Assembly: GCA_025056735.1 (NCBI GenBank) | Contig: JANWVR010000057.1 | Location: 1 to 64,000, forward strand | DNA: 64,000 bases | DNA from: Saprospiraceae bacterium | Lineage (GTDB): Bacteria > Bacteroidota > Bacteroidia > Chitinophagales > Saprospiraceae | Direction: 5' to 3' | Shown: positions 1 to 64,000 of the stretch, piece after piece | Position numbering within the stretch: position 1 is the first letter of the stretch | Layout: each line of letters starts with the position of its first letter | The notes under the pieces: generated by a model | What the model was told of the DNA's origin: nothing | Seen by the model: the letters and a program-made list of their open reading frames with translations, nothing else | Database searches by the model: none | Made by a program: the position numbers and the translations under genes

Positions 1-203
1 ATCGGGTGGAACGGGCAAAACACCCCCTCTGACGCATCTGACATCCTGACAGACATCACATCGCGGATGAGGCCCGATGCCGGGCGTAGGGTTTGTCGGA
101 TGGATGAACGCCCAATAAGCCGCAATAAGGGAAAGCGCCAGGCCGATTAGAGGCTAATCGAGCACGCCATCTGGAAGGGCGCCACCAGCTCTACCCACTG
201 CCC

Positions 204-1274
204 TCACCACCGAATCAGCGCGCTGGCCCAGGTGAAGCCCGAACCAAAGGCGGCCAGGCAGACGAGGTCTCCTTCGCGCACTTTGCCGGCTTCCCAGGCT
301 TCGCATAGGGCGATTGGTATCGAAGCAGCGGTAGTATTGCCGTAGCGCTGGATGTTGTTCCACACCTGGTCGTCGCGCAAGCCTAAGCGCTTTTGCACAA
401 ATTGGCTGATGCGCAGATTGGCCTGGTGCGGCACTAACAGGTTGATATCGGAGGGCTGAAGGCCGGCATCCTGCAAGGCTTCCAGGATGACTTCCGGGAA
501 TTTTTGCACGGCGAGTTTGAAGACGAATTGCCCGTCCATGTAGGGGTAGTACAGGCCGTCCTGAAGCATTTTGGGCGTGATGAAGATTTCGCCGTAGGTG
601 TCGGCGGGTGGGTAGCCGTAGTCCACGGGTTCGTCCAAGCGGTTTCGGTGGTATCCGCCGTGGCAGCCGGGGTTGATGAAGGAGAGTTTTTCGGCGTAGG
701 TACCGTCGGAATGCAGGCGCGTGGTCAGGATGCCGCGTTCAGGGTCTTCGCTGGGCTGCACGATGGCCGCACCGGCGCCGTCGCCAAAGATGACGGTTAC
801 ATTGCGACCGCGGGTGCTGAAGTCTAAGCCCATGGAGTGCATTTCAGAGCCGACGACCAGAACATTTTTGTACATGCCGGTGCGGACGAACTGGTCAGCG
901 ATAGAGAGGCCATAGACGAAGCCGCTGCACTGGTTTCGGATGTCTAAGGCGCCGGCTTCGCGGTGGGTGATGCCCAGTTCGCGTTGCACCAGCACACCGC
1001 AGCCGGGGAAGTAATAGTCAGGGCTGAGGGTAGCAAAGACGATAAAATCTATCTCTTCGGGTTCAATGCCGGCGCGTTCGCAGGCGATTCGGGTGGCAAT
1101 GGCAGCCATTGTGGAGGTGGTCTCCTCGTGTTTGCGCCCGTAGCGCCGCTCTTCGATACCGGTGCGTTCGCGTATCCATTCGTCAGAGGTATCCATCAGG
1201 CGCGTGAGCTCTTCGTTCTTGACTACGCGCTCGGGCACGTAAAAGCCCATTCCGGCTATTTTGCTGCGTTTCAT
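204..1274 (-). CDS. 3-oxoacyl-ACP synthase III family protein (FabH-like)
   Basis: Protein MKRSKIAGMGFYVPERVVKNEELTRLMDTSDEWIRERTGIEERRY...; catalytic-Cys context DIRNQCSGFVYG; C-terminal NNIQRYGNTTAASIP and GFTWASALIRW. Start placed at internal Met (1274). Confidence 0.9.
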   Translation of the reverse strand: MKRSKIAGMGFYVPERVVKNEELTRLMDTSDEWIRERTGIEERRYGRKHEETTSTMAAIATRIACERAGIEPEEIDFIVFATLSPDYYFPGCGVLVQRELGITHREAGALDIRNQCSGFVYGLSIADQFVRTGMYKNVLVVGSEMHSMGLDFSTRGRNVTVIFGDGAGAAIVQPSEDPERGILTTRLHSDGTYAEKLSFINPGCHGGYHRNRLDEPVDYGYPPADTYGEIFITPKMLQDGLYYPYMDGQFVFKLAVQKFPEVILEALQDAGLQPSDINLLVPHQANLRISQFVQKRLGLRDDQVWNNIQRYGNTTAASIPIALCEAWEAGKVREGDLVCLAAFGSGFTWASALIRW

Positions 1275-1290
1275 GAAAGATTGACTGTTT

Positions 1291-4200
1291 TTACGACGGT
1301 GTTGACGAATTAATTTCGGAAACAAAGTTGGCAAATGTTTGCTCATCGGCGCTCTGAAATTGCTCCACTGACAGAGCGTATTGCTGGATAAAGGCGCGAT
1401 AGCGAGGGTCTTCGCTCAAGACTTTGGGATTGCCCACCACGATGAGGCGCTCGCGGGCGCGCGTGAGGGCGACGTTGAGCTTGCGGTCTACGCCGTCGGC
1501 AGAGAGGCTCACTAAGCGGTGCAATTGCTGTTTGCTGTGTACGCAGCAGGAGACGAGGATAACATCGCGCGCGCCGCCCTGGTAGCGCTCTACGGTGTCA
1601 ATGGTCAGCTCGTCGGGGTCGAGGCCCACTTCTGCCAGTGCCTGTCGGATTTGCGCAATCTGCGCGCGCCAGGGCGTGATGATGCCCACGCTGCGTTCAG
1701 GGTTCCAGGGTTGGCCCATGCGTTCGGCCTGCTGGCGGAAGTAGCGGGTAAGAAGGGCGATCCAGCGCGCCTCTTCGGCAGACACGCGCTGGTGGGGCAG
1801 GGCGTTGGGCGACGTTACCGGCAGAAAACACACGCGCTGGCCCAGGGGGTCGCCGGTCAAGGGCAGGTGTTGGCGTTCGCCCCAGGGCGGCGGCAGCGTG
1901 TGCAGACATCCGCCGTAGAAGTGCTGACTGGGAAACGCCATGATGTCGGCGTGCATGCGGCCCTGCCGCGACAGCAGGCCGTAGTGCCGGTGCAAACCAT
2001 GCTGCTTGCAGTAGCGGTAGAGCCGCTCAAAGTAGGAGTCGCGTAGGTCGGTCAGGCCAATAGCGTTCAAGTCGGGGTCGTCCACGCGCGTGTGTTCGGG
2101 CTCTTGGGCCACCACGGCGGGCAGCTGGCAATGGTCGCCAATGAGCACCACATGCTGGAAGCGCGTGAGCAGCCCGATGAGCTGCGGCTCCAGAATTTGC
2201 GATGCCTCGTCCACAATGAGCCGTTGGAAGGTCTTGATTTTGAGCAGGCTATCGCTTTGCGCAAAGGAGGACGCCGTGCTGACGAAAAGGCGAACAGGGT
2301 CTAATACCGCCCGCAGTTCAGCGCGCGTTGTGGCCGAAGCGATGCGCTGGCTCAGCAGGCGGTCGCGAAAGCGTTCGCCCGTGGCAAACGGAGCGCCTAT
2401 GCGAATATAGTCTATCTCCAAGGCTTCGAGCACCTCGCACATTTCATCCACAGCCCGGTTGGTATAGGCCAGCAGGACGAGGTTGTCCTGCGTGTTATGC
2501 AGCACCCATCGCACGATGTCGCGCAGCATGATGCTCGTCTTGCCCGTGCCGGGCGGCCCCCACAGGAGGAAAAAATGAGGCGCTGTGGCAATGTACTCGG
2601 CGCTGAGATTTTCCTCTGCCGGCGCTGCTTTTTCGTCGGCGGCTGTCGGGCATAGCCAGCGGGCGCGTATCAACGGAGGCGCTTTGGCCCATTCGTAGAG
2701 GCTGCGGTAGAGCGACGAAAAGCCGCCCTCCAACGAGTCGGGCTCCAAGTTCCAGCGCCGGTGGGCTTCAAAGGGCTTCAGGTTGAACTGCCGCGCGCGC
2801 AGCTGCACCGTTACGTGCCGGGCGCCCAACTCTACAATAGTGCATTTGATGACCTGGTGCTGCAGCACCGTAGCAGCTTCGTCGTCGGCCGGATAAAGAA
2901 CAGCCAGGTCGCCTACGCGAAAGTTGGCCAACGGGTTGGTCTTTTCCGTTCGGCGAAACACGATCGTCGGCTCGGCCTGATTGGCCCGGTTTTCTATTAG
3001 TTCCATTTGAGCCAGAATGGCAAAGGCATCCTGCTTGTCTGCCAAGCTGTTGCGCCACAGGGCAGCGCTGCCGCCAAAGGCGTCTGTGCCTTCAGCGCCC
3101 ACTTTGGCTTGCCAGTGCTCGCGGGCGATGAAGCCAGCAAAGGCGTTGAAGTACTTTCTCTCCACCGCATTCAGGGCAGAGTACACGGCGGCAAACTGGG
3201 CGACTTCCTTGAGGGTAAAATCGTTCGTATCCGGCGCCGCCTCGGCCATTTTGCGCAGCCGCTCAAAAAGCGGCACCTGCAGTTGCCCGGGTCGGATGCC
3301 CGTCAGCAGCCGTTCAATGGCGACCAGCTGGTTGCGCACCTGAAGCGCCTCCCACTGCTCCGGCTCCACGGTAGGGCCAAAGCGCAGGTGTTGCGTTTCT
3401 ACTCCGGAATACAGGATGTACTTGGCCGGGTCTATGGTCGCTCCAAACACCGAGCGCGCCAGCAAGTCGTACAACAGGGTTTGGGTGAAATGGCTCCGCG
3501 AGATGCCATAAGCGTTGGGCCGAAACGGCTGGCCGCTTTTGAGCTCCACAATGGCAGCCCGCTCGCCGTCGCGGTAAAAGAGGTCTAACCGGCCTTGCAG
3601 GCCGTATTTTTGGCTATAAAAAGTGGGTTCCAGCACGCAATGCGCCGGCTCGATGCCCTGCTGTCGGAAACCCGTCTGGGCCATGACCTTCAGGTTTGTG
3701 TAGTGCAACTGAGCCCTGTTGACCACATCTTTTGCCTCCTGGTCCGACATGGGGGCATACACGAGCGGATAGAGGGCGAAGGTCTCGCGTATCAGCGACG
3801 CAAACTCCGCGTCGGGTTCGTTCATTAGCCGGTCTAAAAAGTAGTTGGCGATGTTACCCACCAAGGCCGCTGCAGACATTTCATAGGGCAGGAATTTTTT
3901 AACTAAAAAACCCATAGGCTCTACCCGATCGGGCAGGAAGCGCTCGGCCACGTGGGTAACATCCACCAAATAGTCGGGCTCCACGACGAAGGCGCGCGGG
4001 CGGTAATCGCCTGCCTGGTCAATGTCCACGTCTATGAGGTTGACCGTTACGGGCAACGGAAAGGCCTTTTGCAGCAGCTGGATGGTTGGCGTGAAGTTTT
4101 CGTTTCGATCCGATAGGTGATACCGCACGCGGATGAGCGCCTCGGGCCGTTCCTCGTCGTAGGCCAACAGGCAGCGCTCCTCGGGCACGTTTTCGACAAC

Positions 4201-4638
4201 CACAACGCGCGCCTGCGCTCGATGTGCCGCTATCCCGACCGCCTCGAAGGCCCATTCGCCAGCGGCAGGCAAAAGCGCCTCTACTGCCGCAGGGGCGGGC
4301 TGCCCCGACAGCCCCCGCACGGCCTCAACCAACGCCCACACGCCCAGGGCAGCATCGTGGCTGCTGACGCTCCGTTGCCCGGCCCGGATGCGCGCCGCCG
4401 TACGTCGAAAGTAGTGAATGACGCGCAGCGCCTCCGCCGATAGCCGATGCTTATGTCCCACATAACTGATGCGCGCAAACAAAGTGCTGAACGTCAGCTG
4501 CTCAGCTTTCGTAACCTCCACAAAAAGCCGCTCTTGAAGGTCGGCTAAGGCCAGCACCTTCTCCGACGGCCCCCAGCCAGGGTGCGTCGCTAAGCGAACA
4601 ACCTCCCGGTAAACAGCGTGCGCTAATTCTGGCGTCAT
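1291..4638 (-). CDS. Dna2-like protein: PD-(D/E)XK nuclease domain followed by SF1 (Upf1-like) helicase
   Basis: 1115 aa; nuclease-like GRLDLFYRDGERAAIVELKSGQ; Walker A GPPGTGKTS; VDEAS; C-terminal TVERYQGGARDVILVSCC and LNVALTRARERLIVVG. Confidence 0.85.
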   Translation of the reverse strand: MTPELAHAVYREVVRLATHPGWGPSEKVLALADLQERLFVEVTKAEQLTFSTLFARISYVGHKHRLSAEALRVIHYFRRTAARIRAGQRSVSSHDAALGVWALVEAVRGLSGQPAPAAVEALLPAAGEWAFEAVGIAAHRAQARVVVVENVPEERCLLAYDEERPEALIRVRYHLSDRNENFTPTIQLLQKAFPLPVTVNLIDVDIDQAGDYRPRAFVVEPDYLVDVTHVAERFLPDRVEPMGFLVKKFLPYEMSAAALVGNIANYFLDRLMNEPDAEFASLIRETFALYPLVYAPMSDQEAKDVVNRAQLHYTNLKVMAQTGFRQQGIEPAHCVLEPTFYSQKYGLQGRLDLFYRDGERAAIVELKSGQPFRPNAYGISRSHFTQTLLYDLLARSVFGATIDPAKYILYSGVETQHLRFGPTVEPEQWEALQVRNQLVAIERLLTGIRPGQLQVPLFERLRKMAEAAPDTNDFTLKEVAQFAAVYSALNAVERKYFNAFAGFIAREHWQAKVGAEGTDAFGGSAALWRNSLADKQDAFAILAQMELIENRANQAEPTIVFRRTEKTNPLANFRVGDLAVLYPADDEAATVLQHQVIKCTIVELGARHVTVQLRARQFNLKPFEAHRRWNLEPDSLEGGFSSLYRSLYEWAKAPPLIRARWLCPTAADEKAAPAEENLSAEYIATAPHFFLLWGPPGTGKTSIMLRDIVRWVLHNTQDNLVLLAYTNRAVDEMCEVLEALEIDYIRIGAPFATGERFRDRLLSQRIASATTRAELRAVLDPVRLFVSTASSFAQSDSLLKIKTFQRLIVDEASQILEPQLIGLLTRFQHVVLIGDHCQLPAVVAQEPEHTRVDDPDLNAIGLTDLRDSYFERLYRYCKQHGLHRHYGLLSRQGRMHADIMAFPSQHFYGGCLHTLPPPWGERQHLPLTGDPLGQRVCFLPVTSPNALPHQRVSAEEARWIALLTRYFRQQAERMGQPWNPERSVGIITPWRAQIAQIRQALAEVGLDPDELTIDTVERYQGGARDVILVSCCVHSKQQLHRLVSLSADGVDRKLNVALTRARERLIVVGNPKVLSEDPRYRAFIQQYALSVEQFQSADEQTFANFVSEINSSTPS

Positions 4639-4642
4639 GCAA

Positions 4643-4650
4643 CAAAGGTA
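4643..4650 (-). promoter_or_regulatory. Bacteroidota-type -7 box TACCTTTG for the nuclease-helicase gene
   Basis: CAAAGGTA on + strand, 4 nt upstream of the ATG (4638). Confidence 0.55.
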
Positions 4651-4788
4651 AAGCGAGTGCGCAGGAACGCAACGCCCCCCCGGCCGACGCTCCTCGCTTT
4701 AAAAAGCAAAATAGCCATTTACGCTTTAGCCGAAGAAAAATATCCCTTTCGTGTGCCGTTCGCCTTTCCGAAGCCCCGCGGAATGCCC

Positions 4789-4796
4789 TACTTTTG
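4789..4796 (+). promoter_or_regulatory. Bacteroidota-type -7 box TACTTTTG for dnaX
   Basis: TAnnTTTG match 6 nt upstream of ATG 4803. Confidence 0.5.
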
Positions 4797-4802
4797 CCCC
4801 AC

Positions 4803-6617
4803 ATGAGCGCCTTTGTCGTTTCTGCCCGGAAGTATCGCCCCCTGCGTTTTGAAGATGTTGTGGGGCAGCAGCACGTCGCCCGTACGCTGAAGAATGCACT
4901 GGCCACGGGCCATGTAGCGCATGCCTTTCTTTTCTGCGGCCCGCGCGGGGTGGGCAAAACCACCTGCGCCCGCATCCTGGCTCGCGTGCTTAACTGCGAA
5001 AATCGAACCCCCGATTTTGAAGCCTGCCAGCAATGCCCTTCTTGCTTGGCTTTCCAGGACGACGCCTCCTGGAACATCTTCGAACTTGACGCCGCCTCCA
5101 ACAACGGCGTAGATCATATCCGCGCCTTAGTGGAACAGGTGCGCATACCGCCGCAACGCGGGCAGTACAAGGTCTACATCATTGACGAGGTGCACATGCT
5201 TTCGCAGGGCGCTTTTAATGCCTTCCTGAAAACGCTGGAAGAACCGCCGCCCTACGCCATATTTATACTGGCTACTACGGAAAAACACAAGATACTGCCG
5301 ACCATCCTGTCGCGCTGCCAGGTGTTCGACTTCCGCCGCATTGAGGTGGCCGATACGGCGGCCCATCTGGCCAAAATCTGTCAGTTGGAGGGCATCGAGG
5401 CCGACCCCGAGGCGCTGCGCATCATTGCCCAAAAGGCCGACGGCGCTCTGCGCGACGCCCTGTCCATCTTCGACCGCATCAGTAGCGCCGCCGCTGGAGG
5501 GCCAATTCGGTACCAGACGGTGCTGGAAAACCTGAACCTTTTAGACTACGATTACTATTTCCAAATCACCGATGCGCTGCTGGCCGAGGACGCCTCTGCC
5601 GTCCTGTTGCTCTTCGACGACATCTTGCGCAAGGGCTTCGAGCCAGAGATTTTCCTGACGGGTCTGTCCGATCACCTGCGCAACCTGTTGGTGTGCCGCG
5701 ACCCGGCCACCTTGCCGCTGCTGGAAGCGGGCGAAAACCTGCGCGAGCGCTACCAACGCCAGGCCCAACTGGCCTCGCTGTCGTTCCTCCTGACGGCCCT
5801 GAGCATCGCCAACGATTGCGACGTTAACCTCAAGACCGCTCGCCACAAGCGCTTGCACGTCGAGATCGCCCTGCTCAAAATGTGCTACATCCTGCGCGCC
5901 GTACCCGCAGCCGATTTTGTCGCGGAAAAAAAAACGGCTGATCCCTCGCCCATAGCCAACGCACACCCGACTGCGTCGTCCGTGGCAGCGCCTGCAGAGT
6001 CGGCACCAACCCCAGCGGCCAGCGCCCCTACGTCACATTTAGCGCCGCCAGCCAAACAGACACAAGCGGCAGAAAAGCCCTTACCTCCTTCTACGGCCAC
6101 CGAGCTCAGCCCTGAAGCCATGCAAGGACTGCGCACCGACATCCGCTTAGGCCGCAAACGGGTAGAGTCCATACCGCTGCGCTTAGAGGATTATGACTCC
6201 GAAGTAGCCGAAGAGGCCAACCGAATGGCCCAGCTCGAAAACAAGCTCTCCTTAGAAAATGCCCGTGCCGAGTGGCAGGCTTTTGCCAATGCCACGCCTT
6301 CGCCTTCCTTGCGCCAGGCCATGTCCGCCGCCGAGCTGCGCTTAGATGGCGACACTCTCACCGTTACCGTGGGCTTAGCCGTGCACCGAGGCCTCATTCA
6401 GGAAGAGATCAACCATCTGCGCGACGTCATCCGAGAAAACCTGCACGCCCCTAACGCCAATGTGCGCGTGGTCCTCGACGAGCAAAAAGCGCCTGCCCCT
6501 GAGCAACCCAAGCCCAGGCGCTTCCTGACCGCCAAAGAAAAACTCGATCAAATGGCTCAGGCTAACCCGACGGTGCTCGACCTGCTCAAGCGCTTCGACC
6601 TGAAGATTGACGAGTAG
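4803..6617 (+). CDS. dnaX: DNA polymerase III subunit gamma/tau
   Basis: YRPLRFEDVVGQQHVARTLKNALATGHVAHAFLFCGPRGVGKTTCARILA; zinc-binding Cys set; IIDEVHMLS; ATG at 4803 (track gives TTG at 4794). Confidence 0.96.
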   Translation: MSAFVVSARKYRPLRFEDVVGQQHVARTLKNALATGHVAHAFLFCGPRGVGKTTCARILARVLNCENRTPDFEACQQCPSCLAFQDDASWNIFELDAASNNGVDHIRALVEQVRIPPQRGQYKVYIIDEVHMLSQGAFNAFLKTLEEPPPYAIFILATTEKHKILPTILSRCQVFDFRRIEVADTAAHLAKICQLEGIEADPEALRIIAQKADGALRDALSIFDRISSAAAGGPIRYQTVLENLNLLDYDYYFQITDALLAEDASAVLLLFDDILRKGFEPEIFLTGLSDHLRNLLVCRDPATLPLLEAGENLRERYQRQAQLASLSFLLTALSIANDCDVNLKTARHKRLHVEIALLKMCYILRAVPAADFVAEKKTADPSPIANAHPTASSVAAPAESAPTPAASAPTSHLAPPAKQTQAAEKPLPPSTATELSPEAMQGLRTDIRLGRKRVESIPLRLEDYDSEVAEEANRMAQLENKLSLENARAEWQAFANATPSPSLRQAMSAAELRLDGDTLTVTVGLAVHRGLIQEEINHLRDVIRENLHAPNANVRVVLDEQKAPAPEQPKPRRFLTAKEKLDQMAQANPTVLDLLKRFDLKIDE

Positions 6618-6634
6618 CCGCCTCGTCGGCTGCT

Positions 6635-6961
6635 TTATTCGTGTGGGTTAAGCGCAGTTGCCTTCTCCGGCTCGTAGCCATATCGCTTATCCTTGTACCG
6701 CGCCAACTGGCGGCGAAGGGTATCCATCGAAGCATTAATCGCCGACTCAAACGTCGTGCTGCTCTTGCGGTCAATCAGCCAACCGCCTGGCACGTGCATC
6801 TGCACCTCCGCTACCTTACCGCCCTTCTTTTCTTCCATTAAACGCACATCAACACCCTCAATTCGATGATATATTTTGTGCAGTCGCTGTAACTTAAGGT
6901 GAATGTATTTCACTAATCTTTCATCTGCCTGACAGTGCAGGGTTCTCACGTTAATGTTCAT
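6635..6961 (-). CDS. Ribosome hibernation-promoting factor, HPF/YfiA family
   Basis: MNINVRTLHCQADERLVKYIHLKLQRLHKIY...VDVRLMEEKKGGKVAEVQMHVPGG. Confidence 0.85.
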   Translation of the reverse strand: MNINVRTLHCQADERLVKYIHLKLQRLHKIYHRIEGVDVRLMEEKKGGKVAEVQMHVPGGWLIDRKSSTTFESAINASMDTLRRQLARYKDKRYGYEPEKATALNPHE

Positions 6962-7252
6962 AAGCCTCAAAAAATTTAACGGTTAAAAGATGCGCGTTTT
7001 CAAACGTATATTTTGACAAGAATGAGGATGTTACTCTGAAGATTTTTCTGCGGGGCAACATTACAACGTTATTGAAATATGGCGCAACATTTCCAGATTT
7101 TTTTTATTTAACGCGCCAAAGCGCGGATATTTCCTTGTTTTGCTGTGCCAAAAAGCGGGTTCAAAGAGAACGAGAAAAGTCGCTCGCTTGCGTGTGTCTT
7201 CACTAAAAAAGTTTGCAGTTTTGCTCATCCATTGCCAAAACCATAAAAAAAG

Positions 7253-8695
7253 ATGGACTCTTTTACGCTACATACTCAAACCTGGCACGCGCGTTTGAAT
7301 GCGCTTTTTGAGCGCCAGCGCCAGCATCAGTACACAGTGGCGCGCACTACTGCTCGCGAGCGCAAAGCCAAATTGCGCGCGCTGCACGCTGCCCTTATCC
7401 GAAATCGGAAAGCCATTCGGGACGCTATGTGGGCCGACTTCCGGAAGTCACCTATGGAAACGGATGTAACCGAGATTGCCGCCACGACGGGTGAAATCCG
7501 CCATGCCCTGCGACACCTGTCGAGCTGGATGGCGCCGCGGCGCGTGGGCGTTCGGTTGCCCCTAATAGGCTCTACGGCCTGGATACACTACGAGCCGAAA
7601 GGCGTTTGCCTGATTGTAGCGCCGTGGAATTACCCATTCAACCTCAGCCTGATACCGTTGGTGTCGGCAGTGGCAGCGGGCAACTGTGCCATTCTCAAGC
7701 CTTCTGAGCATGCGCCGAACAGCGCTCGCGTCATCAAGGCTATCGTCGGCGAATGCTTTGCCGAAGAAGAGGCGGCGGTGATAGAGGGCGATGTGGAAGT
7801 TGCTCAGGCACTTCTGGAGCTGCCGTTCGACCATATCTTTTTCACCGGCAGCCCGGCAGTGGGCAAGATTGTCATGGCTGCGGCGGCCAAACGCCTCGCT
7901 TCGGTTACCTTAGAGCTGGGCGGCAAAAGCCCGGTGGTCGTGGACGAAAGCGCCGACGTAGACCGGGCGGCCTCGCGCATTGCCTGGATGAAAGGCATGA
8001 ACGCGGGCCAGATTTGCATTGCGCCCGATTACGTGCTGGCGCACGAGTCCGTCCACGAAGCGTTAGTGGAGCGCTTAGAGCACTATTTCAAACGGTACTA
8101 CGGCGCCACGCCTGAGGCACGGCAGCAGTCGCCCGATTATCCGCGGCTCATCCACGACCGACATTTTTCCTTTATTAAAGGTCTGCTGGACGACGCCGTA
8201 CAGCGCGGTGCAACGGTGCGCTTTGGCGGGCGGGCTGTAGCGGAAGAGCGCTACATAGAACCCACCGTGCTTACCCGCGTGCCCGACGGCGCCGCTATCT
8301 GGGACGCTGAAATTTTCGGCCCGCTGTTGCCAATACGCCCGTACCAAACGCTTCCGGAAGCCATCGGCTACATCAATGCACATCCGAAACCGCTGGCGCT
8401 GTACGTCTTCAGCCAAAAACGCGACCACTGGCAGCATGTACTCAACGAAACGCGCAGCGGCGGCGCGTGCATCAACGAATGCGGCTTGCAGTTTATCAAC
8501 CCCAACTTGCCCTTTGGCGGCCAAAACCACAGCGGTATCGGGCGCTACCACGGCGAATGGGGCTTCCAGGAGTTTAGCCATGCCCGGGCCGTTGCGCGTC
8601 AGCACAGCCCCTGGCCCACAACAAATCTGTTTTTGCCGCCTTATCGCTCTGCCTTCGTCAAACAGGCCGTCAACGCTTTAATCCGTTGGCTGTGA
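7253..8695 (+). CDS. Aldehyde dehydrogenase family protein
   Basis: PWNYPFNLSLIPLVSAVAAGNCAILKPSEHAPN; FFTGSPAVGK; VTLELGGKSPVVVD; GQICIAPDY. Confidence 0.93.
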   Translation: MDSFTLHTQTWHARLNALFERQRQHQYTVARTTARERKAKLRALHAALIRNRKAIRDAMWADFRKSPMETDVTEIAATTGEIRHALRHLSSWMAPRRVGVRLPLIGSTAWIHYEPKGVCLIVAPWNYPFNLSLIPLVSAVAAGNCAILKPSEHAPNSARVIKAIVGECFAEEEAAVIEGDVEVAQALLELPFDHIFFTGSPAVGKIVMAAAAKRLASVTLELGGKSPVVVDESADVDRAASRIAWMKGMNAGQICIAPDYVLAHESVHEALVERLEHYFKRYYGATPEARQQSPDYPRLIHDRHFSFIKGLLDDAVQRGATVRFGGRAVAEERYIEPTVLTRVPDGAAIWDAEIFGPLLPIRPYQTLPEAIGYINAHPKPLALYVFSQKRDHWQHVLNETRSGGACINECGLQFINPNLPFGGQNHSGIGRYHGEWGFQEFSHARAVARQHSPWPTTNLFLPPYRSAFVKQAVNALIRWL

Positions 8696-8756
8696 GGTTG
8701 AGGCCAGCACCGTATGTTAGCGCCCGAAACGGCACTTTCCTAAAACAGCGTTTCCT

Positions 8757-9146
8757 ATGGACTTCTCTTCCTTGTTGCAAAACCTATTTAAATGGCTTCG
8801 CCGCAGCCTGTGGCTCGTCTTGGCGGCTGCCGTCTTCTTCGGAGTAGGCTACTATCTGTATCGAAACTACACCATCAGCGATGGCTCGCGCACGGGTACC
8901 TTAGTAAAAGTGGCCCGGCAGGGCGTCGTTTTCAAAACTTACGAGGGCCAGCTGCACCTCACCGGCAGCATGATGATGTCCAAGCAAAGCGTGTGGGACT
9001 TCTCCGTCCAGGGCGGCGACGTCTATCAGCGACTCCAGCAATGGGAGGGCCGCACCGTGCGCTGCTACTACCGGGAAAAAGTGGACGCCTTCCCCTGGCA
9101 AGGCAAAACAAATTTCCTGGTTTACAGGGCGGAATTGTTAGAGTAA
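8757..9146 (+). CDS. Small membrane-anchored conserved protein (one N-terminal TM)
   Basis: 129 aa; WLVLAAAVFFGVGYYLYRNY then a soluble domain with GTLVKVARQGVVFKTYEGQL. Confidence 0.7.
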   Translation: MDFSSLLQNLFKWLRRSLWLVLAAAVFFGVGYYLYRNYTISDGSRTGTLVKVARQGVVFKTYEGQLHLTGSMMMSKQSVWDFSVQGGDVYQRLQQWEGRTVRCYYREKVDAFPWQGKTNFLVYRAELLE

Positions 9147-9187
9147 TCACCGCCCGAACTGCAACCGTACGCAATAAAACGGGGCGC

Positions 9188-10729
9188 TTAGTCGAAGCGC
9201 AGGTGTTTGATGGAATAGTAGCAGATGGTAGCGAAGCCAAAGGCCAGCATGGAGTGGAACAACACAAAAGCACTGTTGCCCGTGCGAATACCGGCCAAGG
9301 CTGCGGTGAGGAACACTAACGCCATCAACCCTTCGGCGTAGGTTACCCACGAGATTTTGCGCGCCATGTAGGCCGCCTGGCGCATGGGCGTGCGGTTGCC
9401 CGTAACGCCGTACTTGGGCGTGCGCACGAAAGCGGATACTTTGCCGCGCAGCCCTTCGATAACGGCGATGGCGTTGTAGAGCGACAGGCCCATAGACATG
9501 GGCAGGAAGGAAAGAAACAGCCCGAAAAAGCGCACTTTTTCCCAGAACGAGGGCGGAGTCTGGCGGTTGAGCGCAGCCGTTATGTTCGCGGTGTAGGAGA
9601 TGGCCGCCACGGCGAACAGGCCCAGTACGGAGAACGAGAGGAAGTGCGTGGAGATACCCAGCTCGCTAAAGGCGAAGGAGAGCGGTATGCTGCTGACAGC
9701 GGCGATGAATACCCACAGGAATACGCCGTAGGCCAGCAGCTGGCTAATGGCGTGCAGCTTTTGCACGGGTTTAAGCGTGCGGGCATTCCACACCATTTTG
9801 ATGAGTTTGCGGGCGTTTTGGGCGCCACCCTTGTTCCAGCGGAATTGCTGGCCCTTGAGGGCGTTCATGTCCACAGGCAGCTCGGCCGGGCTGCCGAGTT
9901 TTTCCAAGTACTGGATGCGGTAGCCCATGATCTGGGCGCGGAAGCTGAGGTCTAAATCTTCGGTGAGCGTGTCGCTCTGCCAACCGCCGGCCTCTTCAAT
10001 GACTTTCTTGCGCCATACGCCCGCTGTGCCGTTGAACTGCAGCAGCAGGTTGCCGTAAGAGCGGCCGGCCTGCTCCACCGTAAAGTGAACGTTGAGCTGG
10101 AGGGCCTGCAGTTTGGTCAGCATGCTGTAATCGGCATTGAGGTGTTCCCAGCGCGTCTGCACGATGCCCACTTTCGGGTCTTCAAAATACGGCATGGTAG
10201 TGCGCAGGAAGTCGGGCCGAGGCGTGAAGTCGGCGTCGAAGATAGCGATGAATTCGCCGCGGGCGCGAGGCATGGCCTCTTGCAGGGCGCCAGCTTTGTA
10301 GCCCTGGCGGTTGGTGCGGTGGATATGCTCGATGTTGTACCCTTTAGCGCGCAATTCGGCCACTTTGCGGGCCACGATCTCGACGGTCTCGTCGGTAGAG
10401 TCGTCTAAGACGTGGATTTCAAATTTGTCTTTCGGATACTCCTGCGCAGCGACGCAGTCAATAATGCGCTCGGCCACGTACATTTCGTTGTACATGGGCA
10501 GCTGCACCGTCACAAAGGGCAGGTTGGGGTCGTTCGGGTCGTACTTTTTGTACTCGATGACGGGGTTTTCTTTGTGGTACTTCTTATACAGAAACAACAG
10601 GTGCACTTGCAAGAGGGCGTAGAGCGTAACGCCGCTCATGGCGACAAAGTACACCAAAAGCATGAGGTAGCCGAAGTCCACAAAGGCCTGATAGCGAAGG
10701 GCTTCAAAAAGGGCTTGAATTCCAAACAT
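9188..10729 (-). CDS. Family 2 glycosyltransferase, multi-TM (cellulose-synthase/glucosyltransferase-like)
   Basis: VTVQLPMYNEMYVAERIIDCVAAQEYPKDKFEIHVLDDSTDETV; FDADFTP; QQFRWNKG. Confidence 0.9.
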   Translation of the reverse strand: MFGIQALFEALRYQAFVDFGYLMLLVYFVAMSGVTLYALLQVHLLFLYKKYHKENPVIEYKKYDPNDPNLPFVTVQLPMYNEMYVAERIIDCVAAQEYPKDKFEIHVLDDSTDETVEIVARKVAELRAKGYNIEHIHRTNRQGYKAGALQEAMPRARGEFIAIFDADFTPRPDFLRTTMPYFEDPKVGIVQTRWEHLNADYSMLTKLQALQLNVHFTVEQAGRSYGNLLLQFNGTAGVWRKKVIEEAGGWQSDTLTEDLDLSFRAQIMGYRIQYLEKLGSPAELPVDMNALKGQQFRWNKGGAQNARKLIKMVWNARTLKPVQKLHAISQLLAYGVFLWVFIAAVSSIPLSFAFSELGISTHFLSFSVLGLFAVAAISYTANITAALNRQTPPSFWEKVRFFGLFLSFLPMSMGLSLYNAIAVIEGLRGKVSAFVRTPKYGVTGNRTPMRQAAYMARKISWVTYAEGLMALVFLTAALAGIRTGNSAFVLFHSMLAFGFATICYYSIKHLRFD

Positions 10730-10744
10730 ATCGAGCGAGCAGTT

Positions 10745-11506
10745 TTAAGTTTTGCGAATAAGGGTGGTGTTTAAGCGTTGTTGTCGGCGGTGTTGGAAAT
10801 AATGCCAGAAGATGAGGCTAAGGATTTTGGTGCCGGCCAGAACGATGCCTTTCACGGTGCCGGAGACTTTGCTGCGCCCCGCCACGCGCTTGCGGTAGCG
10901 GACGGGTACTTCTGCGCAGCGCAGGCCTTTCAGGGCGGCTTTGATTTGCATTTCCACCGTCCATCCGTAGTTGGTGTCGCGCATGTCGAGTTGTTGCAGG
11001 CGATCCCAGCGGATGGCCCGAAAAGGCCCTAAGTCGGTGAAGCGCTGGCCAAAGAACAGGCGGATGAGCAAAGGCGCCAACCAGTTGCCGAAGCGCTGCG
11101 GCAAGCTCATAGCGCCGGGTTCCATATCGCCTCGAAGGCGCGAACCGATAACTAAGTCCTGGCTTCCATCTAATACCGGCCCTGCCACGTTTGGCAGGTC
11201 GTTTGGGTCGTCGGCGTAATCGGCATCCAGAAAGACGACCACTTCAGGTTGGTCTTCGTCAGGCAGTTGCTTCAGATAGGCAATGCCGGCCAAACAGGCC
11301 GAGCCGTAGCCGCGTCGCGAGGCCCGCACTACCGTAGCGCCCATCAGCCGGGCGATCTCCGCCGTTCGGTCGGTCGAGCCGTTGTCGCATACAAGGATTT
11401 GCCGAACCCATTGCTTCGGAATGGTGGCCAACACAAACGGCAGCGCGTCTTCCTCGTTGAAGGCAGGGATGATCACGGCAATGCGCGGTTTACTGGCGTA
11501 TTCCAT
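10745..11506 (-). CDS. Glycosyltransferase family 2 (DPM1-like)
   Basis: RIAVIIPAFNEEDALPFVLATIP; DNGSTDRTAEIA; FLDADYADDP. Start moved to MEYASKPR. Confidence 0.88.
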   Translation of the reverse strand: MEYASKPRIAVIIPAFNEEDALPFVLATIPKQWVRQILVCDNGSTDRTAEIARLMGATVVRASRRGYGSACLAGIAYLKQLPDEDQPEVVVFLDADYADDPNDLPNVAGPVLDGSQDLVIGSRLRGDMEPGAMSLPQRFGNWLAPLLIRLFFGQRFTDLGPFRAIRWDRLQQLDMRDTNYGWTVEMQIKAALKGLRCAEVPVRYRKRVAGRSKVSGTVKGIVLAGTKILSLIFWHYFQHRRQQRLNTTLIRKT

Positions 11507-12259
11507 AAAGCGTGCGCTCAGGCAGCCTTTCAAAAGGCCAGGCAAAGGTAAATCAAGCCGTTAAAAAAAAGTTAAAAAGTTTTAAGAAAGAGGTGTTAAG
11601 GTTTGGCAAAAGACCTGATCCGCAATCAGCCTTATATTTAAAATGCTCAAAACGATTAAATGGTTTGCGCTTACGTTTCTAATAATCTGTTTTAAAAAGC
11701 CGCTTTTAAAATAAGTTTAACCAAAAAAACTTTTGAGTCGGCTAAAGGGCCTAGCTTGCAGCACCGAAACGCGCGAAGCCAGATACTGTTAAATTTTTAA
11801 CAAAAGATGGGCGGGCGTGTCGCTTCCTTTTTCCCTTTGATATCTTGGCTGCTTGTGTGCGCGCTGCGGGTGTTTCAGCGCAAGGATTTGTAGCGAATTC
11901 TGCGTACGAGAGGAATGGTGAGGCGCTTCGCGTCCTCTAAGGCTGCCGTTCACCTCGAAGAGCATTTTAAGCGATGCAGCGGCAGGTTTGTGCAAAGTCA
12001 TTCACGTCACATAGCATAAATCTCCTAAAAGTGCAGCCATCCTCGCCAGAGGGAATTGTCCCATTTCGCAGACCATATCGGACAAAAGGCCCTTTGCTAG
12101 CAAAAATGCAAGCAAGCCCTTTGCCCGCAAGAGGGATTTCATTGGAATATCGTTTGGTTGGTCGTTTTTAGGTTAGCCTTTTTTAATTTTTCATTAAATA
12201 AAATGGCCGGGCCGCAAATTTAAATTTTAAAAACGCTCTTCGTGCGGCGTTGGGAGTCG

Positions 12260-12267
12260 TACCTTTG
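12260..12267 (+). promoter_or_regulatory. -7 box TACCTTTG upstream of typA
   Basis: TAnnTTTG, 20 nt before ATG 12288. Confidence 0.55.
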
Positions 12268-12287
12268 CGCGTTCTTGGTTTTTTGCT

Positions 12288-14099
12288 ATGAAAAATATTC
12301 GAAACGTCGCCATTATTGCCCACGTTGACCATGGGAAGACGACTTTGGTGGACAAGATGATCCACGCTGCGCAGGTGTTCAAAGCCCACGAGGTAACGGG
12401 CGAGCTGCTATTGGATAACAACGATCTGGAGCGCGAGCGTGGCATCACCATTTTGGCCAAGAATATCGCCATTCAATACAAAGGCTTCAAAATCAATGTT
12501 ATTGATACGCCGGGTCACGCCGACTTCGGCGGCGAAGTGGAGCGCGTGCTTAACATGGCCGACGGCGTGTTGTTGCTGGTAGACGCCTTTGAAGGGCCAA
12601 TGCCCCAGACGCGCTTCGTGTTGCAAAAGGCCCTGCAAATGGGCAAAAAAGTCGTGGTGGTCATCAACAAGGTGGACAAGCCCAACTGCAACCCGGACTG
12701 GGCGCACGAGCAAGTGTTCGAACTGATGTTTTCGCTGGGTGCTAACGACGAGCAATTAGACTTTCCCGTCATCTTCGGCTCGGCCAAGCAGGGCTGGATG
12801 AGCCACGACTGGAAGAAGCCCACCGGCGACATCACGCCGTTGCTCGACGACATCATCCGCTACATTCCGGAACCGCAAACAGAGGAGGGAACGACGCAAA
12901 TGCTCATTACGTCGTTGGACTACTCCAATTACGTAGGCCGTATCGCTATCGGACGCCTGCGGCGCGGTCAGCTGAGCGCTAACCAGCCGGTGTCGTTGGT
13001 GAAAAAAGATGGCACAGTCCAAAAGCACCGCGTCAAGCAGCTGTTCACCTTCGACGGTCTGGGCCGCAAAGAAACCGATATCGTCGAAGCGGGCGATATC
13101 TGCGCGGTCGTCGGCTTGGAAGGCTTCGAGATCGGCGATACCATTGCCGACTACGAGAACCCGGAGGCGCTTGACCCTATCGCCGTAGACGAGCCCACGA
13201 TGAGCATGCTGTTCACCATTAACGACTCACCCTTCTTCGGGCGCGAGGGCAAGTACGTAACCAGCCGCCACATCCGCGAGCGCCTGCTGCGCGAATTGGA
13301 GAAAAACTTAGCTATGCGCATGGAAGAAACCCAGAGCGCTGACTCCTTTATCGTCTACGGCCGCGGTGTGCTGCACCTGAGCATCCTCATCGAGACGATG
13401 CGCCGCGAAGGCTACGAATTGCAAATCGGTCAGCCCACGGTCATTATCCGCGAAATCAACGGCGTTAAGCACGAGCCAATTGAAGAGATGACTATTGATG
13501 TGCCGGAGACCTTCAGCGGCAAGTGCATCGAACTCGTTACCCGCCGCAAAGGTGTGCTCAAGAGCATGGAACCGCGCAATGACCGCTTCTTGCTGCGCTT
13601 CGAAATACCCTCGCGCGGCATCATCGGCCTGCGCTCGCAGCTGCTCACGGCTACGCAAGGCGAAGCTATCGTAACGCACCGCTTCCTGACCTATGAACCC
13701 TGGAAAGGCGACATCCCCGGCCGCCAAAACGGCTCACTCATCGTCATGGAAACCGGCACGGCCATCGCCTATTCGTTGGACAACCTCCAGGATCGCGGCG
13801 TCTTTTTTATCGAGCCCGGTGAGGAAGTCTATGAGGGCCAGGTCATTGGTGAGCACAATCGCTCGAACGACTTAGTGATCAACGTAACGAAGACTAAAAA
13901 ACTCACCAATATGCGCGCCTCCGGCTCCGATGACAAAACATCGCTGCCGCCCGCCCGCCAGTTCACGCTGGAAGAAGCGTTAGAGTACATCCAGGAAGAT
14001 GAATACGTCGAGGTAACGCCTAAGAGTATCCGTCTGCGCAAAATCTTCCTCAAAGAACACGAGCGCAAAAAAGCGCCTCGCAGCCTTGCAGCCGTTTGA
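12288..14099 (+). CDS. typA: Ribosome-associated translational GTPase TypA/BipA
   Basis: KNIRNVAIIAHVDHGKTTLVDKMIHAAQVF; ERGITILAKN; DTPGHADFGGEVERVL; RIAIGRLRRG; full-length 603 aa. Confidence 0.97.
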   Translation: MKNIRNVAIIAHVDHGKTTLVDKMIHAAQVFKAHEVTGELLLDNNDLERERGITILAKNIAIQYKGFKINVIDTPGHADFGGEVERVLNMADGVLLLVDAFEGPMPQTRFVLQKALQMGKKVVVVINKVDKPNCNPDWAHEQVFELMFSLGANDEQLDFPVIFGSAKQGWMSHDWKKPTGDITPLLDDIIRYIPEPQTEEGTTQMLITSLDYSNYVGRIAIGRLRRGQLSANQPVSLVKKDGTVQKHRVKQLFTFDGLGRKETDIVEAGDICAVVGLEGFEIGDTIADYENPEALDPIAVDEPTMSMLFTINDSPFFGREGKYVTSRHIRERLLRELEKNLAMRMEETQSADSFIVYGRGVLHLSILIETMRREGYELQIGQPTVIIREINGVKHEPIEEMTIDVPETFSGKCIELVTRRKGVLKSMEPRNDRFLLRFEIPSRGIIGLRSQLLTATQGEAIVTHRFLTYEPWKGDIPGRQNGSLIVMETGTAIAYSLDNLQDRGVFFIEPGEEVYEGQVIGEHNRSNDLVINVTKTKKLTNMRASGSDDKTSLPPARQFTLEEALEYIQEDEYVEVTPKSIRLRKIFLKEHERKKAPRSLAAV

Positions 14100-14122
14100 A
14101 GCCCTCATCGCCTCGCCAAACC

Positions 14123-14169
14123 TTTAGCCCTTTGCCCTCCTTCTTGCTGCAAAGGGCTAAACCTTTTTT
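14123..14169 (+). terminator. Intrinsic terminator after typA
   Basis: Perfect 13-bp arms TTTAGCCCTTTGC / GCAAAGGGCTAAA followed by CCTTTTTTA. Confidence 0.8.
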
Positions 14170-14244
14170 ACCCCTTGCCGTTTGGGAATAAAATCTATTT
14201 TTGCGGCCATTTTGTAGCACTCTTACCCTTTTTCCTAACGGGTT

Positions 14245-15309
14245 ATGCGAACTAAACTGAGCAGTTTCGATTACCATTTACCACCGGAATTAGTAGCCAA
14301 GTATCCAGCCGAGGAACGCGATAAAAGCCGGCTCATGGTCGTTCACCGCAATACCGGAAAGATCGAGCACAAAACGTTCCGCGATGTCCTCTCCTACTTC
14401 GATGAGGGCGACGCCATGATCTTCAACAACACCAAGGTCTTTCCGGCCCGCATGTACGGCAAGAAAGAGCGCACCGGCTCGACCATCGAGGTCTTCCTGC
14501 TACGCGAACTCAACGCTAAGGCGCGCTTATGGGACGTGCTGGTAGACCCTGCGCGCAAAATCCGCGTAGGTAACAAACTCTATTTCGAGGATGAGAAGGG
14601 CAACGACGTGCTCTCCGCTGAAGTAGTAGACAACACCACCTCGCGTGGGCGCACGCTGCGCTTCCTGTTTGACGGGCCAGACGAAGAGTTCCGCGCTACG
14701 CTCAAGCGCTTAGGCAACACGCCCCTACCCACGTACATAGACCGCGAACCCGAAGAAATAGACAAAGAACGCTATCAAACGGTCTATGCCAAGGAAGAGG
14801 GCGCCGTGGCCGCCCCGACGGCAGGTCTCCACTTCAGCCGCGAGCTGCTAAAACGGCTCGAACTGAAAGGCGTACTATTTGCTGAGATTACCCTACACAT
14901 CGGCTTAGGTACCTTCCGCACCATCGAAGTGGAAGACCTCTCCAAACACAAAATGGAGGCCGAGTATTTCCGCATCTCGCAAGAAGCCGCCGATGCCGTC
15001 AATAGCGCCATAAAAGCCGGGAAAAAAGTCTGCGCCGTAGGCACCACCGTCATGCGATCCATCGAAACGGCTGTGTCCGCCGAAAACCTGCTTAAACCCG
15101 TAGAAGGCTGGACCAATAAATTCATCTACCCGCCCTACGAGTTTCACATCGCTAACTGCATGATTACCAACTTTCACCTGCCCAAATCCAGCGTGCTTAT
15201 CATGGTGTGCGCTTTTGGTGGAACGGAACTCATTATGGACGCCTACCAGGAAGCCGTCAAAGAAAAATACCGCTTCTATAGCTATGGCGACGCCATGCTT
15301 ATCCTTTGA
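14245..15309 (+). CDS. queA: S-adenosylmethionine:tRNA ribosyltransferase-isomerase
   Basis: [56 protein letters not shown]. Confidence 0.97.
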
Positions 15310-15361
15310 TACGCCACAACATTATCCTGACAACCTGTTCAAAATTTAACCGGAATCAACT

Positions 15362-15583
15362 ATGTACTGGACGCTCGAATTAGCCTCGCATCTTGAAGAA
15401 GCGCCCTGGCCTGCGACAAAGGAGGAACTCATAGACTACGCTATCCGATCCGGAGCGCCGGCCGAGGTGATCGAAAACCTCAACGAACTGGAAGACGACG
15501 GCGAACTGTACGAAAGCATCGAAGACATCTGGCCAGACTACCTGCGTCACGACGACTTCTTCTTTAACGAGGACGAATACTGA
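15362..15583 (+). CDS. DUF2795 family protein
   Basis: 73 aa MYWTLELASHLEEAPWPATKEELIDYAIRSGAPAEVIENLNELEDDGELYESIEDIWPDY. Confidence 0.85.
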   Translation: MYWTLELASHLEEAPWPATKEELIDYAIRSGAPAEVIENLNELEDDGELYESIEDIWPDYLRHDDFFFNEDEY

Positions 15584-15698
15584 CCCCGTCCACCGAGCAA
15601 ACGTGCAAAGATGCGCTCCTTAGGCTGCCAACGCTTATCGCAAGCGCGGGGCTATTAGTATGCCCGCTCAATATGCCGCCAAGCAAGGGGCAAAATGC

Positions 15699-15740
15699 AA
15701 AGCCGGAGATGCAAGAACAACTCTCCGGCTTTACTTTTTT
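15699..15740 (+). terminator. Intrinsic terminator downstream of the DUF2795 gene
   Basis: 11-bp arms AAAGCCGGAGA / TCTCCGGCTTT then ACTTTTTT. Confidence 0.75.
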
Positions 15741-15805
15741 GGGGAAAATAAAAATCCTAAACAACCTGATTTTCAATGTTTTTTAATAAAAATTAAATAA
15801 AAAAA

Positions 15806-15823
15806 AAGCCGACAAATCGGCTT
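15806..15823. terminator. Short hairpin AAGCCGA-CAAA-TCGGCTT preceded by an A-tract
   Basis: 7-bp perfect stem with 4-nt loop; A-tract on + = T-tract on -. Confidence 0.5.
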
Positions 15824-15909
15824 CTTTGTGCTTGAGCAGCGCTTTCAGGCGGGCCTACTTTTGTCGTGTCAAAAGCATTTTATTTCAAATCCATAAAAGA
15901 GGAGCCGCC

Positions 15910-16590
15910 ATGGATAATGCTGCTAAAATAGCCTTTCTCCAACGCATCCCGCTTCTTCAGACCCTCACTGAAGAAGAGATGAGCCGCTTAGCCGCTTCGT
16001 CGCAATTTGTCTTTCGGCGAAAGTATCGGTTTATTTACAAGCCAGGGGAGCCGGCCGAGCACATTTACTTTTTATACTCTGGGCGCATCAAGTTAGGCAC
16101 ATATTCCGACGACCAGCGCGAGATTATCAAAGAGTTGTTGCGCGCCGACTCGGTCTTAGGGGAGTCCGTGCTCTTAGGCGAACGCACCCGCACCGAGTTT
16201 GCCCAGGTGCTCAGCGAGAGCGCCGAATACCTGATGGTGCGCTGTTCCGACTTTGCGTTTCTGATGCACACCAATCCACGCCTGATGCTGTGCTGCCTGC
16301 AGCACCTGAGCGACCGCATCAAGCGCATCGAAAGCCGCTTAGCCCAGATGATTCTCAAGGATGCCCGCGAGCGCGTCATCCAGTTTCTCGTCGAAGTAGC
16401 GGGCAAAGAGGGCATGCAAATCGGCTACGAGACATTAGTGCGCGACTTCTTTCCCCAGCAGGAAATTGCCAACATCACCGGCACCAGCCGCCAAACGGTA
16501 ACGGCCGTGCTCAACGAACTGCGCAAATCTAACCTCATCCACTTCGACCGCCACTCCATCCTCTTCCGAGATGTAAGCAAATTAGCCTGA
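15910..16590 (+). CDS. Crp/Fnr family transcriptional regulator
   Basis: cNMP-binding-like YKPGEPAEHIYFLYSGRIKLG; C-terminal HTH FFPQQEIANITGTSRQTVTAVLNELRK; start at MDNAAKIAFL. Confidence 0.9.
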   Translation: MDNAAKIAFLQRIPLLQTLTEEEMSRLAASSQFVFRRKYRFIYKPGEPAEHIYFLYSGRIKLGTYSDDQREIIKELLRADSVLGESVLLGERTRTEFAQVLSESAEYLMVRCSDFAFLMHTNPRLMLCCLQHLSDRIKRIESRLAQMILKDARERVIQFLVEVAGKEGMQIGYETLVRDFFPQQEIANITGTSRQTVTAVLNELRKSNLIHFDRHSILFRDVSKLA

Positions 16591-16713
16591 CCGTCAGAGG
16601 TGTAACCCAAACAAATAAGTTGTTGCAAGTCCAATGATAAGGCCTTCCGAAAGCGGGAGGCCTTTTGCTTTGGCCTACTCTGCTCAGCGCAGAGCCACCC
16701 TTGCCCGCACGGG

Positions 16714-17427
16714 CTATCCGGCGCTGCTTTTGCCCATCAAAAACACCGTTGGTCGGGCTGCCAGCGTCAGTTTCTGCTCACGCCAGGCCCGCACAGGCTG
16801 GGTGCGGACAAACGCTTCCGGGCCGGTCAGGTCTTGCGATACGCTCAGCAGAGTGTCGGCTCGCAAGGCCATCAGGGCCACCTCGAATATCCAGGGCGCC
16901 CGGTAGGGTGTCTCCATAAATATCTGCGTCTGGTCGTGCTGCCGCGCCTGCTGCTCCAACTGCCGCAACTGCCGCACCAACTCGGGCCGTTTAGGCGACA
17001 AATAACCGTGAAAAGCAAAACGCTGGCCATTAAGGCCCGAAGCCATCAGCGCCAACAAAACAGACGAGGGCCCCACCAGCGGAACCACCAGCACGCCCAT
17101 GCGATGCGCCAGCGCTACCAACGCTGCTCCCGGGTCAGCAACGCCCGGGCACCCCGCCTCTGAGAGCAAACCCACATCGCGCTCCTGCCGCAGGGCCTGC
17201 TCAAAGACCTCTACCACCTCTGGCGTCAGCCCGCCTTCGCGATCTAACTCGACAAACGTTAGTTCGCTCAGCGGACGCAGCGGTGCTACGCGCTTGATAA
17301 AATGACGCGCCGTGCGGGCGCGCTCTACCACAAACACCTCTAAGCGCCGCGCTACCTCCGCCGTGGCAGGTGGCAGAGTGTCAAAAGCCGCTTCGGAAAT
17401 GGGCGTGGGAATGAGATAAAGCGTCAA
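16714..17427 (-). CDS. SAM-dependent methyltransferase, tetrapyrrole-methylase fold (RsmI-like)
   Basis: MTLYLIPTPISEAAF; VGLLSEAGCPGVADPGAALVALAHRMGVLVVPLVGPSSVLLALMASGL. Confidence 0.85.
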   Translation of the reverse strand: MTLYLIPTPISEAAFDTLPPATAEVARRLEVFVVERARTARHFIKRVAPLRPLSELTFVELDREGGLTPEVVEVFEQALRQERDVGLLSEAGCPGVADPGAALVALAHRMGVLVVPLVGPSSVLLALMASGLNGQRFAFHGYLSPKRPELVRQLRQLEQQARQHDQTQIFMETPYRAPWIFEVALMALRADTLLSVSQDLTGPEAFVRTQPVRAWREQKLTLAARPTVFLMGKSSAG

Positions 17428-17489
17428 AGCAGGGTAGGGTGAACTTGGGCTAAAAAAACGCCCAAAAGTAATGGCCTGTGGGTGGTTTG

Positions 17490-17497
17490 TATCTTTG
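17490..17497 (+). promoter_or_regulatory. -7 box TATCTTTG directly upstream of the palindrome array and scpA
   Basis: TAnnTTTG match ending 11 nt before the first palindrome. Confidence 0.5.
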
Positions 17498-17507
17498 CAG
17501 TTGCTGG

Positions 17508-17798
17508 GCCAAACAAGTTTGGCCGTTACTTAGCCAAACAAGTTTGGCCGTTACTTAGCCAAACAAGTTTGGCGGCTACTTAGCCAAACAAGTTTGGCCG
17601 TTACTTAGCCAAACAAGTTTGGCGGTTACTGGGCCAAACAAGTTTGGCGGTTACTGGGCCAAACAAGTTTGGCCGCTACTTAGCCAAACAAGTTTGGCCG
17701 CTACTTAGCCAAACAAGTTTGGCCGCTACTTAGCCAAACAAGTTTGGCGGCTACTTAGCCAAACAAGTTTGGCCGCTACTTAGCCAAACAAGTTTGGC
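17508..17798 (+). repeat. Palindromic repeat array 1: 12 x GCCAAACAAGTTTGGC at exact 25-bp period
   Basis: Units start at 17508, 17533, 17558, 17583, 17608, 17633, 17658, 17683, 17708, 17733, 17758, 17783; 9-bp linkers SGYTACT(TA/GG). Confidence 0.98.
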
Positions 17799-17812
17799 GG
17801 CTACTGGGGATT

Positions 17813-18556
17813 TTGGACACGTTTACGATAAAACTTCCGGTTTTTGAGGGGCCGTTTGACCTGCTCCTGTTCTTCATCGAACGGGACGAGCTCGACATTT
17901 ACAACATTCCCATTGCTCGCATCACGCAGGACTTTTTGGATTACCTGCACCAGATGCAGACGCGCAACTTAGATGTGGCTTCGGAGTTCATCGTCGTGGC
18001 CGCTACGCTCATGCGCATCAAGGCCAAGATGCTGCTGCCGCGCAAAACCTACGACGAAGAGGGCAATGAAATAGACCCGCGCCAGGAGCTGGTAGAGCGC
18101 CTCATCGAGTACAAGCGCTATAAAAGCGTGCTCGACGAACTGCGCCGCTTAGAGGAGATCCGCTCCTTTATGGCGCCCCGCGGCTTTGCCAGCGCCGAAC
18201 TAAGCCAGCTGGCCCAAAAAGCGCTGGCCGATGCCGAATGGGAGAGCGTGTCGGCCTACCGGCTTTTGCGCGTCTTTGTGCGCCTGATAGAGCGCTTCGA
18301 GGAAAACCAACGACGCAAGCGCGTACATACGGTTTACAACTACAGCTACACCATCCAGGGCCAGCGCGAATACCTGCTCAGCCGCCTTCGGCCCAACGAG
18401 CAGACTTCGTTCGAGGAGGTATTCCTGTACTTGGAAAACCGCATGCACGCCATCGTTACCTTCTTAGCGCTCCTGGAAATGCTCAATGCGCAAGAGGTCA
18501 TCTTAGTACAAGGCGAAGGCCCCAACAACTTCTGGCTGACGCTCCCCACCCCGTAA
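17813..18556 (+). CDS. scpA: Segregation and condensation protein A (kleisin)
   Basis: FEGPFDLLLFFIERDELDIYNIPIARITQDFLDYLHQMQTRNLDVASEFIVVAATLMRIKAKMLLPR; TTG start abuts the repeat array. Confidence 0.93.
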   Translation: MDTFTIKLPVFEGPFDLLLFFIERDELDIYNIPIARITQDFLDYLHQMQTRNLDVASEFIVVAATLMRIKAKMLLPRKTYDEEGNEIDPRQELVERLIEYKRYKSVLDELRRLEEIRSFMAPRGFASAELSQLAQKALADAEWESVSAYRLLRVFVRLIERFEENQRRKRVHTVYNYSYTIQGQREYLLSRLRPNEQTSFEEVFLYLENRMHAIVTFLALLEMLNAQEVILVQGEGPNNFWLTLPTP

Positions 18557-18558
18557 CC

Positions 18559-18649
18559 GCCAAACTTGTTTGGCCCTGTAACCGCCAAACTTGTTTGGCC
18601 CCGTAACCGCCAAACTTGTTTGGCCAAGTACCGGCCAAACAAGTTTGGC
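18559..18649 (-). repeat. Palindromic repeat array 2: 4 units at 25-bp period (three in TT orientation, last in AA orientation)
   Basis: GCCAAACTTGTTTGGC at 18559, 18584, 18609; GCCAAACAAGTTTGGC at 18634. Confidence 0.97.
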
Positions 18650-18656
18650 CACCCCC

Positions 18657-20129
18657 TCACTCATACCGCTCTCCCCAAAGACTCTCCCGCTCCGGCAGAG
18701 CCGTCAGCAGCCGCTTGTGCTCTAAGTGCAACCGCAATGCTAAGCGGGCGGCCACTGAGGCAGCAGCGGCGTGCTTTTCGCGCAAGGCTTCGGCAGTGTA
18801 GTATTTGGCAATGAAGCCGGTGTCAAAATGACCTTCGACAAAAGCCGGATGCTCCATCACAAAACGCCCAAAGGGCAGTGTAGTGGCTACGCCTTCTACC
18901 TCGTATTGGTCAATAGCCTCCTTCATGCGCTGAATGGCTTCGGCGCGCGTGTGGCCCCAGACGACGAGTTTGGCTAAGAGCGGGTCATAAAAAATAGGCA
19001 CTTCCATACCTTCCTCGTAGCCGCCGTCCACGCGGATGTGTTCGCCCTGCGGCAGGCGGTAGCGCGTCAGCGTGCCGGTAGAGGGCAGGAAGTTGTTGAG
19101 TGGGTCTTCAGCGCATACGCGCAACTCGATGGCATGGCCGTGAATACTGAGGTCTTCCTGTCGGAAGGGCAGCGGCTCGCCGCGGGCCACTCGGATCTGA
19201 CATTCCACCAAGTCCAGCCCGGTGATGAACTCCGTGACCGGGTGTTCCACCTGCAGGCGGGTGTTCATTTCTAAGAAATAAAAATTTCGGTCGGCATCCA
19301 TGAGGAATTCCACTGTGCCGGCGCCTGTGTAGTTGCAGGCGCGCGCCACGCGGACAGCGGCTTCGCCCATGGCACGGCGGATTTCGGGTGTAACGATGAC
19401 GCAGGGCGCCTCTTCGACCACTTTCTGGTGGCGCCGCTGCACGGAGCATTCGCGCTCGAAGAGATAGACCACATTGCCGTGCGTATCGGCCATGATTTGC
19501 ACTTCCACGTGGCGAGGCGAGGTAACGTATTTTTCAATGAATACTGACCCATCGCCAAAAGCTGAGATGGCCTCCGACACGGCGCGCTCCATTTGCTCTT
19601 GCAGGTCTTCCTCGCGCTCCACCACGCGCATGCCCTTGCCACCGCCGCCCGCGCTGGCCTTGATGAGGATGGGATAGCCCACGCGCCGCCCGATGGCTTT
19701 GGCCGTCTCGATGTCGGTGATAGCCTCCTCGATGCCCGGCACCATAGGCACGCCAAAGCGTTTGGCAGCTTCTTTGGCGGCCAATTTGCTGCCCATCATT
19801 TCAATACTTTCGGGCGAAGGGCCAATGAAAATGAGGCCGGCCTCTTTTACCTGGCGCGCAAAGCCGGCATTTTCACTCAAAAAGCCGTAGCCCGGGTGTA
19901 TCGCATCGGCGCCGGTGCGGCGGGCAGCTTCCAAAATTTTTTCGGCCCTCAGGTAGCTCTGCGCCGAGGGCGGCGGCCCGATGCAAACGGCCTCATCGGC
20001 AAAGCGCACGTGCGGCGCCGCGCGATCGGCTTCAGAATAAACGGCAACGGTCTGGATGCCCATGCGGCGAGCGGTGCGCATGACGCGCAGGGCAATTTCG
20101 CCCCGGTTAGCGACAAGTATTTTTTTCAT
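18657..20129 (-). CDS. accC: Acetyl-CoA carboxylase biotin carboxylase subunit
   Basis: MKKILVANRGEIALRVMRTARRMGI; ASAGGGGKGMRVV; FLEMNTRLQVEHPVTE. Confidence 0.93.
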   Translation of the reverse strand: MKKILVANRGEIALRVMRTARRMGIQTVAVYSEADRAAPHVRFADEAVCIGPPPSAQSYLRAEKILEAARRTGADAIHPGYGFLSENAGFARQVKEAGLIFIGPSPESIEMMGSKLAAKEAAKRFGVPMVPGIEEAITDIETAKAIGRRVGYPILIKASAGGGGKGMRVVEREEDLQEQMERAVSEAISAFGDGSVFIEKYVTSPRHVEVQIMADTHGNVVYLFERECSVQRRHQKVVEEAPCVIVTPEIRRAMGEAAVRVARACNYTGAGTVEFLMDADRNFYFLEMNTRLQVEHPVTEFITGLDLVECQIRVARGEPLPFRQEDLSIHGHAIELRVCAEDPLNNFLPSTGTLTRYRLPQGEHIRVDGGYEEGMEVPIFYDPLLAKLVVWGHTRAEAIQRMKEAIDQYEVEGVATTLPFGRFVMEHPAFVEGHFDTGFIAKYYTAEALREKHAAAASVAARLALRLHLEHKRLLTALPERESLWGERYE

Positions 20130-20138
20130 GGGAAAAAA

Positions 20139-20972
20139 TCAGCGTTGTTTGGCGGCTAAACGGGCCTGCACGTGTTCAAATAGTCGGCGTGTTCGGTCGT
20201 CAGGCAGCCGCGCGCCCGCAAAAATGCGAACGGGCTGAATGCCGCGGACGGCATTCGTCAGGAAAATTTCCTCAGCAGCCTCAAGCGCTTCAGGTGGGAC
20301 GGCTTTTTCAGATATCGCAAGACCAGCGCCTGCAGCGGTTTCCAGCACAAAGGCGCGCATGACGCCGGCCACGCAGCCCTCGCCAAGCGGCACCGTGCAG
20401 AGCACATCGCCCTCCCACCAGAACACGTTGCTGGCCGTAGCCTCGCACACGCGCTCGAAGGCGTTGAGCACGAGCGCATCGTCCCAACCCCGTGCCTGGG
20501 CCTCGCGCGCAGCAGCCACGTAGCGAGCGCTGTTGAACGTCTTCAAGTTCGAGTAGGCGTCCACCGGCAGCCGCACCGAGGCACATACGCCAAGCGTCCG
20601 GCCGACAACCGGCCATTCCAGGGCAGCGCTTTCCAATGCCTCGGCCGTAATCAAAAACTGCGGCCGGTTATCGGTAGGCCGGTAGTAGCCGCCCGCCGAA
20701 CGCCACACCGTCAGCCGTATGCGCGCATTCGGCGGCGCCACGCACCGGATGTTTTTTTCAAAAAAAAACGCATCCCACGCCGGAGGAAGAGCGAAACCTG
20801 ACTGTATCAATCCGTTGCGCAGCCGCTCCCAATGGCGCTCCAGCAAGGGCAAACGACCGTCAAAGGCGCGCACGGTCTCAAACAGCGCATCGCCGTACAA
20901 CAGGGCGCGCTGCGCCTGCGCCCAGGCTTCGGGTAAATGCTCCAAAAGGTTACCATTCCAGTTGACGGGCAT
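20139..20972 (-). CDS. Aminotransferase class IV (aminodeoxychorismate lyase-like)
   Basis: RALLYGDALFETVRAFDGRLPLLERHWERL; FERVCEATASNVFWWEGDVLCTVPLGEGCVAGVMR. Confidence 0.85.
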   Translation of the reverse strand: MPVNWNGNLLEHLPEAWAQAQRALLYGDALFETVRAFDGRLPLLERHWERLRNGLIQSGFALPPAWDAFFFEKNIRCVAPPNARIRLTVWRSAGGYYRPTDNRPQFLITAEALESAALEWPVVGRTLGVCASVRLPVDAYSNLKTFNSARYVAAAREAQARGWDDALVLNAFERVCEATASNVFWWEGDVLCTVPLGEGCVAGVMRAFVLETAAGAGLAISEKAVPPEALEAAEEIFLTNAVRGIQPVRIFAGARLPDDRTRRLFEHVQARLAAKQR

Positions 20973-21071
20973 GGCGCTTTTTGCTGCAAAGACACGAAAG
21001 TTTTTCCTTCAGAATGCCGGGCCTCTCCACCCACGAGAAGAGTTTGCACCAAAAGCCAATTTCTTCGACGC

Positions 21072-21103
21072 TATTCGCAAAAAAAGCGTTATTTTTGCGA
21101 ATA
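21072..21103. promoter_or_regulatory. 12-bp perfect inverted repeat overlapping a -7 box upstream of the ATPase gene
   Basis: TATTCGCAAAAA (21072-21083) / TTTTTGCGAATA (21092-21103); TATTTTTG at 21090-21097; ATG at 21117. Confidence 0.6.
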
Positions 21104-21116
21104 CAATCTATAAAAT

Positions 21117-22241
21117 ATGATAAAACGCCTGCTTGAGTCAAAAATCCGGGAAAGATTATTCAAAGGAAAAGCCATCATCCTCACCGGACCGAGGCAAACG
21201 GGAAAGACAACCCTGCTAAAGCAAATTTTCGATGGCATGCGCGATGTCCTGTGGCTGAATGGCGACGACATAGAGACGCGAATACTGCTGGAAGAGGTTA
21301 GTACCTCGAAGTGGAGCCGCATTATTAAATCTGCTAAAGTCGTTGTCGTGGACGAAGCGCAGCGCATTCGCGACATTGGCATCAAGCTCAAACTCGTTAC
21401 GGACCAATTTCCAGCGGTACAATTAGTGGCATCTGGCTCTTCGACGCTGGAACTGGCAAACCAGATTAACGAGCCGCTCACCGGACGGAAATGGCACTAT
21501 CAGCTCTTTCCGCTTTCTTACGAGGAAATGGAAGCCCATCACGGATTTGTTGAAGAAAACCGCAGGCTCTCCGACCGCTTGGTTTATGGCAGCTATCCCG
21601 AGGTGGTCAGCCATCCCGACGAAGCCAGAGATATCTTGAGCCAGTTAGCAGATAGCTTTTTGTACAAAGACATTCTGATGTGGGAACGCATCAAAAAGCC
21701 CGAAAAGTTGATGAAGCTACTCCAAGCGCTGGCATTTCAATTAGGCAATGAGGTTTCTTACCACGAACTGGGCCAGATCACGGATTTGGACAACCAAACC
21801 ATTGAGAACTACATCACCCTGCTCGAGCAAACGTTTATCCTATTCCGGCTACCGCCTTTGAGTAGAAACTTGCGTAAAGAGTTGAAAACCAAACGCAAGA
21901 TATACTTCTACGACAACGGTATTCGCAATGCGCTCATTGCGCAATATCAGCCGCCGGAGCTGCGCCAGGATATGGGCGCCTTATGGGAAAACTGGTTCAT
22001 CAGCGAACGCAAAAAATGGCTGCATTATCACAGCATATACGCCAATACCTATTTCTGGCGCACGCAAGACCAGCAAGAGATTGACTACGTGGAAGAGCGC
22101 GATGGGTTCATGTGGGCATACGAAATCAAATGGGGTACTAAAGCCAAAGCCCACTTTTCAAAGACCTTCAGAGACGCTTATCCACAGCATCACACTCAGG
22201 TGGTGCACCGAGACAATTTTTTCGAGTTCCTGGCGCATTAA
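21117..22241 (+). CDS. AAA-family ATP-binding protein with DUF4143-like C-terminus
   Basis: KAIILTGPRQTGKTTLLKQIF; VVVVDEAQRIRDIG; C-terminal ALWENWFISERKKW...QEIDYVEERDGFMWAYEIKWGTK. Confidence 0.88.
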   Translation: MIKRLLESKIRERLFKGKAIILTGPRQTGKTTLLKQIFDGMRDVLWLNGDDIETRILLEEVSTSKWSRIIKSAKVVVVDEAQRIRDIGIKLKLVTDQFPAVQLVASGSSTLELANQINEPLTGRKWHYQLFPLSYEEMEAHHGFVEENRRLSDRLVYGSYPEVVSHPDEARDILSQLADSFLYKDILMWERIKKPEKLMKLLQALAFQLGNEVSYHELGQITDLDNQTIENYITLLEQTFILFRLPPLSRNLRKELKTKRKIYFYDNGIRNALIAQYQPPELRQDMGALWENWFISERKKWLHYHSIYANTYFWRTQDQQEIDYVEERDGFMWAYEIKWGTKAKAHFSKTFRDAYPQHHTQVVHRDNFFEFLAH

Positions 22242-22254
22242 GGCGCCTTAATGC
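22235..22254. repeat. Perfect 20-bp palindrome GCATTAAGGCGCCTTAATGC covering the ATPase stop codon
   Basis: Direct reading; TAA stop at 22239-22241 lies in the left arm. Confidence 0.9.
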
Positions 22255-22366
22255 CGTACTTTATACGTTTGTTTATCGCTCATTTTAGGCGACTTAAATC
22301 GCAAGAGGCGCGTGGCCGAGCCACGGTAGCATTCAGTTGGGCCGTTGTTGCTTGCCCTGAGCTGCT

Positions 22367-23323
22367 TCAATACCGCTTCACCGACTCAATAATGTACAGC
22401 GGTCGGTTTTTGATTTCGCGGTAGATGTTGGCTAAGTAGATAGACATGAGGTACAGGTTGAGGCACGTTACAGCGAAGAAGACCGACACGAGTACCACGA
22501 GGTAGGCCCATCCGGGCACGGTTTCGTGGTATTGGCCCAGGAAGTCCACGTTCGTCAGACGCACCTTGATGGCGTTGGCGATGGCGGCTGCCGCGATGAC
22601 GCACGAGAGCAGAAAAATCCAGCCCAGCAGGGCGCTGAGGAAGGAGGTGAAGGACGTGATGGCCACCAATGCGCTTTTGAATTGTTCGCCGAAGGTGATG
22701 CCTGGCTCAGGTTCGAGCGGTTGGGCCACGTCTATGGCGGCGGTGTTGTAGCCCACCAAGGCGTAGAGGGCTTTCAGGTAGTGGCTGTTTTCGCGCAGGC
22801 GCAGCAGCGAGTTGAGGGCGCGGCGGCTGATGATGCGCGTGTGGTGGGCGCGCGCGTCTAAGCGCAGGTTAGAATAGCGGTGCAGGATGCCGTAGAAGGC
22901 GCTGTACATGAGGCGATAGTGCCAGGGCAGGCGGCGCTGGGGCGCGCGCAGATAGACGATGTCGAAGCCCGTTTGGGCCTTTTCCCACAGGGTGCGGACG
23001 AGGTGTGGGCTGTCGGCAAAGGAAAACTCGAACACCACAGCGTAGTCTCCGTTGGCGCGGTCGAGGCCCGCCATGATGGCGTTGTCGCGGCTGACGGGCG
23101 CGCTCAGGTTGAGCAGGAACACATTCTGCCGCAGCGCCTGCGGAAGCGGCTCCAAAGCAGCATCTATTGCCTGGCGGTCGCAATGGTTGTTGATGAGCAC
23201 AAACTCGAAATCGCTGAAATGGGCCGACAGCTCCGCGTGTAGCCCTGCGAGCCACGAAGCCAGGCTCTCGATGTTCCGCTGCGTATGAATAACCCCAATA
23301 ACCGATATAAATGACTGACGCAT
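22367..23323 (-). CDS. Glycosyltransferase family 2 (DPM1/DPM3-like, two C-terminal TM helices)
   Basis: MRQSFISVIGVIHTQRNIESLASWLAGLHAELSAHFSDFEFVLINNHCD; C-terminal TM helices. N-terminal extension in the ORF track is repeat-derived. Confidence 0.8.
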   Translation of the reverse strand: MRQSFISVIGVIHTQRNIESLASWLAGLHAELSAHFSDFEFVLINNHCDRQAIDAALEPLPQALRQNVFLLNLSAPVSRDNAIMAGLDRANGDYAVVFEFSFADSPHLVRTLWEKAQTGFDIVYLRAPQRRLPWHYRLMYSAFYGILHRYSNLRLDARAHHTRIISRRALNSLLRLRENSHYLKALYALVGYNTAAIDVAQPLEPEPGITFGEQFKSALVAITSFTSFLSALLGWIFLLSCVIAAAAIANAIKVRLTNVDFLGQYHETVPGWAYLVVLVSVFFAVTCLNLYLMSIYLANIYREIKNRPLYIIESVKRY

Positions 23324-23337
23324 AACCCCAAGTAACC

Positions 23338-23428
23338 GCCAAACTTGTTTGGCCAAGTAACCGCCAAACTTGTTTGGCCAAGTAACCGCCAAACTTGTTT
23401 GGCCAAGTACCGACCAAACTTGTTTGGT
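23338..23428 (-). repeat. Palindromic repeat array 3: 4 units at 25-bp period, upstream of the GT2 gene
   Basis: GCCAAACTTGTTTGGC at 23338, 23363, 23388 and variant ACCAAACTTGTTTGGT at 23413. Confidence 0.97.
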
Positions 23429-23502
23429 CTAAAAATCAGTGAGCAAAAAACTTTTCAACGGCGCTGCTCGAATAAAATTCAAAAGCTCTTCAAAAACAGG
23501 GT

Positions 23503-23940
23503 TCACCCCCAGGCAAAATCGTCGCTTTTGGGCCACTGGGCAAATAGCTCCGCCACAGCAGCCGGTGGTGTGGTCAGCTTTCGGCGGTGCAAATCTATCC
23601 ATGCGCCGTCCACCGTGATGACAGCGCACAGCGTGCCGTCAGCGCGCATCAGGTGGTGGCGGAAAGTAAAGCGCGCCCCGTCGGAGCGAGCCTTTGCCAG
23701 CAGAAGGCCGATGCTCAAATCGTCGCCAAAGCGCACTTCGCGCCGAAAGACGGCTTCTTCGCGGAAAAGAATGGGCCCAAAGCCCTCGGCGGCCATGCGC
23801 TCGAGCGTCAGGCCGTGGGCCGATAGAAACGCCATGCGCACCGAGGCTCCCCAGTCGTAATACACCGAGTGCCGCACGTGCCCATTCGGGTCCAAGTCGG
23901 CCCACCGCACGCTAACAGGAATTTGAAAAGGAGACTCCAT
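23503..23940 (-). CDS. Acyl-CoA thioesterase, 4HBT hot-dog fold
   Basis: MESPFQIPVSVRWADLDPNGHVRHSVYYDWGASVRMAFL. Confidence 0.85.
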   Translation of the reverse strand: MESPFQIPVSVRWADLDPNGHVRHSVYYDWGASVRMAFLSAHGLTLERMAAEGFGPILFREEAVFRREVRFGDDLSIGLLLAKARSDGARFTFRHHLMRADGTLCAVITVDGAWIDLHRRKLTTPPAAVAELFAQWPKSDDFAWG

Positions 23941-24001
23941 GTGCTCAAAATTGCTCGCTCAGAGTAAAAACCCTACCCATTAGCCCCAAGCGACTATTTT
24001 T

Positions 24002-24068
24002 CACTTTTCACTTTCCACTTTCCACTTTTCACTTTTCACTTTTCATTTTCCACTTTTCATTTTCCACT
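24002..24068. repeat. Heptamer tandem repeat, about 9.6 copies of CAYTTTY
   Basis: CACTTTT CACTTTC CACTTTC CACTTTT CACTTTT CACTTTT CATTTTC CACTTTT CATTTTC CACT. Confidence 0.95.
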
Positions 24069-25964
24069 CGCCTTGACCAATTCCACCATGCTCTGCATTT
24101 CGGCCACCAAGGCATCGTTGTCGCCCGAGAAGCCGATGCTCTTGAAGCGGATGCGGCCTTGTTTATCCACGACGAACTTGGTAGGGATGCCAGAGACGCC
24201 GTAGGCGGTTACGACCTGGTTATCGTTGTCCATGAGGACCTCGAAGGTGTAGCCCTTGCTGTTGATGAAGTCGGCGGCGTTTTTCTCCTTGTTGGCGGCG
24301 TTTTCCCAGGTATCCACGAAGAGGAAGACCACTTCCGGGTCGTTTTTATAGAGGTCTTGGGCTTTTTGCATGCCGGGGAAGGAAGCCTTGCAAGGGCCGC
24401 ACCACGTGGCCCAGAAGTCAATGACGACCACTTTGCCGCGCAGGTTTTCGAGGCTTACTTCTTTGCCGGCCAGGTTTTTGAGGCGGAAGGCAGGCGCGGG
24501 TTGGTCAATCATTTTGGCAGCCAGTTCCTTTCTCTGGTGTTCGCGGGCTTTTTTCTCCAATTGAGATAAGTAGGCGTCGGCGCCAGCAGCAGATTTGTCT
24601 TCGGCAGCGTAGAGGCGTTTGAACTGCTCTTTCATGGCCTGAGTGGCTTTGCCCTGCATGATAAAGCCTTCCAGGCGGTAGCGCAGTTCGGGGGATTTTG
24701 CTTGCTCTAAGTATTTGGTGTAGCGTTCGTTGATTTCGGCCTCTTTGCCTTTGCTGTATTCGACGACGCGGGTCTGGTAGGCTAAGGCGGCTTCGTGTTG
24801 GCCTTGCTGGCTAAGGATAAAGGCGTAGGTATCGGCGTACTGCGCGAAGGCGAAGCGCAGGTTTTCCTCCCAGTCAGCGTAGGGCATGTAGAGTGGCTTA
24901 GGGGCCTTGGGCTCGCGGATTTCGTTTTCAGCCCATTGAGTGGCTTCTAAGGCCATGGCATGGGCTTGCTCCAGATGTTCACCGTTTTCGGCCAGTTCCC
25001 AGGCAGTGTTGTTGTAGAGGCTGGCGCGGGCATCTGGAGTCATTTGGGCGGCGTAGGCTTTGCCTTTTTCCCAGTTTTTTTCGCCGAGGGCTTTTATGGC
25101 CAGCAGGCTGTACAGTTGGCTGAGCTCCTGTTTTTCTTCGTCGGTAGCGGGCGGGAACTCCTTCTGGTATTTTTCTATGGCCTGTTCCAATTGAGTGGCA
25201 TCGGTCATGGTGCGTATTTCGCGCTGGCGCGTTTGGCGGGCGTAGATGCCTTTAGGGTAGTCGCGTTTCATGCGTTCGCGCAGCTGGTTGGCTTCTTCGG
25301 AGGCGCCGAGGCGGTCGAGCAGGCGCGCGATGGCAATGAGTTCCTTTTCGGCGGCCTGATCGCTCTTTGCTGCGGCTTTGAGCACGTCCAAGGCTTCTTT
25401 TTTGCCGTCGTCGCCGCGTTTGACGGCCATCAGGCAGTTGGCATAGGCTGAAGCGAAGGTATTCTTCAGGCGGGCGTCGGCCTTGAAGGCGCGCTCGAAG
25501 AGTTCCTGGGCGACGTTGGCTTTGCGGTCTAAGTCGGCCAAGCTGCCCCAGTCGCGATACATCACGGCATGGGCGGCCCAGCTGGCGGGCAGCACTTCGC
25601 CTTTAGCGTTGTGCAGGTGGATGAAGTAGCCCTGGCCCTGGTTGTTGTCTGTGCGTTCGCCGGCTTTGAAGACCACGAGCAACACAGCGGCGTCCTGGCC
25701 TGAGCTGATGTGTCCGTGCGCCCGTTGCGCGTCGCGGTAGGCATATACTGGCAGCGTGCGCGGTTGGTCGGCGGCGTATTCAAAAACGATGATTTCCACG
25801 GGCTCGGTGCTGTTGGCCAGCGGGCTTTTCGTCAGGTCGTATTCCAGCAAAATCAGCTGCCCCGGCTGAGGGCGCTCGGGCGTGATTTTGAGCAAACTCG
25901 ATTGGGAAAAAGCGCTAAAAGCAACGGCTGACAGCAGCCAGCAAAGAGATAGGTATTTTTTCAT
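24057..25964 (-). CDS. TlpA-like thioredoxin-domain protein with long N-terminal region
   Basis: C-terminal LAGKEVSLENLRGKVVVIDFWATWCGPCKASFPGMQKAQ (CxxC); N-terminal signal peptide. Confidence 0.9.
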   Translation of the reverse strand: MKKYLSLCWLLSAVAFSAFSQSSLLKITPERPQPGQLILLEYDLTKSPLANSTEPVEIIVFEYAADQPRTLPVYAYRDAQRAHGHISSGQDAAVLLVVFKAGERTDNNQGQGYFIHLHNAKGEVLPASWAAHAVMYRDWGSLADLDRKANVAQELFERAFKADARLKNTFASAYANCLMAVKRGDDGKKEALDVLKAAAKSDQAAEKELIAIARLLDRLGASEEANQLRERMKRDYPKGIYARQTRQREIRTMTDATQLEQAIEKYQKEFPPATDEEKQELSQLYSLLAIKALGEKNWEKGKAYAAQMTPDARASLYNNTAWELAENGEHLEQAHAMALEATQWAENEIREPKAPKPLYMPYADWEENLRFAFAQYADTYAFILSQQGQHEAALAYQTRVVEYSKGKEAEINERYTKYLEQAKSPELRYRLEGFIMQGKATQAMKEQFKRLYAAEDKSAAGADAYLSQLEKKAREHQRKELAAKMIDQPAPAFRLKNLAGKEVSLENLRGKVVVIDFWATWCGPCKASFPGMQKAQDLYKNDPEVVFLFVDTWENAANKEKNAADFINSKGYTFEVLMDNDNQVVTAYGVSGIPTKFVVDKQGRIRFKSIGFSGDNDALVAEMQSMVELVKASGK

Positions 25965-26060
25965 GGCATGCGAAAAGGTTGAGGGTGAATAAAAAAAGCG
26001 TTGGTGCGCTGAGTAAACGATTATGCCTTTGGGGCAGCTTATCGCTGGGATTTCTTTTCC

Positions 26061-27989
26061 TTATTTCATCTTCAATCGCTGGTCAAATTCGTCGGCCAGC
26101 GCGCGCAGGATTTGGGCCCGTTCGCCGTATTTGCGCGCCTCGTCGGAGCGGCCCTGTTCTCCCAGAAAGATGGACTGCATCTCGAAGAAACGCGCGACGT
26201 AGCGGCAGCAGTTGGCCTCGTTGGTCTGGCGCAGCCTGGAGTTGATGTTCAGCCGATGAAAGTACTCGGGCAGGTAGCCCAAAAATTCGCCTAATAAGGC
26301 CGTGTACTCCGGGTACTTCTTGTCTAATTCCAACTTTACCAACCGATTGGAGTAGTGAATGAGGTACACAGGCACGATATCATTGGGGTAAAGCGGAAAG
26401 AACCGCCGTTCTCGGATGTTCCAGGTGAATGCTGCAGCGCCTGCGAGCAGCACGGCTACGAGGGCGGCGGCTTTGAGCTGCCGGTCTAACAGCGTTTTTA
26501 CCAGAAAGACGACGGTGTAGGCGGCCAGTAGGGTCATCAGCACCACGAGCGGCGTTCGGTAGCGCGCCACGCTGGTGCTCAAAAAGAGCGGCAAGGCGCT
26601 AACGGCCAGCATCAGGAAATAGGGTAGAAAATCGCGACGCAAACGCCAAAAGCCCAACACTAAGCCGACCAAGCCCAGCGGCGCCAGCCAATAATACGGC
26701 GCAGGTAGGGCCTTTAGCGTGGGTGAAAACTGCCGGAACATATAGTAGCTGATGTTGTTTGGGATTTCCATCCAAATGAACAGGCTATACAACTTGTCGC
26801 GATACACGCGCCAGCGCTCGCTCCAGGAAGGAAATGCCTCCCAACACACGGAGATGGCTTTGAGCAGCGAGCCTTCGCTTTTGTGGTACAGGTCCACCGT
26901 CGTGCTGGCATCCCAGAAATTCGGCTCTAAAGGGTGGGCCGTGGGGCCGTTGTAGCTGACATAAATGATCGGCCCTGCCCCCGAAAAGGCGGTCAAAGGC
27001 GCTCCTACAGCGGCATTTCGGTAGAAAAGCGGCGACAGCGCCAGCAACCAGGCCGCTACCGCGACGCCTACCGTTTTCCACATGAGCTGCCGTTGCGCAC
27101 GCAGTTGCCAGGCCAGCCAGGCAAAGGCTGGCAGCCAGAACAGCAGCATGTAGGACTGGTTGAGCATGGAAAGAGCAGCAACTACGCCCAGCCCAACAGC
27201 ATTGGCTAAGGAGGGCCGCTTTAGCGTGCGCACGTAAGCATACAGCGCCAGCACCGTCAGAAATGCCGTCAGCGTCGAGCGCAAGAGCGTCATTTCATAC
27301 ACCATAACAGGCCCGGAAATCAGGACGAATAAGGCGCCCAGCAGCCCCGCTAACGAGCCAAAGAGCAGGCGCCCCAGCCAGAAGACCAGCACATTTAGCA
27401 ATGCGCCCAGCAACATCTGCCACACATACACCCAGTGCGGGTCGGTCGTGCCAGTAATTTTATAGGTGAATGCAATCAGGTAGGCGTAGAGCGGGTCCTG
27501 GTAGAACGTTTTTCCGCCCATTTTATCGGAGATAAAGGCTTTGCGCGCCGCCAGCGTGTCAATGCCGCCGCCGAGGCTGTCGGGTTTGTGGAAGCGCGTG
27601 TAATAGGGTTTTGAGGTTTCGGGGTAGCGCTCGAAGGTCATTTTTGCCACATCGTCGTGCCAGGTATGGTAGGGCTGCATGGCAGTGTCGAGCAGCCAGT
27701 CGCCGGAGGCTAAGCGTTTGGCCACCGCGTCGTAGAACTCCATGTCGCTGCTGTTCCACGTGTGCAGGGTGCTGGCCGGCGATTGGCGCGCTTCATGAAA
27801 ATAGGCGTACCGAAGCGCCAAGGAAACCACAAAAATGCCCAGCGAAAACCACAGGCTGTGGGCGTTGAGGTACTGTTCCCATGCCTCCCAAAAGCGGCCC
27901 CAGGAAGGGGAGGGTCGAGCCTTTCGGCTTTCGGCGGCGCCAACGGGTTTTGCGGCGGGTTTAGCCGGTCTTTTTTGTGCTTTAGCCAT
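26061..27989 (-). CDS. Multi-TM glycosyltransferase (ArnT/PMT GT39-like)
   Basis: Many TM segments; ISDKMGGKTFYQDPLYAYLIAFTYKI typical of the family. Confidence 0.7.
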   Translation of the reverse strand: MAKAQKRPAKPAAKPVGAAESRKARPSPSWGRFWEAWEQYLNAHSLWFSLGIFVVSLALRYAYFHEARQSPASTLHTWNSSDMEFYDAVAKRLASGDWLLDTAMQPYHTWHDDVAKMTFERYPETSKPYYTRFHKPDSLGGGIDTLAARKAFISDKMGGKTFYQDPLYAYLIAFTYKITGTTDPHWVYVWQMLLGALLNVLVFWLGRLLFGSLAGLLGALFVLISGPVMVYEMTLLRSTLTAFLTVLALYAYVRTLKRPSLANAVGLGVVAALSMLNQSYMLLFWLPAFAWLAWQLRAQRQLMWKTVGVAVAAWLLALSPLFYRNAAVGAPLTAFSGAGPIIYVSYNGPTAHPLEPNFWDASTTVDLYHKSEGSLLKAISVCWEAFPSWSERWRVYRDKLYSLFIWMEIPNNISYYMFRQFSPTLKALPAPYYWLAPLGLVGLVLGFWRLRRDFLPYFLMLAVSALPLFLSTSVARYRTPLVVLMTLLAAYTVVFLVKTLLDRQLKAAALVAVLLAGAAAFTWNIRERRFFPLYPNDIVPVYLIHYSNRLVKLELDKKYPEYTALLGEFLGYLPEYFHRLNINSRLRQTNEANCCRYVARFFEMQSIFLGEQGRSDEARKYGERAQILRALADEFDQRLKMK

Positions 27990-28007
27990 GATTGTTTTTG
28001 TTGGTTT

Positions 28008-28862
28008 TCATGAAAATTCAGGTGCTGGCGGGTGCGGTTTTCTCAAAACCACGCCCACGCCTACGCTGGCGCGCGACCAGCCAAATAGCGCGCGGTCGAG
28101 CCATAGAATGGCGTCGGTCAGGGCAGCCAAACGCGGCGGCCGGCTGCTGCGGGGCTGTATGGCTAAGGTGGGCGTTTGCACATCGGTGGAGTTGTAGGCG
28201 TTGCGCTTCAGCAGACGCTGTAGCAGGCCGGTATGGTACATCTCCAACAGGCCCACCAAGTAGTGGCTCAGCCCGCGTTGTTCTACGACTTCAAACCCTT
28301 GCTCATCGGCCCATTGCAAAAACTCGCGGCGGTCAATCAGGTATGTGTGTCCGAAGGCGTAAGCCCCTTGCGCGATGGCGTATTCGCGCTGGTGAGGCTT
28401 GCGCAGGCGCAGCCACACATAGTTCACGGGGTCGTAGGTGAACGGAAAGCCCCGGCTGGGGAAGGTCATCACAAGCCGCCCACCCGGGCGCAACACGCGG
28501 TAGATCTCGGCCAGCATGCGGCGCGGCTCGCCCACGTGCTCGATGACCTCGCACGAGACCACTAAGTCGAACGCGCCATCCGGGTAGATCAGGTTCAGGG
28601 CGTCGTTCTTCTCGTAGGCAACGTTAGGCACGTCGGCATTCACGGTGCGGGCGCAGTTCAGGTCGTCTTCGTTGACGTCGCAGCCTACGAGCTGTTGGCA
28701 GTAGGCGGCCAGCATTCGGTCGTAGTCGCCCTCGCCAGTACCCAGGTTGAGCGCCTTTGAAACGGACGGTTTGCCCTGAGCAAGCAGCGCGTATTTTTCT
28801 AAGCAAGCCTGTACAAAGCGGTAGCGGTTGCGAAACGTCGGCAATAGAAACTTCAGGTTCAT
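28008..28862 (-). CDS. Class I SAM-dependent methyltransferase
   Basis: ALNLGTGEGDYDRMLA; FDLVVSCEVIEHVGEPRRMLAEIYRVLRPGGRLVMTFPS. Confidence 0.88.
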   Translation of the reverse strand: MNLKFLLPTFRNRYRFVQACLEKYALLAQGKPSVSKALNLGTGEGDYDRMLAAYCQQLVGCDVNEDDLNCARTVNADVPNVAYEKNDALNLIYPDGAFDLVVSCEVIEHVGEPRRMLAEIYRVLRPGGRLVMTFPSRGFPFTYDPVNYVWLRLRKPHQREYAIAQGAYAFGHTYLIDRREFLQWADEQGFEVVEQRGLSHYLVGLLEMYHTGLLQRLLKRNAYNSTDVQTPTLAIQPRSSRPPRLAALTDAILWLDRALFGWSRASVGVGVVLRKPHPPAPEFS

Positions 28863-28932
28863 GCGTGGGTGTCTTCCAGAAATGTCGAAGGACGGGCAGA
28901 TAGAATACGGGGACGGCCTGGCAGGCAAGCCG

Positions 28933-29988
28933 TTAAAACCTCGGGCACACGACGCGCGAGCGCCGCACAGCCGGGTGATAATAGGTAAGCGAGAGTTCGA
29001 AGGCGCCGCGCGAGTTGTTGACGCGCGCCAGGGAGGAAGTGGTGATGTCGTAGCTGAGGCCCAGCATCCAGCGCTCCAGTTCGAGCATGACGACAGCCAC
29101 AATAGCGTCGGCGTGCATGCCCTGGTTGAGGCGGTTCACGACACGCGCCCAGGCGCCGGCGCGCAGGGCCAGCTCGTTGCGGTCGTTGTTGGAGTAGCGA
29201 AGGGCAGCGCCCGCGTTGAACTCGCGCGCAGGCCCCTGGCTCATCAAAAGCAGACCCGGCATCAGGCCCATTTGTTCGGTGAACGGCAACAGACCGCCGG
29301 CGTGCAGCGTCCAGCGTAGGTAAAGACGCTCGCTGGGGTTGTCGGCCAGCAGCGCTACATTGGGTCGGTTAAGGTGGTGCCAGGCGATGCCCAGCGTCCA
29401 GAAGCCATCGCGCCGACGCGAGACGGCATACCACAGCAGGCCGGCATTGAAGTCTAAGTACGGGCTGGAGTTGCCCTGCGCGTTGGGCTCGCCGTTGGGC
29501 GCGTTAAAGTCGGGTGCTTCCTGCAGCGGGTCGAACTGACGGCTAAACCACACCCTGCCCCAGTCGGCGCTGTTTTGGCCAAAGCCCAACTGCGCTCCGG
29601 CGCTCAGCACGTGCGTTGCGCGGCGCGGCCCTCCGCTGATTTGCTTCAGAAAAGCGCCGCCCAGGTGAACCTTGTTTTGCGAGAAGCGCGCCGTGCCCGC
29701 CTCGTCGTGCAGCGCGCCGAGGCCGAGAGCAAAATGGTCGTATGGCCCTACGCCGAAGCGCACGTCCGCTGCCGCCGAATACGTGCGGAAGGGCACGGGC
29801 GACAGGATGCTGCTCCACTGGTCGCGGTAGTTGGCCACGGCGCGCCACTGGCCCTCGAAGGCGCCCGTCATCGCTGGGTTCAGGTTCCACGGCGAAGCGT
29901 AAAATTGCGAAAAACGCGGGTCTTGCCCCTGCAGACAGGAGGCCAGCAATACCCAAAACCACCCAGTGGCAAAGCGTCGAAATGCCAT
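28933..29988 (-). CDS. PorP/SprF family type IX secretion system membrane protein
   Basis: QDPRFSQFYASPWNLNPAMTGAFEGQWRAVANYRDQWSSI. Confidence 0.88.
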   Translation of the reverse strand: MAFRRFATGWFWVLLASCLQGQDPRFSQFYASPWNLNPAMTGAFEGQWRAVANYRDQWSSILSPVPFRTYSAAADVRFGVGPYDHFALGLGALHDEAGTARFSQNKVHLGGAFLKQISGGPRRATHVLSAGAQLGFGQNSADWGRVWFSRQFDPLQEAPDFNAPNGEPNAQGNSSPYLDFNAGLLWYAVSRRRDGFWTLGIAWHHLNRPNVALLADNPSERLYLRWTLHAGGLLPFTEQMGLMPGLLLMSQGPAREFNAGAALRYSNNDRNELALRAGAWARVVNRLNQGMHADAIVAVVMLELERWMLGLSYDITTSSLARVNNSRGAFELSLTYYHPAVRRSRVVCPRF

Positions 29989-30217
29989 AAGCCCAACGTG
30001 CGCCTTTTGATTGGCGCCGCCAAAAGTAGGGCTTATCTCGCACTCCGACGGTGGACAAAACGGCTGTCGGTTGCCCTTCGAGGCGGGCTTAAGAAAGGTG
30101 AAGCCCCCGCTGGCCTATCTACCGCCTTACGTTACCTCAGGAGTGCCGGCGGCGTTCGTTTCTGCTTTTTCGCCCGTGTGCGAGGGAGCGTTCTTTGTGC
30201 CTTCGCGGCAACTCTCG

Positions 30218-30255
30218 AAAAAAAACGGCTGCCTGGAGGGAAGCCCGGGCAGCCG
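30218..30255 (-). terminator. Intrinsic-terminator-like hairpin (minus strand)
   Basis: A8 then CGGCTGCC...GGCAGCCG; T8 on the minus strand. Confidence 0.6.
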
Positions 30256-30273
30256 CAAGGCGGATTGAAAAGG

Positions 30274-30307
30274 AAAAGCGCTGTTCACGGGATTACACGC
30301 GCTTTTT
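30274..30307. terminator. Bidirectional terminator-like hairpin
   Basis: AAAAGCGC - 17-nt loop - GCGCTTTTT. Confidence 0.5.
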
Positions 30308-30359
30308 GGAGGAGGACTCAATTCCCAAAACCATAGCCCTTCGCAGCGTCTTCGCTCAG

Positions 30360-30379
30360 CGCCTCAAAAGGCGTTTTTT
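30360..30379 (+). terminator. Intrinsic-terminator-like hairpin
   Basis: CGCCT-CAAA-AGGCG then TTTTTT. Confidence 0.6.
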
Positions 30380-30544
30380 ATGCAGCCAAAAATGTGCCAG
30401 GCTGCCTTCCGCGTCCTACTTTAACATTTTTGCCAACCTTGGGCGTCTCGACGGTTGTCTTTATCTTTGGCGGGCGCAGCGTCGGCAGCGAAGGCTGCGT
30501 CTCTGGCATATAACCCTTCCCTTTCACCTGAAATAGCGTTTTTT

Positions 30545-31768
30545 ATGAAAAAGGTTCTCGTTTTCGCATTCGCAATACCCTTTCTGCTCTCTGCCCTTAC
30601 CTGTCGAAAAGACGACCGGCTCCCGCCATCCGTTCCACCGGTGAAGGCGGTTAGTGTTGCTGAAATGAGCCAGGTTGTTGGCTGGGCGCTTTTCCGCCAG
30701 GAGCAGCTGGCAAAGCCTAAGCAAAATGTGCTGCTATCGCCGTACAGCATCCAGACGGCATTCTCTATGGCCGTCAACGGCGCACGCGGAAGAACTGCCG
30801 AAGAACTGCAGGCGTTTCTGGGCTGCAGCGGCTGGACGAACAGCGACCTCAACTCCGGCTATCGCAGCTTAGACGTGCTGCTCACGAAGCAAGCCGGGCA
30901 TCCGACCTTAACGGTCGCCAACCGATATTTCTACGATGCAAAGCGCATCGCTGTAAAAGAGTCCTTCCTGCAGACCATCCAGCAGTACTATCAAAGTGGC
31001 GCTGACAACCTCAATTTCAGCGCCGAGCAGGAGGCGCTCAACCACATCAACGGCTGGGTGAAAACCAATACAAAGGGCAAAATTGACAAGATATTAGACC
31101 AGATCACGCCACTCGATGTGGCCTTTCTGATTAACGCCCTGCACTTCAAAGCCGACTGGGCTACCGGCTTTGCGCCTGAGCTGACGCGCAAAGCGCCCTT
31201 CACCCGGGCGGATGGCTCTAAGGTGCAGGCGGATTTTGTCTATGCCGATCGTGCCTTTACCTTTTCTGCCACATCGCAATTTCGCTTAGTGGATATTCCT
31301 TTCCGCGACTCTACGTACAGCCTGAGCTTCATTCAGCCCGGGCAGGGCAACTCCGACCCACAATGGCATCTCAATCTGACGCCCCAGCGCTGGCGGGCCT
31401 TGTACGACAGCATCGTTTACAACCGCGCCGAAGTGCTCTTTCCAAGGCTGAAACTGTCGTACGAGAACGATCTAATAAAAAGCATGGAAGCACTGGGCGT
31501 TCGGGCGCCCTTCTCGGGGCGCGATGCCGATTTCACGCCGATGGGTACACACCTGGGCGGCAAGAACATCTTCATCAACCAGGTCCGGCACAAAGCCGTC
31601 CTGAACGTGGACGAGAAAGGCGCGGAGGGCGCTGCCGTAACGTCCATTGGCTTTGGCGTCGTCTCTGTGCCGCCTCAGTTCTGGTTCGATAAGCCCTTCG
31701 TGCTCGTGTTGCGGCACATTCCGACAAATGCGGTGCTGTTCATCGGCTACGTCGCCGATCCTACGTAG
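30545..31768 (+). CDS. Serpin family protein, predicted lipoprotein
   Basis: MKKVLVFAFAIPFLLSALTCRKDD (lipobox-like); LSPYSIQTAFSMAVNGARGRTAEEL; hinge VDEKGAEGAAVTS; FDKPFVLVLRHIPTNAVLFIG. Confidence 0.93.
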   Translation: MKKVLVFAFAIPFLLSALTCRKDDRLPPSVPPVKAVSVAEMSQVVGWALFRQEQLAKPKQNVLLSPYSIQTAFSMAVNGARGRTAEELQAFLGCSGWTNSDLNSGYRSLDVLLTKQAGHPTLTVANRYFYDAKRIAVKESFLQTIQQYYQSGADNLNFSAEQEALNHINGWVKTNTKGKIDKILDQITPLDVAFLINALHFKADWATGFAPELTRKAPFTRADGSKVQADFVYADRAFTFSATSQFRLVDIPFRDSTYSLSFIQPGQGNSDPQWHLNLTPQRWRALYDSIVYNRAEVLFPRLKLSYENDLIKSMEALGVRAPFSGRDADFTPMGTHLGGKNIFINQVRHKAVLNVDEKGAEGAAVTSIGFGVVSVPPQFWFDKPFVLVLRHIPTNAVLFIGYVADPT

Positions 31769-32236
31769 CGCTCTGGCGGGCCTTTAAGGGTTCTTGGTTC
31801 TAAGGGTTGTACGGTGGGCTCAAGGCAGCGTAGGACTGTTGCAAATGCAGAGCGGTTCGGCGCTGAAGCGCTGGAATTTGAGCCATTCAAGGCGCCTGCC
31901 GATTGCGGTTGAGCGTGGAGTTGTTTGCTGTAGGGATGGGCCGTATTGAGCGTACCATTAACGGCCGATGAGCTGTGTATTCTTCGTTTCGAGAAAAGAC
32001 GTCACCTTTGTAGCAGAAAAAAGGAGAGGACTATGGGCAGAACAACCAATCTACAGTATAGAAGGGATACAAGGGTGTCGGGTCGGCAGAGTTTGCAGGT
32101 GTACTTTCTATCATTCGGGTATTGAGTGTTGAACCAAAAGGAGAAAAGCATCTTTTCTCTACCGTTTAAGCAGCGCTTCTCGGTATAAACGCCTTCCCAG
32201 CAAGTCAAGTCCAAAAAGAAGCGATTGCCTCGAGTG

Positions 32237-32518
32237 ATGAAATTCGAGTGGGATGAACGTAAGGATCAGTTCCACCGTAGAAAACACGGAATTGGCTTTA
32301 ATCGCGCTAAGGAAGTCTTTGAAGATAACGACGCCGCTCTCTATTCTGGAAAAAACAGGCTTTTGATCGTAGGAAAAGTGCTTGGAAAATTCATTGTCGC
32401 AGTTGCATTTACCCAACGGGGAACAGTATACAGGATAATTCCTGCAAGGCAGGCGAGAAAAGAAGAAATCAAGGATTACCTGACCAATAAATTCGATAAA
32501 GATGACACCAGCAAATAA
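32237..32518 (+). CDS. BrnT family toxin-like protein
   Basis: MKFEWDERKDQFHRRKHGIGFNRAKEVFEDNDAALYSGKNRLLIVGKVLGKFIVAVAFTQRGTVYRIIPARQARKEE. Confidence 0.85.
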   Translation: MKFEWDERKDQFHRRKHGIGFNRAKEVFEDNDAALYSGKNRLLIVGKVLGKFIVAVAFTQRGTVYRIIPARQARKEEIKDYLTNKFDKDDTSK

Positions 32519-32917
32519 AATCGGATTAGAGGCGGCAATTAAGATATTAAGGTCCGGCGGAAAAAAAAATTAGACGACAGCGTTATAGCTGACTTAGAGA
32601 TTTCAAAAGTCAGAGCGATGGATGCTTTACTTCTTGCCGAGAATTGCTTTGTCGTCCCGGATGATAATATCATCTACGAGGATAGCGACATAGAATACGA
32701 CCCCGAGTTTGACGAAGTAGCGTGGGGAAGACCAACTTCTTTTAAAGAGGCGAAAGAACCGGAAGGTGTATCCGATGTAGCGGAATTAGTTGTCCGAGTC
32801 CCGATAAGAAACGAAGAGATGAAGGAATGGATCGCGGAAAATCGGGAGAAAATGGATCGGGTCATGGGCAAATTACTGGAGGATCTTTACGAGACCGAGC
32901 AATTGTTGAAGGGGTAG
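32502..32917 (+). CDS. Candidate partner/antitoxin of the BrnT-like protein, split by a -1 frameshift at A9
   Basis: 0-frame MTPANKIGLEAAIKILRSGGKKN* (32502-32573); -1 frame at A9 (32561-32569) continues KKKLDDSVIADLEISKVRAMDALLLAENCFVVPDDN... to 32917. Confidence 0.6.
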
Positions 32918-33040
32918 CCGAGCGGCGCAAGAAGCGACTTAAGGCGGCGCAAGCGCTAAGGGTGTATCTTGTTTTCGGGCTTCTCTTAGCGAAAATATCA
33001 CCAGTCAGATCAAAATACAGTTCACACAAGAGGAAAGATC

Positions 33041-33958
33041 ATGATACCAACGTTCCAATCACTAATGCTTACATTGCTTAAACTTGTTTCAGATGGAAAA
33101 GAGCACGAATACAGGGACCTGATTGAAAGTTTGGCAGTCGAATTTAAATTGACAGACGAAGAAAGAAGAGCAACCCTGGCCAGTGGCAAACGTGTTTTTA
33201 ACAAAAGAGTTAGCTGGGCAAAGACCTACTTGAAAAAAGCGGGCTTGCTTGACTCTCCAAAACGAGCGACTTTTGTAATTACGGACTTGGGCAGGCAGAC
33301 TTTAGCCCAAAATCTTGACCGAATAGATGTAAAGTACTTGAGACAATTTCCGGCTTTTTTAGAGTTTTTGAATGCTTCGAGAAGCAACAGTGAAATCGAG
33401 GACGATGAAACGGCAATTATTGAAAATAGCGAGCAGACGCCTGAAGAAAACTTAGACAAGGCGTATCAACAAATAAGAAAATCGTTGGCGTCAGAACTAC
33501 TTCAAAAAGTTATTGACCTCTCTCCTGCGTTCTTTGAGCGACTTGTAGTGGATCTTTTAGTAAAAATGGGGTATGGCGGTTCCATCAAGGATGCAGGAAA
33601 AGCAATAGGCAGAAGCGGTGATGAAGGAATTGATGGGACAATAAAAGAAGACAAACTTGGGCTTGACATCATCTACATTCAGGCCAAGCGTTGGAAACCG
33701 GGAAATGTTGTTGGCCGACCGGATATTCAAAAATTTGTGGGCGCACTCGCCGGGCAGGGAGCTAAAAAAGGGATCTTCATCACAACATCAAGCTTCACAA
33801 AGGAAGCATTAGAATACATGCCCAAAAACGAAACAAAAATCGTTCTCATAGACGGCGAACAGTTGGCCCAACTCATGATTGACTACAACATCGGTTGCTC
33901 CACACATCAGACGTATGAACTTAAAAAAATTGACAGCGACTATTTTGGAGAAGAATAA
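33041..33958 (+). CDS. Mrr-like restriction endonuclease
   Basis: MLTLLKLVSDGKEHEYRDLIESLAVEFKLTDEER; catalytic region GRSGDEGIDGTIKEDKLGLDIIYIQAKRW. Confidence 0.92.
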   Translation: MIPTFQSLMLTLLKLVSDGKEHEYRDLIESLAVEFKLTDEERRATLASGKRVFNKRVSWAKTYLKKAGLLDSPKRATFVITDLGRQTLAQNLDRIDVKYLRQFPAFLEFLNASRSNSEIEDDETAIIENSEQTPEENLDKAYQQIRKSLASELLQKVIDLSPAFFERLVVDLLVKMGYGGSIKDAGKAIGRSGDEGIDGTIKEDKLGLDIIYIQAKRWKPGNVVGRPDIQKFVGALAGQGAKKGIFITTSSFTKEALEYMPKNETKIVLIDGEQLAQLMIDYNIGCSTHQTYELKKIDSDYFGEE

Positions 33959-34105
33959 CTGATGTTGCGCATGAGCAGCGTGGAGCGTCCTGTCAGCGTC
34001 TAACCTGTTCGGTGAAACCTTTTGTTTTCTGACCACAGAGGACTCGGGGAAACGCATAGAAAAACACTTCCAAAGTTCCTGGCGCCATCCTGTCATAGCC
34101 ATGCT

Positions 34106-35131
34106 TTACTCCATAGGCAGCACTTTTGGCGCAAAGCCGTTCTTGGCTGCCTCTAAGAATTGTGCCGCGGTTTCCTGGATGGTTTGTTCTATTGGTCGGT
34201 AGGCAAATCCGCCGACAGAGAGCGATTTAGCGTTGCTGTAGGAGAAGCGGCCCATCGAGGCGCGAGCGCTGTCGCGGGTGAGGAGTGGGTCGGCGCCTAA
34301 GAGCTGGGATTTGAGCCATTCGAGGCGCCAGCCGATTTCAGCCAGGAATGGGGTTACTTTGATAAAGGGCCGTCGGACGCCTAAGGCGTCAGCGATTTGG
34401 AAGAACAGGTCGCGGAAGAGCATATCCTGAGCGCTGAGGATGTAGCGCTCGCTCTGGATGCCGCGTTCCAGCAACAGGACGATGAACTGCGCTACATCGC
34501 GTACATCTACAAAGCCGTTTTGGCCCATGGGGTAAAGTTTCATGCCTCGATAGATTTGCTGGAAGATGCGTCCTGTGCCCACATTCCAGAAGCCGCTGCC
34601 CAACACCATAGCAGGGCTAACGATGGCAATGGGCAGCCCTTCGGCGTGTGCGCGCCAGACTTCCTGTTCGGAGAGGTACTTGCTGATGGCATAACGTGTA
34701 TTAGTGGGGCTATCCACCCAGGCGCAGGTTTCGTCGAGCTGGGGCCGATTGGGCGCGCGCCCTAAGGCGGCAATGCTGCTGACGTGCACGAAGTGGCGCA
34801 CGCCGGCGTCGAGCGCAAAGTTAACCATGTTGGCCGTGCCTTCTACGTTGACGCGCATCATGCGGCGCTCATCGGAGGAGCGGAACGACACTACCGCCGC
34901 GCAGTGGCACACGTGCGTAACGCCCTGGAACGCTTCCTCTAAGGCAAACAGGTCGGTAACGTCGCCTTCTACCCATTCGACCTGGTCGGCGACGTCGCGC
35001 ACCAGATCGAGCGGGCTGGTGCGGCGGCGCAGGGCGCGCACGGCATAGCCGCGCTTCAGGAGCAGGCGGAGGGTATAGGCGCCAATGAAACCGGTGGCGC
35101 CGGTTATCAGGACTTTGCGGTCGGTTGTCAT
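34106..35131 (-). CDS. NAD-dependent epimerase/dehydratase (extended SDR)
   Basis: KVLITGATGFIGAYTLRLLLKRGYAVRALRR; YAISKYLSE. Start at MTTDRKVL. Confidence 0.9.
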   Translation of the reverse strand: MTTDRKVLITGATGFIGAYTLRLLLKRGYAVRALRRRTSPLDLVRDVADQVEWVEGDVTDLFALEEAFQGVTHVCHCAAVVSFRSSDERRMMRVNVEGTANMVNFALDAGVRHFVHVSSIAALGRAPNRPQLDETCAWVDSPTNTRYAISKYLSEQEVWRAHAEGLPIAIVSPAMVLGSGFWNVGTGRIFQQIYRGMKLYPMGQNGFVDVRDVAQFIVLLLERGIQSERYILSAQDMLFRDLFFQIADALGVRRPFIKVTPFLAEIGWRLEWLKSQLLGADPLLTRDSARASMGRFSYSNAKSLSVGGFAYRPIEQTIQETAAQFLEAAKNGFAPKVLPME

Positions 35132-35463
35132 TTCCGAAACGTTTCGATGTATTGAGCCAGGGATAAGATTTCTTCTTCCGTTAACACGGCCCCGAAGGGC
35201 GGCATGGTATTTTTGCCCATAGCGATCTGATGGATGCGCTCTTCTAATGAGAGGACCGACCGGGAGAGATCGGCAGCGCCATTGAGGGCCAAAGTTCCAT
35301 CGGCGCCATGACATAATACGCAATGCTGGCGGTAGAGGGTTTTTGCATCCGGCGGCTCATTTTGGCGTGTTGGCGCCTCGGCGCCACACGAGGCCAGCAG
35401 ACGTGCAAAGGCAAACGCAGCTGCCGCTACAATATAAGTTCTTGGTTTGCAGCCTTTTTTCAT
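35128..35463 (-). CDS. c-type cytochrome, lipoprotein-like
   Basis: CVLCHGADGT heme motif; LARLLASCGAEAPT lipobox-like; overlaps the next start as ATGA. Confidence 0.88.
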   Translation of the reverse strand: MKKGCKPRTYIVAAAAFAFARLLASCGAEAPTRQNEPPDAKTLYRQHCVLCHGADGTLALNGAADLSRSVLSLEERIHQIAMGKNTMPPFGAVLTEEEILSLAQYIETFRK

Positions 35464-35486
35464 GTGTATGCTATAGTGATTTTGAT

Positions 35487-36485
35487 ATGAAGATTGCCTT
35501 CTTTTCGACGCGCTCCTACGACCGGGAGTATTTTGACCGGGCCAACGAACAGGCTCGACATCATCTTTGGTATACTGAAGCGCTGCTTCGCGAGGAGACG
35601 GCTTCGCTGGCGCAGGGCTACGAAGCGGTGTGTCTTTTTGTGAACGACCGCGTAACGGCGGCGGTGGCTGAAAAGTTGGCAGCAGCAGGCGTCCGGCTGA
35701 TTGCGCTGCGCTGTGCGGGCTATAATCAGGTGGATTTGGCGGCTACCGATCGGCACGGTCTGACGGTCGTGCGCGTGCCGGCCTATTCGCCGCATGCGGT
35801 AGCCGAACACACCGTGGCACTCATTCTGGCGCTCAACCGAAAGACGCACCGCGCTTACAACCGCGTACGCGAAGGCAACTTCGCGTTGGAGAACCTGATG
35901 GGTTTCGACCTGTACGGCAAGACCGTCGGCGTGGTGGGCACGGGCAAGATTGGCAAGGTGTTCGCCCAGATCATGATGGGCTTCGGCTGCCGGGTGTTGG
36001 GTTACGACCCGTTCCCAGATGCTGAACTGACTGCTGCAGGAGTGGATTACGTTTCGTTGGAAGATCTACTGAAGCGCTCGGACATCGTCTCGCTGCACTG
36101 CCCGCTGACCGAGACGACATATCGCCTCATCAACGCCGATAACCTTCACCTGATGCGCCGGGGCGCCATGCTCATCAATACCGGCCGCGGTGCGCTGATT
36201 GACACTCAGGCCGTTGTTCAGGCGCTCAAGAGTGGGCATTTGGGCTATCTGGGCTTAGACGTCTATGAGCAGGAGGAAGGGCTTTTTTTCTACGACTTTT
36301 CGCACGAAATCATCCAGGACGACCTGATTGCCCGCCTGATGACGTTTCCCAACGTGCTCATCACCTCTCACCAGGCTTTTTTCACCCATGAGGCCATGAC
36401 GGAAATTGCCCACACGACGCTGCAAAACGTTACAGCCTTTGAACAAGGGCTGCCGCTGGAAAATGTAGTGCGCCGCGGCACGTAA
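35487..36485 (+). CDS. 2-hydroxyacid dehydrogenase (D-lactate dehydrogenase-like)
   Basis: MKIAFFSTRSYDREYFDRAN; VGVVGTGKIGKVFAQI; LINTGRGALIDTQAVVQALKSG. Confidence 0.92.
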   Translation: MKIAFFSTRSYDREYFDRANEQARHHLWYTEALLREETASLAQGYEAVCLFVNDRVTAAVAEKLAAAGVRLIALRCAGYNQVDLAATDRHGLTVVRVPAYSPHAVAEHTVALILALNRKTHRAYNRVREGNFALENLMGFDLYGKTVGVVGTGKIGKVFAQIMMGFGCRVLGYDPFPDAELTAAGVDYVSLEDLLKRSDIVSLHCPLTETTYRLINADNLHLMRRGAMLINTGRGALIDTQAVVQALKSGHLGYLGLDVYEQEEGLFFYDFSHEIIQDDLIARLMTFPNVLITSHQAFFTHEAMTEIAHTTLQNVTAFEQGLPLENVVRRGT

Positions 36486-36487
36486 TT

Positions 36488-37585
36488 TTATTCCTCCGGG
36501 ACTTCCACGATTTCTTCATCCTCGCCGGTTTCGCTCACTAAGGCCTTCCGTTTTGAGATTTCCAACGAGTTAGCGCGCATTTCGATGTATTCGTTGCGGT
36601 TGCGCGCGATGTCGGCAGCCAGATAGAGCGCCCGGATGAAGGAGGTTTCGTCGGCTTCGCCTTTGCCAGCGATGTCGTAGGCGGTACCGTGGTCGGGCGA
36701 AGTGCGCACGGCGGATAGCCCTGCGGTGTAGTTGACACCCTCGCCGAAGCCCAGCGTTTTGAAGGGCGCCAGGCCCTGGTCGTGGTACATGGCCAGAATG
36801 GCGTCGAACTTGCGGAACATGCCCGAGCCAAAAAAGCCGTCGGCAGGGAAGGGCCCATAGGCCAGCGCGCCGCTTTCTTTTGCCTGTTCGATGGCAGGGC
36901 GAATGATGGTTTCCTCTTCCTGGCCGATGGCGCCTTCGTCGCCCGCGTGCGGGTTGAGGCCCAGCACGGCGATGGTGGGTTTGTTGATGCCGAAATCCAC
37001 CTTTAGCGTTTCGGAAAGGATTAAAATTTTCTTGAGCACTTTCTGGGTGGTGATGGCGTCGGGTACTTCACGCAGAGGAAGATGGCCGGTAACTAAGCCC
37101 ACGCGCAGGTCATCGGAGATTAACAGCATGAGGGACTCTTTGCTTCCCAGCGCTTCAGTGAGGTACTCGGTGTGTCCTACGAAAGGGAAGCCCGCCATTT
37201 GCATGGCTTTTTTGTGAATAGGGGCGGTTACTAAGGCCTCTATGCTGCCCGCTTTCAGGTCGCTGACGGCGCGCTCTAAGGCTAAGTACGCGCATTTGCC
37301 GCTGACCTCGGTGGGCTTGCCCAGTGTAATGTTGACGTTGTCCGTCCAGCAATTGATGATGTTGATACGGCCCGGCTGCGCTTCTTCAGGCGTGCTAATG
37401 GAGAAGAACTGGATGTTTTCTGGGGTGATGATGTTCTTGTGGTAAGCGACGACCTTGGTGCTGCCGTAGATGACTAAGCGGAATTGCTGGCCGGCTTTTT
37501 TGACTAAAAGAGCCTTTAAAACGGTTTCCAGGCCGATGCCGTTGATGTCGCCGCAGGTGATTCCGATGGTTATGCCGTTGTTCAT
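36488..37585 (-). CDS. pdxA: 4-hydroxythreonine-4-phosphate dehydrogenase
   Basis: IGITCGDINGIGLETVLKAL; VTAPIHKKAMQMAGFPFVGHTEYL; MYHDQGLAPFKTLGFGEGVNYTAGL. Confidence 0.94.
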   Translation of the reverse strand: MNNGITIGITCGDINGIGLETVLKALLVKKAGQQFRLVIYGSTKVVAYHKNIITPENIQFFSISTPEEAQPGRINIINCWTDNVNITLGKPTEVSGKCAYLALERAVSDLKAGSIEALVTAPIHKKAMQMAGFPFVGHTEYLTEALGSKESLMLLISDDLRVGLVTGHLPLREVPDAITTQKVLKKILILSETLKVDFGINKPTIAVLGLNPHAGDEGAIGQEEETIIRPAIEQAKESGALAYGPFPADGFFGSGMFRKFDAILAMYHDQGLAPFKTLGFGEGVNYTAGLSAVRTSPDHGTAYDIAGKGEADETSFIRALYLAADIARNRNEYIEMRANSLEISKRKALVSETGEDEEIVEVPEE

Positions 37586-37660
37586 GTTTGTGAGAGAGCC
37601 GGTGAAGGACAGGCGTCTGCGGAGCGGCGCGCAGGCGCAGGCGAGCGCGAGTGGGCAGTT

Positions 37661-39103
37661 TTAGCGCCGATAATTTCGGAGGAAATCAAACAGCAGGCGC
37701 ACACCCACTCCCGTACCGTCTTTGGGACGGTAGCCGCTTGGGGCGCGAAGGTACGCCGGGCCGGCGATGTCTAAATGCAACCACGGGTAATCAGTGAAGT
37801 ATTCTAAGAATTTTCCGGCGGTAATCATGCCGGCTGGGCCGTGACCCATGTTTTTGAGGTCGGCGATGCTGCTTTTGAGGTCTTCGCCGTATTCGTCCCA
37901 GAGGGGGAGTTCCACTAAGCGTTCGTAAGTGCGCATGCCGCTGGCCTCTAAAGCGCGCTTGGTGGCAGCATCGGCTGTGCCCATGTAGCAGATGGCGTGG
38001 CTACCCAGCGCGCGCACAGCAGCGCCGGTGAGGGTAGCTAAGTCGAGCGCCAGTTCGGGTTGGTAGCGTTTGGCATAGTGGAGGGCATCGGCTAAGATGA
38101 GGCGGCCTTCGGCGTCGGTGTTGGTTACCTCCACTGTGGCGCCGGAGTGCATGCGAATGACGTCGCCGGGCATGAGCGAGCGGCTGCCTACTTTGTTGTC
38201 GGTGATGGGCAGCAGGCCGACGATATGCACAGGGAGTTGCGTTTGGGCCACTGCGCAAAAAGCGCCTATGACGGCTGCCGCGCCGGCCATATCGCATTTC
38301 ATGCTTTCCATGGCTTCGGGCGTTTTCAGGCTGAGGCCACCGGTATCATAAACGACGCCTTTACCTACCAGCACTACCGGGCGTTCGTTGCGCGGAGCCG
38401 AGGGCTTCCACTCTAAAATACAAAACTGCGGCGGCATGTCGCTGGCCTGACTGACGGCAAGCAGACCGCCCATACCTAAGGTGCGAATTTCGTCGGCACC
38501 CAACACTTGAATAGAAAAGCCATAGCGCTCTGCCGCAGCACGCGTTGCCTCTACTAAGCGTAGCGTATCTAAGTGTGAATGCGGCTCGTTGACCAAGTCG
38601 CGCGTCAGGAAAACCGCCTCAACCAGCGCATTCAGCTCTTCTACGGCGCCCGTAGGAGCGGCATCGCAAACCCACTGAACGCGCAGGTCGGCAGCTGCCT
38701 TTTTCTCTGGAGTCGAGTAATGACGGGTGAACTGGTAGGCGCTCAGCAACAGCCCTTCCAGAAAGGCCAGTGTGGTAGGGTGCGGGCAATAGCTCTGCAC
38801 GGCTACCGACTCGGCTTTGTAGTGTCGGATATCGCGCAGCAGCTGGCTGGCGGCCTGGCGGGTTTTTTCTAAGTGCACGGCATTGTCGGCGACAGCATCG
38901 TCGAGCAGGCATACGAACACTAAGCGTTCAGCCTGCGGAAAGCAGCAGGCGTTGATGCCTTTTTCTACGGCCCGTTGAAGAAAGAGGCGCTCGCCTGGAG
39001 TCAGGGCAGCCAATAGCAGTTCGTAGTCGGAGCGGAAGGCGAGCAGGATGACATTTTCATGAGCAGGGCAGTCGGCTGCAGAGATCAGGTGTAAGTATGG
39101 CAC
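37661..39103 (-). CDS. Leucyl aminopeptidase, M17 family
   Basis: VLVGKGVVYDTGGLSLKTPEAMESMKCDMAGAAAV; VEVTNTDAEGRLILADAL. Confidence 0.94.
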   Translation of the reverse strand: MPYLHLISAADCPAHENVILLAFRSDYELLLAALTPGERLFLQRAVEKGINACCFPQAERLVFVCLLDDAVADNAVHLEKTRQAASQLLRDIRHYKAESVAVQSYCPHPTTLAFLEGLLLSAYQFTRHYSTPEKKAAADLRVQWVCDAAPTGAVEELNALVEAVFLTRDLVNEPHSHLDTLRLVEATRAAAERYGFSIQVLGADEIRTLGMGGLLAVSQASDMPPQFCILEWKPSAPRNERPVVLVGKGVVYDTGGLSLKTPEAMESMKCDMAGAAAVIGAFCAVAQTQLPVHIVGLLPITDNKVGSRSLMPGDVIRMHSGATVEVTNTDAEGRLILADALHYAKRYQPELALDLATLTGAAVRALGSHAICYMGTADAATKRALEASGMRTYERLVELPLWDEYGEDLKSSIADLKNMGHGPAGMITAGKFLEYFTDYPWLHLDIAGPAYLRAPSGYRPKDGTGVGVRLLFDFLRNYRR

Positions 39104-39263
39104 AAATCAACAGTCGGTTGGGTACCAAAGGCGGTACGGTTCAAAGCCTGGTTGGGAAAACAGGAGGGATGATGAGCGACCCTGATAGGTCAAAAGCGGT
39201 GCAAAGGTAGCCGTGATGGCTGCATTGCACCCTAAAAACAGCAAATAGAGGGCCAAATTGGCG

Positions 39264-41648
39264 TCAGGTAACTATGGGGCCCTCTACAAAGTACATATCT
39301 ACTAAGCCCTTGTTGTGCACGGCTTTTTTGCCGCGGTAAGCGCAGCGGAAGCGATGGCGTATGGCTTCGTAGGTGGCTCCAGAGATGTTGATGCGCCCGG
39401 GCTCGCCCAGCATTTCGAGGCGCGAGGCGAGGTTGACAGCATCGCCCCAGATATCGTAGGCGAATTTGTTTTTGCCGATGACACCGGCGATGACCGGGCC
39501 GGTATGGATGCCGACGCGCATTTCGCGGAAAATGGCCTTAGGGTTGGTCTGGTTGCGGTGCTCGAGCCAGGCCATCATCTCTAAAGCGGCGCTAACGGCA
39601 TCTAAGGGGTGTGTATCGTTGGGCACGGGCAGGCCACCGGCGCACATGTAAGCGTCGCCGATGGTTTTGATTTTCTCCAGACCATAGCGTTCGCAGATTT
39701 CATCGAAGCCCAGAAAACACTCGTCCAGCTCGTCAATGAGCTGCTCGGGCGTCAGTTTTTCCGATAGGCTGGTGAAGTTTAGAAAGTCAGTAAACACGAC
39801 AGTAGCGCTAGGATACAGGCGCGGGGTAGCATAGCCCTGGGTGCGCAGTTCGTGGGCCACTTCGGCGGGCAAGATATTGAGCAGCAGCTGGTCGCTTTTG
39901 TGGCGTTCTTCCTCGATTTGCGCTTTTTGGCGTTCGATTTCGCGGTTTTGGGCGCTCAGGCGTCGGCTGGCCTGACGCGCCAGAAACCAGCCTATGGTCA
40001 GGAGGCCCAGAAGCAAAAGCCCAAAGCCGCCTACGGTATAGACGAAGCGCCGGAAGGAGGCCTGTTCGCGCTGCTGGAAGACCTGGTCTAAGCGCATCTG
40101 CTCGACACGGGCACTGTCGGCCTGCCGCTGGGCCAAGGCAATTTGTTCCTGTTGCTTGAGCAGGGCGATGGTGCGCTCTTTCTTTTCGGCATCTAAGCGC
40201 TGGGCCGCCAGTTGCAGTTCGCTGCGGGCCTTGAGGGCCAGCAGGGTCTGCTCGCGCAGGCGGACGCGGTCGGTTTCGCGTTGGGCCAGCAGGAGTTCGA
40301 CTTCTTTTTCTTGGCGCTGGCGTTCCAGTTCGAGGTTTTCGTTTTGCAGGCGCAGGCGATCTTGTTCGTAGCGGGCGTTTTGGAGTTCGAGTTCGCGGAT
40401 GTTCTGGCGGATAAGCAGGTACTTGATCTGGTTTTCGGCGGCGTTGAGCAGCGAGCGCTGCTGTTCTAAACGCTGTTGGCGCTCTTGTTCCTGCCGGCGC
40501 AATTCGTCGTTGAGCCGCAGGTATTCTCGGTAGGCGTGATAGGCCTTTTCGTATTCGTAGAGCTGGTAGTAGATGTCGGCGGCGGTGCGGTAGGTTTTGG
40601 CCAGCAGGTCGGGCTGTTGGGTAGCTTCGGCCAATTGCATGGCCTCAGTGTTGTGCTCCAAGGCGTGTTGCGCGTCGCGGTTGCTCAGGTAGATGCTGGC
40701 GATGAGGTGCTTGAGGGGGGCCAGAGCGCTGCGATTGCCTTGTTGTTCCAGCAAACGGCCGGCTTTGTGCAGGTATTCGATGCCGGCGCCCGTCTGCCCG
40801 GTGTTGTGCAGAGCAACTCCCATGTTTGCATAAACTACGCTCAGGTGGTCGCAGTCAATCCACTGGCATTGGAGTTCAGCTTTTCGGAAATAGTTCAGCG
40901 CGCGAGGATAATCGTTGAGCAGGGCATATTGCTTGCCTACGTTGTTGTACATGACAGCCCGAACAGCCGGGCTGCCATGCCGTTCTAAGATGTCTTCGAT
41001 AGCCAGATAGTAGAACAGCCCCTTGCTTAGGTTCCCTTCGCTGTTATAGGCAGTGGCCAATTTTTGATAGACCTGGATGAGTTCTGGATGCTTTCCGGCG
41101 CTTTTGTACTGGCTGATAAGGCTTTTGTAGGCGACTTCGGCGCTGTCGTATTGCATGCCCAGCAGGAAAGCGTCACCGATTTTTTCTACCAGCATTTCGT
41201 TGGCGGGTGACAGCTGGAGGGCCTGGCGATAGTAACGGCGGGCGTTGGGATAGTCTTTTTCCCGAAAGAAGAGGTCGCCAATGCCGGTATACACCTCGCG
41301 CAGGACGGCTCGGTCAGATACCGGTGGCGGTGTTCGCTCCGTGGGCGTGAGTTTTTCTTCGGCCTCCAGAAAGAACTGAAGTGCTTCTTCAGGGCGTCCG
41401 TTTTGGGCGCGCACCTGGGCCATAATCAGATAGGCGCGGGCTATGCCGCCGTCGTAGCGCAGGTCACGGGCAATGGACAGGGCCAAATCGGCCAGCTGGT
41501 AGCGTTCAGCGTCGGAACGAGCGGCGCGCGCGCGATCGAGCAGCTCTTCCACCTGTGCAACAGAGTATTCCAGGTCGTCCAGCACCTGCGCCGATAGAGA
41601 GGGCAGCCATAGGGTCAGCAACAGGAGAAAGAAGGCAAAAGACCGCAT
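39264..41648 (-). CDS. TPR-repeat class III adenylate/guanylate cyclase
   Basis: TPR region, coiled coil, TM; ATVVFTDFLNFTSLSEKLTPEQLIDELDECF; KIKTIGDAYMCAGG. Confidence 0.92.
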   Translation of the reverse strand: MRSFAFFLLLLTLWLPSLSAQVLDDLEYSVAQVEELLDRARAARSDAERYQLADLALSIARDLRYDGGIARAYLIMAQVRAQNGRPEEALQFFLEAEEKLTPTERTPPPVSDRAVLREVYTGIGDLFFREKDYPNARRYYRQALQLSPANEMLVEKIGDAFLLGMQYDSAEVAYKSLISQYKSAGKHPELIQVYQKLATAYNSEGNLSKGLFYYLAIEDILERHGSPAVRAVMYNNVGKQYALLNDYPRALNYFRKAELQCQWIDCDHLSVVYANMGVALHNTGQTGAGIEYLHKAGRLLEQQGNRSALAPLKHLIASIYLSNRDAQHALEHNTEAMQLAEATQQPDLLAKTYRTAADIYYQLYEYEKAYHAYREYLRLNDELRRQEQERQQRLEQQRSLLNAAENQIKYLLIRQNIRELELQNARYEQDRLRLQNENLELERQRQEKEVELLLAQRETDRVRLREQTLLALKARSELQLAAQRLDAEKKERTIALLKQQEQIALAQRQADSARVEQMRLDQVFQQREQASFRRFVYTVGGFGLLLLGLLTIGWFLARQASRRLSAQNREIERQKAQIEEERHKSDQLLLNILPAEVAHELRTQGYATPRLYPSATVVFTDFLNFTSLSEKLTPEQLIDELDECFLGFDEICERYGLEKIKTIGDAYMCAGGLPVPNDTHPLDAVSAALEMMAWLEHRNQTNPKAIFREMRVGIHTGPVIAGVIGKNKFAYDIWGDAVNLASRLEMLGEPGRINISGATYEAIRHRFRCAYRGKKAVHNKGLVDMYFVEGPIVT

Positions 41649-41711
41649 ACATGAAACGCTCAGCCAACAAAGGTACGCTCCTGGCAGGTTGCGCCAAGTC
41701 GGGGCGAAGCT

Positions 41712-44537
41712 TCAGGCCTCTTTCTTCAAGCCGGTATAGGGTACGGCCTGTCGCCCGATATATTCACCCAGCATGCGGTAGGCCTCAAACTGGCGCTCGT
41801 CGAAGTACTGGTCGGCCGTGCTCTCGTGTGGAAACGACGGATTAGTCCGCGCGTAGTTGCGCACATATACCGGCAACACCTCGCCATCAGGGGATTGCAC
41901 CAACGACGACTTCAGGTAAATCAACCGCCCTTCCATAGGCGCGCTATCCCGGGCGGCGGGGTATTTGATTTTGCCCACTACCACACAGGAAGAAGAACGC
42001 GCGCCCGCCTCGGATTTTTCCGGCGTTAGCGGGTTGAGGTCAATCTCAATATCGGTGTTATAGATGGATTGCGCCAATCGCAGCGCCTGGCTGAAGGAAG
42101 CGAAAGAGAACTTGGCATCCTCTTCAAAATCCGCCACGACAATGGTGCGGCAGCGGCGTTGGATGAGCGGAATAAGGCCCAGGTTATCGCCTGTGTGCCC
42201 GCCGTCCGATACATAGACGCGGCGCGTTTTGGCTCCCAGTGCGCCCGTCATTTCACGCAGCAGGTAGAAGAGCCAAAACGGATAGCGCCGCATCAGCCGC
42301 GAGAGGCGCTCGCGCAGGGTGCGCTTCACAGGTATTCCCCTCCGCTCCAACTCCTCTTCGGTATTCTCTTTATGCAGATACCACGGGTTGTCAATCCAGT
42401 AGCCAGTGCGCAGATTAAGCAACGTGAGGTAAAAGTTGGAGGCAGCAAAGCTCATGTAGCCCATGCCGCCAGCCACGGCCGCTGCTGAAATCGTCATGGC
42501 GGTATTCAACTTCATGCCGCCGCCCCGATACTTATGGGTGCGGTAATAGCCCGTTGTGCGCGAGCCAATAAAGTACTTAGAAAAAATGAAATGATCGCTC
42601 TTCTGCGTCTTTTGCGCCAAGTCTTCCGTGCCTTGCAGGTTGAGGGCGGCCACAATAATGTGGTATGGCCCTTTGCCGTTGCCGTCGCCTAAGCTGGCCA
42701 GACGCAGGTTTTCGTGGTTACGCAGCGTTACGTCGAAGAGGCCTTTTGGATGCACCTTTTGAGTCTTATCCCTTTGGACGGACTCCGCCCCGCGCTGCAC
42801 GCGCCCATCAGTACGCAGAAACGCCTCCGTCAGACGGTCGCGGTAGAAATAGTGCAGCGAAATGTCGTTTGAGTTGGCCGCGAAGCCCAAAAGCGTCAGC
42901 AGCCCGCCAAAACCCAGCAACATCCAAAAGGCCACCCAAAAGCGATCGGAGGCCTCCTTCACCCACATCTCTTCCAGCTGGAAAAGCACCGTCGAAACCC
43001 AGGCCAATGCTAACCCTATCAGCAAGAATATGGACAGAGTGAGCAAAGGCTTTTTTATGGCCTCAAGTAGCCTTTCCCACAAACTGCCGACACCGCTCTT
43101 GCCCGCCAGCGTTTGCGCTGTGAAATAATATGCCGTGGCCACAGGCACAAACGAGAACAACAGGCGCACCAGCAAACCATGCTTGCCGAAAAGTAAAATG
43201 ATTCCTAATGGAAACAACAAAGCCATCACCAGGCCCAAAAAGGCCGCTCCCTGAATACCCGTGTAGAATGAACGATAAAGCCGACCCGCCACTTTCTCTG
43301 AAGCATTGTTGACGAAAAAGAGGGACGTTGCCACCACAGCAACAAACAGCAGCCCCCCGGCAAAAGCCGAGGGTAAAGCCATCATCACAAAATAGCCGCG
43401 CTCTTCCACGTTTAAGTAACCCATCAACGACAGCCCGATGGTCGTCGCATAGGCCAGAATTGGCCCTGCCAGATAGGCTACCGCCAGAAAGCGCTGCTCA
43501 AACTTGCCGGCTACGTATCGAAACACGTTCAGCCCGCCCGGCCTATCGTAGTATTCGTCCGTTTCAGGTTTTTTGTATTGCGCTTCAACGCTTTCCATCT
43601 GAGCTACCCGAACGGGGATCCGACGCGAGAGGACTACTGCCACCCATGCCGTTAGGCCGCCCAGCACGAAGAAAAGCAGCACCAATGGCCAATGCACGTT
43701 CATCGCGTGCCATACTAAGTACAACTGCGGCCAAAAATACCAGGAAAACCAACGCGACATCCGCTCGCCCACCGACAACTTCTCCAACAACTGGTCAGAA
43801 GTCCAGTAATCGGGTGGAATGGGTGCTCCCGCATGGTGTTTATTGTAAAAATCAACAGGGTTCTGGAGCTCCTCTACAAGGCGCCCCTCCGACATGGCGG
43901 CAAACAACACATGATGCACCAAAACCACCACCGACAACAGCAACAGGAAAAGCGTCAGGTGGATCAACAAACCCGAAACCACAGCTCCCACTGCCCGGCT
44001 GACATCCCAACCCAAAAAGCCGCGCCGGGGCGTCAGATACTCTCCATACCGACGCAAATGCAACAGCTGGTGCTTGGGCGTCAGCTTCGTTTTCTCCAGA
44101 GGCGCGTATTCATAGTCTATCTTGGGCGAGAGGGGGCAATCGTCCAGGCTCAGGCCAGCGTCCTCCGCTTTGTAACGCTCGTTCGGGTTAGGAGCAGGGC
44201 TATACTTCTCTACATTATTCGGCTCGCGGCTTAGCAACGACGAGAGGCAGCAGCCGATATATCCGCCGCCCGACACCGTGCTCAGGTAGTCGAACTGCTT
44301 CAAAATATCGGCCTCGATGAAAGCCTGAAAAAGGCCAAAGCCCAGCGTGGCCGCCCGAACGCCGCCGCCCGAAATGGACAGCCCAACGAGGTTGTCCTCC
44401 GTGGGCGGCTCCAGCCCGTTCTTCTGGCGCCGCTCGTTCAAATAGCGCTCGCGCTCAACCGCTACGATGTGGTGCGTGCGCTCGACGTAGTCAGGTGGAT
44501 TGTGCGGGTCAAAGGATGGAGGTGTTGGCGTTGACAT
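41712..44537 (-). CDS. Patatin-like phospholipase with internal multi-TM region
   Basis: VGLSISGGGVRAATLGFGLFQAF; LSTVSGGGYIG; YVSDGGHTGDNLGLIPL; many TM segments. Confidence 0.85.
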   Translation of the reverse strand: MSTPTPPSFDPHNPPDYVERTHHIVAVERERYLNERRQKNGLEPPTEDNLVGLSISGGGVRAATLGFGLFQAFIEADILKQFDYLSTVSGGGYIGCCLSSLLSREPNNVEKYSPAPNPNERYKAEDAGLSLDDCPLSPKIDYEYAPLEKTKLTPKHQLLHLRRYGEYLTPRRGFLGWDVSRAVGAVVSGLLIHLTLFLLLLSVVVLVHHVLFAAMSEGRLVEELQNPVDFYNKHHAGAPIPPDYWTSDQLLEKLSVGERMSRWFSWYFWPQLYLVWHAMNVHWPLVLLFFVLGGLTAWVAVVLSRRIPVRVAQMESVEAQYKKPETDEYYDRPGGLNVFRYVAGKFEQRFLAVAYLAGPILAYATTIGLSLMGYLNVEERGYFVMMALPSAFAGGLLFVAVVATSLFFVNNASEKVAGRLYRSFYTGIQGAAFLGLVMALLFPLGIILLFGKHGLLVRLLFSFVPVATAYYFTAQTLAGKSGVGSLWERLLEAIKKPLLTLSIFLLIGLALAWVSTVLFQLEEMWVKEASDRFWVAFWMLLGFGGLLTLLGFAANSNDISLHYFYRDRLTEAFLRTDGRVQRGAESVQRDKTQKVHPKGLFDVTLRNHENLRLASLGDGNGKGPYHIIVAALNLQGTEDLAQKTQKSDHFIFSKYFIGSRTTGYYRTHKYRGGGMKLNTAMTISAAAVAGGMGYMSFAASNFYLTLLNLRTGYWIDNPWYLHKENTEEELERRGIPVKRTLRERLSRLMRRYPFWLFYLLREMTGALGAKTRRVYVSDGGHTGDNLGLIPLIQRRCRTIVVADFEEDAKFSFASFSQALRLAQSIYNTDIEIDLNPLTPEKSEAGARSSSCVVVGKIKYPAARDSAPMEGRLIYLKSSLVQSPDGEVLPVYVRNYARTNPSFPHESTADQYFDERQFEAYRMLGEYIGRQAVPYTGLKKEA

Positions 44538-44607
44538 AACACAAGAACAGGGTCAGGTGTGAAACAAAGAGAACATGAGAGCACCCGCCCGCCACCTTCT
44601 CAACGCC

Positions 44608-45285
44608 TTAAAGATATTTCTCAGCGTCTTCGACTACTACGCGAATGGATGCGCGCTTGTGCCGGTTGGGTACTGTGCCGAACACGTAGTCCCACAACGG
44701 CGAAGATACGCCAAACATGACATCCTCTTCACTGTAGTGGTGAATAGCGTGGTTAATCCACAAAACTCGAAGCGCGTTCTTAGGCATTTTGAAAATATGC
44801 ACCGAATAGTGCACCACTAAGTAAAGCGCGTACCCTACCATAAAACCCGCTAAGAACGAAAAGGCGTACTGACCCAGAGTCAGCCGAAACAACCCCAGCA
44901 ACACGGTGCCAATCACAACGCTCAGCACCGGCGGCATGGCCAAACGGCTCTTATCCTTAGGATAGGCGTGATGCACGCCGTGCATCGTCCATTGGAATTT
45001 ACGCCGCCTTTCGGTCGTCGGCTCAATGTGATACACATAGCGATGGACTAAGTACTCCACCAGCGTAAAGAACAGCATTCCTCCTAAGAAAAGGCCCATT
45101 ATCTGGATGTTGCTCAGCGCTGTGGCCGCTTTCGTCCACCAGATAAGCCCAGCAGCATACAGTAAAAACAACGACACCGGCACGGCAATATGCGTGCGTG
45201 TCAGGCTGTCTAAGAACCTGTTGTTGAACAGCCGAACCGAAACGTTCTCGTTGGAAACAAACGGCTTTTGTTTCGCACTATTCAT
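44608..45285 (-). CDS. Fatty acid hydroxylase / sterol desaturase superfamily
   Basis: His boxes EYLVHRYVYH, MHGVHHAYP, HYSVH, NHAIHHY. Confidence 0.88.
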   Translation of the reverse strand: MNSAKQKPFVSNENVSVRLFNNRFLDSLTRTHIAVPVSLFLLYAAGLIWWTKAATALSNIQIMGLFLGGMLFFTLVEYLVHRYVYHIEPTTERRRKFQWTMHGVHHAYPKDKSRLAMPPVLSVVIGTVLLGLFRLTLGQYAFSFLAGFMVGYALYLVVHYSVHIFKMPKNALRVLWINHAIHHYSEEDVMFGVSSPLWDYVFGTVPNRHKRASIRVVVEDAEKYL

Positions 45286-45440
45286 AGCAAAAGGCAAATG
45301 CGCTCGTCGGGCGACCTTGGTTTTTAAAAAAGCGGGCCAAAATTAGCGCGTCTTACGGAAAAGCACTCTTTGTTTTTAGCAGATTGTGTTTTCTTCGAAG
45401 AAAATACACCTAAATCGTGTCATGTACTGGGAAAGGTTAT

Positions 45441-45448
45441 TACATTTG
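45441..45448 (+). promoter_or_regulatory. -7 box TACATTTG upstream of the Gly-rich protein gene
   Basis: TAnnTTTG 60 nt upstream of ATG 45509. Confidence 0.4.
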
Positions 45449-45508
45449 CATCAAGCCGGGAGATAAAATACCTTTATCCTATTCACTACAAAACAAAACG
45501 CATCACAC

Positions 45509-45874
45509 ATGAACACCACATTGACTTCTTCCGCGATAACCCTGATAGCCGGCTTCCTTGTGAACAAGTTTTTACCGGCAGGTTCGGCCACTTGGGCGCT
45601 GCCGCTCATTAGTGCGATTGCTGGCGTTGTGCTCAAGCAAAACCCGAAGATGGGCGCTGCCTCTGGCGCTTTGGGTGGCGGCGTATTGGGTATTCTGACC
45701 AGCCTGCTGGGTGGAGCAGCCGGTCCCAGCTTAGGCGGTATATTGGGTGGCGCTCTCGGCGAGGGCGGAGCGGGTGATCTGATTGGTTCGCTGCTGGGTG
45801 GCGGCGTCTTGGGCGGCGCTGGCGGCGGCGTTGGCGGCTTTGTGCAGGGCTTGCTCAATAAGGCTAAAGCATAA
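45509..45874 (+). CDS. Small Gly/Ala/Leu-rich hydrophobic protein
   Basis: 121 aa, ATG preceded by candidate promoter; MGAASGALGGGVLGILTSLLGGAAGPSLGGILGGALGEGG... Confidence 0.7.
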   Translation: MNTTLTSSAITLIAGFLVNKFLPAGSATWALPLISAIAGVVLKQNPKMGAASGALGGGVLGILTSLLGGAAGPSLGGILGGALGEGGAGDLIGSLLGGGVLGGAGGGVGGFVQGLLNKAKA

Positions 45875-45958
45875 GAACAAACGTTCGTTTCGTCCCCTAT
45901 TTTCCCCTGCCAGTACCCGGCGCTGGCGGGGGATTTTTGTCTGCTTACCTTTGCCCGC

Positions 45959-46315
45959 ATGCAAAAAAAGGCGCTCCTATCGGTAAGCATAGTGCTGGCG
46001 GCGTTGTGGGCTGCATGCCAACGCCCAGTGCCGTCGAGCCGCTTCTCTGCTCTCGCCGAGGCTTACTGTGAGTGCACGGCTACGCTGGTGCAGCTCAACC
46101 GGGCAACGGATACTTTAGACCATAAACATCTACCGCAACACTTCCGCCAAATCGAAACAGCCTACCGGCAAGCGCGCGATTGCATGGCCGCCGCCATTGG
46201 GCAATACGGCCTGTTGCAAACCGCCGAACTGGATAGCCTGACGCTGCTGCTCCAACAGCGCTGCCCCGGCGTAGCACATCAGCGCGATCTACTCGAAGAA
46301 TTGCTGAGCAAATAA
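45959..46315 (+). CDS. Hypothetical lipoprotein
   Basis: MQKKALLSVSIVLAALWAACQRPV (lipobox-like). Confidence 0.65.
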   Translation: MQKKALLSVSIVLAALWAACQRPVPSSRFSALAEAYCECTATLVQLNRATDTLDHKHLPQHFRQIETAYRQARDCMAAAIGQYGLLQTAELDSLTLLLQQRCPGVAHQRDLLEELLSK

Positions 46316-46348
46316 CCACCGTTCAACCACTACCACAGCCCACTCCCT

Positions 46349-46864
46349 ATGGCCTACATCGCCATCGAAGGTATGCGCTTCCACGCCTACCACGGTGTTC
46401 ACGAAGAAGAGCGCCGCACCGGTGCCGACTACTTAGTGGATGTGTACGTCCAGGTAGATATTGCCGAAGCTGCCAAAGAAGACAATATTGAAAAGACGGT
46501 TAATTACGAAACCATCTATCGGTTGTGCCAGATGGAAATGAGTCAGCCGCGCAAACTTTTGGAAACGGTGGTCTCCTCCATCGTGGAGCGCATGAAAAAG
46601 CAGTTCGACAAAATGATTGCTCTGAAAGTGTGCGTCCGCAAACTCAGTCCGCCTTTAGGAGGCCAGGTAGCTTGCGTTTACGTGCAGGAGGAAGTCGGCT
46701 TCATAGCTGAGTGCCCGCGCTGCAGGAAGCAATTCATTAATTACTCCCCTAAAGATTGCTGGGAGCGCTTCCCCAACCTGCATCCCGCCACGAAAGAAAC
46801 CCTGCTGCGCCAATTTGGCGGCAAATGCCTATGCGACAAATGCCTCCAGTTCTACGCTGGCTAA
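46349..46864 (+). CDS. folB: Dihydroneopterin aldolase with Cys-rich C-terminal extension
   Basis: IAIEGMRFHAYHGVHEEERRTGADYLVDVYV...VNYETIYRLCQMEM...LLETVVSSI; tail CPRCRKQFINYSPKDCWERF...KCLCDKCLQFY. Confidence 0.88.
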   Translation: MAYIAIEGMRFHAYHGVHEEERRTGADYLVDVYVQVDIAEAAKEDNIEKTVNYETIYRLCQMEMSQPRKLLETVVSSIVERMKKQFDKMIALKVCVRKLSPPLGGQVACVYVQEEVGFIAECPRCRKQFINYSPKDCWERFPNLHPATKETLLRQFGGKCLCDKCLQFYAG

Positions 46865-48198
46865 AGTGTTGCCGCGGCTCGAACGGCTTCGCCATCAGGC
46901 GTCAGCGCCTGTAAAAACACTTCTTGCAGCGCATTGACAGCGCCGGCTTCCGCAGGAATCTCTACCCGAACATAATTGTCGGTAAAACCGCCCAAAAACG
47001 CAGGGTCTTTGTGGGTCTCGAGCAAAACAGAGCGCACCGTACCTACGTATTGCTGATAAAAATGCCGGCGTTTCATCTCCGAAAGCCCGCGCAGCGCCTG
47101 ATTGCGGCGGCGGCGTTCCTCCATAGGCACAGCGCCAGGCATGACAGCCGCCGGCGTATTGGGCCGTTCAGAGTAAGTGAACACATGCAGATAGGAAACA
47201 TCCAACTGCTGGAGGAAGCGATAGGTTTCTAAAAAATCCGCCTCCGTCTCGCCCGGAAAGCCCACGATAACGTCGCAGCCAATGCAAGCGTGCGGCATGT
47301 GGCGCCGAATGGACTCCACGCGCGCGGCGTACAGGTCGCGCCGATAGCGGCGGCGCATATCGCGCAGTTGTTTGTCGTTGCCCGATTGCAGCGGCACGTG
47401 GAAATGCGGCATAAAACGCCGGCTTTGCGCCACAAAGGCGATGATTTCATCCGTGAGCAAATTCGGCTCTATGCTGCTGATGCGAATGCGCGGCACATTT
47501 ACTGCGTCGTCTAAGGCGCGAATGAGATCAATAAAAAGCGCTTCTTTTTTCGGGCGCTCGCCCTCAATGACTGCTGTCCCGTTGCCAAAATCGCCCAGAT
47601 TGACGCCAGTGAGCACGATCTCGCGCACCCCCTGTTCCGCCAGACGCTGTGCGTTGGCCACAGCGTTCTCCACTGTGTCGGATCGGCTCGCGCCACGCGC
47701 CTGCGGGATGGTGCAAAACGAGCACTTGTAATCGCAACCATCCTGTACCTTCAAAAAAGAGCGCGTGCGGTCGCCAAAGGAAAAGGCCGCATGAAACGTA
47801 TTCACTTCGCGCACTTCCCCGGCTCGCACCATGCCTTTACCCTGAGCCTTCGTTAGGTCGTCCACATAGTCCAGAATCCGAAACTTCTCTCCAGCGCCCA
47901 GCACCAAGTCCACTCCCGGAATGTCTGCAATCTCCTGGGGCTTCAACTGCGCGTAACAGCCTGTAACCACCACAAAAGCGTCGGGCCGACGGCGCAGCGC
48001 CTGGCGCACGACCTTCCTGCACTCGCGATCGGCTTGCTCCGTCACCGAGCAGGTGTTGATAACATAAACGTCGGCCTCCTCCTCGAAGCGCACAGGCAGG
48101 TAGCCCTGCTGCTCGAACAGACGCGCCAGCGCCGAAGTCTCCGAAAAATTCAACTTACAGCCCAGCGTATGAAAGGCAACTGTGCGTGGCGTGGCCAT
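46861..48198 (-). CDS. mtaB: tRNA (N6-threonylcarbamoyladenosine37) methylthiotransferase
   Basis: VAFHTLGCKLNFSETSALARLFEQQGY; VKVQDGCDYKCSFCTIPQARG-type radical SAM CxxxCxxC; start at MATPRTV. Confidence 0.92.
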   Translation of the reverse strand: MATPRTVAFHTLGCKLNFSETSALARLFEQQGYLPVRFEEEADVYVINTCSVTEQADRECRKVVRQALRRRPDAFVVVTGCYAQLKPQEIADIPGVDLVLGAGEKFRILDYVDDLTKAQGKGMVRAGEVREVNTFHAAFSFGDRTRSFLKVQDGCDYKCSFCTIPQARGASRSDTVENAVANAQRLAEQGVREIVLTGVNLGDFGNGTAVIEGERPKKEALFIDLIRALDDAVNVPRIRISSIEPNLLTDEIIAFVAQSRRFMPHFHVPLQSGNDKQLRDMRRRYRRDLYAARVESIRRHMPHACIGCDVIVGFPGETEADFLETYRFLQQLDVSYLHVFTYSERPNTPAAVMPGAVPMEERRRRNQALRGLSEMKRRHFYQQYVGTVRSVLLETHKDPAFLGGFTDNYVRVEIPAEAGAVNALQEVFLQALTPDGEAVRAAATL

Positions 48199-48436
48199 GG
48201 CATTAACTCGAAAAAGCGCGCAAAGGTACGGCCCTTGCAACTGTCAATACAAACACCCCGACCGTATCCGACAGGCGGCAGAACGCTTCGTCTGCCAAAA
48301 GAACGCATTTATAAAACGAAAAAGTGTCAAAAAGTCAGGTTTTGGGCCGTGGCATATTCATTGATATATCAGAGCGTCAAGCCTATTTTTGGAAACACAA
48401 CTGTATTTAGATAGACTGCTCAAATCTGCTTTTATC

Positions 48437-50323
48437 ATGGGAAAAATTATTGGTATTGACTTAGGAACTACCAACTCCTGCGTAGCCGTCATGATGGGCA
48501 ACACGCCGGAGGTAATCGCAAATGACGAGGGATCGCGCACGACGCCTTCCGTTGTTGCCTTTTTAGATAACGGTGAGCGCAAAATAGGCGCTCCGGCCAA
48601 GCGCCAGGCGATTACCAACCCTAAGCGCACGATCTTCTCCATCAAGCGCTTTATGGGAATGCGTTATAGTGAGCGCACCGATGAAATCGCGCGCGTACCC
48701 TATAAAGTGGTGAAGGGTGAAAACGACACCTGCCGGGTAGAGGTAGATGGCCGCGTTTACACGCCGCAAGAAATTTCGGCCATGATTCTTCAAAAAATGA
48801 AGAAGATTGCCGAAGACTATCTGGGCGAACCCGTAACGGAGGCCGTCATCACCGTGCCGGCTTATTTCAACGACTCCCAACGCCAGGCCACCAAAGAGGC
48901 CGGTGCTATTGCCGGCTTGGAAGTGAAGCGCATCATCAACGAGCCAACAGCCGCCGCGCTCGCTTATGGCTTAGACAAACGCGATAAGGAGATCACGGTG
49001 GCGGTGTACGACCTCGGTGGTGGTACGTTCGATATCTCCATTTTGGAGCTGGGCGGCGGCGTCTTTGAGGTGAAATCTACCAACGGCGATACCCACTTAG
49101 GCGGCGACGATTTCGACCAGGTGATCATCAACTGGTTGGCCGACGAGTTCCAGCGCGAGGAGCGCGTGGACCTGCGCAAAGACCCCATGGCCCTGCAGCG
49201 CCTGCGCGAAGCTGCCGAAAAAGCAAAAATTGAACTCTCGTCGGGCTTGGAGACGGAAATTAACCTGCCCTACATCACCGCCGTTGACGGCGTGCCCAAG
49301 CACTTAGTCAAGAAGCTCTCGCGCGCTCAGTTCGAGAAAATGATTGACCACTTAGTTGAGCGCACTTTAGGCCCTTGCCGGAAGGCGCTTGAGGATGCGG
49401 GTCTGAAGCCCCAAGATATTGACGAAGTGATCTTAGTGGGCGGCTCTACGCGCATCCCGCGCATCCAGGAGGCTGTCGAAAACTTCTTTGGCAAGAAGCC
49501 CAACAAGAGCGTCAACCCCGATGAGGTGGTGGCTGTCGGCGCTGCCATTCAAGGCGGCGTATTGGGCGGCACGGTGTCTGACGTCTTACTGCTCGACGTA
49601 ACCCCGCTGTCCTTAGGCATCGAAACGCTGGGCGGTGTTTATGACGTCATCATCGAAGCCAACAAAACCATCCCCATCAAGCGCTCGAAAATTTACTCGA
49701 CGGCTGCCGACAACCAGCCGCAGGTCGAAATCCACGTCTTGCAGGGCGAACGCCCTATGGCAAAAGACAACCGCTCGGTCGGGCGCTTTATCTTAGACGG
49801 CATTCCGCCGGCGCCGCGCGGCGTCCCGCAAATCGAAGTAACCTTCGATATTGACGCCAACGGTATCCTGTCGGTAACGGCCATGGACAAAGGCACGGGC
49901 AGGAAACAAAACATTCGCATCGAAGCCAGCACCGGCCTGAGTAAGGAGGAAATCGCTCGCATGAAAGCCGAAGCCGAGGCCAACGCCGAAGCCGACCGCA
50001 TCGCTCGCGAACGAGCCGAAAAACTCAATATGGCCGACTCGCTCGTCTTCCAGACCGAAAAACAATTGCGCGAATACGGCGATAAAATTCCGGTTAATCT
50101 GCGCGAAAACATCGAAAAAGCCGTTGCCGACCTTCGCGAGGCGCACAAAGTGCAAGACCTTAACCGCATAGACCAGGCTTCGAAAGCCTTAGAGGAAGCC
50201 TGGGCGGCCGCCAGCCAGGCCATCTACCAGAGCTCGCAAGCCAGCAACGGACAAGGCACTAGCACAGGTACTTCCGCAGATGCCGGCGCCCAGGACGTGG
50301 AATTTGAGGAAGTGAAAAACTAA
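48437..50323 (+). CDS. dnaK: Chaperone DnaK (Hsp70)
   Basis: [42 protein letters not shown]; full Hsp70 signature; 628 aa from MGKII. Confidence 0.98.
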
Positions 50324-50351
50324 ACCCGCCCCCGGGCACGAGCACAGGCAC

Positions 50352-50388
50352 AACGAGCCGCTTCGGAAACAGCCGAAAGCGGCTCGTT
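50352..50388 (+). terminator. Intrinsic-type hairpin after dnaK
   Basis: AACGAGCCGCTTCGG ... CCGAAAGCGGCTCGTT, one bulged A, then TCTCTTTC. Confidence 0.65.
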
Positions 50389-50455
50389 CTCTTTCTGAAC
50401 GAAAGCCAGACCAAAATGTGCACATTTGCACCAGCGCTACAACCACCCTGCTACC

Positions 50456-51469
50456 ATGCATAAAATAGACATGCACACCCACATCTTACCCGAAAAACTG
50501 CCCAATTTCGCTCAGAAATACGGCTACGGCGACTTCATCCACTTAGAACACCACCGCCCAGGCTACGCGCGCATGATGAAGGGCAGCGTGTTCTTTCGCG
50601 AAATCGGAAGCAATTGCTGGGATCCGCGCGTGCGCATCGTCGAGTACCTGCGCCATAACACGCCGGTTCAAGTGGTGTGTACCATTCCGGTCATGTTCTC
50701 CTATTGGGCAAAACCCGCCGATGGCTTAGACCTATCGCGCTTCCTCAACGACCATCTGGCCGCCATCGCCGAAGAATACCCCGAACACTACATCCCGCTG
50801 GGTACTATTCCCATGCAAGATACCGACTTAGCCATCCAGGAGCTCCAACGCCTCAAAGAACTGGGCTTCCCGGGCATTCAGATAGGCTCCAACGTCAACC
50901 AGCGCAACCTCGGCGAGCCGGAGTTCTTCCCCATCTTTCAAGCCTGCGAAGCGCTGAACATGGCCGTCCTCGTGCACCCCTGGGAAATGATGGGCCAGGA
51001 GCACATGACCAAATACTGGCTGCCCTGGCTCGTAGGTATGCCTGCCGAAACCTGCCGCGCTATCTGCTCGCTCATCTTCAGCGGCGTTATGGAGCGCCTG
51101 CCCGCGCTCCGCTTCTGCTTTGCCCACGCCGGCGGCTCTTTCATCCCAACCATCGGACGCATTCAGCACGGCTTCGAGTGCCGACCCGATTTGGTGGCCA
51201 TAGACAACAACGTCCCACCGCGCCATTATTTGGGCAAATTCTGGGTGGACTCGGCCACCCACGACGCTCAACTCCTGCGCTACGTGCTCGACGTCATTGG
51301 CGAAGACAGGGTGTGCCTCGGCACCGATTATCCCTTCCCTTTGGGCGACTTAGAAATCGGCGCGTTTATCGAGCGCATGGGACTGCCACAGCAGACAGTG
51401 GAGAAAATTTTCCATCGCAACACGCTGGAATGGCTGTACGGAAAAGAGGTGGTGGCCGTCCGCCAGTGA
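50456..51469 (+). CDS. Amidohydrolase family 2 (ACMSD-like decarboxylase)
   Basis: MHKIDMHTHILPEKLP; FAHAGGSFIPTIGRIQHGF; LGTDYPFPLGD. Confidence 0.87.
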   Translation: MHKIDMHTHILPEKLPNFAQKYGYGDFIHLEHHRPGYARMMKGSVFFREIGSNCWDPRVRIVEYLRHNTPVQVVCTIPVMFSYWAKPADGLDLSRFLNDHLAAIAEEYPEHYIPLGTIPMQDTDLAIQELQRLKELGFPGIQIGSNVNQRNLGEPEFFPIFQACEALNMAVLVHPWEMMGQEHMTKYWLPWLVGMPAETCRAICSLIFSGVMERLPALRFCFAHAGGSFIPTIGRIQHGFECRPDLVAIDNNVPPRHYLGKFWVDSATHDAQLLRYVLDVIGEDRVCLGTDYPFPLGDLEIGAFIERMGLPQQTVEKIFHRNTLEWLYGKEVVAVRQ

Positions 51470-51521
51470 TGTTTTGCAGATGGCTTTCGGCGAGGTTCCT
51501 TGCTCATTTTATCCTGCACCC

Positions 51522-53720
51522 ATGACCACCCTTCGCATTTACGGCATTCGCCACCATGGCCCCGGCTCTGCGCGCAGCCTGCTGGAGGCCTTAGAAACCG
51601 ATGTACCCGACATTGTGCTGGTAGAAGGGCCGGCAGATGCGCAGGACATGCTGCCCTGGGTGGGTCATGCCGGGCTGAAGCCGCCCGTGGCGCTGTTGAC
51701 GTATCGCCCCAAAGACCTTCGGCAAACGGCTTTTTTCCCGCTGGCGGAGTTTTCGCCTGAATGGCAGGCTATAGCCTTTGCCTTGCGCCGCCAGATAGCA
51801 GTGCGATGGATAGACCTGCCCATGGCCTTAGCGTTTGGCCTTGAGGAGGCGGCAGAAGGCGAACGCCAACAAGCGCCGCGCTACGACCCGTTCAGCGACA
51901 TCGCGCGCATGGGCGGCTACACCGACCCCGAGCGCTGGTGGGAGGCGCACTTCGAGCGCCAGCAGCGTACGCCTGATGCCGGGGTTTTCGACGTCGTGCT
52001 GGCGCTTATGCGCGCCCTGCGCGAGGCGAAACAGGCGCGGGGCATTCCAGAAAGCCGCGAAACGCTCCTGCGCGAGGCTTTTATGCGGCGCGAAATTCGC
52101 CGCGCCCGCCGCGAGGGTTTTCAACGCATCGCAGTGGTATGCGGTGCCTGGCATGGCCCGGCCTTGGCAGATGTAGATGCGTTTCCGGCTAAAGACGACG
52201 AAGCGCTGCTCAAGCCGCTGAAGCGCCAGAGCACGCAGGCCACGTGGATACCGTGGTCGTTTGACCGCCTGGCGCGCCAGAGCGGCTACGCGGCAGGCGT
52301 ATTGGCGCCGGCGTGGTATCAGGCGTTGTGGGAAGGCAATGCCGGCCTGGAGCGCTGGTTCGCGCGCGCCGCTCAGTTGTTGCGGCGCGAAGGCTTTGCC
52401 GCCCCACCGTCGCAGGTCATTGAGGCAGTTCGGCTGGCCCAGGTGCTGGCAGCGCTGCGCGGTACACCACTGCCCGGCATCGAGGAGCTGCGCGAAACAG
52501 CGGTAACCGTCCTGTGCGACGGCGCCGAAGCAGCCTACGTGCTGGTGGAGCACCACTTAGTGGTGGGCGATGTGCTGGGTCAGACGCCTGCGGACGTACC
52601 GCGCACGCCTCTAATGGCCGACTTTGAAGCGCAGGTGCGAAGCGCGCGGCTTCCGATGAGCACTGAGCAGCAAGCGCTGGAGTTAGACCTGCGCGAGGAG
52701 GCGCACCTGCGCAAAAGCCGCCTGCTGCATCGGCTGGGGCTGTTGGGCGTCCCCTGGGGCCGCGAGCAAACCGTGCGCGGGCGTAAGGAGGGGCGCTTTC
52801 ACGAGCATTGGCTCGTGCGCTGGCGACCCGAGTATGCGGTGCAGCTCATCGAAGCCGGCCAATGGGGCGGCGCCATAGAGGAGGCCGCAGTCCATCGCCT
52901 GCGCTGGCAACTGTCGTCGGTGCGGGAACTGGCCGAGCTGGTCGCTCTATTGAATGCCGCTCTGCGAGCGGATTTGCCGGATTTGATAGGGCCTCTGTTG
53001 GAACGCTTGGAAGAGACGAGCGCTCAGGCGCAGGATGTGCTGGCCTTAGCCGACGCAGCCCTGCCCTTGGTGGAGGCGTTGCGCTATGGCCATGCGCGGC
53101 GCCTGCAGGTGGAGGCCGTGGAGCAGTTGCTGGAGCGCCTTATCCCGCGCGTATGTGTGCAGTTGCCAGACGCCTGCGTAGGGGTGCAGTACGAGGCAGC
53201 CGTAGAGACGCTCAAAAGGTTACTCTCGACTCAGCGGGCGGTTGACCTGTGGCGCCCAGAGGAGTACCGCTCCTTGTGGCAAGCGGCTTTGCAGCACATT
53301 CGCATTCGGGGAATGCCGCTGCTGGCAGGTTTGAGTACCCGGTTGCTGTTCGACCAGGAGGCGCGTACCCTCGAGGAAGCCGTGCGCGATATGCAACTAA
53401 ACCTCTCTGCCGCACGCCCGCCGTTGGAAGCGGCGCAGTGGTTGGAGGGCTTCTTGCATGGAGGCGGCCTGCTGTTGCTGTACAGACCCGCCCTATGGGA
53501 AGCCGTAAACCAGTGGGTATGTGCCTTAGAGCCAGAGGCCTTTGAACAAGCGCTTCCGCTGTTGCGCCGCACGTTCAGCACCTTTGGCGCAGGCGAACGA
53601 CAGAAGCTATTCGCATTGGCGCAACGCGCGCAATTGCGCACGGCCACGCCTGACCTACCCGAGTTAGATGCACAGCGCGTCGAACTGTTGCGCCCCTTGC
53701 TTCAGCGCCTTTTCGACTAA
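51522..53720 (+). CDS. DUF5682 family protein
   Basis: MTTLRIYGIRHHGPGSARSLLEALETDVPDIVLVEGPADAQDMLPWV; AVVCGAWHGPAL; length 732 aa. Confidence 0.85.
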   Translation: MTTLRIYGIRHHGPGSARSLLEALETDVPDIVLVEGPADAQDMLPWVGHAGLKPPVALLTYRPKDLRQTAFFPLAEFSPEWQAIAFALRRQIAVRWIDLPMALAFGLEEAAEGERQQAPRYDPFSDIARMGGYTDPERWWEAHFERQQRTPDAGVFDVVLALMRALREAKQARGIPESRETLLREAFMRREIRRARREGFQRIAVVCGAWHGPALADVDAFPAKDDEALLKPLKRQSTQATWIPWSFDRLARQSGYAAGVLAPAWYQALWEGNAGLERWFARAAQLLRREGFAAPPSQVIEAVRLAQVLAALRGTPLPGIEELRETAVTVLCDGAEAAYVLVEHHLVVGDVLGQTPADVPRTPLMADFEAQVRSARLPMSTEQQALELDLREEAHLRKSRLLHRLGLLGVPWGREQTVRGRKEGRFHEHWLVRWRPEYAVQLIEAGQWGGAIEEAAVHRLRWQLSSVRELAELVALLNAALRADLPDLIGPLLERLEETSAQAQDVLALADAALPLVEALRYGHARRLQVEAVEQLLERLIPRVCVQLPDACVGVQYEAAVETLKRLLSTQRAVDLWRPEEYRSLWQAALQHIRIRGMPLLAGLSTRLLFDQEARTLEEAVRDMQLNLSAARPPLEAAQWLEGFLHGGGLLLLYRPALWEAVNQWVCALEPEAFEQALPLLRRTFSTFGAGERQKLFALAQRAQLRTATPDLPELDAQRVELLRPLLQRLFD

Positions 53721-53727
53721 GGTCGTG

Positions 53728-54897
53728 CTATTTAGGAAACACGTATTGCCGCACATCCTCTTCGCGCACCACGTTGTCGCACAGGATGAGCAGGCGCTCC
53801 ACCACGTTGGCCAATTCGCGAATATTGCCCGTCCAGTTGTGTTCCTGCAGGGCGCGCACGGCCTCAGGAGTAAACTGCTTGGGCGGATGCCCGTAGTCGT
53901 CGCTGATGCGGCGGTTGAAATGCTCGATAAGCAGCGGAATGTCGTCGCGGCGTTCGTTGAGCGAAGGCACGGGCACGACGATGACGGCCAGCCGGTGGTA
54001 GAGGTCTTCGCGGAAACGACCACCTTCTATTTCCTTGCGCAGGTCTTTGTTGGTGGCGGCGATGACCCGCACGTCCACCTTAATTTCTTTGGTGTCGCCC
54101 ACGCGCGTGATCTTGTTTTCCTGCAGGGCGCGCAGCACTTTGGCCTGGGCGTCTAAGCTCATGTCGCCGATTTCATCTAAGAAGAGCGTGCCGCCGTTGG
54201 CCTGCTCGAATTTGCCCGGGCGGTCGGCGATGGCGCCGGTAAAGGAGCCTTTTTTATGCCCAAACAATTCGCTCTCAATGAGTTCGGAGGGTATAGCAGC
54301 ACAGTTGACCTCAATCATGGGGCCGTTGGCGCGCTGGCTTCGTTCGTGTATCCAGCGAGCCACCAACTCCTTACCGCTGCCGTTGGGGCCGGTGATGAGT
54401 ACGCGGCTTTCGGTGGGAGCCACCTTGTCCAACATGCGTTTGATTTCCTTGATGGGCGCGCTCTCGCCAATCATGGTCACGCCTTTGGTATTGCCCTTTA
54501 CCTGCTTTTCTAATTTCTGCTTGGTAACAACCAGCTCGGCTTTTTCCATGGCGTTGCGCACCGTGATGAGCATGCGGTTGAGGTCAGGCGGCTTAGAAAT
54601 GAAATCGAAAGCGCCCTTTTTCACCGCTTCAACGGCGGTGTCAATAGTGCCGTGTCCACTGACCATAATCACCGGCGTCTCGGGAGAAAGCATCATAATT
54701 CGCTCCAGCGCCTCAATGCCGTCCATTTTGGGCATTTTGATGTCCATGATGACGACGTCGTACTTCTGACTTTGTACTTTAGAGACGCCCTCCTGGCCAT
54801 CGGCGGCCTCCTCGACTTCGTATTGCTCAAACTCGAGGATTTCGCGCAGGGTGCGGCGGATGGGCGCTTCGTCGTCCACGATTAAAATTTTAGCCAT
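53728..54897 (-). CDS. NtrC-family sigma-54-dependent response regulator
   Basis: AKILIVDDEAPIRRTLREIL; ITGPNGSGKELVARWIHERSQR; ESELFGHKKGSFTGA; LFLDEIGDMSLDAQAKVLRALQE. Confidence 0.94.
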   Translation of the reverse strand: MAKILIVDDEAPIRRTLREILEFEQYEVEEAADGQEGVSKVQSQKYDVVIMDIKMPKMDGIEALERIMMLSPETPVIMVSGHGTIDTAVEAVKKGAFDFISKPPDLNRMLITVRNAMEKAELVVTKQKLEKQVKGNTKGVTMIGESAPIKEIKRMLDKVAPTESRVLITGPNGSGKELVARWIHERSQRANGPMIEVNCAAIPSELIESELFGHKKGSFTGAIADRPGKFEQANGGTLFLDEIGDMSLDAQAKVLRALQENKITRVGDTKEIKVDVRVIAATNKDLRKEIEGGRFREDLYHRLAVIVVPVPSLNERRDDIPLLIEHFNRRISDDYGHPPKQFTPEAVRALQEHNWTGNIRELANVVERLLILCDNVVREEDVRQYVFPK

Positions 54898-55141
54898 GAA
54901 AATGCTCCGGTTGATGTGTTAGTGGGGCACAAAGAAAATGGCTTTTCGGCAAACATCAGCAAGGTGGTTAAGAGATTTATGCGGGCGAAAAAAGATACAG
55001 CCGATCTCATGCAGGTAGTGTCTAATTCTGGCATTTGATGCGACTTGTTGTTGGAAGCGTGCGCATTAAGCCTAACTTTGCCAGGCGGCCATTGCACTTT
55101 GGCCAATTCTCTTTTTTTATTCACCCAAACGTTTTCTATTC

Positions 55142-57733
55142 ATGAAACAACGACTACTCACCTTGCTGCTCTTTGCCTTTTGCACCAGTCTGTGGGGGCA
55201 AAAGGTCATCTATGTGCGCTCAAATGCTACCGGGGCCAACGACGGCACGTCCTGGCAAAACGCTTTCACCAACCTGGCGGCGGCGCTGACGGCTGCTCAG
55301 CCGGGCGACCAAGTGTGGACGGCTGCGGGCAGATACCGGCCCACGGCTGCGGATACGCCGCTGACGGTGAAGGCCGGCGTGGCGCTTTACGGCGGCTTTG
55401 CCGGCACCGAAACCACGCTGGGCGCCCGCAACCCAACGGCAAACGTAACCATACTGTCGGGCGACATTGCTGGCAACGACATTCCGGGCACGTTCAACCA
55501 AAACCGCACCGACAACGCCGTGCACGTGGTAGAAGTCATCCCAACCGCTAATCCTGACGCGCGCGCTATCGTGGACGGCTTCACCATCTCCGGTGGCCAG
55601 ACGCTCGTCGGCGCCAGCGCACCCGACCTGTCGCGCCGCGGCGGAGGATTGCTGGCCAACGCCAAAGTTACCGTGCGCAACTGCCGATTCGTGGACAACA
55701 ACGGCGATACCGGCGGCGCCTTAGCCGCTGTGTTGCCCGGCGCCAGTGGCATCCTCGTGGAGGACTGCATCTTTGAAAAAAACAACACCTCTCTGCTTTC
55801 CTCCGGCATCTATTTCCGCGACTTGGCCGGCGGCAGCACCGTACGCCGATGCATCTTCCGCGAAAACAAAACCATCCGCGGCGTGCTGTACGCCATCACA
55901 TCGGCTAATATGGTGGTGGACAGCTGCCAGTTCCTCAACAACGACGCCGGCAACACTCCCTGCGCTGCCCTGTACACCTGGCAAACAACTTTTACCCTGC
56001 GCAACAGCCTGTTCCGCGGCAACCGCTCCAACGACTTTACCGGCATGTACAACGATGGGCGCAACGGCATCTTCCCATTCCTCATCGAAAACTGCATCTT
56101 CGAGGAGAACGTCGCCGTGGACTCCGTGAATACCGGCAACCTCGCCACCGGCGGCGCCATCTTCAACGCCACTGCTACCTGCACCATCCGCAACTGCGTG
56201 TTCCGCAACAACCGCGCACATCTGGGCGGCGCTATCTATCTCAGCGACAAGACTCCTGGCCAGAAGACCGTCATCGAAAATTGCACGTTTGACGACAACC
56301 GCGTCTTCCCAGCCGCCAATACCACCGCCGCGCGCGGCGGCGCCTTCTACAGCCTCAAGGGCAACTATGAAATGCGCAACTGTACGTTCCGCCGCAATTC
56401 TGCCACCACCAGTGGCGGACACATCCATAACGCTGACTCAACACTCTCTCTCGTCAAAATCTGCCGCTTTGAGGGCGCTAATGCCACCTTTGGCGCAGCG
56501 GTGGGCAACTACGCCGCCGGTACAGTGGCCGTTTTCGACAGCTGCGTCTTCTCCGGCAACACAGCAGCTACCAGCGGCGGGGCGATATCTACAGCCTTCA
56601 CCGCCAGCACTACGGTGCAAAATTGCAACATCGAGTCGAATGCGGCCCGCTTCGGCGCCGGGCTGTTCGTGCAAAACTCGCGCTCGCGACTGACCATCCG
56701 CAACACGGCCATCGTCAGCAACAACGCCCAGGCGAACGGCGGCGGCGTGAACATCTCGGCAGGCGTGCCGCTCACCATCGAAAATTGCGAATTCCTGTTG
56801 AACGCCGCCGACATTGGCGGCGCCATCAATATCGCCGACGATACGTCCAACTTAGCGCTGCTCGTCGCGCGCAATACCGTGTTCCAGAACAACTTCGCCA
56901 ACAGCCAGGCCGCCGGTATCAACCTCTCCAACGCCGATGCGGAGCTGTACAACTGCCTGTTCTACGCCAACAACAACCTCTCCTCCAACGGCGCCGGCGG
57001 CGCTATCTGCAACAACGCCACCAACGGCAGCGGCGGCCCGCTCTCCCAGATCAGAGCCGTTAACTGTACCTTCGTCGAAAACGTGGCGCCCATCGGCGGC
57101 GGCATCGCCCAATGGCAGGACACCGCGGGCGGCACCTCCATCCTCAGGCTGCGCAACAGCATCCTTTATGGCAATACCGGCAAAGACTACGAAGTTGAAG
57201 ACGGCAAACCCACCGTCATCTCGCTCGGCGGCAACCTCTGCGGCGATGCAACACTCAATGCCGTACTGACGCAAACCAACGACCAGAAAGGACTCGACCC
57301 GCTGTTCGTAGATCCTAACTTCTTCAACTTCCGCCTGAAAACCGGCAGCCCGTGTATTGACAAAGGCGTAACCGGCTCCGATGTGCCCACCACCGACTTA
57401 GACGGCAACCCCCGCGACGCCAAACCCGACCAGGGCTGCTACGAGTTTATCACCTCCAGCATTCGTGACTTAGCCCAACTGCCCAAACCGCTCCGCCTGA
57501 TGCCCAACCCCGCTCGGGAGCAAACGCGCTTCGAGGTGGAAGATGACTGGAGCGGACAGGGCATTCTCCGCCTGACCAATGCCTCAGGCGCCGAAGTGCG
57601 CTCCATAACCGTGCAAAAACCCGCCGGACTGTGGACGCAAACGTTCCACGTCGGCGACCTACCGGCAGGCGCTTACCGCGTCAGCCTGTTGTTGGGCGAA
57701 CGCCGCTACGAAGGGTATCTGGTCAAAAAATAG
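55142..57733 (+). CDS. Right-handed parallel beta-helix protein with T9SS type A sorting domain
   Basis: Signal peptide, repeated NCxFxxNxA turns, C-terminal LRLMPNPAREQTRFEVE...GAYRVSLLLGERRYEGYLVKK. Confidence 0.9.
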   Translation: MKQRLLTLLLFAFCTSLWGQKVIYVRSNATGANDGTSWQNAFTNLAAALTAAQPGDQVWTAAGRYRPTAADTPLTVKAGVALYGGFAGTETTLGARNPTANVTILSGDIAGNDIPGTFNQNRTDNAVHVVEVIPTANPDARAIVDGFTISGGQTLVGASAPDLSRRGGGLLANAKVTVRNCRFVDNNGDTGGALAAVLPGASGILVEDCIFEKNNTSLLSSGIYFRDLAGGSTVRRCIFRENKTIRGVLYAITSANMVVDSCQFLNNDAGNTPCAALYTWQTTFTLRNSLFRGNRSNDFTGMYNDGRNGIFPFLIENCIFEENVAVDSVNTGNLATGGAIFNATATCTIRNCVFRNNRAHLGGAIYLSDKTPGQKTVIENCTFDDNRVFPAANTTAARGGAFYSLKGNYEMRNCTFRRNSATTSGGHIHNADSTLSLVKICRFEGANATFGAAVGNYAAGTVAVFDSCVFSGNTAATSGGAISTAFTASTTVQNCNIESNAARFGAGLFVQNSRSRLTIRNTAIVSNNAQANGGGVNISAGVPLTIENCEFLLNAADIGGAINIADDTSNLALLVARNTVFQNNFANSQAAGINLSNADAELYNCLFYANNNLSSNGAGGAICNNATNGSGGPLSQIRAVNCTFVENVAPIGGGIAQWQDTAGGTSILRLRNSILYGNTGKDYEVEDGKPTVISLGGNLCGDATLNAVLTQTNDQKGLDPLFVDPNFFNFRLKTGSPCIDKGVTGSDVPTTDLDGNPRDAKPDQGCYEFITSSIRDLAQLPKPLRLMPNPAREQTRFEVEDDWSGQGILRLTNASGAEVRSITVQKPAGLWTQTFHVGDLPAGAYRVSLLLGERRYEGYLVKK

Positions 57734-57963
57734 CGCCACGAGCATCTGCCGTTGGCCAAAACGCCCTTAACGACGGACAAAAAACACCCTGCCAGCCGTC
57801 GCGTCGAGCCTTCGATGCGGCGGCTGTTTCTTTTATGGAAAACCAGCCCTCAGCCCTATTGCGGCCAAAACCAGACAGCCCCTTCCGTGCGTTATAGCAT
57901 TCGAAGCGGGCGGGCCAGAAACCCGCTACCTTTGCTGCCCATTTTGATTTTTTTGAAGAAAAG

Positions 57964-59787
57964 ATGAAAAAGCCTGTTTTGCGCATAGCGCTCTGTGTCG
58001 TGTCGGTGTGGCTGATGTTTGCCGGGACTGCCTTTGCCCAGCCCAACCCTGAATTGGCCAACCAGTATTTTAAAGATGGCGAATACGAAAAAGCGGCTGA
58101 AGTATATCGCCAGCTCATCGAGTCGAATAAGAATTTAGCCGAGATTTATTTCGACCGCTACCTGACGTGCCTGCTCAACTTAGAGCGCTACGAGGAGGCT
58201 GAAAACGCCCTGAAAAAGCAGATCAAGCGCTCGCCTGGCAACACGCGCCTGTATGTCTCCTACGGCAACCTCTACGAGCGCATGGGCAAAACCAACGAGG
58301 CCCAGGCCCAATATGAACAGGCCATCGCCAGCGTGTCCGCCGACTACTCGTCGGTCTATTCGCTGGCCGAGGCCTTCGCCCAGACCGCCAAATTCGACTA
58401 CGCCATCCGAACTTACGAACGCGGCAATCAGCTGGCTAAAGACCCTCGCCGCTTTGCCTTTCAATTGGCCGAAATCTATCGGCGCAAAGGCGACACCCCT
58501 CGCATGATCGAGTACTACCTGAGCCACCTCGAGGCCGACCCTTCGCGCATGAGCATCGTGCAAACCCAACTGGCGCGCTATCTGCCCGAAGCCGAATACC
58601 CCGAATTGCAGCGTCAACTCTACGCGCGCCTGCAAAACAAAGAAACCGCCGAACTCACCGAGATGCTGGCCTGGACGTTCGTCCAGCGAAAGGACTACAA
58701 AAACGCCATGCGCCAGTACCGTGCCTTAGACAAACGCCTCAACGAAGTCGGCCAGCGCGTGTTCCAGCTGGCCAACGACGCCGCCAACGCTCGCGACTAC
58801 GATGCCGCCATCGCTGGCTACGAGTACATCATCCAGGAAAAAGGCCGTCAAAATCCCTTCTTCTTCAGCGCGAAAGGCGAACTCATGAAAACCCGCCGGC
58901 GCAAGATCACCGAAGGCTACAACTATACCCAGCAAGACCTCCAGGCCTTGGAAAATGATTACGAGCAGTTCATCGCCGAATACGGCGTTAGCCGAAGCAC
59001 AGCGATGATCATCATCGAGCAAGCCGAACTGGAAGCGCTGTATATCAATAACTTGCCTAAGGCTATCCAAATCTTAGAGACGCTGATCAACACTCCTGGC
59101 ATTCAGCGCGCCACCGTGGGCCGGGCCAAAATCAACTTAGCCGACTATTATCTGATGAGCGGCGACATCTGGGAAAGCACCTTGCTGTACAGCCAGGTGG
59201 ACAAAGAATTCCGCGAAGAAATGCTGGGCCAGGAGGCCCGCTTCAAAAACGCTCGACTCTCCTATTTCAACGGCGACTTCGAATGGGCACAGGCGCAGTT
59301 CGACGCCCTGAAGGCCTCCACCTCCAAATTGCTCTCCAACGACGCCATTGACCTGTCGGTGTTCATCATGGACAACCTCAACACCGACGCTACGACCGAT
59401 GCCATGGCCATCTATGCCCAGGCCGAATTGCTCGTGTTCCAAAACCGCTTTGCCGAAGCCCTGTACCTCCTGGACAGCCTGCGCACCACCTTCCCCGAAA
59501 CCAGCCTCCAGGACGATGTGCTCTACCTGAAGGCCCAAATCGCCGAAAAAAAGCGCGAATACCAACAAGCCGCCGATTTGTACGCCATCATCGCTGAAAA
59601 ATACCCGGAAGACATCCGCGCCGACAACGCCCTCTACGCCCGGGCCATCCTCTTGGAAGAACGCCTCGGCCAACCCGAAAAGGCTATGGAACTGTACGAG
59701 AAAATCTTTGTGGACTACTCCAGTTCCGTCTATGCGGTGGATGCCCGCAAGCGCTTCCGCATCTTGCGCGGCGACAAAGTGCAGTAG
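57964..59787 (+). CDS. Tetratricopeptide-repeat protein, secreted
   Basis: Signal peptide; multiple TPR units throughout 607 aa. Confidence 0.88.
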   Translation: MKKPVLRIALCVVSVWLMFAGTAFAQPNPELANQYFKDGEYEKAAEVYRQLIESNKNLAEIYFDRYLTCLLNLERYEEAENALKKQIKRSPGNTRLYVSYGNLYERMGKTNEAQAQYEQAIASVSADYSSVYSLAEAFAQTAKFDYAIRTYERGNQLAKDPRRFAFQLAEIYRRKGDTPRMIEYYLSHLEADPSRMSIVQTQLARYLPEAEYPELQRQLYARLQNKETAELTEMLAWTFVQRKDYKNAMRQYRALDKRLNEVGQRVFQLANDAANARDYDAAIAGYEYIIQEKGRQNPFFFSAKGELMKTRRRKITEGYNYTQQDLQALENDYEQFIAEYGVSRSTAMIIIEQAELEALYINNLPKAIQILETLINTPGIQRATVGRAKINLADYYLMSGDIWESTLLYSQVDKEFREEMLGQEARFKNARLSYFNGDFEWAQAQFDALKASTSKLLSNDAIDLSVFIMDNLNTDATTDAMAIYAQAELLVFQNRFAEALYLLDSLRTTFPETSLQDDVLYLKAQIAEKKREYQQAADLYAIIAEKYPEDIRADNALYARAILLEERLGQPEKAMELYEKIFVDYSSSVYAVDARKRFRILRGDKVQ

Positions 59788-59799
59788 CGCGCTTCCGCT

Positions 59800-59961
59800 T
59801 TATTCCTGCGTTTCCGTCGGCTCGATAATCAGCGCCGGCGGTGGCGCCTGTTCTGCTTTTTTCAACTGATACAGGAGATACAGCAGGATGAGCAGCACGA
59901 CGACAGACAGCAACACGAGGTTGCGGATGGGAAACGGCTCGCGGGTATGACGACGAAACAT
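59800..59961 (-). CDS. Small single-pass membrane protein (53 aa), absent from the ORF track
   Basis: MFRRHTREPFPIRNLVLLSVVVLLILLYLLYQLKKAEQAPPPALIIEPTETQE*; fits a gap between TPR and next gene. Confidence 0.55.
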   Translation of the reverse strand: MFRRHTREPFPIRNLVLLSVVVLLILLYLLYQLKKAEQAPPPALIIEPTETQE

Positions 59962-60161
59962 GGCAACAGATAGAAATCAGGCCTCCAGACCGGCGCGCTT
60001 TCCCGTTTTTTTAGGACATTTGCCCTGAAATGCCCTCCAGGCCGGTTGTGCGCTGCCGCGGCAGTGGTGTTTTTTTATGAAAAAATGCTTTTCATCGAAA
60101 GCCGCTCAAAGGTAAGCCAAAAGCGGCGCTGCGCTGGTGGGGCGCTCAACGGTAAGTTGTT

Positions 60162-60503
60162 ATGACGGAGGAGAACATCCAGCACGTGTTTGGCCAGGTC
60201 AGCAAGTCTTTAGCATTGGAGGCCGCCGAGCCGCCGCCCGACGAGGCGGCCTTGCTGGCGCTCATCGCGGAGCGCGTCGCTGAGTTGCTGGAGCATCAGC
60301 CTGAATACCTGATGAGCCTGCTGTACCGGCTCGATGTGTTGGAAGAAAAGATAGCGCCGGTCATGCGCGGTCATAGTGAAGAGCCGCTCCCTGTGGCGCT
60401 GGCCCGCCTCATTCTGGAGCGGCAAAAGCAGCGCATCGAAACCCGGCGCACTGTAAAGCCGCATCCGATGAATAGGGATGAAGCCGACGAGTGGGCGTGG
60501 TAG
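60162..60503 (+). CDS. Hypothetical protein, 113 aa
   Basis: Intact ORF in an otherwise empty gap; acidic, helical composition. Confidence 0.6.
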   Translation: MTEENIQHVFGQVSKSLALEAAEPPPDEAALLALIAERVAELLEHQPEYLMSLLYRLDVLEEKIAPVMRGHSEEPLPVALARLILERQKQRIETRRTVKPHPMNRDEADEWAW

Positions 60504-60511
60504 CGCGGGGT

Positions 60512-60943
60512 TTAGGCGTCGTCGCGCACAATGGCGATGCACTTGAGTTCAATAGCGATGGGCGTGGGCAGGCGGTCAATGCCTATGGTAGTGCGGCAGG
60601 GCTGGTTGTCTTGGAAGTATTCGGCGTAGATGCGGTTGAACGTGTGGAAGTCCCGTTCCAGGTTGGTCAGGAAAACAGTAACGTCCACTAAGTCTTCCCA
60701 GCGGGCGCCGCAGGCTTCGAGCACGGCGCGCACGTTGCGAAAAACGGAATGCACCTGTGCCTCGAAGTCAAATTCCATATAGTTGCCGCTGGGGCTGCGC
60801 TTGAGGCCCGGCACGCCGTCGGTTTCCGGGTCGCGGGGGCCGATGCCGGAAAGGAACAGCAGGTTGCCTGCGCGGCGGGCGTGGGGGTATGGGCCCACGG
60901 GCTTGGGCGCGTTTTGGGCGTCGAATTTTTCGGATGTAGCCAT
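60512..60943 (-). CDS. RidA family protein
   Basis: AQNAPKPVGPYPHARRAGNLLFLSGIGPRDPETD; NLERDFHTFNRIYAEYF. Confidence 0.9.
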   Translation of the reverse strand: MATSEKFDAQNAPKPVGPYPHARRAGNLLFLSGIGPRDPETDGVPGLKRSPSGNYMEFDFEAQVHSVFRNVRAVLEACGARWEDLVDVTVFLTNLERDFHTFNRIYAEYFQDNQPCRTTIGIDRLPTPIAIELKCIAIVRDDA

Positions 60944-60975
60944 GCTGTCGGGGTGCGTTTGAGCGCGGGCGCCGC

Positions 60976-62349
60976 TTAGATGGCCCGGTTAGGGTCGAAC
61001 TGCTCTAAGTAATCCGCCACGCGGCGCAGGAAGGAGCCGCCCAGCATGCCGTCCACGATGCGGTGGTCGTAGGAGAGCGACAGGAACATCATGTGCCGGA
61101 TGGCGATGACGTCGCCATGTTCGGTTTCGAGCACGGCGGGCTTTTTCCGGATGGCCCCCGTAGCCAGGATGGCCACCTGCGGCTGGTTGATAATGGGCGT
61201 GCCCATGACGTTGCCGAAGGTGCCTACGTTGGTCAGCGTGAAGGTGCCGCCCTGGATTTCTTCGGGCTTCAGCTGGTTTTGGCGCGCGCGGTTGGCCAGG
61301 TCGTTGACGACTTTCGTCAGGCCCACCAAGTTCAGGTGATCGGCGTTGCGAATGACGGGCACGATGAGATTGCCGCTGGGCAGGGCCGTCGCCATACCGA
61401 TGTTAATGTCCTTTTTTACGATGATGCGCGTGCCGTCCACTGAGGAGTTGATGAGCGGGAAGTCGCGGATGGCGCGCGCAATAGCCTCGATGAAGATGGG
61501 CGTGAAGGTGATGTTTTCGCCGTATTTTTTGCGGAATTCGTCTTTGATGCGGTTGCGCCACAGCACTAAGTGGGTTACGTCGGCCTCCACGAAAGAGGTA
61601 ACGTGGGCGCTGGTATGCTTGCTCATGACCATGTGCTCGGCAATGAGCCGGCGCATGCGGTCCATTTCAATGATTTCTACGTTGCCCGAAACGGACGTCG
61701 CTGCGGGGGGTGCTGCGGGAGCGGTTGTGGGAGCCGCTGTTGGGGCAGCGGCGGGAGCGGCAGTGGGCGTCGAGGTGAATGCCGCTGTCGCTGCGGACGT
61801 GGCGGCAGACGCAGTTTTGCGGTGTTGTACGTAGGCGAGGATGTCTTTTTTGGTAACGCGCCCTTCCAGGCCCGAGCCTGGGATGCGGTCGAGTTCGGCC
61901 TGAGAGATGCCTTCCTCGCGCGCAATGGTGCGCACTAACGGCGAGTAGAAGCGTCCGCTGGCCGCCGCGGTGCTGGGCGCAGGCTCGGCGGGCGCAGTCG
62001 GCACGAAGGGCACCGATACCGCAGCAGGCTCAGCCACAGCCGGCGTCTGGCCGTTGCCCGATGCTGGTGCGCTCACCGCCGGAGAGGCCGCTGGCGCCGC
62101 CGCCGAAGCGTCCGTCTCGATAATGGCAATGACGGTATTGATGGGCACTACGTCGTTTTCCTTGAACAACACTTCCACGACCACTCCCTCCACCGGAGAG
62201 GGCACCTCGCTGTCCACCTTGTCTGTGGCGATGTCCAGCACGGGTTCGTCCAGCGCCACCCGGTCGCCGGGCTTCTTGCGCCACTTCAGGATGGTGGCTT
62301 CCATAATGCTTTCGCCCATTTTGGGCATAATGAGTTCTACGCGCGCCAT
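60976..62349 (-). CDS. 2-oxo acid dehydrogenase E2 (dihydrolipoamide acyltransferase)
   Basis: Lipoyl motif EPVLDIATDKVDSEVPSPVEG; E3-binding region; LSYDHRIVDGMLGGSFL; Ala/Pro/Thr-rich linkers. Confidence 0.94.
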   Translation of the reverse strand: MARVELIMPKMGESIMEATILKWRKKPGDRVALDEPVLDIATDKVDSEVPSPVEGVVVEVLFKENDVVPINTVIAIIETDASAAAPAASPAVSAPASGNGQTPAVAEPAAVSVPFVPTAPAEPAPSTAAASGRFYSPLVRTIAREEGISQAELDRIPGSGLEGRVTKKDILAYVQHRKTASAATSAATAAFTSTPTAAPAAAPTAAPTTAPAAPPAATSVSGNVEIIEMDRMRRLIAEHMVMSKHTSAHVTSFVEADVTHLVLWRNRIKDEFRKKYGENITFTPIFIEAIARAIRDFPLINSSVDGTRIIVKKDINIGMATALPSGNLIVPVIRNADHLNLVGLTKVVNDLANRARQNQLKPEEIQGGTFTLTNVGTFGNVMGTPIINQPQVAILATGAIRKKPAVLETEHGDVIAIRHMMFLSLSYDHRIVDGMLGGSFLRRVADYLEQFDPNRAI

Positions 62350-62504
62350 TCCGTTTGCGAATTGTTTGTGTTAAGGCGGCGCAAAGGTAGGGCATCAAAA
62401 CGGTGTATGGTTGACATGAAAAGGCCATCCAGACGAAAACCAGCAGGCGACACTCATCGCGGGATTTTAAACGCCTGAACGGGCTTTTTGGCCCTTTTGG
62501 GTGG

Positions 62505-62560
62505 GATAACGGGCTAAATGTGGGTTCGGAAAGGTGCATTTAGCCCGTTATCTGCTTTTT
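62505..62560 (+). terminator. 16-bp perfect inverted repeat followed by T-tract, upstream of the ATPase gene
   Basis: GATAACGGGCTAAATG (62505-62520) / CATTTAGCCCGTTATC (62537-62552), then TGCTTTTTTTTATC. Confidence 0.7.
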
Positions 62561-62575
62561 TTTATCAAAAAGACT

Positions 62576-62583
62576 TAATTTTG
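62576..62583 (+). promoter_or_regulatory. -7 box TAATTTTG upstream of the DUF234-type ATPase
   Basis: TAnnTTTG, 17 nt before ATG 62601. Confidence 0.45.
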
Positions 62584-62600
62584 CGGGAAAAGAAGCGAGG

Positions 62601-64000
62601 ATGGAGCCTTTTATTGGCCGACATAAGGAGCTGCAAATATTGCGCGCGCTTTGGAAGCGCGAGCGTTCTGACTTTGTCGCCATTTTCGGGCGTCGGCGGG
62701 TGGGCAAGACCTTCCTGGTTCGGGAGGCTTTTTACGGGCAGTTTGATTTTCAGGTAACAGGTCTGGCCAATACCACTACGCGGAGGCAGTTGGAGAATTT
62801 CCATGCCGCTCTACTGAGCGCTGCTTCTGCCAGGCAGGACTACCCTATGCCTCAAGACTGGTTTGAGGCCTTTCGGCAATTGGCCGACCATTTGGGCGGG
62901 CTTCCAGCGGGCCGTAAGAAGGTCGTTTTCATAGATGAGCTCCCGTGGATGGATACGCCTAAGTCGGAATTCATTTCGGCGCTCGAACACTTTTGGAATG
63001 CGTGGGCAAGCGCTCGTGCTGACATTTTGCTCGTCGTCTGCGGTTCGGCCTCTTCGTGGATGATACATCGCTTGCTCATGAACACCGGCGGGTTGTATAA
63101 CCGCGTAACGAGTCGGATAAAATTGGAGCCGTTTACGCTGGCCGAGTGCGAGGCGTATTTCACAGCGCGCGGCGCAGCTTTCAATCGCTACCAGATTATT
63201 CAGCTCTACATGGTGTTGGGCGGCATCCCTTTTTATTTAGAGCAAGTAGACGTGAGCAAAAGTGCGTTGCAAAACATCAACGACCTCTGCTTCGCTGCTA
63301 ATGGATTTTTGCGTTCGGAGTTCTCATACCTCTTTGCTTCGCTTTTCAAACATTCGGAGCGGCATGTAGCCATTGTGGAAGTGCTTGCCCAAAAGACAAA
63401 AGGCATGGTACGCGAAGAGATTATCCGAAAGGCGGGGCTGCCCAATGGCGGCAACACAACTAAGGCCCTGCTTGAATTGGAGGAAAGCGGATTTATCCGG
63501 AAGTATCAGGCCTTCGATAGGCGAAGCAAGGAGGCGCTTTATCAGTTGGCTGACTTTTATACGCTGTTTTACCTCAAGTTCATCCAGCCCTCCAGCCATT
63601 TGGATAACTATGTATGGAGCGCCGATGCCCCGGCTTTCAACGCCTGGAGCGGTTACGCTTTCGAGCAGGTGTGCCTTCAGCATGTAGAACAGATCAAGAA
63701 AGCCCTGGGAGTCAGCGGTGTTATCACCCGTTCCTCGGCCTGGACAGGCGCCGACGGAGACCGCAAAGCACAGGTGGACTTAGTCATAGACCGTCGCGAC
63801 GGCGTCATCAACCTCTGCGAAATCAAGTTCTCTACCGGGCTGTTCTCCATAGACAAGCGTTATGCAGAGGAGCTGCGCGAAAAAGTCGCTCTCTTCAAAC
63901 GGATTACAGGAACAAAAAAAGCGGTTTTTCTTACCTTCATCACCACCTTCGGCCTGGCCTCAACACCACACACCGGTGGACTGGTGCAAAGCGCTCTGAC
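62601..64000 (+). CDS. AAA-family ATPase with DUF234-like C-terminus (runs off the window)
   Basis: Read directly: MEPFIGRHKELQILRALWKRERSDFVAIFGRRRVGKTFLVREAFY...VVFIDELPWMDTP...QVDLVIDRRDGVINLCEIKFSTG; not in the ORF track because it has no stop in the window. Confidence 0.88.
   Translation, partial: MEPFIGRHKELQILRALWKRERSDFVAIFGRRRVGKTFLVREAFYGQFDFQVTGLANTTTRRQLENFHAALLSAASARQDYPMPQDWFEAFRQLADHLGGLPAGRKKVVFIDELPWMDTPKSEFISALEHFWNAWASARADILLVVCGSASSWMIHRLLMNTGGLYNRVTSRIKLEPFTLAECEAYFTARGAAFNRYQIIQLYMVLGGIPFYLEQVDVSKSALQNINDLCFAANGFLRSEFSYLFASLFKHSERHVAIVEVLAQKTKGMVREEIIRKAGLPNGGNTTKALLELEESGFIRKYQAFDRRSKEALYQLADFYTLFYLKFIQPSSHLDNYVWSADAPAFNAWSGYAFEQVCLQHVEQIKKALGVSGVITRSSAWTGADGDRKAQVDLVIDRRDGVINLCEIKFSTGLFSIDKRYAEELREKVALFKRITGTKKAVFLTFITTFGLASTPHTGGLVQSAL

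Follow-up and report, generated by a model that had tools for sequence, protein, structure and literature searches.

The genome to which the window (the whole 64-kb stretch of Saprospiraceae DNA that was analysed) belongs carries a palindromic hairpin unit about 200 times between its genes. This family is probably a relic of REP elements whose copies persist, and multiply in tandem, in the absence of their transposase. We think it likely that an old REP family lost or outlived its transposase, was kept in place and multiplied locally through slippage or recombination. A GTAAC foot, head-to-tail arrays and the missing transposase set it apart from known REP families.

Three arrays in the window

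The initial annotation reported 20 units in three arrays in a 25-bp register, which a mismatch search and TRF bore out. GCCAAACWWGTTTGGC matches the window at 20 places with at most three mismatches (12 at 17508-17798, four at 18559-18649 and four at 23338-23428), whereas shuffled sequences gave 1.45 on average and never more than four, and TRF reports period 25 in arrays 1, 2 and 3. All units are perfect except the last one, ACCAAACTTGTTTGGT (19/20), and the rest of the window is free of full copies, as had been stated.

Array 1 (17508..17804, + strand) consists of 12 head-to-tail units, each GCCAAACAAGTTTGGC followed by SGYTAC(TKR), with AA on the + strand and linkers that vary from unit to unit. 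It lies between the divergent genes for a TP_methylase (rsmI-like, 16714-17427, minus strand) and scpA (17813-18556, plus strand), and 8 nt separate its end from the TTG start codon of scpA. Upstream of the array, the sequence TATCTTTG (17489..17496, + strand), read by eye, matches TAnnTTTG, which we take to be the Bacteroidota -7 type promoter motif; this putative promoter would put array 1 inside the scpA leader, and the array, if transcribed, is predicted to form a strongly folded one. The sister species G035 (CALJPQ) keeps GGTTTGTATCTTTGC and has two units at the orthologous site.

Array 2 (18553..18649, minus strand) is made up of three units with a GTAAC foot (TT on the + strand) and one inverted unit (AA on the + strand), between the convergent genes for scpA and biotin carboxylase (18657-20129, minus strand). 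The scpA stop codon (18554-18556) is the TAA of the first foot of this array, and the two units at this site in G035 have the same stop arrangement. Array 3 (23332..23428, minus strand) lies between co-directional genes and comprises four units whose GTAAC foot faces the start of the gene at 22367-23323 (minus strand) at a distance of 8 nt; in its outermost unit a G-C pair is replaced by A-T, a compensatory change (ACCAAAC..GTTTGGT), and the site has two units in G035. Two details complete the initial description: array 2 is mixed in polarity, and it lies between convergent genes and is upstream of none. The gene beside array 3, initially labelled GT2, gave no Pfam match at 1e-5. A separate heptamer tandem repeat, TTTTCAC in about ten copies, occupies 23998-24068 of the window and reaches the end of the gene at 24057-25895 (minus strand).

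A genome-wide family of polar hairpin units

The initial annotation reckoned with a local expansion or an assembly artefact should the genome hold no further copies of the core. The genome (G000; 3.74 Mb, 152 contigs) holds 176 exact cores and none of the reversed control, so that further copies clearly exist, and 223 places (111+112 on the two strands) lie within two mismatches of the 22-mer formed by core plus foot. These units form about 60 sites, nearly all of them head-to-tail at 25 or 26 bp apart from a few inverted edge units, and the unit counts are lower bounds because several arrays reach contig ends (C11, C28, C48, C53 and C110 stop within ~100 nt of them). A 25-bp palindromic unit in high copy between genes agrees with REPs in the general sense, which are extragenic palindromes of 20-40 bp. 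At one locus (L113 7212-7535, contig 49 of G000) five units recur at period 77 rather than 25, apparently through tandem duplication of a longer segment that contains a single REP unit.

On the strand that carries TT, a unit begins with a 5-nt foot, followed by 1 nt and the 16-nt palindrome, which is the layout of a REP element. The feet of the 235 G000 units distinct by context are mainly GTAAC (128), GTAGC (34) and GTACC (29), and the predicted single-stranded DNA fold has a 6-bp stem and a 4-nt loop, CTTG. The stem is preserved by complementary changes, as in REPs: two-sided Watson-Crick changes of the arms number 27 in G000 (19 when counted as distinct per array) against 3.2 two-sided changes of any kind expected by independence, and 18 against 3.0 in G035, although these changes are not fully independent because the units are in tandem and share ancestry. 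Such paired changes could also stem from template-switch correction of imperfect palindromes, an alternative to selection. Linkers are more similar within arrays than between them (0.85 vs 0.70, p ~0.0005), which points to local duplication. No such array is present in viral contigs, and we found no literature report of the 16-mer core or of REPs in Saprospiraceae.

Placement relative to genes

With gene borders taken from a simple codon-usage gene caller, only two of 76 clusters lie inside a called gene. Co-directional genes flank 46 clusters, convergent genes 11 and divergent genes seven, and the intergenic sequence of these three types amounts to 33.0, 6.0 and 20.4 kb, respectively; units are thus depleted between divergent genes. 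Where the foot faces the end of a gene, its TAA or TAG is in many cases that gene's own stop codon (offset 2): 17 of the 38 head-to-stop cases are of this kind in G000, 19 of the 41 in G035. No comparable peak at stop codons is seen on the tail side, and other units lie close to start codons. A foot that supplies stop codons and a location downstream of genes are both features of the GTAG superfamily of REPs.

Conservation in the sister species

The scpA gene of G035, a Saprospiraceae MAG, is 95% identical to that of G000, and the G035 genome contains 71 exact cores. Both flanks allowed 40 of the 62 G000 sites to be compared with the stretches obtained from G035. A unit is present at the orthologous position in 37 of these 40, a proportion biased upward because the G035 stretches came mainly from around its own copies (the lower bound is 37/62). 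At the 37 shared sites the core is exact in both species in 31 cases, the orientation agrees in 33, and the number of units is higher in G000 in 30; G035 usually has one or two units per site, and G000 has up to 12. The flanks of shared sites are 82% identical, at which level an unconstrained 16-mer would remain identical in ~4% of cases.

Core conservation of this degree could mean that host selection acts on something that is not a REP. One form of this idea, which we regard as possible if rather unlikely, is that the host took over the REPs after the loss of the transposase, selection fixing their places and the tandem arrays being functional in RNA end protection or as targets of a chromosome-structuring protein. 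If it is true, a former mobile element has become a regulatory or structural feature of the host.

We consider it unlikely that the units are simply host-maintained sites at which the palindrome binds a dimeric protein, either a nucleoid organiser or a regulator, with tandem copies raising occupancy. The perfect 16-nt dyads at orthologous places in spite of ~18% divergence would fit such sites, and so would their number, ~60-75 per genome in G000 and G035, which is of the order known for nucleoid-organising sites. Binding sites of the parS, matS and Noc types are likewise short palindromes present at tens of sites, and the G000 units differ from them in the polar foot, the stop-codon register and the paired arm changes. 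Symmetric double changes such as GCTAAAC..GTTTAGC, ACCAAAC..GTTTGGT and GCCGAAC..GTTCGGC keep the pairing and yet alter both half-sites; divergent promoter regions are depleted of units; the 25-26 bp spacing does not correspond to an integral number of helical turns; and protein binding does not account for the asymmetry of the foot or for its register with stop codons. We know of no protein that binds this palindrome.

A role as an RNA element appears quite improbable; in this reading the hairpins would be selected for stabilising mRNA 3' ends, for attenuation or as structured leaders. Array 1 has a predicted fold of -158.5 kcal/mol (z -6.7) and arrays 2 and 3 are also predicted to fold strongly with DNA parameters, but palindromes fold in both orientations, and folding by itself is therefore no evidence for an RNA element. 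The position of units near stop codons, and elsewhere near start codons, would suit such a role. On the transcribed strand, however, G.U pairs are not in excess over A.C mismatches (10 vs 10 in G000, 8 vs 10 in G035), a T run after the hairpin is not consistently present in the sequence, and an Rfam search of the whole window gave no match. The structured leader envisaged initially is not supported as a general role, since 5' leaders make up a minority of the sites and the G.U bias that would indicate selection at the RNA level is lacking.

Distribution in relatives and the search for a transposase

The other congeners searched have one exact core at most; G002, which has the next-closest scpA (88%), contains a single full unit besides two weak ones. 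Core plus foot was matched in three of 399 sampled genomes of the order, and a scan for paired units in a collection of 84,980 species, which may omit the window's own genome, returned only CALJPQ, JALHQW and JACRAN, all labelled Saprospiraceae or Bacteroidetes. JALHQW (G065) and JACRAN (G066, which appears to be the same as G254, in the same family as G000 and a different genus) are relatives from other lineages, and both carry RAYT-type (Y1) transposases. In G065 the core occurs in classical inverted REP pairs, GTAGCC-core-TGGCT...AGCCA-core-GGCTAC, predicted to fold as one long hairpin, and G066 has variant forms of these pairs. Around scpA and its neighbours, congeners have other species-specific tandem repeats of 7-10 bp, often in inverted blocks, e.g. 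GGGTCATTAA / AATGACCCTT (L076 1432-1488 and 2240-2453; L082 1155-1245 and 1397-1498; L088 1353-1491); the arms of the L088 block are 62 nt long and 95% complementary.

The initial annotation also raised a co-occurring RAYT-type transposase, and none was found: neither G000 nor G035, both scored 100% complete, has a match to Y1_Tnp (PF01797) at E <= 0.001, the best sub-threshold match in G000 (E 0.31) falling inside a 2595-codon frame. A Y1 transposase is present in 33 of the 41 genomes of the genus searched. At 35 RAYT-type loci of relatives we counted 14 GTARC-tagged hairpins, located at five loci, as against at most four for scrambled tags and three at scpA control loci; none of the 35 RAYT genes is flanked by the palindrome described here, and five are flanked by other GTARC hairpins. 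One RAYT gene, on contig 41 of G065, lies less than 2 kb from a core pair; different tandem repeats form its borders, and we do not claim it as the cognate enzyme. There the Y1 gene (L227 11850-13300) sits between tandem arrays of other repeats, e.g. CCCGTAGGGACGCAAC, which are apparently that gene's own REP family. The hairpin GTAACNNAGGGC beside RAYT genes in G022 and G064 was rejected as a dispersed family, being single-copy per genome. Just upstream of a Y1 gene, in both G022 (L055 1272) and G064 (L062 645), lies a GTAAC-tagged hairpin, GTAACAYAGGGC..GCCCTRTG, that is found a single time in each genome.

It is very doubtful that the units are still mobile, spread at present by a transposase of another family or by a RAYT missing from the assembly. 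The high uniformity of the core would agree with ongoing spread, and repeats do break contigs, so that a repeat-flanked gene may be absent from an assembly; against it stand the completeness of both genomes without a Y1 match and the fact that most comparable sites are common to both species, which leaves few new ones. The suggestion of a REP-like short mobile repeat is well supported in its first part, through the genome-wide extragenic distribution, the polar foot, the stop-codon overlap, the paired arms and the inverted pairs in relatives that have RAYT-type transposases, while present mobility is not supported, as a RAYT was found neither in G000 nor in its sister.

Three further candidates are rejected: a parS-like cluster of binding sites, as first proposed, would be a few ParB-bound clusters near the origin and the units are scattered over ~60 sites on dozens of contigs; an intrinsic terminator is contradicted by the lack of a consistent T run, the scanner matches in array 1 being the repeat itself; and CRISPR, already discounted initially, does not fit linkers of 9-10 nt, most of which share GNTAC, and the absence of long unique spacers.

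Comparison with known REP systems

In the part of Di Nocera et al. 2013 (PMC3733652) that describes GTAG REPs, these are extragenic, lie mostly between co-directional and convergent genes, have stems of 6-9 bp and often provide TAG stops from their foot. The G000 family resembles that description in having a short palindrome and a short loop, a foot left unpaired at one end and compensatory stem variants, and in its extragenic, co-directional or convergent placement with the foot as stop codon. It departs from it in the foot, which is mainly GTAAC instead of GT[AG]G, GTAG being present in 34 of 235 units; the G065 pairs do have GTAG. The passage of PMC3733652 concerned gives CGTC repeats, not GTAG ones, for Bacteroidetes.

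Foot and hairpin are shared with the RAYT/REPtron systems (Nunvar et al. 2010, PMC2817692; PMC6006769), and relatives of G000 have RAYT-type Y1 genes, some of them beside GTAAC- or GTAGC-tagged hairpins; TnpA-REP subclass 2.4 is reported to be abundant in Bacteroidetes (HuH survey 2018, PMC6006769). Unlike these systems, G000 and G035 have no Y1 (PF01797) gene, and no RAYT was seen flanked by this palindrome. The inverted pairs of G065 and G066, with the foot outermost, resemble REPINs (PMC3116915, PMC8049555), a two-unit inverted arrangement from which G000 differs in its single-polarity tandem arrays with few inverted neighbours. Escherichia coli genomes without RAYT also retain REPINs (PMC8049555). 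Since the foot sequence and the transposase do not agree, we class the family as a variant of the standard RAYT-associated GTAG REP.

Proposed origin of the arrays

We propose the following course for the likely case of an old REP family. The unit layout is what TnpA-REP/RAYT transposases process, as a single-stranded DNA hairpin with a foot. An ancestral cognate RAYT would have spread copies to positions next to gene ends, and there the TAA or TAG of the foot could act as a stop codon. After the presumed loss of the RAYT, the remaining copies may have been duplicated in place, by slippage or unequal recombination between the 25/26-bp units, to give head-to-tail arrays of up to 12. At present, as known for REPs, the hairpins may alter mRNA end stability or read-through from 3' or 5' untranslated RNA, and they may have local effects on the DNA. 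Further observations count against a REP reading: the foot is mostly GTAAC where described REPs have GT[AG]G, the cognate RAYT is missing from both genomes and none was seen flanked by this palindrome, and head-to-tail arrays are unusual among REPs.

The arrays resemble variable-number tandem repeats and would suit strain typing, and the GTAAC foot offers a testable variant of the RAYT guide-sequence rule in Saprospiraceae. REPs are commonly regarded as dependent on their RAYT. In the present case two species with ~82% local identity, in neither of which a RAYT was detected, share most comparable sites with near-perfect hairpins, and this offers a natural test of how REPs persist, be it through transposition, benefit to the host or copying in place.
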